Origin: Clavaria fumosa | Taxonomy: Eukaryota > Basidiomycota > Agaricomycetes > Agaricales > Clavariaceae | NCBI GenBank assembly: GCA_951802425.1 | Contig: OX637802.1 | Span: 2,790,001-2,854,000, forward strand | Direction: 5' to 3' | Length of the DNA stretch: 64,000 nucleotides | In this document: positions 1 to 64,000 of the stretch, one piece after another | Layout of the letters: each line of letters begins with the position of its first letter | Position numbering within the stretch: the first letter of the stretch is position 1 | Translations under genes and position numbers: made by a program | Notes under the pieces: generated by a model | Database searches by the model: none | The model's input: the letters and a program-made list of their open reading frames with translations, nothing else | Told to the model about the DNA's origin: nothing

Positions 1-3000
1 ACGGCGCTGAGGTGAATCAGCTGAAATGTAACCATTTTATTCTGAACCTGATACCTTATTACAGTGGCTCCATCGTTCGGCATTCTCTTTTGGGGGTTTT
101 GTCGACGTCAGTGGGAATGTACAGGCAACACTGCAGAGCTCACAGGCTGCTCAAAATTTGGTTTACGGTTTATACGAGGTATGCATCAACGGTGACCTTA
201 TTATCCTCTTCATAAAGTAATGTGGTATTGTGTTGCAGGCGAATACTATGATGTTGCGGTTCGTGCCCCTGCCTTGACCTTGGCCGTCTGCCAACCCTAA
301 TCACTCATATGTAGCGCCGAGTCCGCTATCAAGGCGGCTATCCGCGCAGACCCTAGGAGGACCTTCGGTCTTAGGACCCAGCTCCTTTCGGGAGGGATAA
401 TCAAGGCCAATCGCCCAACGTCCGCGGATCGCGCAGAAGGCAAAGCTCCGGATGCTGAGTTTCTCAAGGCACAGTACTCCTGGTTTGCACCGCAGCTTTC
501 GTATTCGGTCTCTGAAATAAGCTCTGTGGGTTGTTTTTTTTTTTCGGGAACGATCGTTCACCCGCGTGTCCTGATTTCTGATCTTCACCATGGCAGAGAG
601 TCGGATTCGGTTTTCTTGCGGGCGAACAGACATTCAGTTTGTTGTCCCGGCAAACGCCTTTAGCGCTTGAAGTTGCCTTCGATGCTGAGTTGATCAAGGC
701 CTATTTTACCCCCGCTACATCATCGTCGTCTTCTTCACTGTCGGGATCGTTATCCTCATTCTCATCTCTGCCCTCGTCTTCATTGCCTATGCGTTTTACG
801 GCTTCTGTGCCCGCCACTTCGTCCCTCTTTGTCTCAAGCCCGTCTACCCTCGCCCTCGTCCCACCCAACGCTGCCCCCGCCCCTCTAGTCAAAGCTGCCC
901 TCTCCATCGGCTCGAATCCTTATGACACAAGCGCCTCGACCACGACCGCCGATCCCCACGTCGCGATCCCGACCGCGTCCATCCACCGACCCGCAGCCGC
1001 CCTCGTGCGCATCCCGTCCGCGATGCGCAAGGACCTCGTGCCCGACCCGCACACGCTCTCGCCCTCCGCGCTTACGGCGTGGACGGCGGCGCAGCGGAGC
1101 GTGTCTGCGCTTCAGATTCATGGGCTTTCTGTTATGAATCCTACGGTTGTGCGCAGGGCTGTGATTAATGCTGTTGACGAGCCTGCTGCCGGGGCCGGTG
1201 TCGCGTCCGTCTCTAGCGTCCTGGCTGTTAAGCCGGGGACCACGCCCCCTCCAGATGGTTTCGTCTTGACAGGGGATATCAACCCGTTCAGCATCGCTAA
1301 TCTCAAAGGTATGCTAGTTACTCCCTGGTCGTTTGTCTGTTTCTTGACGCGGCTTGTTGTTAGCCAAACTTTACAGCTGGCATGGCCCTTCTCCTGTTTG
1401 GGTACATCCGACTGTGGGACTGGCGCCTATGTACCTAATGGCAAAACTCCCTGATGACCTCAAACTATCAACCGTTATCCCGCTCCTGAAGTCCACGCTA
1501 TATGATAAACTCAATTTCAAGAATGCCTCTTTCACGTGCCGTTACTTTTTATCTCACGCTCTCGTTTCGGCTGCTCACATTGCTATCATAGGTACCAAAA
1601 CTACAATTTCGAGAAAGACAAAGATCTGGGCTTGCATATCGATGCAGATATCGAGATCGACTCGTCTTTCGGCATCCTCCACGACATTCTCGTCACAGCT
1701 TTTAAAATCCCAAATCCGAAGCTACATGTACACGGTGCACTTGGCGGGCAGACCCTTAAGGATCCCTTGAATATTACCTCGCTTGTGTTGGAGGGCGTCT
1801 TTGCTGGTATCAAGGTAAGGATGGTCTTTCGCTCGCTGCGGTTTGGGTTCTGAGATTGCTTATGTTTTTAGTTGAGACCGTTTGACGGGTTGGAACTGAC
1901 GGAGATTGGCCTGCGTCTGTATGGTATCCCGTCCGCGTCTTACCCTGACTGGACGATGCGCATGCGATACGACTTCAGCATCAATGGCAAGATGACCATC
2001 AGCGCGCCAGGTGGGCCATTAGCCCTCGACTACTCCATTGGTGCAGGTAGCAGTATGGCACATTTGCAAGCTACTGTAAAGGGAGAGGTATGGCCCAATG
2101 CTTTTGGCGTGAAAGGCATGAACGTGAGTCCGAGTAAGTCAGCGACGAATGATTTATTAATCCGCATACGCGCATATCTAGCTCGACTCGATCAACTTCA
2201 ACGCTTCATTTGATACTAAACAGCCATTGAAAACTCTTCAATTCGATGTCGAGGCTGCCTTTGATGGCGACACTGTGACCGCCTACTTCCTAGGCTCTTA
2301 CAGTCCTGGAGGAGCGTACCATTTGACGGCGACAGTCCAGAATTTCGGCTTCGATGGCGTTCTGGATGTCTTCAAGCACATTGGTGGTGGGACTCTACAG
2401 GTGCCTAACGTCGACATTGATGTCGGATCTGCCACTCTGGAAATTCAATCTGGAACGCTCTCTGTCACCGTTTCAAGTCTCAAGGTGTCATCGTTCGCCG
2501 CCTTAGACGTCGTCCTGGTAATATCGAGTGCTGGAGTGATGTTGCAGGGTAATCTGATTGACGATACTCTGAGTCTCCATGACGTCGATATTAAGAAAGC
2601 TTACGTCAAAGTCGACATCGCCAAGTCTGGATCTGGAAAGACTTCCGACGTCGTGCTTGGAGGAGAAGTGCAGTTCCAGGGAATCACTATCGACGCTATT
2701 GTCCATCTCTACCCCTCCTCTGATGGCAACAAGGGCATCGAATGGACTGTAGTTGGCGCGATGTCCAGCTCTGGGGATCTTTCGCTCTCGTCTTTGATAC
2801 CCGAACTGAAGGTTTGTGCTCGTCGTTGCTCTCGTGAAGATCTTGTGGATGCTTACGTGAGGTTAACAGGGCTCTTTCATGGATGGAATTGTTCTCCGCA
2901 GTGCCTCCTTAATTGTAGCATCAAAGGACGACCCGTCGCTTGGAGCTGTACTGTCTAAGCCGTATCCTGTGAAAAAAGGTGTTTTGCGCCGTCAAGTTTT

Positions 3001-6000
3001 TCGGTGACGCGACCTGCTCACTATTTCATCATCGTTCAGGTGTCCAAGTCTGCGCTGAGCTCGGCGAGCTGCCAGCTCTTAATTCCCTTACTAGATCCTC
3101 GACGCCTGGTTTGCTTCTCCAGGCCGGATGGAGTTCCGCCACTGGCTTCACCCTTGACATTGTGCTGCCCACTCCCTCGACTGTCAACCTTGGACGTGGC
3201 ATCACCACCGACCCCTTCAAATTACGGATCGAGACGAAACCTCCAATGCTTGAGTTGATAGCTGGCGTCAAGACTCCAGTCCCGAAACAGAGCGATCCGT
3301 TAGATTTCGTAAGCTTGCTTTCTCATTCTTTCGTCCACGGTAGTAATGAGCGTCGGCATGCTTGTAGAGCATGATTCTTTCCTTCAATTTGATCGAGGCC
3401 ATTGCTACTGGGCAGTTGCACGGCTACTGGATTAATCCTTTCGGCATCAGCGACCGTATCAAGATCGGGCCCGACTTGGCTCTCTCCATTAATATTATAT
3501 TCGCTCAATTTGTGTCGACTGGGTGCGTGTTTCGGCCGATTGTCTTCTACATTACCGCTGACCATTACGTATTTAACAGTACGCCAAGTGGCTTAGGCTT
3601 CGTTGGAGGACTCCAAATCGGAAAGACTTCTGCCCAAGTCGCGTTTCAAGTCAGTGAAGACCCATCGCGTAGGTTGTTCAATACTTGGTCATTTGGGAGT
3701 TGCTACATCTTCTCTCCGCTCGTTCCAGGTGAGGTACTCAAGGTCGAGGTGAAGAAACTGGACATCAACGATGTGGTCTCACTTGCTTGTGATGTGACCA
3801 AATTGAACATTCCGCAGCCCCCGAATTTCCTCGACTTTGAGGATGTTAGTCTCTACATCTGCCCGGTTGGAACGACGATAGGAACCATCGTGTATCCGCA
3901 AGGTTTCTCGTTCTCTGCGGTCCGCATGCGCAATCAGCATGTCAGACCTCAAGATTGCGGGTGGAGTGGACAACTTCTCCCTTGGGCCTCTTGTTGTGCG
4001 GGGTCAGAACGGGCCCCGCGCGACGTTGGATATTCAGATTGGAACTACGACCCAGATGGGACACGTTGACGGGCTGGTACGAATCTTATACCGTTCCCAT
4101 GATCCTATGACTTTGCTTAGAAAAATGTTCTTCGTCAGATTGAGCTCTTTGACGTCAGCGCAGCTATCAGCATCACCTTCAGCGTCCTCCCGTCGCTCAC
4201 ATTCCAATTTGACATGGTCCTCCATTTCACCCCCCTTCTCACATTCAGTGTCCATGCCGCTCTGATTGGCAGGGTCACCGATTTCAGCAACCTGTCCAAT
4301 CTCGATTTTGAATTCCTTGCTATACTGCAACAGCACATCCTTGACTATGTCAATGAACAGTAAGAGCTGTTCCCATCCTCCGAAAGCCCGTCCGTTTCTT
4401 GGACTTACACTCGGATTCCAGATTGCAGGCCCAATTTGAGCTCGCTAAACACGCTACCGATGAAGGGATCGCTTCGGCACAGGCGAAGATAGCCGCGGCG
4501 CAACGGGACGCGGACGCGGGGATAGCAGCGGCTCAAAAGGTCGTGTCGTTTTTCTCCGGTCAGCCGACGTCAACTCATGGCAGGGCTTGAATATGTAGGC
4601 CTTGGATGCCGCATTTGCGTCCTGGCAAGCCAAATCGGATGCTGTTCACAAGTCCTCGCAGCGGGTCATCGACGACTATAATGCGCAATTCCATAAATTG
4701 TCCGACGCCTTGAACACTGCGAAAGCTTCGTTTGACGCCGCGACACAGCGTGCGCAAAAGGCCCTTCAGGTCAATATCTTCTGACCCTTACGAATTGAAC
4801 CGTTCTGAATAACTGACTGTGTTGCGCAGGATGCTAATAATGACCGCGGCAGGAAATTGGCTGATGCGCAGGCTAAGTTGACATCTGCCCAAAAGTAATG
4901 TCTTTCGATTATTTCTTTCGCCGGACGCCCTTCTGATAGAGGCCATGTTTTGTTGCAGCGACTGGGCAAATCGCATTCGGAGTGCGCAACAGGACGTCGA
5001 CAATGCTGAACGCAAGACGAATAACGATATTAAAGAGTACGTTGCCTGAGATCTGTGCATGTGTGGCGCAACCTCTAATCATTCCTCCCTCCCTTCAGTG
5101 CCCAGGGTAAAGTCGACAGTGCAAAGAGTGCGGTCGACTCGCTGCAGGGGGAGATCGATGCTACCCAGCGAGATATCGATAAGGCGAAGAGCAACCCTAT
5201 CCCTATCCCTGTCCCTCCCGTCCCTCCTATTCCCTGGCCTCCATTCTCTATCCCGTCCATCCCGTCCATCCCGTCCATCCCGTCCATCCCGTCCATCCCG
5301 TCCATCCCTCACATTCCAAATCCTTTCGGGTTCATTGCAATTCATCCTCCCGTTGCAGCTCTCGGTATTGCGGATGGTGGTGTCTTTTCGCTTCCTGTCC
5401 TTGAGGCTAAGGTTGGTGACCTTCGTCGTCTGCATAATGTATTGCTTGACAATCGTATCTTCATTAGCTCCGCACACTGCAGGCCTCGAAGCTTGCCGCG
5501 GACGGAGTGTTGGCTGCTGCCAAGGCTGTTCTCACTGGTGGTGCGATTGCAGCTGACCAAGTAGCATTCGCGGCAGCACGAGCTACTCTCGACGCTACTA
5601 AACAATCAGGTGCTGCTGCCATCGACGCAGCTAAGAAGTCTGTGCAACTCACGGATCAGGCAACCGCTGCCGCTGTCAATGCGGCACAGGCCGGAATTGA
5701 AGCCGCAAAGAGAGGGTCTGAGGCTGTTGCATTTCAAGCTGCCCAACAAGCATTGTCTTCATTTCAAACGGCAGGCGCAGCCGCTCTTCACGCCGCTCAG
5801 CAGGTGCTTCTGTTTGTTGACTTGATTGCATTCCGAATCTCATCCGTTTTTGTTTAGGCTGTTGATGCCCTCATTCAATCAAGTGAATGGCTTGCGTATC
5901 AATCCGCGTCGGCCGGTCTTTCCGTTGCGAAGCAGGTCACCCCGGCCTTGCAAGCCGCAAATGCCGCTCTTGGTGTGGCGAAAGACGCCGCGAACGCGAC

Positions 6001-6332
6001 CCTCTCGGCAGCAGCGTGGGTTGCGAAACACGGCGCCTCGCTCTTCAATATCGAGGAGATTCGCCTTTCCGGCGCCTTGAAGGCCATCGCAACTGGGGGT
6101 GAAGCATTCTCCGCTGAGATTAAGGGGGAAGTCGCGGCGAAGCCGTTTGATTTGAAGTTGGGATTCGATCCCCGAAAGACGGGTGAATTCTTGGGGGAGA
6201 TTTTCAAGCAGTGCGTTGCGCTTTTCATTTTTTGTATTGGATCTTGACCCCTCAACTGACCCTCTTTTTTTTTTTTTTTTTTTTTGCTTCAGCTTGTGGG
6301 ACGAGATCAAATCAGGGAAAATCAGCTTCTAG
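1..6332 (+). CDS. Large unknown multi-exon protein, tandem copy 1 (5' end outside window)
   Basis: Function not recognised. The window opens inside exon 5 of the 28-exon model worked out for copy 2. Exons by phase-consistent GT-AG splicing: 1-11, 65-178, 239-258, 315-507, 597-1330, 1377-1535, 1592-1814, 1872-2123, 2182-2811, 2870-2978, 3040-3308, 3368-3522, 3580-3668, 3729-3844, 3903-4076, 4139-4359, 4422-4539, 4599-4769, 4830-4894, 4959-5036, 5099-5411, 5483-5803, 5858-6210, 6293-6332 (stop TAG). The frame is open throughout. Up to about 3158 it differs from copies 2/3 by scattered substitutions and small in-frame indels; beyond that it matches copy 2. The intron at 179 has a normal GT donor where the other copies have GC. 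The sequence runs from a beta-rich middle to Ala-rich helices and a Pro-rich linker. No signal peptide or membrane span is seen in the visible part. Exon edges are my inference and need RNA support. Confidence 0.8.
5250..5303 (+). repeat. 9-bp coding minisatellite, 6 units (Ile-Pro-Ser)
   Basis: Six in-frame copies of ATCCCGTCC in exon 25 encode (IPS)6 within a Pro-rich linker between a charged helical segment and the Ala-rich C-terminal region. The same six units occur in copy 2 at 13204-13257; copy 3 has 14 (21141-21266). Because the unit is 9 bp, array-length changes keep the reading frame. Confidence 0.95.
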
Positions 6333-6543
6333 TCACCGTAACGTAACCATGTACAATGTTTTGTGTAGGATTACTATTACCATTTCGAGTCTCGGATGTC
6401 AAGCCTGTGTGTTGACGTGTGTGTACACGGTGAAACGCGATCGCGGTAGGTTTCTCACGCAAGAATGACGGTGCCTCAATCACACCGATTCCATATTCTC
6501 TGCAATGTTGGTGAGCGGTAGCACTTGCTCTCGCCATGGTGGG

Positions 6544-6550
6544 TATAAAA
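6544..6550 (+). promoter_or_regulatory. TATA box of tandem copy 2
   Basis: TATAAAA lies 65-71 bp upstream of the chosen ATG (6615), in the 282-bp spacer after the stop of copy 1 (6332). The same spacer and box recur before copy 3 (14498-14504). Confidence 0.7.
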
Positions 6551-6614
6551 GTACGGCTTGCTCACATGCAGAGATTCGGTAGACCCCGATACTGGTCTCC
6601 TTCTCTCTCCTACA

Positions 6615-6650
6615 ATGTCTTTCGCTTTTTCTCCCACCTTTACTCCAAGT

Positions 6651-6689
<39 letters not shown>

Positions 6690-9600
6690 GGCACTACCGG
6701 TCCTCCTCAGATGGTTGCAGACGAGGATCCTATCGAAGTGTCCGGCCACGGCTGGAGAGACCCCCCCGATACGAACGACAGAATAACGGTCTGTGCGTAC
6801 CTAACTATGGCGACCCTTCGTCCTTCCCAGGAATACCGACCGTCTTCTCAGGGTTTCTACGTATATATCACCTCGACGTCCCAGGAGACACAAGGGAATT
6901 TATCCAACTAAACGAGGGTTCGGGCAATGGCCTCTTGAGCATCCCGTACATCCTCCTCGAGGACCTGCGGATGCGCATCGTTCCTGATAATGAGGCCGTT
7001 GCAATCAAGATGTTTCAAGAGGACCGCCAGAAACATCTTCCAGTCTTGTACGACTCCAGTGGCAGGCAAATACAAACGCTCCTTGACCGCGAGACGCGTG
7101 CCTCGGCGAAGCTGGCTGCAACTGGCCCTTTGAGCGATTGGGCTTGGATCATTGTCGAGCAGTGCGTGCCTTTTTCACTAGCTACATGGTTTTTTTGATG
7201 CTGATCTTTTATTCAGGTGGAGAGCGGCTGCTTATAGAGCTCGTATGTCCTACCTTACAAACTCATTACTCATTTTCGTTCGTTTCTGATTGACAAGGCT
7301 TGGAAACACAGAGCAAGGCCGGCCCTCTGAGGGGTACGACCCTGCAGTGCGTTACTGGAGGCCCTGGCCAACAAACGGCGGAAATACGGCTCCTCCTTCT
7401 CCGAAACCCCTGAATCTCTATATCGTACCCATCGGGAGAACCACCGTGGCGGCGCTCGAAACCGCCTTCGAGACTATCTACAATGATAAGAATGCTCATG
7501 ACCTCGGCGTACCCAAGGAACTAGTCAAAGTCCAAGCCCTTCCTCCCCAGGACGGTGAAATCGTGTCGACGGATTTCTTCAAGATGTGGTCTTTGTATGT
7601 GGAGAAGGGCCAGAGGGCAGTTTTGTTTGGGACCGTGATCAAGCCTTGGGAATACGGCTTCCCCACTGTTCCCCAGCTGCAACAGTTTCATAAAGATTTC
7701 TTTAGCAACAAAGATTCTTTATTTAGATATCAAGATTCGGCGACGTGGTCGTCTATCACTTCTAAGAAAGTAGGTTACGCGGATGGAAGCAAGAGGGAAG
7801 TGACTCAACAATCCGTCATGAATCACGCCAGCGCATCATATGTGAGTTCTCAAGTGAGACTTCTGGAGCCTTGTTCACTTTTTGGTCTTTTGTAAAAGTT
7901 CGGCAGACCAAACTATGCTCCAGGTTACCCAGACAAATATATTCCGTCATTGAAATACGGCGCTGAGGTGAATCAGCTGAAATGTAACCATTTTATTCTG
8001 AACCTGATACCTTATTACAGTGGCTCCATCGTTCGGCATTCTCTTTTGGGGGGTTTGTCGGCGTCAGTGGGAATGTACAGGCAACACTGCAGAGCTCACA
8101 GGCTGTTCAAAATTTGGTTTACGGTTTATACGAGGCATGCATCAACGGTGACCTTATTTTCCTCCCCATAAAGTAATGTGGTATTGTGTTGCAGGCGAAT
8201 ACTATGATGCTGCGGTTCGTGCCCTTGCCTTGACCTTGGCCGTCTGCCAATCCTAATCACTCATATGTAGCGCCGAGTCCGCTATCAAGGCGGCTATCCG
8301 TGCAGACCCTAAGAGGACCTTCGGTCTTAGGACCCAGCTCCTTGCGGGAGGGATAATCAAGGCCAATCGCTCAACGTTTGCGGATGGTGCAGAAGGCAAA
8401 GCTCCGGATGCTGAGTTTCTCAAGGCACAGTACTCCTGGTTTTCACCGCAGCTTTCGTATTCGGTCTCTGAAATAAGCTCTGTGGGTTGTTTTTTTTTTT
8501 CGGGAACGATCGTTCACCCGCGTGTCCCGGTTTCTGATCTTCACCATGGCAGAGAGTCGGGTTCGGTTTTCTTGCGGGCGAACAGACATTCAGTTTGTTG
8601 TCCCGGCAAACGCCTTTAGCGCTTGAAGTTGCCTTTGATGCTGAGTTGATCAAGGCCTATTTTATCCCCGCCACATCCTCGTCGTCTTCTTCACTGTCGG
8701 GATCGTTGTCATCTTCGCCCTCGTCTTCATTGCCTATGCGTTTCACGGCTTCTGTGCCCGCCACTTCGTCCCTCTTTGTCTCAAGCCCGTCTACCCTCGC
8801 CCTCGTCCCACCCAACGCTGCCCCCGCCCCTCTTGTCAAAGCTGCCCTCTCCATCGGCTCGAATCCTTATGACACAGGCGCCTCGACCACGACCGCCGAT
8901 CCCCACGTCGCGATCCCGACCGCGTCCATCCACCGACCCGCAGCCGCCCTCGTGCGCATCCCATCCGCGATGCGCAAGGACCTCGTGCCCGACCCGCACA
9001 CGCTCTCGCCCTCCGCGCTTACGGCGTGGACGGCGGCGCAGCGGAGCGTGTCCGCGCTCCAGATTCACGGCATCTCTGTCATGAATCCCACGGTCGTGCG
9101 GAGGGCTGTGATTAACGCCGCCGATGAGCCTGCTGCCAAGGCTGGTGTCGCATCCGTTGGAATTGTCTCCAACGTCCTGGCTGTTAAGCCCGGGGCTACT
9201 CCGCCTCCCGATGGTTTCGTCTTGACAGGGGATATTAACCCGTTTAACATCGCCAGCCTCAAAGGTATGCTGATTATTCCCTGGCCGTTTGTCTGTTTCT
9301 TGACGCAGCTTGTTAGCCAAACTTTACAGCTGGCACGGCCCTTCTCCTGCTTGGGTACATCCGACTGTGGGACTGGCGCCTATGTACCTAATGGCAAAAC
9401 TCCCTGATAACCTCAAACTATCAACTGTTATCCCGCTCCTGAAGTCCACCCTATATGATAAACTCAATTTCAAGAATACCTCTTTCACGTGCCATTACTT
9501 TTTATCTCACGCTCTCATTTCGGCTGCTCACATTGCTATCATAGGTACCAAAACTACAACTTCGAGAAAGACAAAGATCTGGGCTTGCATATCGATGCAG

Positions 9601-12600
9601 ATATCGAGATCGACTCGTCTTTCGGCATCCTCCACGACATTCTCGTCACAGCCTTCAAAATCCCGAATCCGAAGCTACATGTACACGGCGCACTTGGCGG
9701 GCAGACCCTCGAGGATCCATTGAACATCACCTCGTTTGTGCTGGAGGGCATCTTTGCTGGTATCAGGGTAATGATGGTCTTTCTCTCACTGTGGTTTGGG
9801 TTCTGAGATTGCCCCATGTTTTCAGTTGAGCCCGTTTGACGGGTTGAAACTGACGGAGACTGGTCTGCGTCTGTATGGTATCCCGTCCGCGTCTTACCCT
9901 GACTGGACGATGCGCATGAAATATGACTTCAGTATCAATGGCAAGATGACCATCAGCGCGCCAGGTGGGCCATTAGCCCTCGACTACTCCATTGGTGCAG
10001 GTAGCAGTATGGCACATTTGCAAGCTACTGTAAAGGGAGAGGTATGGCCCAATGCTTTTGGTGTGAAAGGCATGAACGTGGGTCCGACTAAGTCAGCGAC
10101 GAATAATTTGTTAATCCGCACACGCGCATATACAGCTCGACTCGATCAACTTCAACGCTTCATTTGATACTAAACAGCCATTGAAAACTCTTCAATTCGA
10201 CGTTGAGGCTGCCTTTGATGGCGACACTGTGACTGCCTTCTTCCTAGGCTCTTACAGTCCCGGAGGAGCGTACCATTTGACCGCGACAGTCCAGAATTTC
10301 GGCTTCGATGGCGTTCTGGATGTCTTCAAGCACATTGGTGGTGGAACTCTACAGGTGCCTAACGTCGACATTGATGTCGGATCTGCCACTCTGGAAATTC
10401 AATCTGGAACACTCTCTGTCACCGTTTCGCGTCTCAAGGTGTCATCGTTCGCTGCCCTAGACGTCGTTCTGGTAATATCGAGTGCTGGAGTGATGTTGCA
10501 GGGTAATCTGATTGACGATACTCTGAGTCTCCATGACGTCGATATTAAGAAAGCTTACGTCAAAGTCGACATCGCCAAGTCTGGATCTGGAAAGACTTCC
10601 GACGTCGTGCTTGGAGGGGAAGTGCAGTTCCAGGGAATCACCATCGACGCTATTGTCCATCTCTACCCCTCCTCTGATGGCAACAAGGGCATCGAATGGA
10701 CTGTAGTCGGCGCAATGTCCAGTTCTGGGGATCTTTCGCTCTCGTCTTTGATAACCGAACTGAAGGTTTGTGCTCGTCGTTGCTCTCATGAAGATCTTGT
10801 AGATGCTTATGTGAGGTTAACAGGGCTCTTTCATGGATGGGATTGTTCTCCGCAGTGCCTCCTTAATTGTAGCATCAAAGGACGACCCGTCGCTTGGAGC
10901 TGTGCTCTCTAAGCCGTATCCTGTGAAAAAAGGTGTTTTGCGCCGTCAAGTCTTTCGGTGACACGACTTGCTCACTATTTCATCATCGTTCAGGTGTCCA
11001 AGTCTGCGCTGAGCTCGGCGAGCTGCCAGCCCTCAATTCCCTTACTAGATCCTCGACGCCTGGTTTGCTTCTCCACGCCGGATGGAGTTCCGCCACTGGC
11101 TTCACCCTTGATATTGTGCTGCCCACTCCCTCGACTGTCAACCTTGGACGTGGCATCACCACCGACCCCTTCAAATTACGGATCGAGACGAAACCTCCAA
11201 TGCTTGAGTTGATAGCTGGCGTCAAGACTCCAGTCCCGAAACAGAGCGATCCGTTAGATTTCGTAAGCTTGCTTTCTCATTCTTTCGTCCACGGTAGTAA
11301 TGAGCGTCGGCATGCTTGTAGAGCATGATTCTTTCCTTCAATTTGATCGAGGCCATTGCTACTGGGCAGTTGCACGGCTACTGGATTAATCCTTTCGGCA
11401 TCAGCGACCGTATCAAGATCGGGCCCGACTTGGCTCTCTCCATTAATATTATATTCGCTCAATTTGTGTCGACTGGGTGCGTGTTTCGGCCGATTGTCTT
11501 CTACATTACCGCTGACCATTACGTATTTAACAGTACGCCAAGTGGCTTAGGCTTCGTTGGAGGACTCCAAATCGGAAAGACTTCTGCCCAAGTCGCGTTT
11601 CAAGTCAGTGAAGACCCATCGCGTAGGTTGTTCAATACTTGGTCATTTGGGAGTTGCTACATCTTCTCTCCGCTCGTTCCAGGTGAGGTACTCAAGGTCG
11701 AGGTGAAGAAACTGGACATCAACGATGTGGTCTCACTTGCTTGTGATGTGACCAAATTGAACATTCCGCAGCCCCCGAATTTCCTCGACTTTGAGGATGT
11801 TAGTCTCTACATCTGCCCGGTTGGAACGACGATAGGAACCATCGTGTATCCGCAAGGTTTCTCGTTCTCTGCGGTCCGCATGCGCAATCAGCATGTCAGA
11901 CCTCAAGATTGCGGGTGGAGTGGACAACTTCTCCCTTGGGCCTCTTGTTGTGCGGGGTCAGAACGGGCCCCGCGCGACGTTGGATATTCAGATTGGAACT
12001 ACGACCCAGATGGGACACGTTGACGGGCTGGTACGAATCTTATACCGTTCCCATGATCCTATGACTTTGCTTAGAAAAATGTTCTTCGTCAGATTGAGCT
12101 CTTTGACGTCAGCGCAGCTATCAGCATCACCTTCAGCGTCCTCCCGTCGCTCACATTCCAATTTGACATGGTCCTCCATTTCACCCCCCTTCTCACATTC
12201 AGTGTCCATGCCGCTCTGATTGGCAGGGTCACCGATTTCAGCAACCTGTCCAATCTCGATTTTGAATTCCTTGCTATACTGCAACAGCACATCCTTGACT
12301 ATGTCAATGAACAGTAAGAGCTGTTCCCATCCTCCGAAAGCCCGTCCGTTTCTTGGACTTACACTCGGATTCCAGATTGCAGGCCCAATTTGAGCTCGCT
12401 AAACACGCTACCGATGAAGGGATCGCTTCGGCACAGGCGAAGATAGCCGCGGCGCAACGGGACGCGGACGCGGGGATAGCAGCGGCTCAAAAGGTCGTGT
12501 CGTTTTTCTCCGGTCAGCCGACGTCAACTCATGGCAGGGCTTGAATATGTAGGCCTTGGATGCCGCATTTGCGTCCTGGCAAGCCAAATCGGATGCTGTT

Positions 12601-14286
12601 CACAAGTCCTCGCAGCGGGTCATCGACGACTATAATGCGCAATTCCATAAATTGTCCGACGCCTTGAACACTGCGAAAGCTTCGTTTGACGCCGCGACAC
12701 AGCGTGCGCAAAAGGCCCTTCAGGTCAATATCTTCTGACCCTTACGAATTGAACCGTTCTGAATAACTGACTGTGTTGCGCAGGATGCTAATAATGACCG
12801 CGGCAGGAAATTGGCTGATGCGCAGGCTAAGTTGACATCTGCCCAAAAGTAATGTCTTTCGATTATTTCTTTCGCCGGACGCCCTTCTGATAGAGGCCAT
12901 GTTTTGTTGCAGCGACTGGGCAAATCGCATTCGGAGTGCGCAACAGGACGTCGACAATGCTGAACGCAAGACGAATAACGATATTAAAGAGTACGTTGCC
13001 TGAGATCTGTGCATGTGTGGCGCAACCTCTAATCATTCCTCCCTCCCTTCAGTGCCCAGGGTAAAGTCGACAGTGCAAAGAGTGCGGTCGACTCGCTGCA
13101 GGGGGAGATCGATGCTACCCAGCGAGATATCGATAAGGCGAAGAGCAACCCTATCCCTATCCCTGTCCCTCCCGTCCCTCCTATTCCCTGGCCTCCATTC
13201 TCTATCCCGTCCATCCCGTCCATCCCGTCCATCCCGTCCATCCCGTCCATCCCGTCCATCCCTCACATTCCAAATCCTTTCGGGTTCATTGCAATTCATC
13301 CTCCCGTTGCAGCTCTCGGTATTGCGGATGGTGGTGTCTTTTCGCTTCCTGTCCTTGAGGCTAAGGTTGGTGACCTTCGTCGTCTGCATAATGTATTGCT
13401 TGACAATCGTATCTTCATTAGCTCCGCACACTGCAGGCCTCGAAGCTTGCCGCGGACGGAGTGTTGGCTGCTGCCAAGGCTGTTCTCACTGGTGGTGCGA
13501 TTGCAGCTGACCAAGTAGCATTCGCGGCAGCACGAGCTACTCTCGACGCTACTAAACAATCAGGTGCTGCTGCCATCGACGCAGCTAAGAAGTCTGTGCA
13601 ACTCACGGATCAGGCAACCGCTGCCGCTGTCAATGCGGCACAGGCCGGAATTGAAGCCGCAAAGAGAGGGTCTGAGGCTGTTGCATTTCAAGCTGCCCAA
13701 CAAGCATTGTCTTCATTTCAAACGGCAGGCGCAGCCGCTCTTCACGCCGCTCAGCAGGTGCTTCTGTTTGTTGACTTGATTGCATTCCGAATCTCATCCG
13801 TTTTTGTTTAGGCTGTTGATGCCCTCATTCAATCAAGTGAATGGCTTGCGTATCAATCCGCGTCGGCCGGTCTTTCCGTTGCGAAGCAGGTCACCCCGGC
13901 CTTGCAAGCCGCAAATGCCGCTCTTGGTGTGGCGAAAGACGCCGCGAACGCGACCCTCTCGGCAGCAGCGTGGGTTGCGAAACACGGCGCCTCGCTCTTC
14001 AATATCGAGGAGATTCGCCTTTCCGGCGCCTTGAAGGCCATCGCAACTGGGGGTGAAGCATTCTCCGCTGAGATTAAGGGGGAAGTCGCGGCGAAGCCGT
14101 TTGATTTGAAGTTGGGATTCGATCCCCGAAAGACGGGTGAATTCTTGGGGGAGATTTTCAAGCAGTGCGTTGCGCTTTTCATTTTTTGTATTGGATCTTG
14201 ACCCCTCAACTGACCCTCTTTTTTTTTTTTTTTTTTTTTGCTTCAGCTTGTGGGACGAGATCAAATCAGGGAAAATCAGCTTCTAG
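6615..14286 (+). CDS. Large unknown multi-exon protein, tandem copy 2 (complete, ~2,020 aa)
   Basis: Unrecognised family. Exons: 6615-6737, 6782-7161, 7217-7246, 7298-7841, 7899-7967, 8021-8134, 8195-8214, 8271-8463, 8553-9286, 9330-9488, 9545-9767, 9826-10077, 10136-10765, 10824-10932, 10994-11262, 11322-11476, 11534-11622, 11683-11798, 11857-12030, 12093-12313, 12376-12493, 12553-12723, 12784-12848, 12913-12990, 13053-13365, 13437-13757, 13812-14164, 14247-14286. All phases agree and total 6,063 nt. Layout: Ser tract (residues 12-24), mixed alpha/beta to about 490, Ser/Thr/Ala/Pro-rich stretch in exon 9, beta-rich block about 790-1530, charged Ala-rich coiled-coil-like segment 1535-1710, Pro-rich (IPS)6 near 1730, Ala-rich helices 1784-1950, short tail ending in ISF. 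No signal peptide or membrane helix seen. Least certain: the 44-bp intron after exon 1 and the donors after exons 3 and 9. The intron at 8135 uses a GC donor. No domain suggests an enzyme. Confidence 0.82.
6651..6686 (+). repeat. AGC microsatellite (poly-Ser) in exon 1
   Basis: Twelve AGC triplets directly after an AGT codon encode 13 Ser residues near the N-terminus of copy 2. The same tract occurs in copy 3 (14605-14640). A splice from 6649 to 6710 would remove it and also restore frame, so its translation is probable, not proven. Confidence 0.85.
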
Positions 14287-14497
14287 TCACCGTAACGTAA
14301 CCATGTACAATGTTTTGTGTAGGATTACTATTACCATTTCGAGTCTCGGATGTCAAGCCTGTGTGTTGACGTGTGTGTACACGGTGAAACGCGATCGCGG
14401 TAGGTTTCTCACGCAAGAATGACGGTGCCTCAATCACACCGATTCCATATTCTCTGCAATGTTGGTGAGCGGTAGCACTTGCTCTCGCCATGGTGGG

Positions 14498-14504
14498 TAT
14501 AAAA
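14498..14504 (+). promoter_or_regulatory. TATA box of tandem copy 3
   Basis: TATAAAA 65-71 bp upstream of the ATG at 14569, identical to the copy-2 promoter 7,954 bp earlier. Confidence 0.7.
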
Positions 14505-14568
14505 GTACGGCTTGCTCACATGCAGAGATTCGGTAGACCCCGATACTGGTCTCCTTCTCTCTCCTACA

Positions 14569-14604
14569 ATGTCTTTCGCTTTTTCTCCCACCTTTACTCC
14601 AAGT

Positions 14605-14643
<39 letters not shown>

Positions 14644-17600
14644 GGCACTACCGGTCCTCCTCAGATGGTTGCAGACGAGGATCCTATCGAAGTGTCCGGC
14701 CACGGCTGGAGAGACCCCCCCGATACGAACGACAGAATAACGGTCTGTGCGTACCTAACTATGGCGACCCTTCGTCCTTCCCAGGAATACCGACCGTCTT
14801 CTCAGGGTTTCTACGTATATATCACCTCGACGTCCCAGGAGACACAAGGGAATTTATCCAACTAAACGAGGGTTCGGGCAATGGCCTCTTGAGCATCCCG
14901 TACATCCTCCTCGAGGACCTGCGGATGCGCATCGTTCCTGATAATGAGGCCGTTGCAATCAAGATGTTTCAAGAGGACCGCCAGAAACATCTTCCAGTCT
15001 TGTACGACTCCAGTGGCAGGCAAATACAAACGCTCCTTGACCGCGAGACGCGTGCCTCGGCGAAGCTGGCTGCAACTGGCCCTTTGAGCGATTGGGCTTG
15101 GATCATTGTCGAGCAGTGCGTGCCTTTTTCACTAGCTACATGGTTTTTTTGATGCTGATCTTTTATTCAGGTGGAGAGCGGCTGCTTATAGAGCTCGTAT
15201 GTCCTACCTTACAAACTCATTACTCATTTTCGTTCGTTTCTGATTGACAAGGCTTGGAAACACAGAGCAAGGCCGGCCCTCTGAGGGGTACGACCCTGCA
15301 GTGCGTTACTGGAGGCCCTGGCCAACAAACGGCGGAAATACGGCTCCTCCTTCTCCGAAACCCCTGAATCTCTATATCGTACCCATCGGGAGAACCACCG
15401 TGGCGGCGCTCGAAACCGCCTTCGAGACTATCTACAATGATAAGAATGCTCATGACCTCGGCGTACCCAAGGAACTAGTCAAAGTCCAAGCCCTTCCTCC
15501 CCAGGACGGTGAAATCGTGTCGACGGATTTCTTCAAGATGTGGTCTTTGTATGTGGAGAAGGGCCAGAGGGCAGTTTTGTTTGGGACCGTGATCAAGCCT
15601 TGGGAATACGGCTTCCCCACTGTTCCCCAGCTGCAACAGTTTCATAAAGATTTCTTTAGCAACAAAGATTCTTTATTTAGATATCAAGATTCGGCGACGT
15701 GGTCGTCTATCACTTCTAAGAAAGTAGGTTACGCGGATGGAAGCAAGAGGGAAGTGACTCAACAATCCGTCATGAATCACGCCAGCGCATCATATGTGAG
15801 TTCTCAAGTGAGACTTCTGGAGCCTTGTTCACTTTTTGGTCTTTTGTAAAAGTTCGGCAGACCAAACTATGCTCCAGGTTACCCAGACAAATATATTCCG
15901 TCATTGAAATACGGCGCTGAGGTGAATCAGCTGAAATGTAACCATTTTATTCTGAACCTGATACCTTATTACAGTGGCTCCATCGTTCGGCATTCTCTTT
16001 TGGGGGGTTTGTCGGCGTCAGTGGGAATGTACAGGCAACACTGCAGAGCTCACAGGCTGTTCAAAATTTGGTTTACGGTTTATACGAGGCATGCATCAAC
16101 GGTGACCTTATTTTCCTCCCCATAAAGTAATGTGGTATTGTGTTGCAGGCGAATACTATGATGCTGCGGTTCGTGCCCTTGCCTTGACCTTGGCCGTCTG
16201 CCAATCCTAATCACTCATATGTAGCGCCGAGTCCGCTATCAAGGCGGCTATCCGTGCAGACCCTAAGAGGACCTTCGGTCTTAGGACCCAGCTCCTTGCG
16301 GGAGGGATAATCAAGGCCAATCGCTCAACGTTTGCGGATGGTGCAGAAGGCAAAGCTCCGGATGCTGAGTTTCTCAAGGCACAGTACTCCTGGTTTTCAC
16401 CGCAGCTTTCGTATTCGGTCTCTGAAATAAGCTCTGTGGGTTGTTTTTTTTTTTCGGGAACGATCGTTCACCCGCGTGTCCCGGTTTCTGATCTTCACCA
16501 TGGCAGAGAGTCGGGTTCGGTTTTCTTGCGGGCGAACAGACATTCAGTTTGTTGTCCCGGCAAACGCCTTTAGCGCTTGAAGTTGCCTTTGATGCTGAGT
16601 TGATCAAGGCCTATTTTATCCCCGCCACATCCTCGTCGTCTTCTTCACTGTCGGGATCGTTGTCATCTTCGCCCTCGTCTTCATTGCCTATGCGTTTCAC
16701 GGCTTCTGTGCCCGCCACTTCGTCCCTCTTTGTCTCAAGCCCGTCTACCCTCGCCCTCGTCCCACCCAACGCTGCCCCCGCCCCTCTTGTCAAAGCTGCC
16801 CTCTCCATCGGCTCGAATCCTTATGACACAGGCGCCTCGACCACGACCGCCGATCCCCACGTCGCGATCCCGACCGCGTCCATCCACCGACCCGCAGCCG
16901 CCCTCGTGCGCATCCCATCCGCGATGCGCAAGGACCTCGTGCCCGACCCGCACACGCTCTCGCCCTCCGCGCTTACGGCGTGGACGGCGGCGCAGCGGAG
17001 CGTGTCCGCGCTCCAGATTCACGGCATCTCTGTCATGAATCCCACGGTCGTGCGGAGGGCTGTGATTAACGCCGCCGATGAGCCTGCTGCCAAGGCTGGT
17101 GTCGCATCCGTTGGAATTGTCTCCAACGTCCTGGCTGTTAAGCCCGGGGCTACTCCGCCTCCCGATGGTTTCGTCTTGACAGGGGATATTAACCCGTTTA
17201 ACATCGCCAGCCTCAAAGGTATGCTGATTATTCCCTGGCCGTTTGTCTGTTTCTTGACGCAGCTTGTTAGCCAAACTTTACAGCTGGCACGGCCCTTCTC
17301 CTGCTTGGGTACATCCGACTGTGGGACTGGCGCCTATGTACCTAATGGCAAAACTCCCTGATAACCTCAAACTATCAACTGTTATCCCGCTCCTGAAGTC
17401 CACCCTATATGATAAACTCAATTTCAAGAATACCTCTTTCACGTGCCATTACTTTTTATCTCACGCTCTCATTTCGGCTGCTCACATTGCTATCATAGGT
17501 ACCAAAACTACAACTTCGAGAAAGACAAAGATCTGGGCTTGCATATCGATGCAGATATCGAGATCGACTCGTCTTTCGGCATCCTCCACGACATTCTCGT

Positions 17601-20600
17601 CACAGCCTTCAAAATCCCGAATCCGAAGCTACATGTACACGGCGCACTTGGCGGGCAGACCCTCGAGGATCCATTGAACATCACCTCGTTTGTGCTGGAG
17701 GGCATCTTTGCTGGTATCAGGGTAATGATGGTCTTTCTCTCACTGTGGTTTGGGTTCTGAGATTGCCCCATGTTTTCAGTTGAGCCCGTTTGACGGGTTG
17801 AAACTGACGGAGACTGGTCTGCGTCTGTATGGTATCCCGTCCGCGTCTTACCCTGACTGGACGATGCGCATGAAATATGACTTCAGTATCAATGGCAAGA
17901 TGACCATCAGCGCGCCAGGTGGGCCATTAGCCCTCGACTACTCCATTGGTGCAGGTAGCAGTATGGCACATTTGCAAGCTACTGTAAAGGGAGAGGTATG
18001 GCCCAATGCTTTTGGTGTGAAAGGCATGAACGTGGGTCCGACTAAGTCAGCGACGAATAATTTGTTAATCCGCACACGCGCATATACAGCTCGACTCGAT
18101 CAACTTCAACGCTTCATTTGATACTAAACAGCCATTGAAAACTCTTCAATTCGACGTTGAGGCTGCCTTTGATGGCGACACTGTGACTGCCTTCTTCCTA
18201 GGCTCTTACAGTCCCGGAGGAGCGTACCATTTGACCGCGACAGTCCAGAATTTCGGCTTCGATGGCGTTCTGGATGTCTTCAAGCACATTGGTGGTGGAA
18301 CTCTACAGGTGCCTAACGTCGACATTGATGTCGGATCTGCCACTCTGGAAATTCAATCTGGAACACTCTCTGTCACCGTTTCGCGTCTCAAGGTGTCATC
18401 GTTCGCTGCCCTAGACGTCGTTCTGGTAATATCGAGTGCTGGAGTGATGTTGCAGGGTAATCTGATTGACGATACTCTGAGTCTCCATGACGTCGATATT
18501 AAGAAAGCTTACGTCAAAGTCGACATCGCCAAGTCTGGATCTGGAAAGACTTCCGACGTCGTGCTTGGAGGGGAAGTGCAGTTCCAGGGAATCACCATCG
18601 ACGCTATTGTCCATCTCTACCCCTCCTCTGATGGCAACAAGGGCATCGAATGGACTGTAGTCGGCGCAATGTCCAGTTCTGGGGATCTTTCGCTCTCGTC
18701 TTTGATAACCGAACTGAAGGTTTGTGCTCGTCGTTGCTCTCATGAAGATCTTGTAGATGCTTATGTGAGGTTAACAGGGCTCTTTCATGGATGGGATTGT
18801 TCTCCGCAGTGCCTCCTTAATTGTAGCATCAAAGGACGACCCGTCGCTTGGAGCTGTGCTCTCTAAGCCGTATCCTGTGAAAAAAGGTGTTTTGCGCCGT
18901 CAAGTCTTTCGGTGACACGACTTGCTCACTATTTCATCATCGTTCAGGTGTCCAAGTCTGCGCTGAGCTCGGCGAGCTGCCAGCCCTCAATTCCCTTACT
19001 AGATCCTCGACGCCTGGTTTGCTTCTCCACGCCGGATGGAGTTCCGCCACTGGCTTCACCCTTGATATTGTGCTGCCCACTCCCTCGACTGTCAACCTTG
19101 GACGTGGCATCACCACCGACCCCTTCAAATTACGGATCGAGACGAAACCTCCAATGCTTGAGTTGATAGCTGGCGTCAAGACTCCAGTCCCGAAACAGAG
19201 CGATCCGTTAGATTTCGTAAGCTTGCTTTCTCATTCTTTCGTCCACGGTAGTAATGAGCGTCGGCATGCTTGTAGAGCATGATTCTTTCCTTCAATTTGA
19301 TCGAGGCCATTGCTACTGGGCAGTTGCACGGCTACTGGATTAATCCTTTCGGCATCAGCGACCGTATCAAGATCGGGCCCGACTTGGCTCTCTCCATTAA
19401 TATTATATTCGCTCAATTTGTGTCGACTGGGTGCGTGTTTCGGCCGATTGTCTTCTACATTACCGCTGACCATTACGTATTTAACAGTACGCCAAGTGGC
19501 TTAGGCTTCGTTGGAGGACTCCAAATCGGAAAGACTTCTGCCCAAGTCGCGTTTCAAGTCAGTGAAGACCCATCGCGTAGGTTGTTCAATACTTGGTCAT
19601 TTGGGAGTTGCTACATCTTCTCTCCGCTCGTTCCAGGTGAGGTACTCAAGGTCGAGGTGAAGAAACTGGACATCAACGATGTGGTCTCACTTGCTTGTGA
19701 TGTGACCAAATTGAACATTCCGCAGCCCCCGAATTTCCTCGACTTTGAGGATGTTAGTCTCTACATCTGCCCGGTTGGAACGACGATAGGAACCATCGTG
19801 TATCCGCAAGGTTTCTCGTTCTCTGCGGTCCGCATGCGCAATCAGCATGTCAGACCTCAAGATTGCGGGTGGAGTGGACAACTTCTCCCTTGGGCCTCTT
19901 GTTGTGCGGGGTCAGAACGGGCCCCGTGCTACGTTGGATATTCAGATTGGAACTACGACCCAGATGGGACACGTTGACGGGCTGGTACGAATCTTATATC
20001 GTTCCCATGATCCTATGGCCTTGCTTAGAAAAATATTCTTCGTCAGGTTGAGCTCTTCGACGTCAGCGAATCTATCAGCATTAACTTCAGTGTCCTCCCG
20101 TCGATCACCTTCCAATTTGACATGGTCCTCCATTTCACCTCCCTTCTCACATACAGTGTCCATGCCGCTTTGATTGGCAGTGTCACCGATCTTAGCAATC
20201 TGTCCAATCTCGATTTTGAATTCCTTGCCGTACTGCCGCAGCACATCCTTGACTATGTCAATGAACAGTAAGAGCTGTTCCCACCCTCCGAAAGCCCGTT
20301 CGTTTCCTGGACTTACCCTCGGATTCCAGATTGCAAGCCCAATTTGAGCTCGCTAAACACGCAGCCGATGAAGGGATCGCTTCGGCACAGGCAAAGGTAT
20401 CCGCGGCGCAACAGGACGCGGACGCGGGGATAGCAGCGGCTCAAAAGGTCGTGTCATTTTTCTCCGGTCCGCCGTACTTCAACTCATGGCAGGGCTTGAA
20501 TATGTAGACCCTGGATGCCGCATTTGCGTCCTGGCAAGCCAAATCGGATGCTGTTCACAAGTCCTCGCAGCGGGTCATCGATGACTATAATGCGCAATTC

Positions 20601-22276
20601 CATAAATTGTCTGACGCCTTGAACACTGCGAAAGCTTCGTTTGACGACGCGACACAGCGTGCGCAAAATGCCCTCCAGGTCAATTTCTTCTGATCCTTAC
20701 GAATTGAACCGTTCTGAATATGTTGCGCAGGATGCCAATAATGTCCGCGGCCAGAAATTGGCTGATGCGCAGGCTACGTTGACATCTACCCAAAAGTAAT
20801 GTCTTTTGATTATTTTCTTCACCAGATGCCCTCCTGATAGAGGTCACGCTCTGCAGCGACTGGGAAAATCGCATTCAGAATGCACAACAAGACGTCGACA
20901 ATGCTGAACGCAAGATGAACAACGATATAAAGGAGTACGTTGCCTGAGATCTGTGCATGTATGGTGCAACCTCTCATCATTCTTCCCTTCAGTGCCCAGG
21001 GTAAAGTCGACAGTGCACAGAGTGCGGTCGACTCGCTGCAGGGGGAGATCGATGCTACCCAGCGAGATATTGATAAGGCGAAGAGCAACCCTATCCCTAT
21101 CCCTATCCCTATCCCTCCTATTCCCTGGCCTCCATTCTCTATCCCGTCCATCCCGTCCATCCCGTCCATCCCGTCCGTCCCGTCCATCCCATCCATCCCA
21201 TCCATCCCGTCCATCCCGTCCGTCCCGTCCATCCCATCCATCCCATCCATCCCATCCATCCCATCCATCCCAAATCCTTTCGGTTTCATTGCAATCCATC
21301 CTCCCGTTGCAGCCCTCGATATTGCGGATGGTGGTGCCTTTTCGCTTCCTGTCCTTGAGGCCAAGGTTGGTGACCTTCGTCATCTGCATAATGTATTGCT
21401 TGACAATCGTATCTTTATTAGCTCCGCGGTCTGCAGGCCTCGAAGCTTGCCGCAGACGGAGTATTGGCTGCTGCCAAGGCTGCCCTCACTGGTGGTGCGA
21501 TTGCGGCTGACCAAGTAGCATTCGCGACAGCACGAGCTACTCTCGACATTACTAATCAATCAGGTGCTGCCGCCATCGACGCAGCTCAAAAGTCTTTGCA
21601 ACTTATGGATCAGGCAACCGCTGCCGCTGTCAATGGCCGGAATTGAAGCCGCAAATAGAGGGTCTGAGGCTGTTGCGTATCAAGCTGCCCAACAAACGTT
21701 GTCTTCATTTCAAACGGCAGGCGCAGCCGCTCTTCGAGCTGCTCAGCAGGTGCTTCTGTTTGTTTACTTGATTGCATTCTGAATCCCATCCGTGTTTGTT
21801 AGGCTGTTGATGCCCTCATTCAATCAAGTGAATGGCTTGCGTATCAATCCGCGTCGGCCGGTCTTTCCGCCGCGAAGCAGGTCACCCCGGCCTTGCAAGC
21901 CGCAAATGCCGCTCTTAGTGTGGCGAAAGATGCCGCGAACGCGACCCTCTCGGCAGCAGCGTGGGTTGCGAAACACGGCACCTCGCTCTTCAATATCGAG
22001 GAGATTCGCCTTTCCGGCGCCTTGAAGGCCATCGCAACTGGGGGTGAAGCGTTCTCCGCTGAGATCAAAGGCGAAGTCGCGGCGAAACCGTTTGATTTGA
22101 AGTTGGGATTCGATCCCCGAAAGACGGGTGAATTCTTGGGGGAGATTTTCAAGCAGTGCGTTGCGCTTTTCATTTTTGTATTGGATCTTGACCCCTCAAC
22201 TGACCCTCTTTTTTTTTTTTTTTTTTTTTGCTTCAGCTTGTGGGACGAGATCAAATCAGGGAAAATCAGCTTGTAG
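14569..22276 (+). pseudogene. Large unknown multi-exon protein, tandem copy 3 (frameshifted near 3' end)
   Basis: Same gene as copy 2. Exons through about exon 19 sit exactly 7,954 bp downstream of those of copy 2 and match them; beyond 19926 it diverges. Exon 25 has 14 Ile/Val-Pro-Ser units rather than six. In exon 26, near 21635, copy 3 lacks 8 bp present in copies 1 and 2, so the Ala-rich frame runs into TGA at 21644-21646. This loses the last part of exon 26 plus exons 27-28, roughly 170 residues. The lost exons are still present and well conserved, with the old stop (TAG) at 22274-22276, so the lesion looks young. The truncated protein would still contain everything up to the first Ala-rich segment and might be made. 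The intron at 16089 has a GC donor, as in copy 2. Confidence 0.8.
21141..21266 (+). repeat. 9-bp coding minisatellite, 14 units (Ile/Val-Pro-Ser)
   Basis: Expanded version of the six-unit array in copies 1 and 2. Twelve units encode IPS and two encode VPS, placed five units apart (the fifth and tenth), which suggests an internal block duplication. The frame is kept. Confidence 0.9.
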
Positions 22277-22379
22277 TCATCGTAACCATGTACAATGTTT
22301 TGTGTAGGATTACTATTACCATTTTCGAGTCTCAGATGTCAAGCCTGCCCCACACATGCCATGTTTACAGGGTTGTGTG

Positions 22380-23618
22380 TAGTGATGTGCCGGCCCGGCT
22401 TGGCCTGAAAGCCCCGGCTTTGGCCTGGCTTTTGGGGGCTCATGGCCTGTAAAAATCCCAGGCCGGGCCAGAGCCATATCCGGGGCTTGGCCTTGGCCTG
22501 GCCCTGGCCTGAGCCGTGGCCTGGAAATAAACTTTTCTATTTACTCTCAGATGTTGAAAAAACATATCAGCACCCCCCCCCAAAAAAAAACAGCCGCAGC
22601 CTCAGAAAAAAAAAGAAGAGCGTACCTCGCACCACCTCCGCACGGCCTCGCACCCGGCATCGTCATCCCGCGGCACACCGCTCACCACCAACTTCCGTCG
22701 GCGCTTCTCCCAACAGCAAGTCCCAACGACGCCGCAGCAGCATCACAACGACATCACAACAACACCCTCTCTCTCCCCCTCGCCCTCCCTCTCCTCCTCC
22801 TCCGCACGGAGCGCCGGTGCCCAGCGCGAGAACAGCGCGCAGCCAGCAGCAGCAGCGCCAGCGGCGGCGGCAGACAGGAAAGCAGGGAACCCCACCAACG
22901 AGGACGACGGCCCCGGTGTCGACATGTGTTTCGCGCTGCGCGTCGTCAGCCCCGGCCCCAGCATCGTCGTTGTTGCCATGTTCATGCCCGCACCACCTAT
23001 CCCGCCATCGCGCGTGAGCGTCTGCACCAGCTGCGAGTCCGACAGCATGTGCCGCAGCGGCGGCAGGTGCATCGTGGTGGGGGGGGGGGGCAGCGGCAGG
23101 CGTGAACGCTGCTTGTGTCGGCGCCGGCTCGTCCGCCGCTAGAACGGCTGTCTTCTCCGTCGTCTCCGCATGCACGTCCTTCCCAACCACGTCCTCCCCT
23201 TCCACACCAATCCCTGCCCAAACGTCATCCTGCACCCCCATCCCCAACCCAGACACAGGCAACCTGACGGGTGGACCACCACTGCCAACAATGATGGTGA
23301 CAACAGGAGTGAAGGCGACAATGGAAGAAGGGTGGCTGTTGGTCTTAACTGGTGTTGAGGATCTACCATGGAGAGACAGAGAGTTGTCACAGTGGTGTGA
23401 CGGTGTGACAGTGAAAGCCACGGCCTGAGGGCCTGGCTCTGGCCTGGAGAATTGCCAGGCCGGGCCAAAGCCAATGTCAGGCCAACACTTTTGGCCTGGC
23501 TTGGCTTGGCCTATTTTGGCCTGGCTTGGCTTGGCCTATTTTGGCCTGGCTTGGCTTGGCCTATTTTGGCCTGGCCCGGCTTGGCCCTTGGCCTGAAGCC
23601 GGGCCAAGCACATCACTA
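22380..23618. mobile_element. Non-autonomous hAT-like element, 1,239 bp
   Basis: Flanked by an 8-bp direct repeat GTTGTGTG (22372-22379 and 23619-23626). Ends are TAGTGATGTGC and its reverse complement, followed by GGCC-rich subterminal motifs (GGCCCGGC, TTGGCCTGG); terminal TAGTGATG with 8-bp duplications is typical of hAT elements. The right subterminal part has three tandem units of about 27 bp (TTGGCCTGGCTTGGC...). The GC-rich interior (about 22620-23420) is open on both strands but matches no transposase I know; it may be a captured fragment. Outside the duplication, the sequence continues the 3' flank shared with copies 1 and 2, which confirms an insertion. Confidence 0.85.
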
Positions 23619-23665
23619 GTTGTGTGTGTTGATGTGTGTGTACATGGTGAAATGTGATTGCAGTA

Positions 23666-24233
23666 CTGTGGCTGGTCAGGTACTTGGTCACACCAGGTAG
23701 TCAGTCAATGTTGAATTGCAAGTCTGGCATGCACTCCCTGCCCTCTTTTCTAGCTGGAACTGATTGACCACATGCCTACCTAGGCTGTGGATGTATATTG
23801 CTTGTAATAAATAGTAAGAACATGGAGTACAACTGCCATCTCTGTTGGTCAGAGCAAAATTCCCCAAAACACAGGTAGTCCAACTTGATAGGCATTGATT
23901 TCATTGTTTAGTCTAATAATGTTCTGGGTTTTGGTTTCACACATAACTAGAGACATATCTAATTAGATTTAATCACAACAGAAGGTGGAAATAGTCTTGC
24001 TTCATGTAGAATATTGAGTGTGACCAAGTTCCTGATCAGAGCCAAATGTGGACAGTCCACCACTGTCTCCAGTTCTACAAAGTTCACAGCAATACAAACA
24101 TTATTTATACTGCATCAATACATTATCAAGAAGTATGCCCAGCACCCTGAAAAGACCCTGTGTCATTACCTGTGAAATTGCAAGAGAATGAGGCCAAAAT
24201 AGCTAGTGTGACCGAGTACTAGGCCATGCACAG
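23666..24233. mobile_element. Tc1/mariner-like MITE, 568 bp
   Basis: Imperfect ~30-bp terminal inverted repeats start CTGTG and contain GGTCACAC near position 25; TA on both sides (23664-23665, 24234-24235). Removing it rejoins the copy-3 flank to match the flank of copies 1 and 2 (GATTGCAG-TAGG against GATCGCGG-TAGG). No coding capacity. Confidence 0.75.
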
Positions 24234-24258
24234 TAGGTGACAGTACCTCAATCACACT

Positions 24259-24518
24259 TTTCAGCAACGGCTGGGGATTCACGCGAGTGAGTCGAGACGT
24301 GAATCATATTGTAGTAGTGCAAGAGGTACAGACCTGGGGATTCACGCGAGTGAGTCGAGACGTGAATCCCCAACGAGTACATAGTACATGTTATAAAGGA
24401 GGAGGGCGGCACCATAGACAGGGAAGCATCACGGGATCCGCAAGGTGGGATCCGCGTTGCGGGAGTGTAAATGACAAAAGGTAGCTACAAGAAATAGAAA
24501 AGGCGGGAGCCAAAATGG
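24259..24518 (-). repeat. Copia A 3' LTR, outer piece
   Basis: Matches the right LTR up to the insertion point; the last seven bases (AAAATGG, 24512-24518) are the target-site copy of the 20.8-kb element. The remainder of this LTR lies at 45352-45416, 20.8 kb away. Confidence 0.9.
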
Positions 24519-24763
24519 CACATAGTTCAGTCAGATATTCCAGTATACAACAGGATACCAGACACTGCAAATCCCCTGTATATAACAGGGTACCGGATTC
24601 CGCCGGAGATATCTGATTTTCTAGTAATATATGTGGCTGGCGGAGGATATCCTTGCCAGGATAACCATGGGTTCAGCGAATTAAATAGGATATTCTTGAC
24701 TGGATAACCTCAGGTCCAGCAAAATTAGATAGGGTATCCATGACTGGATTGAATCCAGGCCAC
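24519..24763 (+). repeat. Left terminal inverted repeat of the 20.8-kb element
   Basis: About 245 bp, roughly 90% identical by eye to the reverse complement of 45107-45351; most differences are transitions. Contains an internal small inverted motif CCCCTGTATATAACAGGG. Confidence 0.9.
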
Positions 24764-25345
24764 CAAATTAAATAGGATATCCTTAACTGGATTGAATCCA
24801 AGCAACCATAATAAATAGGATATCCATGACTGAAGAAAATCCAGGCCACCAAGTTAAATGGGATATCCTTGACTAGTTCCAATCGAGGCTACCAAAGTAA
24901 ATAGGATATCCTTGCCTAGTTTGAATCAAGGCTACCAAACTAAATAGGATATCCTTGCCTAGTTTGAATCAAGGCTACCAAAATAAATAGGATATCCTTG
25001 ACTAGTTCCAATCTAGGCTACCAAAGTAAATAGGATATCCTTGCCTAGTTTGAATCAAGGCTACCAAAATAAATAGGATATCCTTGCCTAGTTTGAATCA
25101 AGGCTACCAAAATAAATAGGATATCCTTGACTAGTTTGAATCAAGGCCACCAAAATAAATAGGATATCCTTGACTAGTTTGAATCAAGGCTACCAAAATA
25201 AATAGGATATCCTTGACCTGTTTCAATCCAGACCACCAAATTAAATAGGCTATCCTTGACTGGTTGTAATCCAAGCTGCCAAAGTCAATAGGATATCCAT
25301 GACTGGTTTGAATCCAAGCCACTACATTAAATAGGATATCATTGG
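24764..25345 (+). repeat. Left subterminal satellite array, ~43-bp units
   Basis: About 14 degenerate units built on AAATAGGATATCCTTGACT followed by a GATTCAA or GAATCAA core and a CCACC/CTACC block. GATATC in each unit is itself palindromic. The array at the other end is the same family in opposite orientation. These are repeated binding-site-like subterminal repeats, not CRISPR. Confidence 0.9.
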
Positions 25346-25442
25346 AGATATTGGGATATCCATGTCCTGTATGACACCAGTCCAGCAGAGATATTCCTGC
25401 ACTTCACAGTAGACCTATCAACTGCACTATGAAGAAGGCTCA

Positions 25443-28400
25443 TTAGATTGGCTCCAGTTGACAACTACTTCTAAAAATCTTCCTTGCATGTCCTTCAAAT
25501 CTTTCCCATACCACCTCCTGCTTGTGAGCATAACATGCCAGCCCACTCCTTACATTTCTTTCATTCATTGCTATTTGCTCCCATTGATCTTTCTTGTGCT
25601 TGAAAAATGCGGCTGTCCACTTCATTTCCTGCTGAAGCAAAGTGACTTCCTCATCCCAGCGATTGAACCTTGCACTTGCTCTCAACCAAACCACTCTGTA
25701 GACTAATCATTTGTCAATTTTTCATTCATGACATACCACACCATCCACTCACATTCCTTCATTCTCTCACTGCATTCTCCTTTGTTCATCCCACTATCCA
25801 ACCTCCACAACCAGGATAGTTTCTCTGATTGCTGACCAATCCTGTTTTCTTCGATCATGTCCCCAGGCATTTTCAAGTCATCTTTTGAGATGTCCTGATA
25901 CTTTGGATCCAGGGAACCCAGTCTCTGGGCTGCAGCTCGAGCCCTTTTATATTCCCTGACTGCCTGCTGTACCTGTGACTCCATGGAGTGCACTTGACTC
26001 CAAGCTCTGGTAGCAAGTTGTTGACTCTTGCACTTCTGGACCTGAACAATTGATATCTCATTGCTGGTATTAAAATGATCAATGAGCCCACCTTTTCTCT
26101 GAATATAAGAGACTTCTCCCCCAAGGCAATCCTAAGTTTTTCAAGGGCATCATTCATTTGTCCAACCCAGAGTTTCGCTTCACATGCAGCCATGTCTTCC
26201 AAACCACTTTCCATGTGATTCTCGCCACCCATGTTTGATGGAAGGAATATAGTCATCGCCTCAGGGTGAAGCCCATTGCTGTCATCCTCCCACTCATCAG
26301 CTGTGCCCAGATCATTGTCCTCGATCTCGCTTTCATTCTCCTGGTACAATAGATGGTTTTCTCCCAAGTCAATAGCCTTGCCCATGAAGAGAGTCGAGTC
26401 AGACCAGCATTTCTCATATTTTGTAATCCTGATTTGAAGGCACCTTCTTTTCTCCTCAAGCTCTCTTTGCTGGGATGTTAAAGGTTTTCTCAGTGTCTTT
26501 GTATATGCTGCTAATGATGCTCTAGTGGTATGTGAATGTAAATCGCAAAGAAATACACGTCATAATGAGAACTTACTGTTCATTTTCCAACTGTATGCCT
26601 AAAGCTAGAAGACTGGCACCACCAGATAAATCACCTGCGTTCTGTTCCTTCTGTGATAGCTCTAGTTCAATTTCTGCACAGCTAGGGGCTTCAAAGCACT
26701 TCAATCAAAAGCAAAAAGGGGTAAGAAATGGCCAACCATTTGTTTTTGCAACATCATATATTCTGAGCAAATCTCCTCGCTCAGTCATTGCTCTTTCCTC
26801 CAATTGCCTTCACTCTGATACCCATGTATGGCTGATTCTAGCTGTCAATTCATCCAGAGCTGATTTAGTTTCTGCCTGTTGCTGTTGTGCATTCTTCCAC
26901 TTCGTAAGGATTGAATGTGCTTTGTTTTAAACACATCAAAAAAATATCTATGACCATAAGAACACATACTTACATGCTTTGATCATCTTCTTCCAATTAG
27001 AATCATTCATGTGGTTGTCGAGAACCTCCTGTCGATGAGCTTGAGACATTCCTCTGGTATGGCTGGCTGCTTTGCCAAGGGTTGACCAGAGACTTTCCAA
27101 AATCTCGCCATCCAATTGCCCCACACCTTGAACAAAGTTCAAGGAGAAAAGTGCAAAGCACTCCTTGATATGTGCTCCCAAGTGAAATTTCCCTACTGTT
27201 GTGATAATCTTCAGGCCATCATCGAGATGCAGGTATTTGCTTGCTTCAACTCGGTCCCGAAAGTGTCTTCCCCATTCACATCCTATGTCATAGACAAAAA
27301 GCACCTTCTTGATGACATTTACTCTCTGAAGGGCTTGGCAAAGTGAATAATCAATGTTTGCCTGCCTGAAAAAACAAAACTTAGCCCAGACACCTTGAAG
27401 ATTATAAGTCTTACCTCTCTCCCTTCTGAAAATCAACGAAGCTGTGTGGATAAAAGCATCCATGACGTGCACAAGCACATACTCCGCCTCCAGTTGCTCA
27501 TAGGTGATCTCGTTTTTGTCCACTATGACCGTTCACCTGGGTAATTGCTCGATGATTGTGACATCTTGGTTTCTATAGAATGTTGTCAACAAATATCCTG
27601 AATGGTGTCCAACTTGAAGGGTCACCTGTTTTACTTCGACAGATGCAGCAATGTGAGCTTGGTAGGGTTTATCCTGGACCATAAAACCTCTTCCATCACT
27701 TAAGGAGACATCACCCTCAGAGCATTTCGACTTCACATGCTCCAGTTTAAAATTTCCATCAGCTACGATAGATTGGTGATAAATGCTACTGTAATTTTTA
27801 ATCAATTTCTGCATTTGGAAAAAAAATTAATGAACTTACGGATTCATGGATTCTTTCACCTCTTCAACTGCCACATTTATTCCAGGTTGAGGGCAGGTAG
27901 GGCAAAAAAGTGCAAGGTCACCAGGTGTCTGCTCTTGCTCAGGATGATGTGCAAATCCTGCCCTCTTAAGCATTTCCAGATGCCTCCACTGTCTTGAGAC
28001 CCTCATGAGTTCACGGTAACGATCCTGAAAACCTTTGGGGTTAGGATGTTGTATCTAATCAGGAGGTTTTGCTACTTACTGGGATTGAAGAGGGAAATCC
28101 ACTATTAGTCATTCTCTGCAGCTTTGAGTAGAAGCTTCGTGCAGCAGTTTTGCACTCCATAACATCGATATGAAACAACTTGAGGACATCAAATGTGAAT
28201 GCAGTTGAGGGCCTCTGAAGACTGGCAGGGAAAAAGCACATCCGAAGCAGCTGGAGATGATTAGATGGTGCATTTGGACAGATGCACCATTTCACTGGAT
28301 GCTTGAAAACACCAGAGCTGGTTATGAATGTTATTCCATGAGTCTGTTGAAAGCTGTCCACCCCTGGCAGCAGTTCTTCCAGAGACTCATCATCATCAGA

Positions 28401-29079
28401 CTCATCCCCATCCCAGATTCTTCGTTCATCAATCACAGTGTGAGGAAGTTCAGCATGGTATCCAGGGCACAAATTGCTGCCATGGCCAAGATTGATGGAA
28501 AGCCCCATATCTCCAAGGTTGCTCCTGTCAAAAAATGTTCCTGTCCATTTTTTGATTTGATGGAATGGATGGCGTTGATGTTGCAGAAGGCAGCAATCAA
28601 GGCAGACGAGTTGGGTGCTGTACAAACAGTCAAAACACCAGTATAAAGCCAAGGGTTTGTGACAGAGCATGCAGTTCTGGTTTTCAGGAGGAGCTTCAAA
28701 CTCCATTAATTCAGAGAGATGCAGATTGCATGCATTGTCCTTCCATTCTTGAAGGAAATCATTTTGTGTCTGCAGAATGTCAATGTAAATCAAAATTGGT
28801 CAGAATTAATTCAACTACCTTCCCCTTTCTTGGCCTTTTTGAATTTGAATCTGAACTTTCCTGTCCAGGCAGTATGTCTTCCTTCCCAAAATCCAAATTT
28901 TCATACAGATGGCTGGGCTCCCTTGCTCATTTTTTAGGTTGAGATGGGGATTGAGAACCTGCTCTAGTGTTATGAGTGATCTGCTGATCTTTTTTCCTGA
29001 CCTTCCTCCCCCTTGAGAGCTTTTTTACTGTGTATGTTCTCTCTACTGCTTGTCCTTCTTTCCCAATGACTGACCGCAT
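25443..29079 (-). CDS. KDZ (Kyakuja-Dileera-Zisupton) transposase with CxC2 cysteine cluster
   Basis: Predicted DNA transposase. ATG at 29079-29077; stop at 25445-25443. Order from the N-terminus: Lys-rich basic segment; CxC2-type cluster (CMLCHKPLALYWCFDC ... CLDCC ... HGSNLCPG, about 28.7-28.4 kb); the conserved DRYRELMRVSRQWRHL block and CPTCPQPGIN (28.02-27.85 kb); the core KDZ domain with ADGNFKLEHVKSK (27.75 kb), YDIGCEWG (27.3 kb), GKFHLGAHIKEC and GEILESLWSTLGKAASHTRG (27.1 kb); C-terminal WLRASARFNRWDEEV motif. The acidic residues in ADGN, YDIG and GEILE are candidate catalytic ones (inference). Introns were inferred at 28.82, 28.08 and 27.83 kb, among others. One in-frame TGA (28930-28928) interrupts the N-terminal basic segment, probably from CGA; the rest looks open. 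Confidence 0.93.
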
Positions 29080-29706
29080 CTTGAGTGACGTTCAGAATAC
29101 TGTCAGTGTCACATGATGTGCTCTCAACATCTCAACATGTGATCAGTCACATGATTTTGTGTCTCGTGCTTAAAGAGATGACAGGTGTGTTCATGTTTGT
29201 GTTTGTGTACTCTTGCGTGTCATCCTTGGTGCTGACTGTGCAAGTCGGAGTTCGTGTGTGAGGTAGGTGCGGCGCAGGCTGTTTTCATCCTGTTCCATAT
29301 TGTCTGCTGTTTCATGTGTTCAACGTCCCGTACTGTTCGGAGGTCGTTCGGTTGTTGCCTAATGCCATGTTGTAGTCCATTTCGTGATGTAGTGTGTCTT
29401 TCGTAACATGAGACACTGCGTTTTTTACATAGAGCAGGCCTGCGTCCTCCTTCCCCAAAGACGATGTGACCTCCTAATCTGCCTACGTAGTGGTGAACGT
29501 AGCACTACTAATGTAATTTATATAATACAGGACTTCAGATTATTAGAAAACTGCTGGATAAATAGAAACTGCCAGAGCGAAGCGATGGCCTATCTTGTTT
29601 TCACTGAAGGTGATCTTGGAATTGCGTAGGTAGACACGGGTAGCATTGGAATTTCGTAGGTAGACATGGGTAGCATGGAGGCAAACAAGACAAACTTGTA
29701 CATGGC
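29080..29706. other. Non-coding stretch upstream of the KDZ gene
   Basis: Probable promoter/5' region of the minus-strand KDZ gene and 3' flank of the next minus-strand gene. I see no convincing coding exon. A short direct repeat (AATTGCGTAGGTAGACA / AATTTCGTAGGTAGACA) sits at 29621-29668. Confidence 0.5.
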
Positions 29707-30786
29707 TCAGACAATATTATACATCAAACGTGGCAACTTCCATATACCATCCACAATGGCCGGAGTTCCGTACAACAGGCGAGTGGCCCATCCCGTCGGG
29801 CCCTTTGGCAAGGTTGCATCACCCAAGCCAGAGGGTTTCTTGTCAGCCCAACCACAAGGACAGCTTGCCTGGTAACTGCCCGATTTGCTGTCCAGTAGCT
29901 TGAATGTGAGGGTCTGAATTGCGTAACACTTCGGGCACTGGAGGGCGACAGCATCACCGAATGGGCAGAGTTGGTGGTGAACCCATATGTATTCCAAGGC
30001 GAATCTGTGAGACAAAAGAAGGATGGAGGTGTGGGCACCAAGACCCTCCTCCTCCTTGAGAAGATCTGGCAGAATTCGGAGGATTGAGAAACATTCGATG
30101 AAATTTTTGATGATAAGTTTTGTGAGGAATGGAATAGCTAGATGGGGAAAGAAATTGGCTTGGCCAAAGCCAATGACGTGATTGAAATATGCACTGGGCA
30201 TCATCAGCATTGGAAGCAGGGGTGGGGCCAAGACATACCTTTGAGCAAAATCCGTCACTGCTTTGCACGACGCCGCGTTCTCCCAAACTCCGCCACAAAC
30301 CTTGAGGACAAGAAGTGAATGTACTTCCTGTGCAAACTGAAGGAGATCTTGCCCAAAAATTTGAGCCAGAAACTTTTGAAAAGGTAGACTACATCAGTAA
30401 GCAACCATTTGATGGTATGGATGAGCTTACGCTTTCAACTTGGATTCCTGAGTTATTAGCACAATGGAGGTCACCATTCTCAGGATTGGCGTGGGTAAAC
30501 AGGAATACGACGAGCCTCCGGACTCCAAATCTGTTTGGAGCAATCAGCTGCGTTCAATTGTAATAAAACGGACTCACTGTTGAAAGCTTTTGATGATATC
30601 CTTGAGAACTCTCTGATGCTTGGCCAATGATCTTGGATTCGCTGCATCAATATCCAAGACTACCTCTTTGGTAAATAACATCCTTCTTTCAGATATGCTG
30701 GCGAACCAGCCGGCCACATCAGCAACCCTGCACAATACTTTTTTGCACTTGTGAGAGCTCATGCGAGCTCGTACGAGCTCGTACAA
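29707..30786 (-). CDS. Unknown protein with zinc-ribbon-like Cys motif
   Basis: Not recognised. Two reading segments: 30786-30574 (VADVAGWFASISERR, RSLAKHQRVLKDIIKSF) and 30340-29707. The second contains LQCPKCYAIQTLTF ... YQASCPCGW (29.93-29.84 kb), a Cx2C-x17-CxC pattern that could bind one zinc ion. Between them, 30573-30341 must contain at least one intron, or the gene is damaged; I could not fix the join. It ends with a stop at 29709-29707. The gene lies in the same orientation between the KDZ transposase and the Lys-rich gene, so it is likely cargo of the 20.8-kb element. The N-terminal start at 30786 is a guess: the preceding 70 bp carry GAGCTC-rich short repeats. Confidence 0.45.
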
Positions 30787-31067
30787 GCGGAAAAAGTGCG
30801 AAAAGCTGACAAGTCAACAAGTAACCTACATTTGGCCAAAAGTTGGCTTGGTTGTCTTCGCCAACAAGTAAGTAAGTAGGAAAAGGCAACAGAAAGTTTG
30901 ACAAAGGCATAAAAGCGATATAAGTCCAAAAGTAGCGAGCAACATTTTCCACCACCACCCCAATTTCCGCAGAAAGACCGCACGAGCTGAGTCACAACAT
31001 AAATGTGAGGGGAAGATGAAAACTGACGAGATGAGCATAACTACCGTGTTACAGCATTGCCCGGGCT

Positions 31068-33463
31068 TTAAGGACTACTCATGGGCAAAGCTGCCCGTCC
31101 CTCAACCAGAATCGACATATCCCCGACTCTCACATGCTCAGACTCAAGCACGGTGTCATAGTACTCCAAAATAGTATTCCACCAGTCAGCCGTCTTGTTA
31201 AAATTTTTGTTGTACTGCCTAACCCACGTATTGCAGGACTTGGCACAAAAATTGGTTGAGGGGGCATAGACACCAGTTCGGTAGGATCGAACCACTTTCT
31301 CGTACTGCAACGTGCTCCATGAACACTGGAAAGGGCTGCGAAAGCTGAGACAGTGGCTTACGGCTGTGAGAATGAGTACGAACAGACCTCGGGGTGGCCC
31401 GAAGTCATACGCTGTGTCCTGGATGTCTTGAAGGAATCGGGAGCCAACACTAATCAAAAACTTGCTCTTTAAGAAACCGCGAGGTTTCTGAGATAAGGAA
31501 TGAGTGGGATGAAGTAAAAAATGAAAGGAATTTACCTTGTAATCTGGACTATCACCATCCCATACACCATCCTGTGGAACTGGCGTCTCATAGAAAACCG
31601 GACTTCCATGGGTACTACAAAACCATTTCACCCAGTTCGCAATCTCGGCTACTGAGTACTTCTGCAATAAAAAGTGTTGCTCGACAGATTCCTTCACTGC
31701 ATCGTGGATCTTGCCTCGTTTTTCAAGTATGCGTTGATAGCCCTGTATATGGGACTTAGATTGTGTTTAATGGCTGTAGCGGAAAGACTCACAATGCTGA
31801 ATAAGACATCATCCGTTTCGACTGTAATTTTGAGGTGGGGCCAGACGTTTTCAAAAGCCCGGCGAGAGATCTTGAGAAACGTAGAAGACGTCTTTACAAA
31901 GTGATCGAACGGCTCTTCGGATGCATAGAGGGCATTGAACAGCGTAGCAAGGTACTTGGCTTTCAAAGATGATAGTACGGGAGATAAAAGACTTAAACTA
32001 TTGCCGCCTTTTGGCATGATTGCAGCGCGACCACGATCAGGAGGGGAATCGATGCTCGCATCGCTGCCTTGTTGGGCAAGCTTCTTTTGCAGACGAGGCT
32101 TGTTCACTCCTTGGTCTATGGGCTTCATAATTTGTTTGCCTTGCTTGCTAGATGGCATGCGGGGTTTGACAGGGCGGCGAATCACAGTTACAGAAAGTGC
32201 AGAGTCGGAGTCAGAGTCGTCGCTGTCTTCTGAGACAGGAGAGACGAGCTAAAATGATCAGATTCAGTATAGATAATATAATAACGACATATGGCAAGCA
32301 CACCATATTCTTTCTTGCTGGATTGCGCTTATCCGGGTTTGCCTTCGCAAGTTGGATGTTTGCGGCTTTGCGATCAAACTTGGGCGAAGGGGGAAAGTCG
32401 GGTCGAGTCGAAAGCGCTGCTTCATCGTCCATCTTCTCCGCTACCTCAACAGCATGCCTCTTCCTGGACTTCTGCTTCCTGAGCCATGCGGTGTTCAAGC
32501 CAGAGGCGACTGTGGCGCCAACTCTGTTATCGTTGATCAATGCATGTTGTCCATATTAGGACAAATATCGCACCCGTCCTGAGCCCCACTGGCACTGGCA
32601 GCGACTCCCCTCTTGGCTTTGATCTTGTGTTTCTTCTTGACAATTTCATCTCGCAGCTTGGACCGCACTTTCTTTTTCTTCTAGGTGTAACTGTGAGTTC
32701 ATAGACTTGCATATTTTATGAACCAGACTGACCTCGCCATGCTTCTTCCTTGGATACGTATTAGCGTTATCGGTCTCCAACTCCTCACCACCATTGTTTG
32801 TCACCGCTTCGTCTCGCAGCTGGGTCTGCGACTTCTTGTTATTCTGGACATAACAGTGAGTTTCTAGTGTGTACTTCATAAGCCAAAACTGACCTTGACA
32901 CGGAGTTTCTTCATGGACTCTAGCTCTTCACCATCGCTATTCACGTCATCACCATCCTCCGTGCCACTGTTCCCATTGCTAGCACCGACTTTCATATCTG
33001 ATTGTCGCCTAATGCGGCATCGCTGCTCCTGCACTTCAACAAACGATTCGTCTGCCTCAACCTCTGCAAGCTCCTCCTTCGCGGCTTCAGCCTCAGTGGC
33101 CTTCCTTCTTTTTTTGACTTCCTTAGCTTCTTTGGCTGCCTTAGTCTCTGCCGCCTTTACTGCCTTTGCACGTATCCCAACAGGATCTTCATTTCGTCCA
33201 CGGCGCTTTGGCAACAGTGAGCATGGGGGTGGATTGTTATTTTGCCTTGTCTGGATCAACAACAGTTTATCAAGCAACAATGGCTTTAATTAGAGACTTC
33301 GAACCTTTTTTCCAGGTATGTCCTCTGTATTGGTAAAGTCACATCCCCTTTTTTTGACCCTTGCTTCATTAGCGAGCGGCGAAGTATCTGGCGGTGTACC
33401 GGCACTAGGAGGTGCACCTTTAGGTGCAGCAGGTGCCTTCTTCGAGCTGCCCTTTCGAGGCAT
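31068..33463 (-). CDS. Unknown Lys-rich, low-complexity N-terminus protein of the 20.8-kb element
   Basis: Not recognised. Start ATG 33463-33461 (MPRKGSSKKAPAAPKG), stop 31070-31068. Six or more exons joined by short introns: Ala/Lys/Glu-rich exon at 33220-32893 (ETKAAKEAKEVKKRRK), small repeated charged exons each with a LRDE or LRVK core (32850-32740, 32680-32530), a basic exon at 32515-32310, then a Ser/Asp-rich linker. The folded C-terminal half (32060-31070) contains KAKYLATLFNALYASEEPF, WPHLKITVETDDVLFSI, EIANWVKWFCSTHGSPVFYE and a final VRSYRTGVYAPSTNFC ... WWNTILEYYD block. The nuclear-looking basic N-terminus suggests a DNA or chromatin role (inference). It starts 118 bp from the divergent Plavaka gene. 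Confidence 0.6.
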
Positions 33464-33581
33464 ATTGATTGGGTGTCGAGTGAATGGAGGTCAAGTGGAA
33501 AGAGGTTTGACAAACAAATACGGTGGATCAAGATTTGTAAGTCCGTCACAAATGCGACTCCACATTGTACACTTACGCTCC
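33464..33581. promoter_or_regulatory. Divergent intergenic promoter region
   Basis: Only 118 bp separate the ATG of the minus-strand Lys-rich gene (33463) from the first in-frame ATG of the plus-strand Plavaka transposase (33582). Both promoters must share or overlap this space, which allows joint expression. No clear TATA box seen. Confidence 0.5.
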
Positions 33582-36500
33582 ATGAACTATGCCCCTCATA
33601 TGCGCCTTTCTATAATGTTTCTAGACTACCGTTGCCCTGTTAAAAGCTGCCCAAAAGAATGCAAATCCGCTCGTGGTCTCACTCAACATGTCAATGCCTT
33701 TCACCGCCAACCGCCTTCCACATCTTCCCGACGCAGTCAATTGAACACGACTACTCAAAGGTGGACGCATCCTCATCTCACAGGTGAGCAATCTTTTCAT
33801 TTGGATGGCTCTTTGACTAATGAGGTGCTCAGCTTGTACATGTGATAAGGATGGCTGTTATATATCACCAACCACTCCGCCTCCTCCTCGTAAACCTCTG
33901 GATGCAACATCCGAAAACCCATTTCATCCATTTGAAGATCGGCTCTCTTTCGAGTTCGCTTATTTCCACTTCTCTCAACAACAAAGTTCGGGAACAGCAA
34001 TCGATCGAGCCCTGCGGCTCTGGGCAGCCCAATCGGCAAAAAACGGCTTCGATGATGTACCCTGGAAGTCTGCCGATGACATGTACAAATCAATTGATCA
34101 GATTCGGCAGGGCAACAACCCTTGGAAGACAGTCTCTTTTCGGTATCAAGGCCATGTAACTAAAGATTCACCGAAATGGATGACTGAAGATTTTATCCTT
34201 CTCACCCGTAATATACGTCGTCTTCTCCATGAGCAGATTGTGTGCCCTGATTTTCATGGCCACTGGGACTATGTCCCATTTATTGAATTTAACGATGCTG
34301 GAGATCGAGTCTGGACAAATCTTATGTCCGGTGACTGGGCTGCAAAAGAGGCGGTACGTATTGTATATGCATGCACATTACTGATCTCAATGGATCGGCA
34401 GGATGAAGTTTCTAAGGACCCATCAACTCATGGTGCCATGCTCATAAGCATAGTTGCAGGAAGCGACAAGACTGTTGCGTCTGTTGCAACCGGTCATCAA
34501 GAGTTTCATCCGCTTTATATTAGTCCAGGAAATATCGATAATCCAACCAGACGAGCTCATGGTATCGGTATCCTACCATGCGCCTTTCTCCCCATCCCTA
34601 AAGGTGCAATTTCTTGGCCATGTACTGTCCATTTGCACTCAAGATATCCTGAATTTGTTTTAAGCTGGTCCCCAGGAGCGCTCGACTGTTGAATACCAAC
34701 AATTTTGCCGCCAACTATATCACGCTTGTCTTGCTTATATTTACACCCCTCTCAAGCCCGCAATGAGTTTTCCCGAGGTCATTCAGTGCCCTGATGGGCA
34801 TTTCCGCCGAGCAATCTTCTCAATTGGGCCTTACATTGCCGACTATCCAGAACAAGTATGGCTTTCTGGAATTGTCAGTAACTGGTGTCCAACGTAATAT
34901 AGTCCGCCGCTTTTTTGGCTTTAAATTCATTTATATATCACTACACAGATGCGATGCCCACCCTCACAACTTGGATGATATCCATGCCCATCTGCGAACA
35001 CATGAGAAGGCTGACTTCCTCTTGGAGACATTTGACTCAGGAATTGTTTGGGATGAGTATGGGATACGACCTGATGTCGTTGTGAGTGAATTCCCTGTCC
35101 TCTCAGACCATTCGATGAGGATTTCTTCAGCCCTTTACCCATGACTTCCCACATGCCAATATCCACGAACTTATCACACCTGATCTACTCCATCAACTCA
35201 TCAAAGGCGTGTTCAAAGACCATTTGGTATCATGGGTCCAGGAATATTTAATCCTTCACCATGGAAAGGCTCATGCCCTCAGAATCATTCAAGACATTGA
35301 TTGGAGGTGGGTGTCGATCGCTTGACCCTAATTGATGACTGATTAGAATTAGAATATCGGCTGTCCCACCATATCCGGGGCTTCGCCGCTTCCCAGATGG
35401 TCGCGACTTTCATCAATGGACAGGCGATGATTCCAAAGCGTTGATGAAGGTGAATTCTTTTATTTTCTTCATAACATGTTTAGTTATTGGTACTCTAAGG
35501 TATACATTGCGGCAATTCATGGTCATGTACCAGGGCAAATGGTTCAATGCCTTTCTGCCTTTATGAATTGTTGCTATATAGCTCGACATAATACTATCAC
35601 AACGTCAGAGATCACTCGCTTTCGGCATTACCTTGCAGATTTCCACCGACTGCGACAAATTTTTATCACAACTGGCATTCGAAAAGACTTTGCCCTTCCA
35701 TGCCAACACTCTTTAATGCATTACCCCAACGCAATCGAGCGCTTTGGTTCTCCGAATGGTACCTGCACTTCGCAGACTGAAGCAAAGCATAAAAAGGCTG
35801 TGAAGGACCCGTGGCGTCGATCTAATCGTAACAAACCATTGCCTCAAATGATTCTATCTATCACTCGTTCAGACAAGCTCATGGCACTGCAACGTGTCTT
35901 CAGGCAGCGAGGTATGCTAGATGGAAGTGTAACCAACTACATGGCCCAGCAGTTCGCAGGTGAACCACCATCTATCCGGCCTTGGACCGGTGCATCCGTA
36001 GAATCCAGTGATGCATCGGATAGTGATGGCGATGAAGGGGACCACGACATAGAGCCGGTTTCAGGCCCAAGAGCCAAGACTAATATCTGGCTTGCATCCC
36101 GACATCGTACATTCTAACTGTGTTTGAAGACATGTGCTAATCTCTGCTTCAGAGACCAAATATCCCACCAATCTCACCAAACTTTCTGCCTTCATTCATC
36201 GGCCTGGCTTACCCCATGCTCTTCAAAAATTTATCCATATGCAAAACCACCCCAACTCTCGCCACCAGGTGCCGCTTGACAATTCATTTGATGGACCAAT
36301 TCGCATTTTCCATTCTGCTAGGGTGGAATTTTATGCACCTAGCGATCTTTGCGGAACAGGTGGGATGCATCGAGAGGTTATCCATGCAAACCCCAATTAT
36401 GGGGGTTCACCTCGCTTTGACACTGTTTTTGTCGCTGTTGGTGATGACACAGAGGCTATGAGTGGGCTCCTGGTTGCCCGAGTATGGCTCCTCTTTGCTT

Positions 36501-36808
36501 ACTTTGATCCTTACCACGGCAAGGAAATCCCATGTGCTCTTGTGACTTGGTTTACCCATCCAAACGACAGCCCTGAACGCAATGAGGAGACTGGCATGTG
36601 GAGGCTGCAACGTGAGCAAGACGAAGATGGTGAGCCTCCTGTCCAGGTGATCCACCTTGAGACAATTCTTCGCGGTGCACATCTTCTACCTTGCTATGGC
36701 AAAGGATTTCTTCCAGTGGAGTTGAAACACACTGACGCTCTCGATGCATGGAATTCCTATTTTGTTAACCCTTTCATTGACCAGCATGCTCATGAACTCC
36801 TAACGTAG
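33582..36808 (+). CDS. Plavaka transposase (CMC-like), apparently intact
   Basis: Predicted DNA transposase. It starts with a C2H2 zinc finger (YRCPVKSCPKECKSARGLTQH, H near 33695); ATG 33582 or 33615 both possible. Exon 1 splices from about 33781 into CTCDKDGCY at 33835. Plavaka hallmarks follow: NPFHPFEDRLSFEFAYFHF, DDMYKSIDQIRQGNNPW, CPDFHGHWDYVPF, LMSGDWAAKEA, then after an intron DPSTHGAMLISIVAGSDKT, PLYISPGNIDNPTRRAH and CAFLPIPK. Later blocks include HDFPHANIHELITPDLLHQL, GHVPGQMVQCLSAFMN and YPNAIERFGSPNG, ending in DLCGTGGMHRE and ARVWLLFAYF; stop at 36806-36808. The acidic residues in SGDWA, GSDKT and the later D/E blocks are plausible catalytic ones (inference). I found no in-frame stop in the exons, so it may be functional. 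The 3' end faces the PHD gene 86 bp away. Confidence 0.93.
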
Positions 36809-36894
36809 CTTTAACGACTATGTCACTTTTCTGCACTTCCCGTAGCTTTTACCGAATTTTTAGGCTTTTTAGGCTTTTTTAACTTACAACTGTT

Positions 36895-37645
36895 TCAAGA
36901 CCATCTACTGGCATTGGCATAATATAAACTTTTCCGCTTTTTCACTTTTTCACTTGCACAAGTCAAAAAGTCAAAAAGTTTATGCACAATTTGCTGATGC
37001 AAGGTGTTGGTGACAGAAATGTATGGATCGCCTTGGGTTGGGATCGTGCACAGTCGAATGTTGACGATGGCCAACGAGTTCGTGTTTTGCCGTGCGTAAT
37101 TGCCCCTTAGTGTCGTGGGCTTGATATGCCCAATGACACTTTTGATGGGCTCGCCATTGCGGTAGAGAGGCTGTAATTCAACATTCTGTGTCAATAAATT
37201 TGTGTTGATAAAGATCAGTACTTACATAGAAGGGCTCAGCTCGATTCTCTGAGCCTAAATGACAGCCCATGCAAAAAAATTTGATGTCAGGCTCTTTGAT
37301 GAGCTTGGAGCCTCTGGAAAGATCGAGGCATTTGCTGCACATGGCTCGCTCACAAAAATCGCAGTCCAAGAGATTTCCGCCATCGCCGCAGCTGCAGCAC
37401 CACTGCAAAAGGTCAGTACTATATTAGATGGAGTTAAGTAGTCTGACTTCATCATTTGGGGCTCTGTCACCTGTCTGTGTCCCTTGATCAGCTCGATCAA
37501 ATCGACAGAAGAGTCGAGGACTCACCCTAATTCCAATCAGTTGAGCGATAGGCTGCACATTTTGTTTGATGGCAGACGGGTGAAGGGTCACTCTCACACA
37601 TGGAGCACCAGTTGACCTGGATGCCAATTGTTTCGTTCTTGGCAT
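36895..37645 (-). CDS. PHD-type zinc-finger protein with a histone-H3-like N-terminus
   Basis: Probable chromatin reader or histone-tail mimic, 199 residues. Exons (minus): 37645-37526, 37482-37471, 37402-37226, 37185-36895; all phases are 0 and junctions are GT-AG. Residues 1-16 read MPRTKQLASRSTGAPC. Set against the H3 tail (ARTKQTARKSTGG), 8 of 13 positions match, keeping R2, T3, K4, Q5, A7, S10, T11 and G12; K9 is Arg. Residues 45-92 form four CxxC pairs (WCCSCGDGGN, DCDFC, MCSKC, FFCMGC), a PHD-like cross-brace with Cys in the usual His position. The C-terminal ~95 residues (GHIKPTTLRGNYARQN ... YANASRW) are unrecognised. PHD fingers commonly bind unmodified or K4-methylated H3 tails, so self-binding or competition with H3 is an inference to test. 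Confidence 0.8.
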
Positions 37646-38622
37646 TGTGACGGTTCAAGGTCAAAGTGCTTAGCCGCTCAGCCACTCGGTGGTCACGTGA
37701 CTTACACGTAGGAGCAGAATCTTGCCTTATAACAGGTATGAGAGTTTGACAAATTACAAGTAATTATTACAAGTCACATGAAAAAAGTATATGGTCAGGG
37801 CAGAAAGGATACTCAATGTGGCCGGCATTGAATATCCCCGCTACCCCTCCCCTACTACGACATGAATAACTACTTCTACATCGCACAAAAGACAAAAAAA
37901 GGACGACTTGTCAGTGGATGTTTGGTGTGAAGACCGGTGAGTCGGGATGTGTCGAAGACGTGATTGTGCTGGAGGGATAGTCAGTGTCAATGTCAGTAAA
38001 ATAGTAAATGGAAACACACGAAACACCCACATTCCCTGCTCCAGACAAGTGTCAGGTGCGAAGACCTGTGTGTCGGGTGTGAAGACTGGTGAGTCGGGAT
38101 GTGTCGAGGACGTGATTGTGCTGGAGGGATAGTCAGTGTCAATGTCAGTAAAACAGTAAATGGAAATGCACGAAACACCCACATTCCCTGCCCCAGACCA
38201 ACAAATACAAGTGTTGGGTGCGAAGACCCATGTGTCAAGACACGCTTTGCCAGAAGGATTGAGAGTGTCAATATGAGTAAAATGGGAAATGGAAACACAC
38301 CAAAGTGCCTGCGGCCCCAGATCTTCAAGACTGCCAAAGGTCTGTGGCATGTGCCGAGGTGCCCAGCCCTGCCCCAGATCATCAAGACCACTGAGGGTCT
38401 TGGGAGTGAGTGCACCGAGGCACTCACCCCCTGCCCCCAGATTGAAAAAGACCATCGAAAAAGACCACCGAGGGTCTTGGGAGTGAGCGCACCAAGGTGC
38501 TCACCCCCTGCCCCCAGATCGAAAAAGACCACCGAGGGTCTTGGGAGTGAGCGCACCAAGGCGCTCACTCCCTACCCCCAGACCAAAAGACTGCAAAAGA
38601 GATGTTTATGTATCTAAGGTAG
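37646..38622. repeat. Two families of short tandem repeats, GC-rich
   Basis: From about 37935 a unit near 152 bp (GAGTCGGGATGTGTCG ... AACACCCACATTCCCTG) occurs twice, with a third diverged partial copy to 38300. From 38320 to 38590 four units of about 62-77 bp run on, each ending in CCCCAGAT and holding GGGTCTTGGGAGTGAG plus a hairpin (GAGTGAGCGC, 7-nt loop, GCGCTCACTC). The open frames here are repeat artefacts. It lies between the PHD gene start and the nested inverted-repeat unit. Confidence 0.75.
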
Positions 38623-38670
38623 CCTTAGTAGACAAATGACTGTATGCATCCAGTCATTTGTCTACTAAGG
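38623..38670. repeat. Perfect 20-bp hairpin with 8-nt loop
   Basis: Arms 38623-38642 and 38651-38670 are exact reverse complements; the loop is TATGCATC. A further copy of the outer motif (GTCTACTAAGGCTAC) follows at 38676, giving overlapping inverted repeats. It could be the end of a small element or a cruciform; no coding role. Confidence 0.85.
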
Positions 38671-38803
38671 CCACCGTCTACTAAGGCTACATAAAAGATA
38701 AAATAAAATACGTATCTGTGAGTCAAGAGAGTTGACGAGTTTGAGGAAAGAAGACGGTAGTAGTGGTTAAGGAGAAAGAGATGAGCATCGAAGCGGTTGG
38801 AGT

Positions 38804-40998
38804 TGGAAATATTTTAAACGAATGATCACGTGACCGTTGGATCCCGCACAACATGGTCACATGGTCTGACTACGTTGCACGTGATATGGGGGCAATCCCT
38901 GCCAACACAGGGTTGTTTGTAAATGTTGTGACCTCCCACCACTGACCCAAAAGTTGCGACGAAGTTGCAGGCTTACACAGGCATTTTGAAGCTTAGTTTT
39001 AGTGAGACAAAATGATCACAGATTTAATTTGGGTAGATTGTCCAAGATGAAATTTCTAATTTCTCCCTCAATATTTAAATACGAGCACTGGTGGTGTAAT
39101 ATAAAATTATTATGATCTGGAAGTTACCATAAATGGATGCAGATATCTGTGTGCCATTTCCTGCATTCCTCAGCCACTTTTGAGCTTAGTTTTAGTGAGA
39201 GATATTGTTCCTATGTATGTTGTCCATATTCCCCAGCAATCAGAATATTTTTACAATTTTTATCTCACCAAATATATGCAATTTGGTATTGTACTCATCA
39301 TTTTCACCTTTCTGACCTCTCTATTGAGTTCCCTTGCTTGCAAGGGTTCTTACCGCCCCATAATTCGTGTTTACTATTAACCAACCTGCCACATAAGTAC
39401 ATACATTGCCAAACAAGACTGTGTGACATGTTGTGCATCCGATGTGACTCCATCTGCCATGCATATCTACCTTTCTTTATCCTGTTGACAAATGTCCCCA
39501 GTCTGGGGGTCAAGCCTCCCTAGCCAGTCATCCTCTGAACAAAGCCATCTGATGAGATATTTTGAATGGCTCATTGTTGAAATCTCACAGTAGTCATATT
39601 GTTGCATGACTGGAACTGTGCAAGAGTGCCACATATAAGTTGAAGAGGCTTAGGGTCCCAGAAGGTGGAGTACCAAAGTTGATGATAATGTGTGGGATTG
39701 TTTAACCTTGTGCTCAATAATCTGTGAATGCATATGCTGCTGTTAGTGGATGCTGCACCACTTGACAAACTGTTGTATTCCCAACTGCAACCCCAATCCT
39801 GTAACTTGTTGATGCTGCCTCAATCAGAATGACAGATTCTCCTAGCCCATCCAGCTGTGATGCTTGTGTTTGCTTGAGTTTGACCAGAATATATGCTGGA
39901 AGGTATTTCAATTGGATGATAGACTCATTGCAGAATGGAGGCTCTTCAGGGGAGAATGATGTCTGTGATTTCCCCTTGGGCACCATTGACAATGTCCAGG
40001 TCTGTTGCTAAGTTCTCTGTACCATGATTTTCATCCCTACAGTGATTTTGACTTGCATGAGGAGACCTTTCAGCTTTTGGCCACCTTCTCCTCTTCTACA
40101 ATGAACTGTGAGCCCATATTGCTCAGCCCAGGGGTGGATGTCCACCACTCATATCCTCTGCTGTGCAAATGAGAAGCTGCTGCACAGATTTGCTGCACCA
40201 TTTTCAGATGGCCACTTCAATCCATAGCTTCTACACTGCATGTCATGTTGTCACCAGCATAGCATCACTCCAGGGTTCTGCCTAAAAGTCTGTGACTGGT
40301 GAATTGGGATCCCCAATTACCAGAGTCAGTAGCATTTGGAGCTGATGATCCTGAACATTGCCATAGTGCAAATGGGCCAGAAATTCTCTCCATGTCTGAT
40401 CTGTGACATGCATCTGCTATTTAAGAATGACCACCTTGCTAAATTCCTCATATATGGAATGTCCCAGTTGAGTTTCTGGTGAGTCCTTTGCAAGGTGCTT
40501 TTATACCTTTGTTCTCCAAGTCCTATCATTAAGCTGTCTCTTGTTCCTACTTGTAGCATAGCACATTTTTTAATGAACTCTATGTGATCTGTGATGTGGT
40601 GCAAGCAAGGGTTCAGCCGACTGTCAGTCGGCACTTCCTAGTTTGGAAATTCATTCTAATGAGATAAAACAATTCTAGAATTATTTTAAACAGATTGTCC
40701 AAGGCAGAAATTTTAATTTTGACCTTAATAATTTTATATTACACCACCAGTGCTTGTATTTAAATATTGAGGGAGAAATTAGAGATTTCGTCTCGGACAA
40801 TCTACTCAAATTAAATCTGTGATCATTTTGTCTCACTAAAACTAAGCTTCAAAATGCCTGTGTAAGCCTGCAACTTTGTTGCAAACAACCCCGTGTTGGC
40901 AGGGATTGCCCCCATATCATGTGCAATGTGGTCAGACCATGTGACTGTGTCGCGCGGGGATCCAACGGTCACGTGATTGTTCGTTTAAAATATTTCCA
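38804..40998. mobile_element. Nested inverted-repeat unit (~2.2 kb) in the giant element
   Basis: Left arm 38804-39112 and right arm 40727-40998 are inverted copies with near identity (shared: GGAAATATTTTAAACGAA, ATCACGTGACCGTTGGATCC, GGGGGCAATCCCTGCCAACAC, GCTTAGTTTTAGTGAGAC). The left arm has about 40 extra bases. The spacer is AT-rich and holds a decayed helicase. No target duplication could be identified at the outer ends, so whether it moved as a transposon is unproven. Confidence 0.6.
39571..39992 (-). pseudogene. Decayed Pif1-like helicase C-terminal fragment
   Basis: The minus strand reads LPAYILVKLKQTQASQLDG, then QHPLTAAYAFTDY, stop, AQG, stop, TIPHIIINFGTPPSGTLS and LFNLYVALLHSS. 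This is the C-terminal pattern of Pif1-like helicases that are common next to fungal transposons (AYAFTDY-x-AQGQTIP and NLYVALSR). The stops replace Arg and Gln codons (TGA for CGA, TAA for CAA), i.e. C-to-T changes. Upstream minus-strand sequence to about 40640 is open in pieces but unrecognised. Confidence 0.6.
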
Positions 40999-41040
40999 CT
41001 GCTCTGCCTCCTGCCTCCCTGCCTTAAAGCTAAGTCAGGC

Positions 41041-43686
41041 ATGCCTTGGGCTATCGATCTCTATATTCCTATCCTAGAAAATGCCTTCCCAATGTGGCTT
41101 GCCACAAAGGGTAAGGAGCGGTCAGATCGCATCAGAACTACTGTGCAGCAGTTGCGGGAGGCTCATCAGCAACGGGTTTCCAAGGGAAAATGGCTGCCTG
41201 AGCTGCCTCTGGATCTCTCAAAGGTAAATTGACAAGTAATTACATTTTTTTGGACTAAAAACTCAGTAGGCTGTTCAAACATGGTTCAAAAATGCAAGAG
41301 CCAAACGAGTATCAGGGGGTCACCCAATGTCTCACAGTCGATATGATGCTGATGATGGAAATGGCCAAGGTGATGGCAACAATGGGAGTGATGATGATGT
41401 TGAGGGGGAAGATAAGAATAATGAGAGGTTGGTGTGGGGGCGTAAATGGAACCTGAGACGAGTAGTTGGACGAGTTTATCAAGAGGAAGTGCAGCAGGAA
41501 GTAACGAGGTTGGTCAAGGAGGGCCGGACACCATTTGCAGCATATCAGCCAGCACTCACGAAAGTGTTGAATGGCCTTTCCGAAGCGGACAGGAAACAAT
41601 GTACGGACCAAGCACATGCTTGGAATTCAGGTGCATGGCCTCACGATCTGCAGAGGGAGTGAGTATTTTATATCTGTGACATTCTCCCCTTCTCATTCCT
41701 GTTTAGGATGGCCGAGAAAGACTTATATAAAGTTGTCACACAATTCATGGACGATGTGTACCACAAGATGGGGGTACATGTCTTCATGCTCACGTCATTT
41801 GAGGATGAGGAGGGTCAGGCAATTTGCTCAAAGTAATTTTTGCTTTGTCTGCTGTCTCTCCATGCTAATCTATGTCTAAGGTTCGAAATGAGCAACAAAG
41901 GGCAAAAATTCACCAAGGCATGTGTGGATTGGAAAACTGGGAAAATTTGGCCCAGCTGGTGCAGATACAATGCGTCTTTGGGAAATAGTAAGTAGTTTAT
42001 TTCACTAAGTTGTCTGGTATTAATTATCATCCAGATAATTATCAAGAAGATGACAGATCTTGGGGGAAGCTGAACTACGACGATGCTGGCTACCCCCTCC
42101 TTGGGAAACTCCCACTTGACATCTCACTTCCTTCTTTGAAGGACGTGATTCATGAATTTGTGAAGGCTGTCTACTGTAAGATTTTTTTCTCACTTCTGAA
42201 TCATGACTTATATCATTTTCAGTGGTTCAAAAGCAAACTGCACTTGTTCCATGGAAAAGAATTGCTGCCAGTCCTGAAGAATTTGTAAAGGATGGCATTC
42301 CGCCAGACAGCCACCTTCAAGATCCTTCATACATGCCCAAGACTGAGGCAATTGCCTTGTATTCTTACTGGTACACGAAACAGCAGCAAGGCCTGAGGCC
42401 TTTGACATTCATCAGGTTGGGTATGGATTCAGATGTGGGAAACAAAGTGTTAGATGATGGTCCAGATGCCGCTGACAAGGACGCAGAGCCGGAGGCAAAG
42501 AGGACAGACGCGCTGTCTGAGAGAGCACTGACAGTTGACAAGGGCAAGAAAGTAGTTGGATTCGAGCCTGCCCCAGGCTCTCCAGCAACAGCCGTCAACC
42601 GTCTTGCATACCTGAAGAAACTAACAAATCAACAAGACTACGTCCATGCACTCAAGCTTCTCCAATATGCGGTATGTTTATTTGTCTTTTGAGGGTCAGT
42701 ATCTGAGTCTGTGGCAGCGTCCAGGAACCACCAGCCGTCTCATCCCAGCAACCTTCGCCTGCTGGACATTTGACAACAAATGGCTACCAAAGGAATTTTT
42801 CTCTTCAGACCTTGAACATCTGGACAGTGCTGTTGCCTTTTCTGATTGGATCAGAGCATCGTCTTGGAGAGGCTCTTTGCCAAACTCAGTGGCACCACCT
42901 GGGTTCATCAAAAGGATATTGCTCGGCCTAGGACTCGGACTCAAACAATTCAGTGAAATCCTTTTCACTGAGCCTGACTCTATTGCGCCAAATACACCAG
43001 GATATTGTCTCAATGCTGAGCTTCCACTGTGGGATGCAATGACCCAAGCTGCTGCTTACTTGTCTGCTTGTGTTAAAACGTAAGAATTTATTTGTTCTGT
43101 CTCTTTTAAGTCTAAATGAAAATTTAGACTGGAAGCCAATGCATTGCAAACCTCTCAGGGTGTTATGTGGACTCTGAAGCCTCGACCATTTAAGCTCAGC
43201 AGCCTTCCATCTTTGATCCAACGGGCATCACAGGATATGGGTCTGGGTCACCATGACATACAAAGCCTTGGCAATGATTGGTATGCGTTATGTGAGGCAT
43301 GGATTGCCGCTGAGACAGCTTTGGGGAGCCTTGGAGGGACTCCATTAAAATTGGAGAATCGACAGGTTGCAGTTCCTGAATCACTCAGGAACTGGAGTCA
43401 AGCACGCCAAGCTCGTAACTGGGATGACACACAAGACTTTTCGGGGATTGCAGACGACATGGCCAACTGGTGGCAACAAATAATGCCACATGGAGTTCTG
43501 CGCGATGCAGATGCACTCATCCTGACTGACTGGTGTGGGGCAGGGCTCGCAGGTATTGCGATGGTTATGGTAGGAATGAAGACGTGGGGATTGACACTGA
43601 AAGACGACGACAAGGTCGACTGGACCACAATGGTACAAGAAATTTCAGCTGTTTTCAAACTGATTCCATTGGCTCGAGGTCTGTGA
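41041..43686 (+). CDS. Unknown element-borne protein with homeodomain-helix-like motif
   Basis: Not recognised as a named family; it resembles uncharacterised proteins of mushroom genomes. Start MPWAIDLYIPILENAF at 41041; stop TGA 43684-43686. About ten exons: 41041-41223, from 41273 (AVQTWFKNARAKR), the acidic segment near 41340-41410, 41420-41660, 41707-41830, 41880-41990, 42040-42176, 42220-42672, 42721-43082 and 43129-43686; exact edges are uncertain. The motif QTWFKNARAKR resembles recognition helix 3 of homeodomains (W-F-x-N-x-R), and basic/helical sequence precedes it. The middle has FMDDVYHKMGVHVFMLTSF and the C-terminal third is Trp-rich. The frame is open throughout. Role in DNA binding is inference only. 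Confidence 0.62.
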
Positions 43687-43899
43687 GTCTATCTCAAATA
43701 ATTGTGATTACAACTATTAACAAAGCACAGAAATAAATCACTAAGGAGAGGAAGAGACCAAGGAAAAGAGGCAGTGATAGGTGCAAAAAGAGTCAAAGTG
43801 GGAACTGCGACTTGAAATATGCTACTTATCAATGAAGTACATGGAAATATTGTGGACAGTAACCACGTACATAAAGTGAATTACATGACAATTGCCAGA

Positions 43900-45106
43900 G
43901 ATGCAAAATATCCTATTTAATGTGGTGGCCTTGATTCAAACCAGTCAAGGATATCCTATTTAATTTGGTGGCCTGGATTCAAACCAGTCAAGGATATCCT
44001 ATTTAATGTGGTGGCCTTGATTCAAACCAGTCAAGGATATCCTATTTAATTTGGTGGCCTGGATTCAAACCAGTCAAGGATATCCTATTTAATTTGTTGG
44101 CTTGGATTCAAACTAGTTAAGGATATCCTATTTAATTTGGTGGCTTCAATTCAAACCAGTCAAGGATATCCTATTTATTTTGGTGGCTTGGATTCAAACC
44201 AGTCAAGGATATCCTATTTAATTTGTTGGCTTGGATTCAAACTAGTTAAGGATATCCTATTTAATTTGGTGGCTTCAATTCAAACCAGCCAAGGATATCC
44301 TATTTAATTTGGTGGCTTCAATTCAAACCAGCCAAGGATATCCTATTTAATTTGGTGGCCTGGATTCAAACCAGTCAAGGATATCCTGTTTAATTTGTTG
44401 GCTTGGATTCAAACTAGTTAAGGATATCCTATTTAATTTGGTGGCTTCAATTCAAACCAGTCAAGGATATCCTATTTAATTTGGTGGCTTCAATTCAAAC
44501 CAGTCAAGGATATCCTATTTAATTTGGTGGCTTGGATTCAAACCAGTCAAGGATATCCTATTTAATTTGATGGATTGGATTCAAACCAGTCAAGGATATC
44601 CTATTTAATTTGGTGGATTGGATTCAAACCAGTCAAGGATATCCCATTTAATTTGTTGGCTTGGATTCAAACTAGTTAAGGATATCCTATTCTATGATTC
44701 AAACCTGTCAAGGATATCCTATTTAATATGGTATCCCTGATTCAATCCAATCAAGGATATTCCATTTAATTTGGTGGCCTGGATTTTCTTCAGTCATGGA
44801 TATCCTATTTATTATGGTTGCTTGGATTCAATCCAGTTAAGGATATCCTATTTCATTTGGTAGCCTGGATTCAAACCAGTCAAGGATATCCTATTTAATG
44901 TGGTAGTCTCGATTCAATCCAATTAAGCATATCCTATTCTATGATTCAAACCTGTCAAGGATATCCTATTTAATATGGTATCCCTGATTCAATCCAATCA
45001 AGGATATTCCATTTAATTTGGTGGCCTGGATTTTCTTCAGTCATGGATATCCTATTTATTATGGTTGCTTGGATTCAATCCAGTTAAGGATATCCTATTT
45101 AATTTG
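43900..45106 (+). repeat. Right subterminal satellite array, ~43-bp units
   Basis: About 28 units built on AAGGATATCCTATTTAATTT, GGTGGC and GATTCAAACCAGTC: the reverse complement of the left array family. From 44690 a higher-order repeat of about 246 bp is visible (a truncated unit TATTCTATGATTC recurs near 44936, followed by the same series of variant units). Confidence 0.9.
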
Positions 45107-45351
45107 GTGGCCTGGATTCAATCCAGTCACGGATACCCTATCCAATTTTGCTGGACCTGAGGTTATCCGGTCAAGAATATCCTATTTAATTCGCTGAATC
45201 CATGGTTATCCTGGCGAGGATATCCTCCACTGGCCACATATATTACTAGAAGATCAGATATCTCCAGTGGAATCCGGTACCCTGTTATATACAGGGGATT
45301 TGCAGTGTCCGGTATCCCGTTGTATACTAGAATATCCGACTGAACTATGTG
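45107..45351 (-). repeat. Right terminal inverted repeat of the 20.8-kb element
   Basis: Reverse complement of 24519-24763 with about 10% differences; ends in CTATGTG directly before the 7-bp target duplicate AAAACGG. Confidence 0.9.
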
Positions 45352-45434
45352 AAAACGGCAGGCGTCAGAGAGGGTGTGAGCCGTACCAAGAAGGGGCAGG
45401 GGGCCTATTCGCATCACTCCCACTCGGCGAGACG

Positions 45435-48400
45435 CTACTCTTTGACGCCTAAGGCCCTCCAGAATTTCTCAAAAGCATCGCGGGGGAGTGGTTTTGTGAG
45501 TATGTCGGCCAGCATGTGGTGGGTGGGGCAAAAGCGTAAGTTGACCTTGTCAGATGCGACGCATTCACGAACAAAATGGTGTCGTATGTCAATATGCTTG
45601 GTGTGAGAGTGGGCAACAGGGTGATGGGAGAGCGCTATGCAGCCTTGATTATCGGCGCGAATCAAGGTCGCAGTCGTCTGGGGGAATCCTAGGTCAGCCA
45701 GCAACATTCGGAGCCAAATGGCCTCCTTTGTCGTGTTCACCAACGCCATATACTCAGCCTTGACGGTGGAGAGTGCGACCATGGGTTGTTTTTTCGATGA
45801 CCAAGACACCGTACCACCTGCGATGTCGAAGACGAATCCGGCGATGGAGCGGCGGTTGTCGGTGTCCTGAGCCCAATCGGAGTCGGCCCACCCGATGATA
45901 TCTGCGCCGTCGTTTTTACCACCCAAGGTAAGCCCGTAGCCAGCAGTACCCTTGAGATATCGAAGGATTCGTTTGAGGGCGGTGAGGTGTGGTTTACCGG
46001 GGTTGCTGCCAAACTGTGCGCACACGCCGGTTGCGTACTGGATGTCGGGACGAGTGTGGGTAGCGTGAAGGATTCCACCTAAGCACTCCAGGTACCGGAA
46101 GCCCGCAGCGAACTCATCGTACGATTTTCGTTCTTCTGGGTTAGACGGACAATAGGCGATGGTGAGTCAGTCCTTGACGACCGCGGGTGTTGCGACAGGC
46201 GTGGAACCCTCCATGCCATGGCGTGAGAGGAGTACCTGGATGTAAGCGGTCTGGTCCAATCGGATCGTTCGAGCCACGCAGTTACGTTGGATCCGAATAC
46301 CCAGGATATGTTTCAACTCTCCCAAATCAGTAATATGAAACACTTTCCCTAGCTCCATTTTGAACCAAATCACCCCTTGTGCCTGCAGTGCTGCGACGGC
46401 CATATCATCGACATAGACCAGGACTACCACCTCCGTCTCTCCGTGCTTCGTATAAAGACAATCATCAGCAGAACTGCTTGCAAAACCGAGTTTTTTCATC
46501 GCTCCGTCCAACTTCAGTTTCCACTGTCGCCCGGCCTGCTTGAGACCGTAGAGCGGCCTCTTCAGCCTCCAAAAGCGCTGGTCGCCATCGGTACGTACGC
46601 CGTCGGGTGGTGTCACATACAGTTCCTCACCCAAATCTCCCTGTAGATATGCACCGACGACGTCGACTTGATGGAGCTCCCAATCTTCTCTTGCTGCCAT
46701 AGCTAGGAGGGTGCGGAGTGTCGTGAGTCGTGCAACAGATGAGAACGTAAACTCAAAATCCTGGCCGGGGATTTGTGAGTACCCTCTTGCAACTATTCTT
46801 GCTTTGTGTCTGATAACGTTTCCATCCCCATCGCACTTCGTTCGAAAGACGATACGACTGCCAATGGGTTTTCGCCCGTCTGGTATGCGTGATACCCACT
46901 CGAAGGTCCCAGACGACCGCAACTGCTCCAGTTCCGTTGCTACTGCTTTCTCCCACTGTTTCGAATGCCCGGATCGCATGGCCTCGCGATAGGTGAGTGG
47001 ATCCTCGGAGGTAACGATGAGTGCGCTGTGGGGGGTGGCTGACTGATTTATCGCAGTGTCGACCTCATCCTCCGTCGCCGCGACACCGTACCTCGCAGGC
47101 GCTCTCCGTGTCCTCGATGGACGTTCCTGGGTGGTGGGGGAGTCAAGGGCGTTGACGTTACCTGGTCCAAGGTCAGAAATCGCCCTCTCTGCCATTGATC
47201 TATCATCTGCTGACTCCACCTCGTCTTCTCCATCATTCACAGGATCACTAGCTGGCCCGGCCTCAATCAAAGGGGCTGTAGTAGGGGTCGGTACACTGCT
47301 GGCGGAGCCGTCGATCTCTACCAGGTCCGATGCGATGTCGTCCTCGATAAAATGAACGTTGCGGGAGGTAACCAGAGCTCGGGTCTTGATGTCCTCGAGT
47401 CGGTAGCCTTTGGTTTCGTCAGCCCACCAGCCTACTAGTAGTAAGCGACACTTGACTGCGGTGGGCTCCAGCTTACCTCCACGGACCTTTTTAGGGATAT
47501 TTGCATATGCGACGGATCCGAAAACTCGCAGGTGCGACACGTCCAGCTTCTGACCTGTCCAAGCCTCATAGGGGACGATGTTGGGGAGAGCAGACGTAGG
47601 TGAAAGGTTGCGAATATGGACAGCGTACATCAGGGCCTCGCCCCAATACCGTGAGTCCATTTTGCTTGAATGAAGCATACATCTCACCATCTCAAAACAG
47701 GTGGCAATAGTGCACTCGGCAATACCGTTCTGTTCGGGCATATATGGAGTCGTCGTCTTGTGCACGATTCCGTTACGTCTGCAGAGCTCATCAATGGTAG
47801 GGTTGACAAACTCCCTGCCGTTGTCGGTACGTATCTTCTTCGTCTTCACCCCTGACTGCCGCTCAAGAAGTGCGATGACCTCTTTTAGAGCTGTTGCCGC
47901 CTCTGCTTTGTTTCCATCAAGTGGCATACAGTATACCTCGAACTGGCTTCGACAACGATGAGGGCGTAGCGCATGCCGGACCAAGACGCGATGGCCATTG
48001 GTCCCGTGAGGTCCGCGGTGAGTAAACCCATTCATTCGTACTTTGTCTTGCTGACCCCTGGGAGTGGTAGTCTGTGTGACTTGCCAAGAGCGCATCCCTC
48101 GCAAACGTGGTCGTACTCCTTCGGGTCTAACAGGGTGAGTCCGTTAACCATTCCCTTTCATGCAAGCTGTCTGATAGCATTGTGGTGAAGGTGACCAAAT
48201 CGTCGGTGCCACAAACATAGGTTCCCACTCGTGACAGCGTAGGCCACGGTGCTGGCATCGAGCTTGACATTCAGGTGGTACAGGCCCGCCTCGAGCCTCG
48301 CAGAGAGCAGGTCCTCGCCACTAGAGGCAACGGAGATGCCCTCGGGGGTACTTTGGTACGTTGTGCCACCCATTTGGAGAGCACCAAGACTGACCAAGTT

Positions 48401-48436
48401 CATTCCAAGGTGGGGAACATGCAGTACATTGTGGAG
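45435..48436 (-). pseudogene. Copia A pol: integrase, reverse transcriptase, RNase H
   Basis: Continuation of Copia A after the Copia B insertion. In order: pre-integrase block (LCLWHRRFGHLHHNAIRQL, then CEGCALGKSHR), integrase with D in LTADLTGP, D in IRTDNGREF and E in PEQNGIAE, reverse transcriptase (KPIGSRIVFRTKCDGDG; QVDVVGAYLQGDL; YVDDM intact), RNase H (GWADSDWAQ, LSTVKAEYMAL, DNQGCIAL), ending GVKE at 45435. In-frame stops: after AIRQL, near 48030, in the 47.9-kb segment where a frameshift is also needed, and TGA near 46166. Most are TGA where Arg (CGA) is expected. The largest intact block spans 47955-46167. Dead as it stands. Confidence 0.93.
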
Positions 48437-48676
48437 TGTTGAAGATCAAGCGGAGCACGAATCTTATTTAGACTATTTCAGCCACGCGAGTGGCGCGATA
48501 CTGCTCAGTACGGTAAACCGACTGAGCAGTAAGTAAAATTTTTCCTATATAACCAGCAACTTGTTATTGACACAACTACTTGTAGATAAACTTACATCTC
48601 AGGTAGCTGTTTGATTAAACTGAGTACGGTAAACTGACTGAGCAATAAACTTACATCTCAGGGCATATCTTCTTTA
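48437..48676 (+). repeat. Copia B 5' LTR (240 bp)
   Basis: Contains twice-repeated AGTACGGTAAAC(C/T)GACTGAGCA and CTTACATCTCAGG motifs. The gag ATG follows within 5 bp of the LTR end, so the primer site overlaps or sits around the start of gag. Confidence 0.9.
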
Positions 48677-48680
48677 GATT

Positions 48681-51600
48681 ATGAGAGCCGCTCCCGCTCA
48701 TGAAGACTCTATCCCCGCTCAAAGCTCCCCCTTCACGATACTAAAACTACGCGACGATGGGTCCAACTGGCCGGACTACGAAATGAAAGCGAAGACGGCC
48801 ATGGGAGCAAAAGGGTTGATAAGACACGTTGAAGGGACAGCGAGAAAACCCTTACCTTTCGACCTCAAGAACGGAAGACCAGTCACGGAGCCCGGAAAGC
48901 TCGCCTCACGCCTAGAGATCCAAGAACTCGAGCACACTATGGACGATTTTGAGCAAAAGGAGTATGCGGCGCGGCATATAATGCTTACCACCGTATCTCC
49001 ACGACTCTCTACGATGCTCTGAGCCAATACATCTGCTGCTCAGATGTGGCAACTGATCGCCTCCGATGCTACAAAGAAAAGTAAAGTTCACCAGATTGAT
49101 ACGTGACGCCGCCTGCAAGAAATGCGCTGCCCCGAGGGCGGAGACGTGCGTGCGCACCTTAATGCGATAACCAATCTTCACAACGAACTAGAGGCCATCG
49201 GCGCATCTGTTAATGACAAGGACTTTGCAACAATGATACACGTTAGCTTACCTTTCAGCTATCGCCCCCTACTTCAATCCATCCTTCATGCTGCTGACAT
49301 GAACGAAAAACCCGTCGATCCAAATTACCTAATCCGAATCATCCTCGAGGAAAACCACCAGTGCGAGATCACTCATGGGCTGTCGAAATCGGGCCAGGCT
49401 GCCTTCCAGACCAACAAAAACTGTCGAAGAGGAAGAGGAAACAAAAATTCAGCCCAAACGAAACACTGTGACAATTGCAAACGCACCAACCATAACATAG
49501 AAGACTGCTTCGCGAAAGGCGGACCCAAGGAAGGCCAGCGCCCTCCCTGAGGCAAGAGCAAGCAAAGTGGAGCGAGCGCTGCAACGACGAGTGGAAAGAA
49601 AGAAGATGCGGACGAGTGGGTATCATTCACCTGTACTTCAACCCCCATCGACATCGCTGCCAAGACGACCCCAACCTGTTCACACGTCAATGCGATCCTT
49701 GATAGTGGCGCAACTGCACACTTTACTCCTTTGAGAGAAAAGCTTGTCAACTTCCGGAAGACATCTCCCAGGCCCGTTACCGCCGCAGATGGGGGAGAAT
49801 TCAACGGTGTCGGTTGCAGCGACATGCCCTTGGTAGTCATGAACGGGTCAAAACCATCAAAGCTACTCCTCAAGGACATTATATATTCACCTAAACTTGC
49901 ATTCACCCTCGTCTCCATCGGGCGACTGGACAATTCTGGATGTACCACGACGTTCGGAGATGGTCACTGCACCATCAAGCATTCTGATGGAAGGGAGGTC
50001 GCATGTGTAAAGAAAATAAACGGCCTATATCAGTTAAACGGCACTATGCACAAACACGCCCCACTACATGCCAACGCAGCCACACAGAGGTTGACGATAA
50101 CGGAAGCCCACCGCACACTGGGACATATAAACGTCGGGAGCATTAGACATGCAATAAAAACTGGTAAAATCACCGGAATAACGCTCGACGAAGACTCAGA
50201 GTTTGAATTCTGCGATGCATGTGCCCAAGCGAAACCTCACTGGCAACCGTTCCCCAACCAAGCACAGAACCGAGCCCACAACTTCGGCGATCGCATCCAT
50301 GCCGACCTATGGGGGCCAGCTGCAGTTGAGTCGATATCTAGGTGTCGTTACACAGTCGACTTTGTCGATTGTGCAACACACTGGACACACATAGCGTTCG
50401 TTCACCATAAGAATCAAGTGTTTAAGATGTACCTTGATTTTGAAAAAGAACTTGAGACACAGAACGACGTGACGATAAAGATTCTTCGCTCTGATCGTGG
50501 CCACGAGTTCCTGAACGATAAGTTTAGCGAACACTTGGCAAAGAAAGGGACGAAAAGAGAACTCACCGTTCACGATATGCATGAACAAGTGGGTGTAGCC
50601 GAGTGCTGGAACCGCACAAAGGCGGAACTAGCGCGAGCAATGCTGATAGACTCGAAACTACCAAGATTTCTGTGGGCCGAAGCTATGAATCATGCCGCAT
50701 GGATCAAGAATCGCTCACCTACCCGAGCGCTTGACAATGGCACCCCATACGAAGCTAGATACCACAGAAAACCCGACCTGTCCAAGCTCGTCCCCTTCGG
50801 CACGCATGCCTGGGTCAAGATACATGATGCTGGTAAGCTTGAGTCTTGCGCGAAGTTCGGCCACTTCGTCGGCTTCGATGGAACGAGTACCGGCTACCGT
50901 ATCTATTACCCAGACAAACGTCAGGTCAAAGTTGAGCGAGAAGTCGTATTTAATCGCACCGGACACTCCCAGACCGTCCCAATACCCGAGGAATTGGAGG
51001 CTGTGGGGGAGAGGATCAAAAACATCCTCCAAGACCTCCAAGGAGACCGTCCGTCATCGCCTAGTGTTGATGAAAGTTCCAGCGACCCAAATGATCCAAT
51101 CGAACAAGATCAGCGGTCAAATGACGACGAGAGCGACTCTGACGACACCCACAGTCAGTCTGGTAGTTGCCGATCTCCGTCTCCGCTGCCTGATCACCCC
51201 CAGCATTCTGAAAACGACGATGTTGTTCGCCCCTGCTGTAAACGCAACAAACCTGGATTTTACAGGAAGTTAGCTGGATACCAAGCCTATGCCTCAGCGT
51301 ATGCACCTGAAAGCCCTCTAGATGCCTCTCGAGATCCTTGCCCGCTCCTCGCACTGACCGTTGGCGCTATAGGTTCTGAACCGCGCATGCTCACACAAGC
51401 ACTGTCGAGAGATGACGCACATCAGTGGCAAGAAGCATGGGACGCCGAGCTCGCACAGCTGCAACGCCTACGGACCTGGAAAATCGTCCCTAGACCACCT
51501 AACAGGCCCGTTATCCCATTCAGCCATGTTTTTAAGGTCAAGCTAGGCCCAAACGGCGAGGTTCTAAGATACAAAGTTAGGCTCGTTGCTGGTGGTCACA

Positions 51601-52916
51601 AACAGGTAAAAGGACTAAACTATAATGAAACCTTTGCCACTGCCGCGAAGATCGCCTCAATCCGAGTCATCCTCGCCAATGCAGCCCAACTTGACTGGGA
51701 GATCGATCAAATAGATGTTGTCGGCGCTTACCTCAATGCTGAAATTGATGAAGATGTGTACATGGAGGCCCCTCCAGGTGTCCTAGGCCCAGACGATAAA
51801 GGAAAAGTATGCAAGCTCCTGAAGGGCCTCTACGGGCTAAAGCAGTTGGGAAGGAAGTGGCACGAAAAAATGACCGGCGTATTCCTCGACCTGGGCTTCA
51901 CACCGTCACACTTGGATCACTCGGTGTTTACCAAAACCAGTGCTGGCCAAACAATCCATGTCACAGTTTCCACCGACGATATGGTCATCGCAGCGAGCTC
52001 TCGCGCGACTGTAAATGAATTCAAGAGATCCTTTTCTAAATATTTCGAGATTACAGACCAAGGTGAAGCCTCTTGGCTCCTAGGTTTCGAAATAAGGCGT
52101 GACCAAGCTGCAAGGATGATCTCCATCAATCAGAAAGCGTACATCTCAACAATGGCCGAGAAATTCTCACTAACAGATGCGAAGCTGACGTATACACCCA
52201 TGGAGCCTGGTGCGGTATTTTCCAAGGACCAATGCCCTTCGGAGCCCATCAGCGCGCCTTATCAGGAGGCCTGCGGCAGCGTCCTGTGGCCGGCGGTTAT
52301 TTCACGCTCTGACATACAGTTTGCGGTCGGAATATTGACCCAGTTCACCCAGAACCCAGCCGAAATTCATTGGAAAGCGATCAAGCATGTAATAAAATAC
52401 TTGTACACCACTCGTGACCAGTGGCTAACGCTCGGTGGGACTCTCGCTGAACCAGACGTATACGCGGATGCCGATTGGGCATCGCAGACTCATCGTCAGT
52501 CTATCTCGGGGTACGCTGTCAAGCTCGGGGCTGGGGTCATCTCGTGGTCATCGAAGAAACAGCCGATTGTCGCGCTGTCGAGCGCCGAGGCCAAATACAT
52601 CGCCGCAATGCACGTGGCGAAAGAGATCCTGTGGCTGCGAGCTTTTCTAAGTGAGCTAGGGAGACGCTCTACCGGACCAACCAAGCTGCTTACCGATAAT
52701 CAATCTGCCATTGCAATATCCAAGGATCCTAAGTTTCATGCGAGGACGAAGCATATCGACGTGTGGTACCATTTTATCAGAGATTTGGTTCGAACAAGAA
52801 AAATCGACATCACGTACGTGCCATCAGATGGCAACCTCGCTGACACGTTTATGAAGGCATTGTCCTGCACGAAATTCGAAAGCGCAAGAACGTCGATTGG
52901 GCTTTGTCCCGCTTGA
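48681..52916 (+). pseudogene. Copia B gag-pol polyprotein with three TGA stops in gag
   Basis: One continuous frame from MRAAPAHED at 48681 to PA at 52913, broken only by TGA at 49020-49022, 49104-49106 and 49548-49550, each where an Arg codon CGA is likely. Gag carries a CCHC knuckle (CDNCKRTNHNIEDC, 49.47 kb). Pol: protease AILDSGATAHF (49.7 kb), pre-integrase HRTLGHINVGSI and CDACAQAK (50.1-50.2 kb), integrase D-D-E in HADLWGP, LRSDRGHEF and GVAECWN (50.3-50.6 kb), reverse transcriptase (RTWKIVPRPP; QIDVVGAYLNAEID; VSTDDM in place of the usual YVDD), RNase H (YADADWAS, LSSAEAKYIA, DNQSAIAI). The last 1,061 codons are uninterrupted, so decay is slight. Confidence 0.95.
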
Positions 52917-52923
52917 GGGGGAG

Positions 52924-53163
52924 TGTTGAAGATCAAGTGGAGCACGAATCTTATTTAGACTATTTCAGCCACACGAGTGGCGCGATACTGCTCAGTACGG
53001 TAAACCGACTGAGCAGTAAGTAAAATTTTTCCTATATAACCAGCAACTCGTTATTGACACAACTACTTGTAGATAAACTTACATCTCAGGTAGCTGTTTG
53101 ATTAAACTGAGTATGGTAAACCAACTGAGCAATAAACTTACATCTCAGGGCATATCTTCTTTA
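52924..53163 (+). repeat. Copia B 3' LTR (240 bp)
   Basis: Preceded by the polypurine tract TTGAGGGGGAG. Nearly identical to the 5' LTR; differences are CpG transitions (e.g. GCGGAG/GTGGAG, CGCGAG/CACGAG types). Confidence 0.92.
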
Positions 53164-53168
53164 TGGAG

Positions 53169-54261
53169 AGTCAGCCTGCGGGGTCTGTGGGCAAGCCTCA
53201 CTTGAAGGGTAACGCTTCTGCGTCCCACAACAGGTATGTCCCTACAGTCTCCCACTGAGACGGTCTCCCCGCGGGCCGCCTTGTACGTATCGAAGTATCC
53301 GCGCTCACAGAACATGTGCCCGGTTGCCCCAGTGTCTAGGATAGTCCCAGTATGCCCATGCGAGTCCGTCGCTGTGTAGACATGACCCACTGCGCACGAG
53401 GTAGACTCTGCCGTCTGAGCTATTGCTGCGTTCGCTGACCCAGAGTTTGTAGATGGTTTAGTCTTAGTCCGCCTGTCCTCCTCGCGTTGAGGACACTTGT
53501 CGGCCCAATGGCCCAAGTGCTTGCAGTACCGGCATTCGTCTGTCGGCTTCGGAGACAACTGGGAGTCCTTCCATTTCGAACCTTTTCCCTTCCCCTTTTT
53601 GGGCTTTTCTGAGGTAAATAAGGCCATTGACCCTCCAGATTTATCGTGCTCACGCCGATTTGCTTCAGCTTGAAGTACTGCGCCGACGTTGTCGGCCGTC
53701 AGGGGCTTCATACTGAGTAACTGGATTTTTATTACCTCCCAAGCTGGAGTCTTAGGTAGGGAGAGTGCCAGCGCATGGGCAACGTATATGTCCGGGATCG
53801 ACTCGCCCGCCACTGTAATTCTATGTTGTAGATCTCATAATGTCGCGATGTGGTTGGCCATTGAAGAACCTTCGACATACTTTCAAGTGAAAAGTTCTCC
53901 AAAGTAGTAATGTATGTCGATGTCGAGCTGATTGTCGCGATGGAACTTTCGTAGGGTGTCCCACAGGTCCTTCGAGGTAGTACAGTCAGTAATATGGGGC
54001 CACTGAGACACATCACAGCCGTTTCGAATGATACCACAAGCCGCCTTGTCCTTCGCGATCCAATCCTGGACCCTCTGGAGCTGCGCTAACTTGGCATCAG
54101 TAAACGGTCCTCCATCTTTCGCAACAGGAACAGCAGGGCATGGCTCAGTGCCGTCGACGACCATCCAGAGGTACTTCGACGAAAGTGTATCTTCCATGTG
54201 CACCATAGTTTTTCCCGTTAAGCATTGGAAACTTAAAAACATCGCTGGAGGAGGTTGACAT
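53169..54261 (-). pseudogene. Copia A gag and protease
   Basis: Start MSTSSSDVFKFPMLNGKNY at 54261-54205 on the minus strand. A frameshift near 54200 leads into MEDTLSSKYLWMVVDG. Then a gag core (KDLWDTLRKFHRDNQLDID), TGA stops at about 53880 and 53840 replacing expected Arg, gag tail, CCHC knuckle (CRYCKHLGHWADKC, 53.53-53.49 kb) and protease TILDTGATGHMFC (53.35-53.31 kb). The frame reaches RRLTL at the Copia B junction and resumes on the far side with NVLHVPHLGMNLVSL near 48430. Confidence 0.9.
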
Positions 54262-54292
54262 CTCGAATGAGCCCGGTGCGGGTCTCATGATC

Positions 54293-54610
54293 TTTCAGCA
54301 ACGGCTGGGGATTCATGCGAGTGAGTCGAGACGTGAATCATATTGTAGTAGTGCAAGAGGTACAGACCTGGGGATTCATGCGAGTGAGTCGAGACGTGAA
54401 TCCCCAACGAGTACATAGTACATGTTATAAAGGAGGAGGGCAGCACCATAGACAGGGAAGCATCACGGGATCCACAAGGTGGGATCCGCGTTGCAGGAGT
54501 GTAAACGACAAAAGGTAGCTACAAGAAATAGAAAAGGCGGGAGCCAAAACGGCAGGCGTCAGAGAGGGTGTGAGCCGTACCAAGAAGGGGCGGGGGGCCT
54601 ATTCGCATCA
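54293..54610 (-). repeat. Copia A 5' LTR (318 bp)
   Basis: On the minus strand it starts TGATGCGAATAGG and ends CCGTTGCTGAAA. It contains a direct repeat of a small hairpin (GATTCATG...CGTGAATC) and a TATA-like TTATAAAGG downstream of it on the plus strand. It holds the uninterrupted AAAACGG (54546-54552), which is the empty-site version of the target hit in the other LTR. Confidence 0.9.
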
Positions 54611-54615
54611 ACACT

Positions 54616-55036
54616 GACATGCCATGTGGCACCACCAGCACTACCTGCATTACCTGCATTACCAGTGTTGCTCATGTGACACCTATGCTTCCCTAACCCC
54701 TTGCAACCTTAGTAGAACATGTGCATAGTTACTTTACAACTAAACATACCCCATACTACTATAGTTCTGTTGCTTGGAGACCTTTGTACTTTCCCAAAAT
54801 TATGCCCTCAGCACATACATATATAAGTCTTGCATGTACTTATGGTACTGTAGACTTGATATTGATGCACTTTGGTTTAAGCTTGAGGCTAGCATGCCCT
54901 TTGAGTTTGGAACCACCATGATTGGTAGGTCTTGTCTCACTTGATGACCTTGACAATACCAAGACATACTCTCCTTCATTCTAAATTGTCCTCCACACTT
55001 GTACAAACTTGCACATTTAAGTATTTCCTTTCCCTT
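54616..55036. other. Intergenic, nothing recognised
   Basis: AT-rich sequence between Copia A and the first hAT MITE, with a few CATTACCTG/CACTACCTG short repeats near 54640. No gene or element end seen. Confidence 0.5.
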
Positions 55037-55044
55037 GTCTTGGT

Positions 55045-55337
55045 TAGTGATGTAAAAGTCTGGTTCAGTCCAATTCTTGACCAAAATTTTTGAACTCTGA
55101 ACCAGACCTAAGGTCTGGTTTGGGCAAATTTTCAAACCTTGAACCTGGTTCTGGTCCAGTTTGAGGTTCAAAAACCGGACTTTTACCTAATTTGGTAATG
55201 GTTCAACCAATTTTGGTCCTCTCAAACCTGAAAAAAGGTTCAGTTCAAGCATTGACTGAACTTTGAACTGGACTTTGGTCTGGTTCTCAAAAGTTCAGGT
55301 TCAAACCCTGGTTCAGAACTGAACCATCCCATCACTA
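55045..55337. mobile_element. hAT-like MITE, copy 1 (293 bp)
   Basis: Ends TAGTGATG...CATCACTA; 8-bp duplication GTCTTGGT (55037-55044, 55338-55345). Rich in GGTTC/GAACC motifs in both orientations (subterminal repeats). The termini match those of the 1,239-bp hAT element at 22380. Confidence 0.88.
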
Positions 55338-55347
55338 GTCTTGGTAC

Positions 55348-55640
55348 TAGTGTTGCTGCAGTCCGGTTTGGTCTGGTTCTTGACCAATATTGTCAAACCC
55401 TGAACCAGACTTAAGGTCCGGTTCAGGCAAATTCTCGAACCTTGAACCCGGTTCTGGTCCGGTTCGAGGTTCACGAACCGGACTATTACCTAATTTGGTA
55501 ATGGTTCGACCAATTTTGGCCCCCTTGAACCTGAAAAAAGGTTCGGTTCGGCCATCGACTGAACTTTGAACCAGACTTTGGTCCGGTTCGCAAAAGTTCA
55601 GGTTCGAACCCTGGTTCAGAACTGAACCGTGGCAACACTA
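55348..55640. mobile_element. hAT-like MITE, copy 2 (293 bp)
   Basis: Ends TAGTGTTGC...GGCAACACTA; 8-bp duplication CTTGGTAC (55340-55347, 55641-55648), overlapping the right duplication of copy 1. Same length and closely related sequence to copy 1 but keeps more CpG (GGTTCG, CCGG), so it looks younger. Confidence 0.88.
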
Positions 55641-55678
55641 CTTGGTACTAACTTTCTGGAACCCCCTAGGTTCTCCCT

Positions 55679-56209
55679 TCAGTCAGCAAAGTCTACCTGA
55701 ATTGGGGCTGAGGACAAAGTGAAACCTGTGGAGCATCTAACCATGGTGCTGCAGGAGTCACAGAAATGTGAAGCATGAGAGCTAGCCATCCAGGTGCACT
55801 TGGAGGCTCTCAGCACTGGCAAATGGGCTACAACAAAGGCCCTTGTCAACTCAGGATGCACCAACTGCTTCATGGACTTGGAGTGGGTGAAAAGAGTGGA
55901 ACTAGAGCCATCTCCCCTGCAGAACCTGATCACAATGTACAATGTGGATGGGTCACAGAATAGAAAGGGCAAAATCTGGTATGGAATTGATCTGCTTGTG
56001 GTGTTTGGTGAACACTGAGAGCAGATCCATTTCCTGCTGGGAAAGTCCCACTCCCACAAGGTCATCCTTGGGCACAACTGGCTAAAGCAACATCACCCAG
56101 ATATCAACTGGAAGAAGGCAGAGCTAAGCCTTACCTGCTGCCTCCCAGAGTGTTCTCCTTCCCTGCAAGCCCCCACACCCCTGAAAATGAGTACCCTCAC
56201 ATCTGCAAG
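55679..56209 (+). pseudogene. Ty3/Gypsy fragment with retropepsin-like protease
   Basis: The plus strand reads KALVNSGCTNCFMDLEWV (55.83 kb), NLITMYNVDGSQN and, after a stop at 56018, KVILGHNWLKQHHPDINWKKAEL (56.06-56.12 kb). This is the Gypsy protease pattern (A-L-V-D-S-G-x-T ... I-L-G-x-N-W-L). The catalytic Asp is Asn here, and stop codons break the frame. It ends abruptly at the pogo-type insertion. Confidence 0.75.
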
Positions 56210-56388
56210 TACTGTAGTATTTCGACCACATGTTTGCGCCACTATTATGTAATCATCACGTGATGCTATTGTGGTGAGTTCGTAGGTGGATGTGATGCAT
56301 GACCCTAAGTTCGTGGTGGCAGCCCAAGTTCATATCAGTAGTATGACAGTGGCTAATATTCATTCAGTTCTCTGCTACCATCCAACAT

Positions 56389-59300
56389 ATGTCGAAGCTG
56401 AAGATAGACCGACAGGCCTCCCTACAAGAGCGGTCCATGGGTATGTTCAAGTACTTCACTCCTGTTTCTCGGGAGGAGCACCTCGAACAAATCAAACGCC
56501 AAGGAGAGCGTGATTTAGAGCGCAATGTGGAGTTGGCTGAAATAGAAAATGCGAGGATTCGCGCAAAGACCCAGAGGAAACGCGAGAAGGCACGACAAAG
56601 GAAACAGAGACAGAGGGCACGTCGAAAGCAGGAGGTTAGGACCACCAAGAAGCATGTAGCCATTACTAACACTTACGGTGATCACAGGCACCTCCAATCA
56701 GCCGCTCTCAATCTACAGAAGACACAGAGCCTGCAAAAGCAGCACCAGAGGCACCTTCGGCTGACAATGACTTGGAATTTGTCAACATTGCTGAATTGAC
56801 GCGACCAAAGAGAGATGTCATTGCCGAAATTTCCAAGGACCCGAAAGGGCGTGGCCGAAAGAGGATCCACCAGGAGGAGGAGCGTGTCAACATCCTTTAG
56901 ACTTTGCTCTGATTCGGGAAGCACAAAAGGAACTTGTGGATATCTGTCCAAGGGAGAAGTGGTCGCCTCTGATGATCGTTAGGCGATGTCAGGCGAAAAG
57001 TCACATCATTTTCTGTGGCCTCACCCCACAGGTCCTGGGACGCTGGATTGATCGGTCTGACCGGTCCCCAAGTTGGTCAGTTGATGTCTTAGCAGAGGTA
57101 GCTGCGCATGGCCACACTCCTGGAACGAAAAAGACTCGGAAATGCATCCTGGACGACCATGTTGACATTAAGCATGGAGTTATTGATCAGTTGCGCAGCT
57201 TGAGGCAAACTGGCATCGCAGTTTCTGTGCCAACAATTTGTGCCTGTGTAATCGCATACCTCCAGCATTGCCAACCTGACATCTTATCGAAGTTCAAGTG
57301 CAGTGACTCATGGGTGCGAAGGTTTGTGTCCAAGGAGCTACGATGGGTTGTGCGCAAACCCATGAAGGCAAGTCAGAAGATCCCTGCAGACGCTGACCGT
57401 CAAATCGAAAACTCCTTCTTCCGACATGTTCTCACCTTCCGTGACGCACCAATCCGACATGCTGCATTTCAAGTCAATATGGACCAGACACAGGTTGTCT
57501 ATCAAATGGGAGGAGGACTCACGTTTGAGGTCATGGGAGCGTCTCAGGTCCCGGTTCTTGGCCTTGAAGAGAAGCGAGCATGTACTCTCGTCGCTGCTGC
57601 CTCTGGTGTGGGTGATTTGCTTGCAATTCAGGGCATCTTCCAGGGCAAAACTTCCCAAAGTCTACCAGGCAGGAATGCATTGGGACAAGATGCAGGCGAT
57701 CCTGTAGTTTTGATGTATCATATGCACCAAATTGATGCATTTGAGTGATGAACAATTAGCATCAATTGGTGCATGCACCTGATGTATCACTTTGGAGCAT
57801 CTGATGCATTACCTCCTCATTGGGTGTGAATGGTACATCTGATATATCATGATGCCAGATGATGCATCTGCCATAGCCATAGACAGTGAACGTATCATGC
57901 ATACATAATGTTGATGTATCAGCATGTCAGCATCTGATGTATTGTTGAAGCTGTTCTGGAAATTTGGCACATCTGATATAACATGGACATTCAATACATC
58001 ACTGCCAATGCTTATCCAAAAATGAATAAAAAAGCGAATTTATTATCATTAAACTTAAACTTATTAATGTATTACAGTAATGACTAATATTAAATCTATT
58101 TCTATATAAATTCTATTTATTCACACTCTATCACAAGTAGTTGGGAGAAAGTGGGGGGGAAGCAGGGCAAGTTGCTGTATTTATATGCCACGCTTTGTGG
58201 CTGTGCAAACGCGTGACATGGTAACACCTAATCAACGTTACCATGTCACGCGTTTGCACAGCCACAAAGTGCGGCATATAAATACAGCAACTTGCCCTGC
58301 TTCCCCCCCCCACTTTCTCCCAACTTCAGGACTTGTGATAGAGTGTGAATAAATAGAATTTATATAGAAATAGATTTAATATTAGTCATTACTGTAATAC
58401 ATTAATAAGTTTAAGTTTAATGATAATAAATTCGCTTTTTTATTCATTTTTGGATAAGCATTGGCAGTGATGTATTGAATGTCCATGTTATATCAGATGT
58501 GCCAAATTTCCAGAACAGCTTCAACAATACATCAGATGCTGACATGCTGATACATCAACATTATGTATGCATGATACATTCACTGTCTATGGCTATGGCA
58601 GATGCATCATCTGGCATCATGATATATCAGATGTACCATCCACACCCAATGAGGAGGTAATGCATCAGATGCTCCAAAGTGATACATCAGGTGCATGCAC
58701 CAATTGATGCTAATTGTTCATCACTCAAATGCATCAATTTGGTGCATATGATATATCAAAACTACAGGATGTGGTGCAAGATGAGGCCGAACATCTGGGT
58801 TTCCTGTTTGAATATTCTGGCACGAAAACATACTGGTCAAATCAGAAGACGATGCGATCATGGGTCATGAATATTCTTGTCCCGTACTGGCATCGGGGGA
58901 TGGATGAACTTGGCCTTCTGGAGCAGGAGTGTCTGTTACAGCTCGACGCATGGAAGGTGCACCGATCGGATGAATTCACAGCCTGGATGCGAAGGGAGTA
59001 CCCATGGATAACACTTGACTTTGTCCCAGGCGGATGTACCGGACTCTGGCAGCCCTGTGATGTTGGTATTCAACGTCTCCTAAAACATGCAATAAGGCAG
59101 AAGCAACAAGAGGACGTGACAAATGAGGCTCTTACACAGCTTCAAGCCGGCGTTGCACCAGCCCAAGTCAAATTCGATGTCACTGTTGGTGTTCTACATG
59201 ATCACACTGTCGACTGAATTGTCTCTGCATTTAAGGAGATCAACAAACCCGAGATTGTCCAACAGGTGCGCAATCAAATCCATTGGAATGCAATTACTAT

Positions 59301-59815
59301 ATATCTCATCATTGCAGGCTTTCCGACTATGCAAAAGTGGCGAATTCAACCTTTCGTTCGCCAGTATCACAAGTGTTGAAGCACTCCAAGCACTTCGCAA
59401 AATTCAACTCACAGATCCTGAGTGATGGTCAAAGATATGTTGCCGCCCCCGACCCAATATCCCCCCTAAAGACTCCAAGACAACTCCCAACAATCCCGAA
59501 AATAGTCCAGCTGCTGAAGGCGAAGATCCTTTTGAGGAAGAGGAGGAAGTCTGTGATGATAGTGCACTAACAGTTTCCGAACTTGTCCAGGGTATGGCAG
59601 CAGAACTGGAGGGCATGGGCCTTGGCCCTAACCTTGCCATTGGACCTGATGGGCATGTCACACTTGTGGAGGATATCGAGGAAGAGGAAGAGGAGGTAGA
59701 GCCAGCTTCACAGTTGAGTATTGATGAGATTATTGAAGAGATCCAGGAGTCTGGTCAAGGTAAAAGGCATAGAACTCAGACAAGTAGGTATGGTAGAGAT
59801 TTTGAGAGCCATTAG
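56389..59815 (+). pseudogene. Pogo-like DDE transposase, interrupted
   Basis: Begins MSKLKIDRQASLQERSMG at 56389, followed by an Arg/Lys-rich coiled segment, an acidic linker after an intron (about 56636-56686), and from 56936 a DNA-binding region (GTKKTRKCIL ... CSDSWVRRFVSKE). DDE core: first Asp in NMDQTQVVY (57.48 kb), second in QLDAWKVHR (58.94 kb), third in WQPCDVGI (59.06 kb) with 37 residues between the last two. The palindrome 57701-58768 splits the core between QDAGD and VVQDEAEHLG; removing it with one AT copy keeps the frame. TGA stops at 59215-59217 and 59423-59425 sit where CGA is likely. An acidic C-terminal tail ends at 59815. The join near 56900 is unresolved. Confidence 0.85.
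57701..58768. repeat. 1,068-bp near-perfect palindrome inserted in the transposase
   Basis: Arms 57701-58225 and 58237-58768, loop of 11 nt (58226-58236). Ends CCTGTAG...CTACAGG, with AT on both sides (57699-57700, 58769-58770). The arms are rich in TGATGTATCA and GATGCAT motifs. A few substitutions and indels distinguish the arms. It behaves as a foldback-type MITE. Short open frames in both arms are mirror images of one another and are not credible genes. Confidence 0.92.
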
Positions 59816-59970
59816 ATATGTATAAATCCTTGAATGCTTGTTTTTGAATTTTTGAAAATGGTCACACTTTCAAGTTCGTCAGCCTTGGAGAGGTGTGACT
59901 GTCCCACTTTTCAAGTTCAGTTCGCACCTTAGGGGGGACGTGTGACGAACATGTGGTCGAAATACTACAG

Positions 59971-60120
59971 TAGTTCTCTACATTGAAATCGAGTTACCTT
60001 CCCCTTCCGCTTCTGTTAGGGACCTGGACTGACAAGAACAGTCCCTCATTATGATGCTCACTGTCTGTTAGTACACTGAGGGTCATGCAAATATTGCATA
60101 TGGCCTCTTTTGGGGCCTCA
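59971..60120 (+). repeat. Gypsy LTR tail (150 bp)
   Basis: Near-identical to the last 150 bp of the 3' LTR at 62292-62441, ending TTTGGGGCCTCA. It is followed directly by RNase H/integrase-coding sequence, not by a primer site and gag, so the internal 5' part of this element is missing. Confidence 0.88.
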
Positions 60121-61796
60121 CCAACCTCCAATACTTCAGAAAACCCCAGAAACTGAAACCACGACAGATATGTTGGTACGGAGAGCTCCAGGAGTTCAAC
60201 TTCAAGATCAAGTATCGGACTGGTAAAAGCAACACCAAGGCCGACACTTTATCACGAAGACCTGATTACGGAGACGCAGCAGAAGAGGATGCTCCTACCC
60301 AAATATTCCCTTCCAAAGTGGATCTCCGCATCAGCTTCACCTCTGAGATGGAGACGCTCCCCCAGAAAAAGAGCGCAGAATATGTCACCAAACCCGAAGA
60401 GCTCGATGATAGCTGGATGCGAGACCGCTTTGGGCTGTGGTAGAGGCACAACACTGTGTGGATACCTCCAACAGTGCGCGAGGTGGTCCTAAACTACAAA
60501 CATGACCTCCCCATTGCAGGACACCCTGGAATTAAGAAAATGAAAGCTGCAATGCTCAAAGCTTACTGGTGGCCCAAGATGGTGAAAGATGTGGAGAAGT
60601 ACGTAGCTGGATGCAAGGGTTGCCAGAGAACCAAGCCCGATCGGACCAAACACGCTGCGCCCCTATACCCGCACCCAGTGCCGAACAGTCCCTGGTGGGC
60701 AATCAGTTGGGATATAGTAGGGCCGCTACCACAATCCTGCAGGTTTGACTCTATCCTCATGATTGTCAACAAATTCACCAAGCGCACCCTCATCAAAGTG
60801 ATCGGGTTCAACCTGACAAGCCTGGGAGCAGCATGGATATTACAAGACTGAGTATTCCGAAACCATGGAATCCCCCAGAAGGTTGTCAGCGACCACAGCC
60901 CGCAGTTTGTGTCACGATTTATGAAGGAGTTCTACCAGATGATTGGAATAAAGGCCAATCTGAGCACCACTTTCCACCCCCAGACCAACGGACAAACAGA
61001 ACGGGTGAACCAGGAGATCGAAACCTACCTATGAGAATACATGGACCATGTTCAGGACAATTGGGCAGAGTGGCTGAGTACGGCGGAGTTCGCACTGAAC
61101 AACTGGGAACATTCCATGACTGGCTACACGTCCTTCTTCTTGGACTATGGTCAACACCCTTGGAATGGCGGCATCCACCCCTGGACAGAAGTGAATCGAG
61201 CTGCTGATGAGTGGATGGCAAAGTTGGAAGAGTCGCAACGTGCTGCCAAAGAGGCTATGGAGAAGGCTGCACTGGCGATGAAGAGGAACTACGACAGCGG
61301 GAAGCGAGCCAGTCATGAGTATGAAAAGGGCAACCTTGTATGGTTAGACACACATAACCTAAAGATGGACCGCCCAAACAAGAAACTCGACAACAAGTGT
61401 GCTGGACCCTTCGCTATTGTAGAAAAGGTGGGACCAGCTGGATACCACCTCAAACTACCCCCAGCCTGGTGTATCCATGATGTATTTAATGAGGTGCTCC
61501 TTACTCCGTTCGTCCCCCCTTCCTTTGCCTCCCAAGCCCGGCCTCCTCCGCCCCCCCCCCCCGACCATCAATGATGACCATTTGGAATATGACGTTGAAG
61601 AAATTCTAGATGTGAAGAAAGTAGGGCGGGGAGTGAAGTATCTGGTGAAGTGGCTAGGTTATCCCATTGAAGAAAACACCTGGGAACCCCGTCAGAATCT
61701 CACCAATGTCACAATTCTCCTCTGCAACTTCTTCCTCAAACACCTGGACAAGGCATGATTAGCCAGTCAAGATGCCCAGCCTTGAGGAGGGGGCCA
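60121..61796 (+). pseudogene. Ty3/Gypsy pol fragment: RNase H end, integrase, chromodomain
   Basis: Starts in the RNase H end (NLQYFRKPQKLKPRQICW; FKIKYRTGKSNTKADTLSRR). Integrase zinc-binding H2C2 (HDLPIAGHPGIKKMK ... CKGCQRTKPDR, 60.5-60.64 kb), catalytic core with D in SWDIVGPLP, D in VVSDHSPQF (SDRGPQF is usual) and E in TNGQTERVNQE. C-terminal chromodomain EYDVEEILDVKK ... YLVKWLGYPIEENTWEP (61.59-61.69 kb), which in chromoviruses targets histone marks. Broken by TAG near 60441 and TGA near 60849 and 61033, and by a frame change near the Pro-rich run of C at 61550. Not functional. Confidence 0.92.
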
Positions 61797-62441
61797 TGTC
61801 AGGATTGCTTGTGTAAGCCACCACTGCTAAACCCCACAGCACACTAGGAGCTTGCAACGAGGAACGCATATAGAGTCACATGACCTATCACAACCTTAGA
61901 CGCCCGCCCGCGACCCCCCTCTGGCATCTATAGGTCTGCAATAGGCGCCCATCACGTGCTCCCATCCACATCCCCTGCACTCTCTCATGCTTTGCAATTC
62001 GTGATGGAGGCGGATCAGCAATAACCACTCTGACAGTTCCCATCAAATAATCTACCCTAATCGGGACTAGTCCAGGTCTCTCCACAGGCAGCCGAGCCCA
62101 TGCCAAGCATTTCTCTTGTTGTCCTCCCCTTATCCATGCCTCGCCGCTAGTTTCCCTATTTGGCATCTCTTTTCCCTATACTGCCTCCCCTGCCCCGCGC
62201 GACTCAGTGCACGTAGCCTCGTTCCCCCACTTATGACTCACCCTCTACACAGCCCCCTCCCTTAGTATTTATAGTGCCCATGTAATCAGTGTAGTTCTCT
62301 ATGTTGAAATCGAGTTACCTTCCCCTTCCGCTTCTGTTAGGGACCTGGACTGACAAGAACAGTCCCTCATTATGATGCTCACTGTCTGTTAGTACACTGA
62401 GGGTCATGCAAATATTGCATATGGCCTCTTTTGGGGCCTCA
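61797..62441 (+). repeat. Gypsy 3' LTR (645 bp)
   Basis: Starts TGTCAGGATTGC after a purine-rich tract (GAGGAGGGGGCCA) and ends GGGGCCTCA. The last 150 bp recur at 59971-60120. No 5' full LTR lies in the window, so no target duplication can be assigned. Confidence 0.88.
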
Positions 62442-64000
62442 TCAATTCATCCTACCTTGCACAGTTAATGACTATGACCTCGGCATGGCCGTAACACCCA
62501 TTTCATACTCTGCCCACGCGGGATCTCTGCATTCCCTGTCATCCCACCACCGATCCAACGCTTTCTTTCTTTCCTTCGTGTTTGATTCATACACACTTGC
62601 ACGCGGACGTCCATTTGGACTTCTTCAGTCATCCGGGGGCATATTTGGTCGATTTTAATGCAAGGTGAGGAGTAGAACGGATTTCTGCAGAGAGGGAGAA
62701 GTGTTGGGAGCAACCCGTCCCAGACATCGGTCTCGAATCTCGAAACACAACAACAGAATGACAGCATACCTCGACCTTTGTGTGATTGTGACAACGCGTC
62801 TCAGATAGTCTAAAACGAAGATGTTAGGCGTCGAGCGGGAGTGGAAACGTGTCAGGCTTTCGTTGCATGGTATCAATCAACATCGCTTGCCAACGACAAG
62901 GCCGGTGTAACACGACGACGAGGCTCACGCATAGAGCGGTATGCGGTCATTGTGCGCCATAAGACGGGCAAGCATGTCGGCTGCAACGAAAGAGAGAGAA
63001 GCATGTGCGTGATGTGCAGTTGGCTAGCCTAGTACAGCGGTCGACGAGCAAAGGGTCTGGGAGGGGCGGACTCGTACCAATCAGCAGGACGAGGCTGTCC
63101 ATTGGGGCTTCGGTGAAGACGAACGGCAACAGCACTCGGTCGTCAGTGCTGTTGTCCATCCATCCATTGTCCTCGTCTGGTGGTGGAGACGAGCAGTGCG
63201 GTGGCGCAGCCCTGTAACTCTGCCTCGAACTCTCATATGCGTCTAGCAGTGCACTAACGTCACCATCGCCACCCACCAAGATTCCCTGGAGGAATAGGCT
63301 ACCGAGAGCGGTGCGATCACGTCCTCGTCAGACGAGGACGTCCGGAAGTCCATCTGCACTATCGGCGTCTTACCAGCGGTCCCGACGAGCAACCCTCCTC
63401 GCTGCCCTACGCTTCCTCCGCCAGTGCACGACCGCAGCAGGGAGATGCGAACGTGCAAACGGGACAGCAGGCCGCGCCGGCACCGCTCAACGTCGTCTCG
63501 GCGTCGCCGCCGCCGTCGTCAGGCAGCGCGCCTCCGCCGTTCCCTGATCCATCGCTGCTGCCAGCGCGACGAGCTCCCCACATCTCCGGAACCAGGGACT
63601 GTCACATCTGCACCTCTACCACTACCACCATCACCAGAGCAGCAACAGCAGCGACAGCATCAACCGCAGCTGGACCGCAGCTGGACCGCCGGCGCACGCT
63701 GTCTACGCTGTCGTCGTCATTTACCGCGTCGTGCTGCTTTCCCCTCGTAATCAGCCTCTAGGTCATTCACCCTCTGCTGCCCCCGCCGTACGTGAACGCG
63801 CGTCTTATTGTGTTGGCTCATTCCACTCCCCTCCGAGAGTCGTACGAGCGTGTGATTTGGGCCAAGCATGGACGATGAGTCATTTCTTTAGACGCATTCC
63901 ATCGTCAAACAGAACATGAGTATTTTCTGCGTTGCCATCATATACATACACTTTGTGCTTAGTGTATTGAAATGTTGGCAATCGCGAATGATGAAATTTC
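62442..64000. other. Right-end unassigned region, possible broken coding fragment
   Basis: No firm gene. A minus-strand stretch 63458-62947 has coding-like sequence in two adjoining frames (LLVGTAGKTPIVQMDF and DFRTSSSDEDVIAPLS, then after a frame change near 63290 GILVGGDGDVSALLDAYESS and PPDEDNGWMDNSTDD), as if from one frameshifted gene. A plus-strand Pro/Ala/Ser-rich open stretch 63453-63761 is GC-rich and may be chance. No family recognised. Confidence 0.3.

What the first reader, a model, noticed from the sequence alone, without database searches (positions are those of the whole stretch)
36895..37645. Transposon-borne PHD protein with a histone H3 tail mimic at its N-terminus
Residues 2-13 after Met (PRTKQLASRSTG) keep R2, T3, K4, Q5, A7, S10, T11 and G12 of the H3 tail, followed by a PHD-like finger of the type that reads H3 tails. 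A protein holding both ligand-like tail and reader could self-inhibit, oligomerise, or compete for H3K4 readers/writers to keep the element active or target it. This is a testable idea, not a known system.
Basis: partly seen in the sequence, partly recalled or inferred. Interest (0 to 1): 0.87.

Follow-up and report, generated by a model that had tools for sequence, protein, structure and literature searches.

The report
Transposon protease wearing a histone tail
A family of fungal jumping genes carries a gene whose protein begins with a near-copy of the tail of histone H3, goes on with a PHD-type finger nearest to those that read that tail and ends in a predicted caspase-like protease domain; because the tail is kept in dozens of diverged copies and in three orders of fungi, it likely serves as a built-in switch or decoy that helps the element deal with the host's chromatin.

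Summary
On the minus strand exon 1 (37645-37526) encodes MPRTKQLASRSTG and exon 2 (37402-37226) a PHD-type finger. The genome holds at least 95 matches to that finger exon; 83 of 95 have an H3-tail-type exon just upstream, in subfamilies 25-50% identical to the first protein. Some tails are closer to H3 (MARTKQTPKKSTGG). Between subfamilies synonymous sites are saturated, yet codons 2-6 have pN/pS 0.17. Predicted proteins of Mycena, Lyophyllum, Suillus and Cytidiella carry the tail.

Function is inferred: the tail is probably a built-in ligand of the protein's own finger. Neither model docks it there with confidence, so cis switch, self-assembly and decoy remain open.

The parts
37607..37645 (-). 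H3-tail mimic, codons 1-13 (MPRTKQLASRSTG), N-terminus of the gene
   Evidence: conservation
37526..37645 (-). exon 1: tail plus linker, 40 codons
   Evidence: donor GTGAGT at 37525
37226..37402 (-). exon 2: PHD-type zinc finger, 59 codons
   Evidence: Pfam PHD 16.0 bits, below its 24-bit cut-off; family profile matches CHD4, ATRX ADD, PHF21A
37000..37170 (-). exon 3, first part, up to the Plavaka insertion
30717..36999 (+). 6283-bp inserted Plavaka element: ends CATCA...TGATG, 2-bp target duplication CA; Plavaka transposase at 33817-34692 +
   Evidence: homology to sister copies breaks at 37000 and, for L034, resumes at 30716; ends printed; Pfam Plavaka E 7e-46; such ends are described for PlavakaB in PMC12730594
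30578..30716 (-). exon 3, second part
   Evidence: 98.1% identity to L034; donor GTGAGT
30440..30530 (-). exon 4: LVVFLFTHANPENGDLH, candidate catalytic His
30239..30372 (-). exon 5: HSLLVLKVCGGVWEN, candidate catalytic Cys
29707..30193 (-). exon 6: rest of the caspase-fold domain and C-terminal zinc ribbon (QCPKC...CPCGW), stop codon
28059..28799 (-). CxC2 cysteine cluster of the KDZ transposase gene
   Evidence: Pfam CxC2 E 1.9e-23
26948..27532 (-). KDZ transposase core of the element that carries the PHD gene
   Evidence: Pfam KDZ E 6e-30; also found

Best explanation
This is a companion gene of KDZ DNA transposons whose protein starts with a conserved near-copy of the histone H3 tail, continues with a PHD-type finger nearest to H3-reading fingers and a predicted caspase-fold protease domain, and the tail likely occupies the protein's own finger and would hold the protease in check until real H3 tails at silenced chromatin displace it. 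Shown by the calls: the tail, the finger, their conservation in this genome and in other fungi, the selection on the tail, linkage to KDZ transposases and often to TET/JBP genes, and conserved His and Cys motifs. Predicted: the caspase fold, from two AlphaFold models. Inferred and untested: that the tail binds the finger, that binding gates the protease, that the released protease acts on chromatin proteins near the element (perhaps H3 itself), and that this relieves silencing together with the TET/JBP enzyme of many sister elements.
Confidence: 0.35

Rival explanations
1. Decoy in trans: the N-terminal tail is shown to host proteins that read or edit the H3 tail (for example H3K4 readers, deacetylases or histone chaperones) and diverts them from, or recruits them to, the element; the PHD finger works separately, anchoring the protein on nucleosomes.
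For: Conservation reaches over H3 positions 1-17 (STGG, R17), more than one PHD finger usually touches. TET/JBP hits, a kind of anti-silencing enzyme, lie within 12 kb of 41 of 95 finger copies (role as proposed in PMC12730594, abstract).
Against: K4 and K9, the residues most host enzymes act on, are not strictly kept. The tail is found joined to a finger of the matching type.
Confidence: 0.25
2. Self-assembly: the tail of one molecule binds the finger of the next, building chains that bring the caspase-fold domains together and switch them on by proximity.
For: The top VIA-align match of both models is the activated SAVED-CHAT filament, and caspases are activated by proximity (established knowledge). 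Tail and finger are joined by a linker of about 25-65 residues.
Against: A shared protease fold says nothing of filaments; no oligomer was modelled.
Confidence: 0.18
3. Substrate likeness: the protease cuts H3 tails, and its own tail is a self-processing site or a reporter of the same cut.
For: A finger of the H3-reading type is fused to a predicted protease, and H3 clipping by proteases is known (PMC9665850, seen in the listing only).
Against: No cut site is evident; caspase-fold proteases often cut after Asp, Arg, Lys or Asn (recalled) and the tail differs between subfamilies at several basic positions.
Confidence: 0.12
4. Relic: the element picked up the first exon of a host H3 gene, and the tail is a leftover without function.
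For: The first coding exon of two host H3 genes reads MARTKQTARKSTGG, close to the extent of the mimic (L099, L101).
Against: Synonymous sites between subfamilies are saturated while the residues persist; similarity runs past that intron in a relative (GGKAPRKALGG in Cytidiella); the tail is found in three fungal orders.
Confidence: 0.04

Closest known systems
BAZ2B PHD-bromodomain with histone-mimicking linker (PMC5663869, abstract read)
   Same: A PHD finger that reads the unmodified H3 N-terminus is held in check by an H3-like stretch of the same protein.
   Different: There the mimic is a lysine-rich internal linker; here it is a true N-terminus with the ARTKQ...STGG order of H3, on a transposon protein with a protease-like domain.
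DNMT3A / ATRX ADD domains (recalled, apart from the ATRX match)
   Same: ATRX ADD is among the fingers nearest in sequence to the one here; in DNMT3A the finger is an autoinhibitor released by the H3 tail (recalled).
   Different: No methyltransferase; the ligand-like tail is part of the protein itself.
SAVED-CHAT and caspases (clan CD proteases)
   Same: Fold of the C-terminal domain in both models, with His and Cys near the ends of successive long strands.
   Different: No sequence-level match to CHAT or a peptidase family was found; chromatin-type modules (tail plus finger) in place of a nucleotide sensor or death domain.
TET/JBP-carrying KDZ transposons (Kojima 2025, PMC12730594: abstract, section 3.2 and passages read)
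   Same: The same kind of element; TET/JBP hits lie within 12 kb of 41 of 95 finger copies.
   Different: The main text has no occurrence of PHD and four of histone, two of them general remarks and two reference titles; section 3.2 describes no H3-tail protein.
Histone mimics of viruses and of G9a-type proteins (recalled)
   Same: A short H3-like sequence on a non-histone protein.
   Different: Those are short and mostly internal or C-terminal (recalled); here residues 1-17 are imitated at the N-terminus and joined to a reader-type finger.

Membership tests
KDZ (Kyakuja-type) DNA transposon cargo | KDZ transposase in the same mobile unit | tested here: met
   Pfam KDZ and CxC2 downstream in the window; in 14 of 18 window-type copies (window included) a KDZ hit lies 3.66-3.94 kb downstream on the same strand
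KDZ (Kyakuja-type) DNA transposon cargo | 7-bp target duplication and CA..TG termini (as given in PMC12730594) | not tested
   element ends were not mapped
TET+ KDZ element | TET/JBP gene in the element | tested here: not met
   no listed PF12851 hit within 25 kb of the window copy; present next to many other copies
   Plavaka element 30717-36999 has its own ends and CA duplication; homology of 17 of 17 sister copies (L034-L050) to the window stops at its edge, 37000, and L034 runs on without it
PHD finger | C4HC3 zinc ligands | tested here: inconclusive
   all positions filled but the His ligand is Cys, as in the ATRX ADD alignment; Pfam PHD 8.8-19.6 bits, cut-off 24
PHD finger | binds the H3 tail | not testable with these tools
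   needs a binding assay
Histone H3 | N-terminal tail ARTKQTARKSTGG | tested here: met
   profile against H3 residues 1-33: E 0.002 and 6e-7; in the window copy 8 of 13 positions
Histone H3 | histone fold | tested here: not met
   no histone family in the Pfam scans; the H3 matches are to its tail
Caspase-fold (clan CD) protease | fold with His and Cys at the ends of successive long strands | tested here: met
Caspase-fold (clan CD) protease | sequence-profile match to CHAT or another peptidase family | tested here: inconclusive
   hhalign against four own CHAT proteins E 0.44; no peptidase family in Pfam scans; shallow alignments
Caspase-fold (clan CD) protease | proteolytic activity | not testable with these tools
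   needs purified protein

The most novel reading that the evidence does not exclude
A chromatin-gated protease of mobile elements: the protein carries its own H3 tail as a safety catch on its H3-reading finger; silent chromatin, rich in unmodified H3K4 tails, opens the catch, and the caspase-fold domain then cuts histone tails or silencing factors at the element while, in many sister elements, a TET enzyme strips DNA methylation.
Probability: 0.2. Interest if true: 0.96.

Novelty: new variant of a known kind. Interest (0 to 1): 0.87.

Why it matters
If true, fungal transposons have evolved a protein that imitates the most regulated 17 residues of chromatin and carries the matching kind of reader and a protease domain, a ready-made experimental system for how ligand-like tails gate PHD fingers and for how mobile DNA escapes silencing. 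The tail is under selection at least as strong as that on the finger block compared with it, so the question of what binds it can be tested directly with peptides. No Pfam model passed its cut-off in the family proteins whose scores were shown, and one genome holds at least 95 matches to the finger exon.

Tried and rejected
Chance likeness: rejected. Plavaka cargo: rejected. Simple capture of the host H3 first exon: considered because that exon reads MARTKQTARKSTGG in two host H3 genes, not favoured because similarity crosses that intron in a relative and tail and H3 DNA differ at many synonymous sites (printed). CHAT membership by sequence: the genome's 10 CHAT hits do not coincide with places of this family, and hhalign with four of them found no match. 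AlphaFold docking of tail on finger: two models, no confident placement. The tight DNA pattern found only the window copy and one sister; the family came from protein searches. Searches of open-access papers gave no paper on such a protein in their listings; one search was too loose to mean anything, and subscription papers and preprint servers were not covered. The founding KDZ paper (Iyer 2014, PMC3918813) is not held, so I cannot exclude that it mentions a PHD gene.

Caveats. The protein searches used alignments that contain the tail, which can favour tail-bearing relatives; the finger-only search does not have this bias. Of the 12 of 95 finger copies without a tail hit, two were read upstream and have none (L087, L088), ten were not read. 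The 13 tail types are my choice out of 33 distinct family tail DNAs (36 found, less two host H3 and one spurious) and the scan required a Met. Of 13 named-species proteins (P0004-P0016), 7 begin with MARTK or MARTR, 4 hold the tail or its second half inside a longer or shifted gene model (P0009, P0011, P0012, P0015), P0013 has none and P0014 is a fragment. P0001 and P0003 lack the N-terminus; P0002 has it. pN/pS values are pooled over pairs and not corrected for saturation. The linkage test uses 150 listed of 185 KDZ hits and all 64 TET/JBP hits (8 of them under the family cut-off), and random placement ignores that transposons cluster; the constant spacing is the better evidence. Of the own-genome loci scanned for the His and Cys motifs, L051 showed only the His, L052 neither in a pattern search, and I did not follow these two up; in L066 the motifs are there but the frame has stops.

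Full report
What is there. Reading the minus strand from 37645, exon 1 gives MPRTKQLASRSTGAPCVRVTLHPSAIKQNVQPIAQLIGIR, a GT-AG intron follows, and exon 2 gives a finger of the form WCCSCGDGGNLLDCDFCERAMCSKC...FFCMGCH. The 13 residues after Met match H3 at 8 positions. No other Met-led stretch among 1487 in the window has more than 5.

The family in this genome. A search with the finger exon alone found 95 matches; searches with three types of exon 1 found 38, 28 and 37 matches, partly the same places. Put together, 83 of 95 finger copies have a tail-type exon within 700 bp upstream on the same strand; 2 of the other 12 were read and have none, 10 were not read. The tails fall into several types, for example MARTKQSAKRSSG, MARTKQNPKKTTG, MARTRQSAKRSSG, MARNKQTAQRSTGG, MARSKQTAKRSTGG, MARTKQTAKTSTG and MARTKQTPKKSTGG, several of them nearer to H3 (MARTKQTARKSTGG) than the window's own. 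In six representative proteins, the others 25-50% identical to the first, M1, R3, Q6, G13 and R18 are invariant in the tail.

Selection. Between subfamilies synonymous differences are saturated (pS 0.76-0.87). pN/pS is 0.17 for codons 2-6, 0.30 for codons 2-13 and 0.63 for codons 14-22. For seven subfamilies compared like with like, the tail has 0.26 and the first 25 codons of the finger 0.35. The tail is therefore held at least as tightly as that part of the finger. Over 13 representative tail types R2, Q5, G12 and R17 (H3 numbering) do not vary; K4 is K in 9, R in 3 and T in 1; K9 is K in only 3. Residue 1 is Ala in 10 and Pro in 3. Single copies outside these types deviate (MAQTKQM in L085, MVRTHQ in L066, a TGA at R2 in L067, L083 and L084).

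Other fungi. Profile searches found relatives in Lyophyllum shimeji (MARTKQSADKSTGAPAPRVEL), Mycena crocata (MARTKQTPKKSTGGPAPHKPL), M. alexandri (MARTKQTAPKSTGGPVPKKRL), M. vitilis (MARTKVTAR..., later QKSTGGKAPRVDL), Suillus subluteus (MARTKIQSTGG) and Cytidiella melzeri (MARTRQTPKKTTGGKAPRKALGG). These lie in Agaricales, Boletales and Polyporales. Of 13 named proteins 11 have the tail or part of it, one gene model has none and one is a fragment. A profile of 14 database proteins, mostly these, finds histone H3 itself in the PDB at 6e-7, one of the six own-genome proteins at 0.002. The latter profile also finds the fingers of CHD4, ATRX (ADD), PHF21A, TRIM24 and AIRE, known as readers of unmodified H3K4 (established knowledge).

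The mobile element. The PHD gene sits with KDZ transposases: 59 of 95 finger copies lie within 12 kb of a listed KDZ hit against 6.7 on average in random placements (maximum 15 in 1000), and 41 of 95 lie within 12 kb of a TET/JBP hit against 3.1. In 14 of 18 window-type copies the KDZ hit is 3.66-3.94 kb downstream on the same strand; next to most copies of the MARNKQT and MARTKQTP types TET lies about 2.8-3.9 kb downstream on the same strand and KDZ about 4.8-6 kb on the opposite strand. In the window CxC2 and KDZ domains follow at 28799-26948. The window copy is broken: the homology of 17 of 17 sister copies (L034-L050) stops at 37000, that of L034 resumes at 30716, and the 6283 bp between begin CATCA, end TGATG, are flanked by CA and hold a Plavaka transposase, as PlavakaB is described in PMC12730594.

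How it likely works. The simplest reading of a ligand and its kind of reader in one chain is that they meet. In BAZ2B an H3-like linker lowers binding of H3 by the neighbouring PHD (PMC5663869, abstract). I commit to the version in which the tail occupies the protein's own finger and keeps the caspase-fold domain inactive until nucleosomal H3 competes. That K4 and K9 are not strictly kept speaks for a bound shape rather than a modification target. Against it, the models do not place the tail, and conservation of STGG and R17 goes beyond what a PHD finger usually holds, so a second partner, possibly the protease domain or a host factor, is probable. Chains of tail-to-finger contacts and decoy action in trans remain serious rivals.

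Novelty. Histone mimicry and anti-silencing genes on transposons are known kinds; an H3 N-terminus joined to an H3-reader-type finger and a caspase fold on a DNA transposon was not found in the literature searched (calls named under Tried and rejected), with the limit that the original KDZ paper could not be read.

Noticed in passing
30717-36999: Plavaka element with both ends (CATCA...TGATG, CA duplication) inserted in exon 3 of the PHD gene; a nested transposon that came after this KDZ copy.
   Followed up: yes
38804-39117 and 40721-40998: Long inverted repeats (164 nt at 95%, 80 nt at 89%, 42 nt at 95%) around a 1.6-kb spacer upstream of the PHD gene; parts of them recur in sister copies, so they may belong to the KDZ element's 5' region. 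Purpose unknown.
   Followed up: no
38314-38591: Block upstream of the gene that several sister copies match many times over, as imperfect tandem repeats would.
   Followed up: no
L067, L083, L084 (third codon of exon 1): In three copies the R2 codon reads TGA where L078 and L081 have CGA, a C-to-T change at a CpG as expected from methylated DNA.
   Followed up: partly
L017, L022, P0002: In some copies the open frame of exon 1 runs 159 codons and P0002 reads from tail to finger without a stop: intron 1 has no stop in frame there, so an unspliced reading would still join tail and finger.
   Followed up: no
L099, L101: Two host H3 genes have an intron at or next to the codon for G13, so the first coding exon reads MARTKQTARKSTGG, almost the mimicked stretch.
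   Followed up: partly
L087, L088, L094: A diverged clade of the family in which no tail was found has also lost the candidate catalytic Cys (Ser in L094) but keeps the His.
   Followed up: partly
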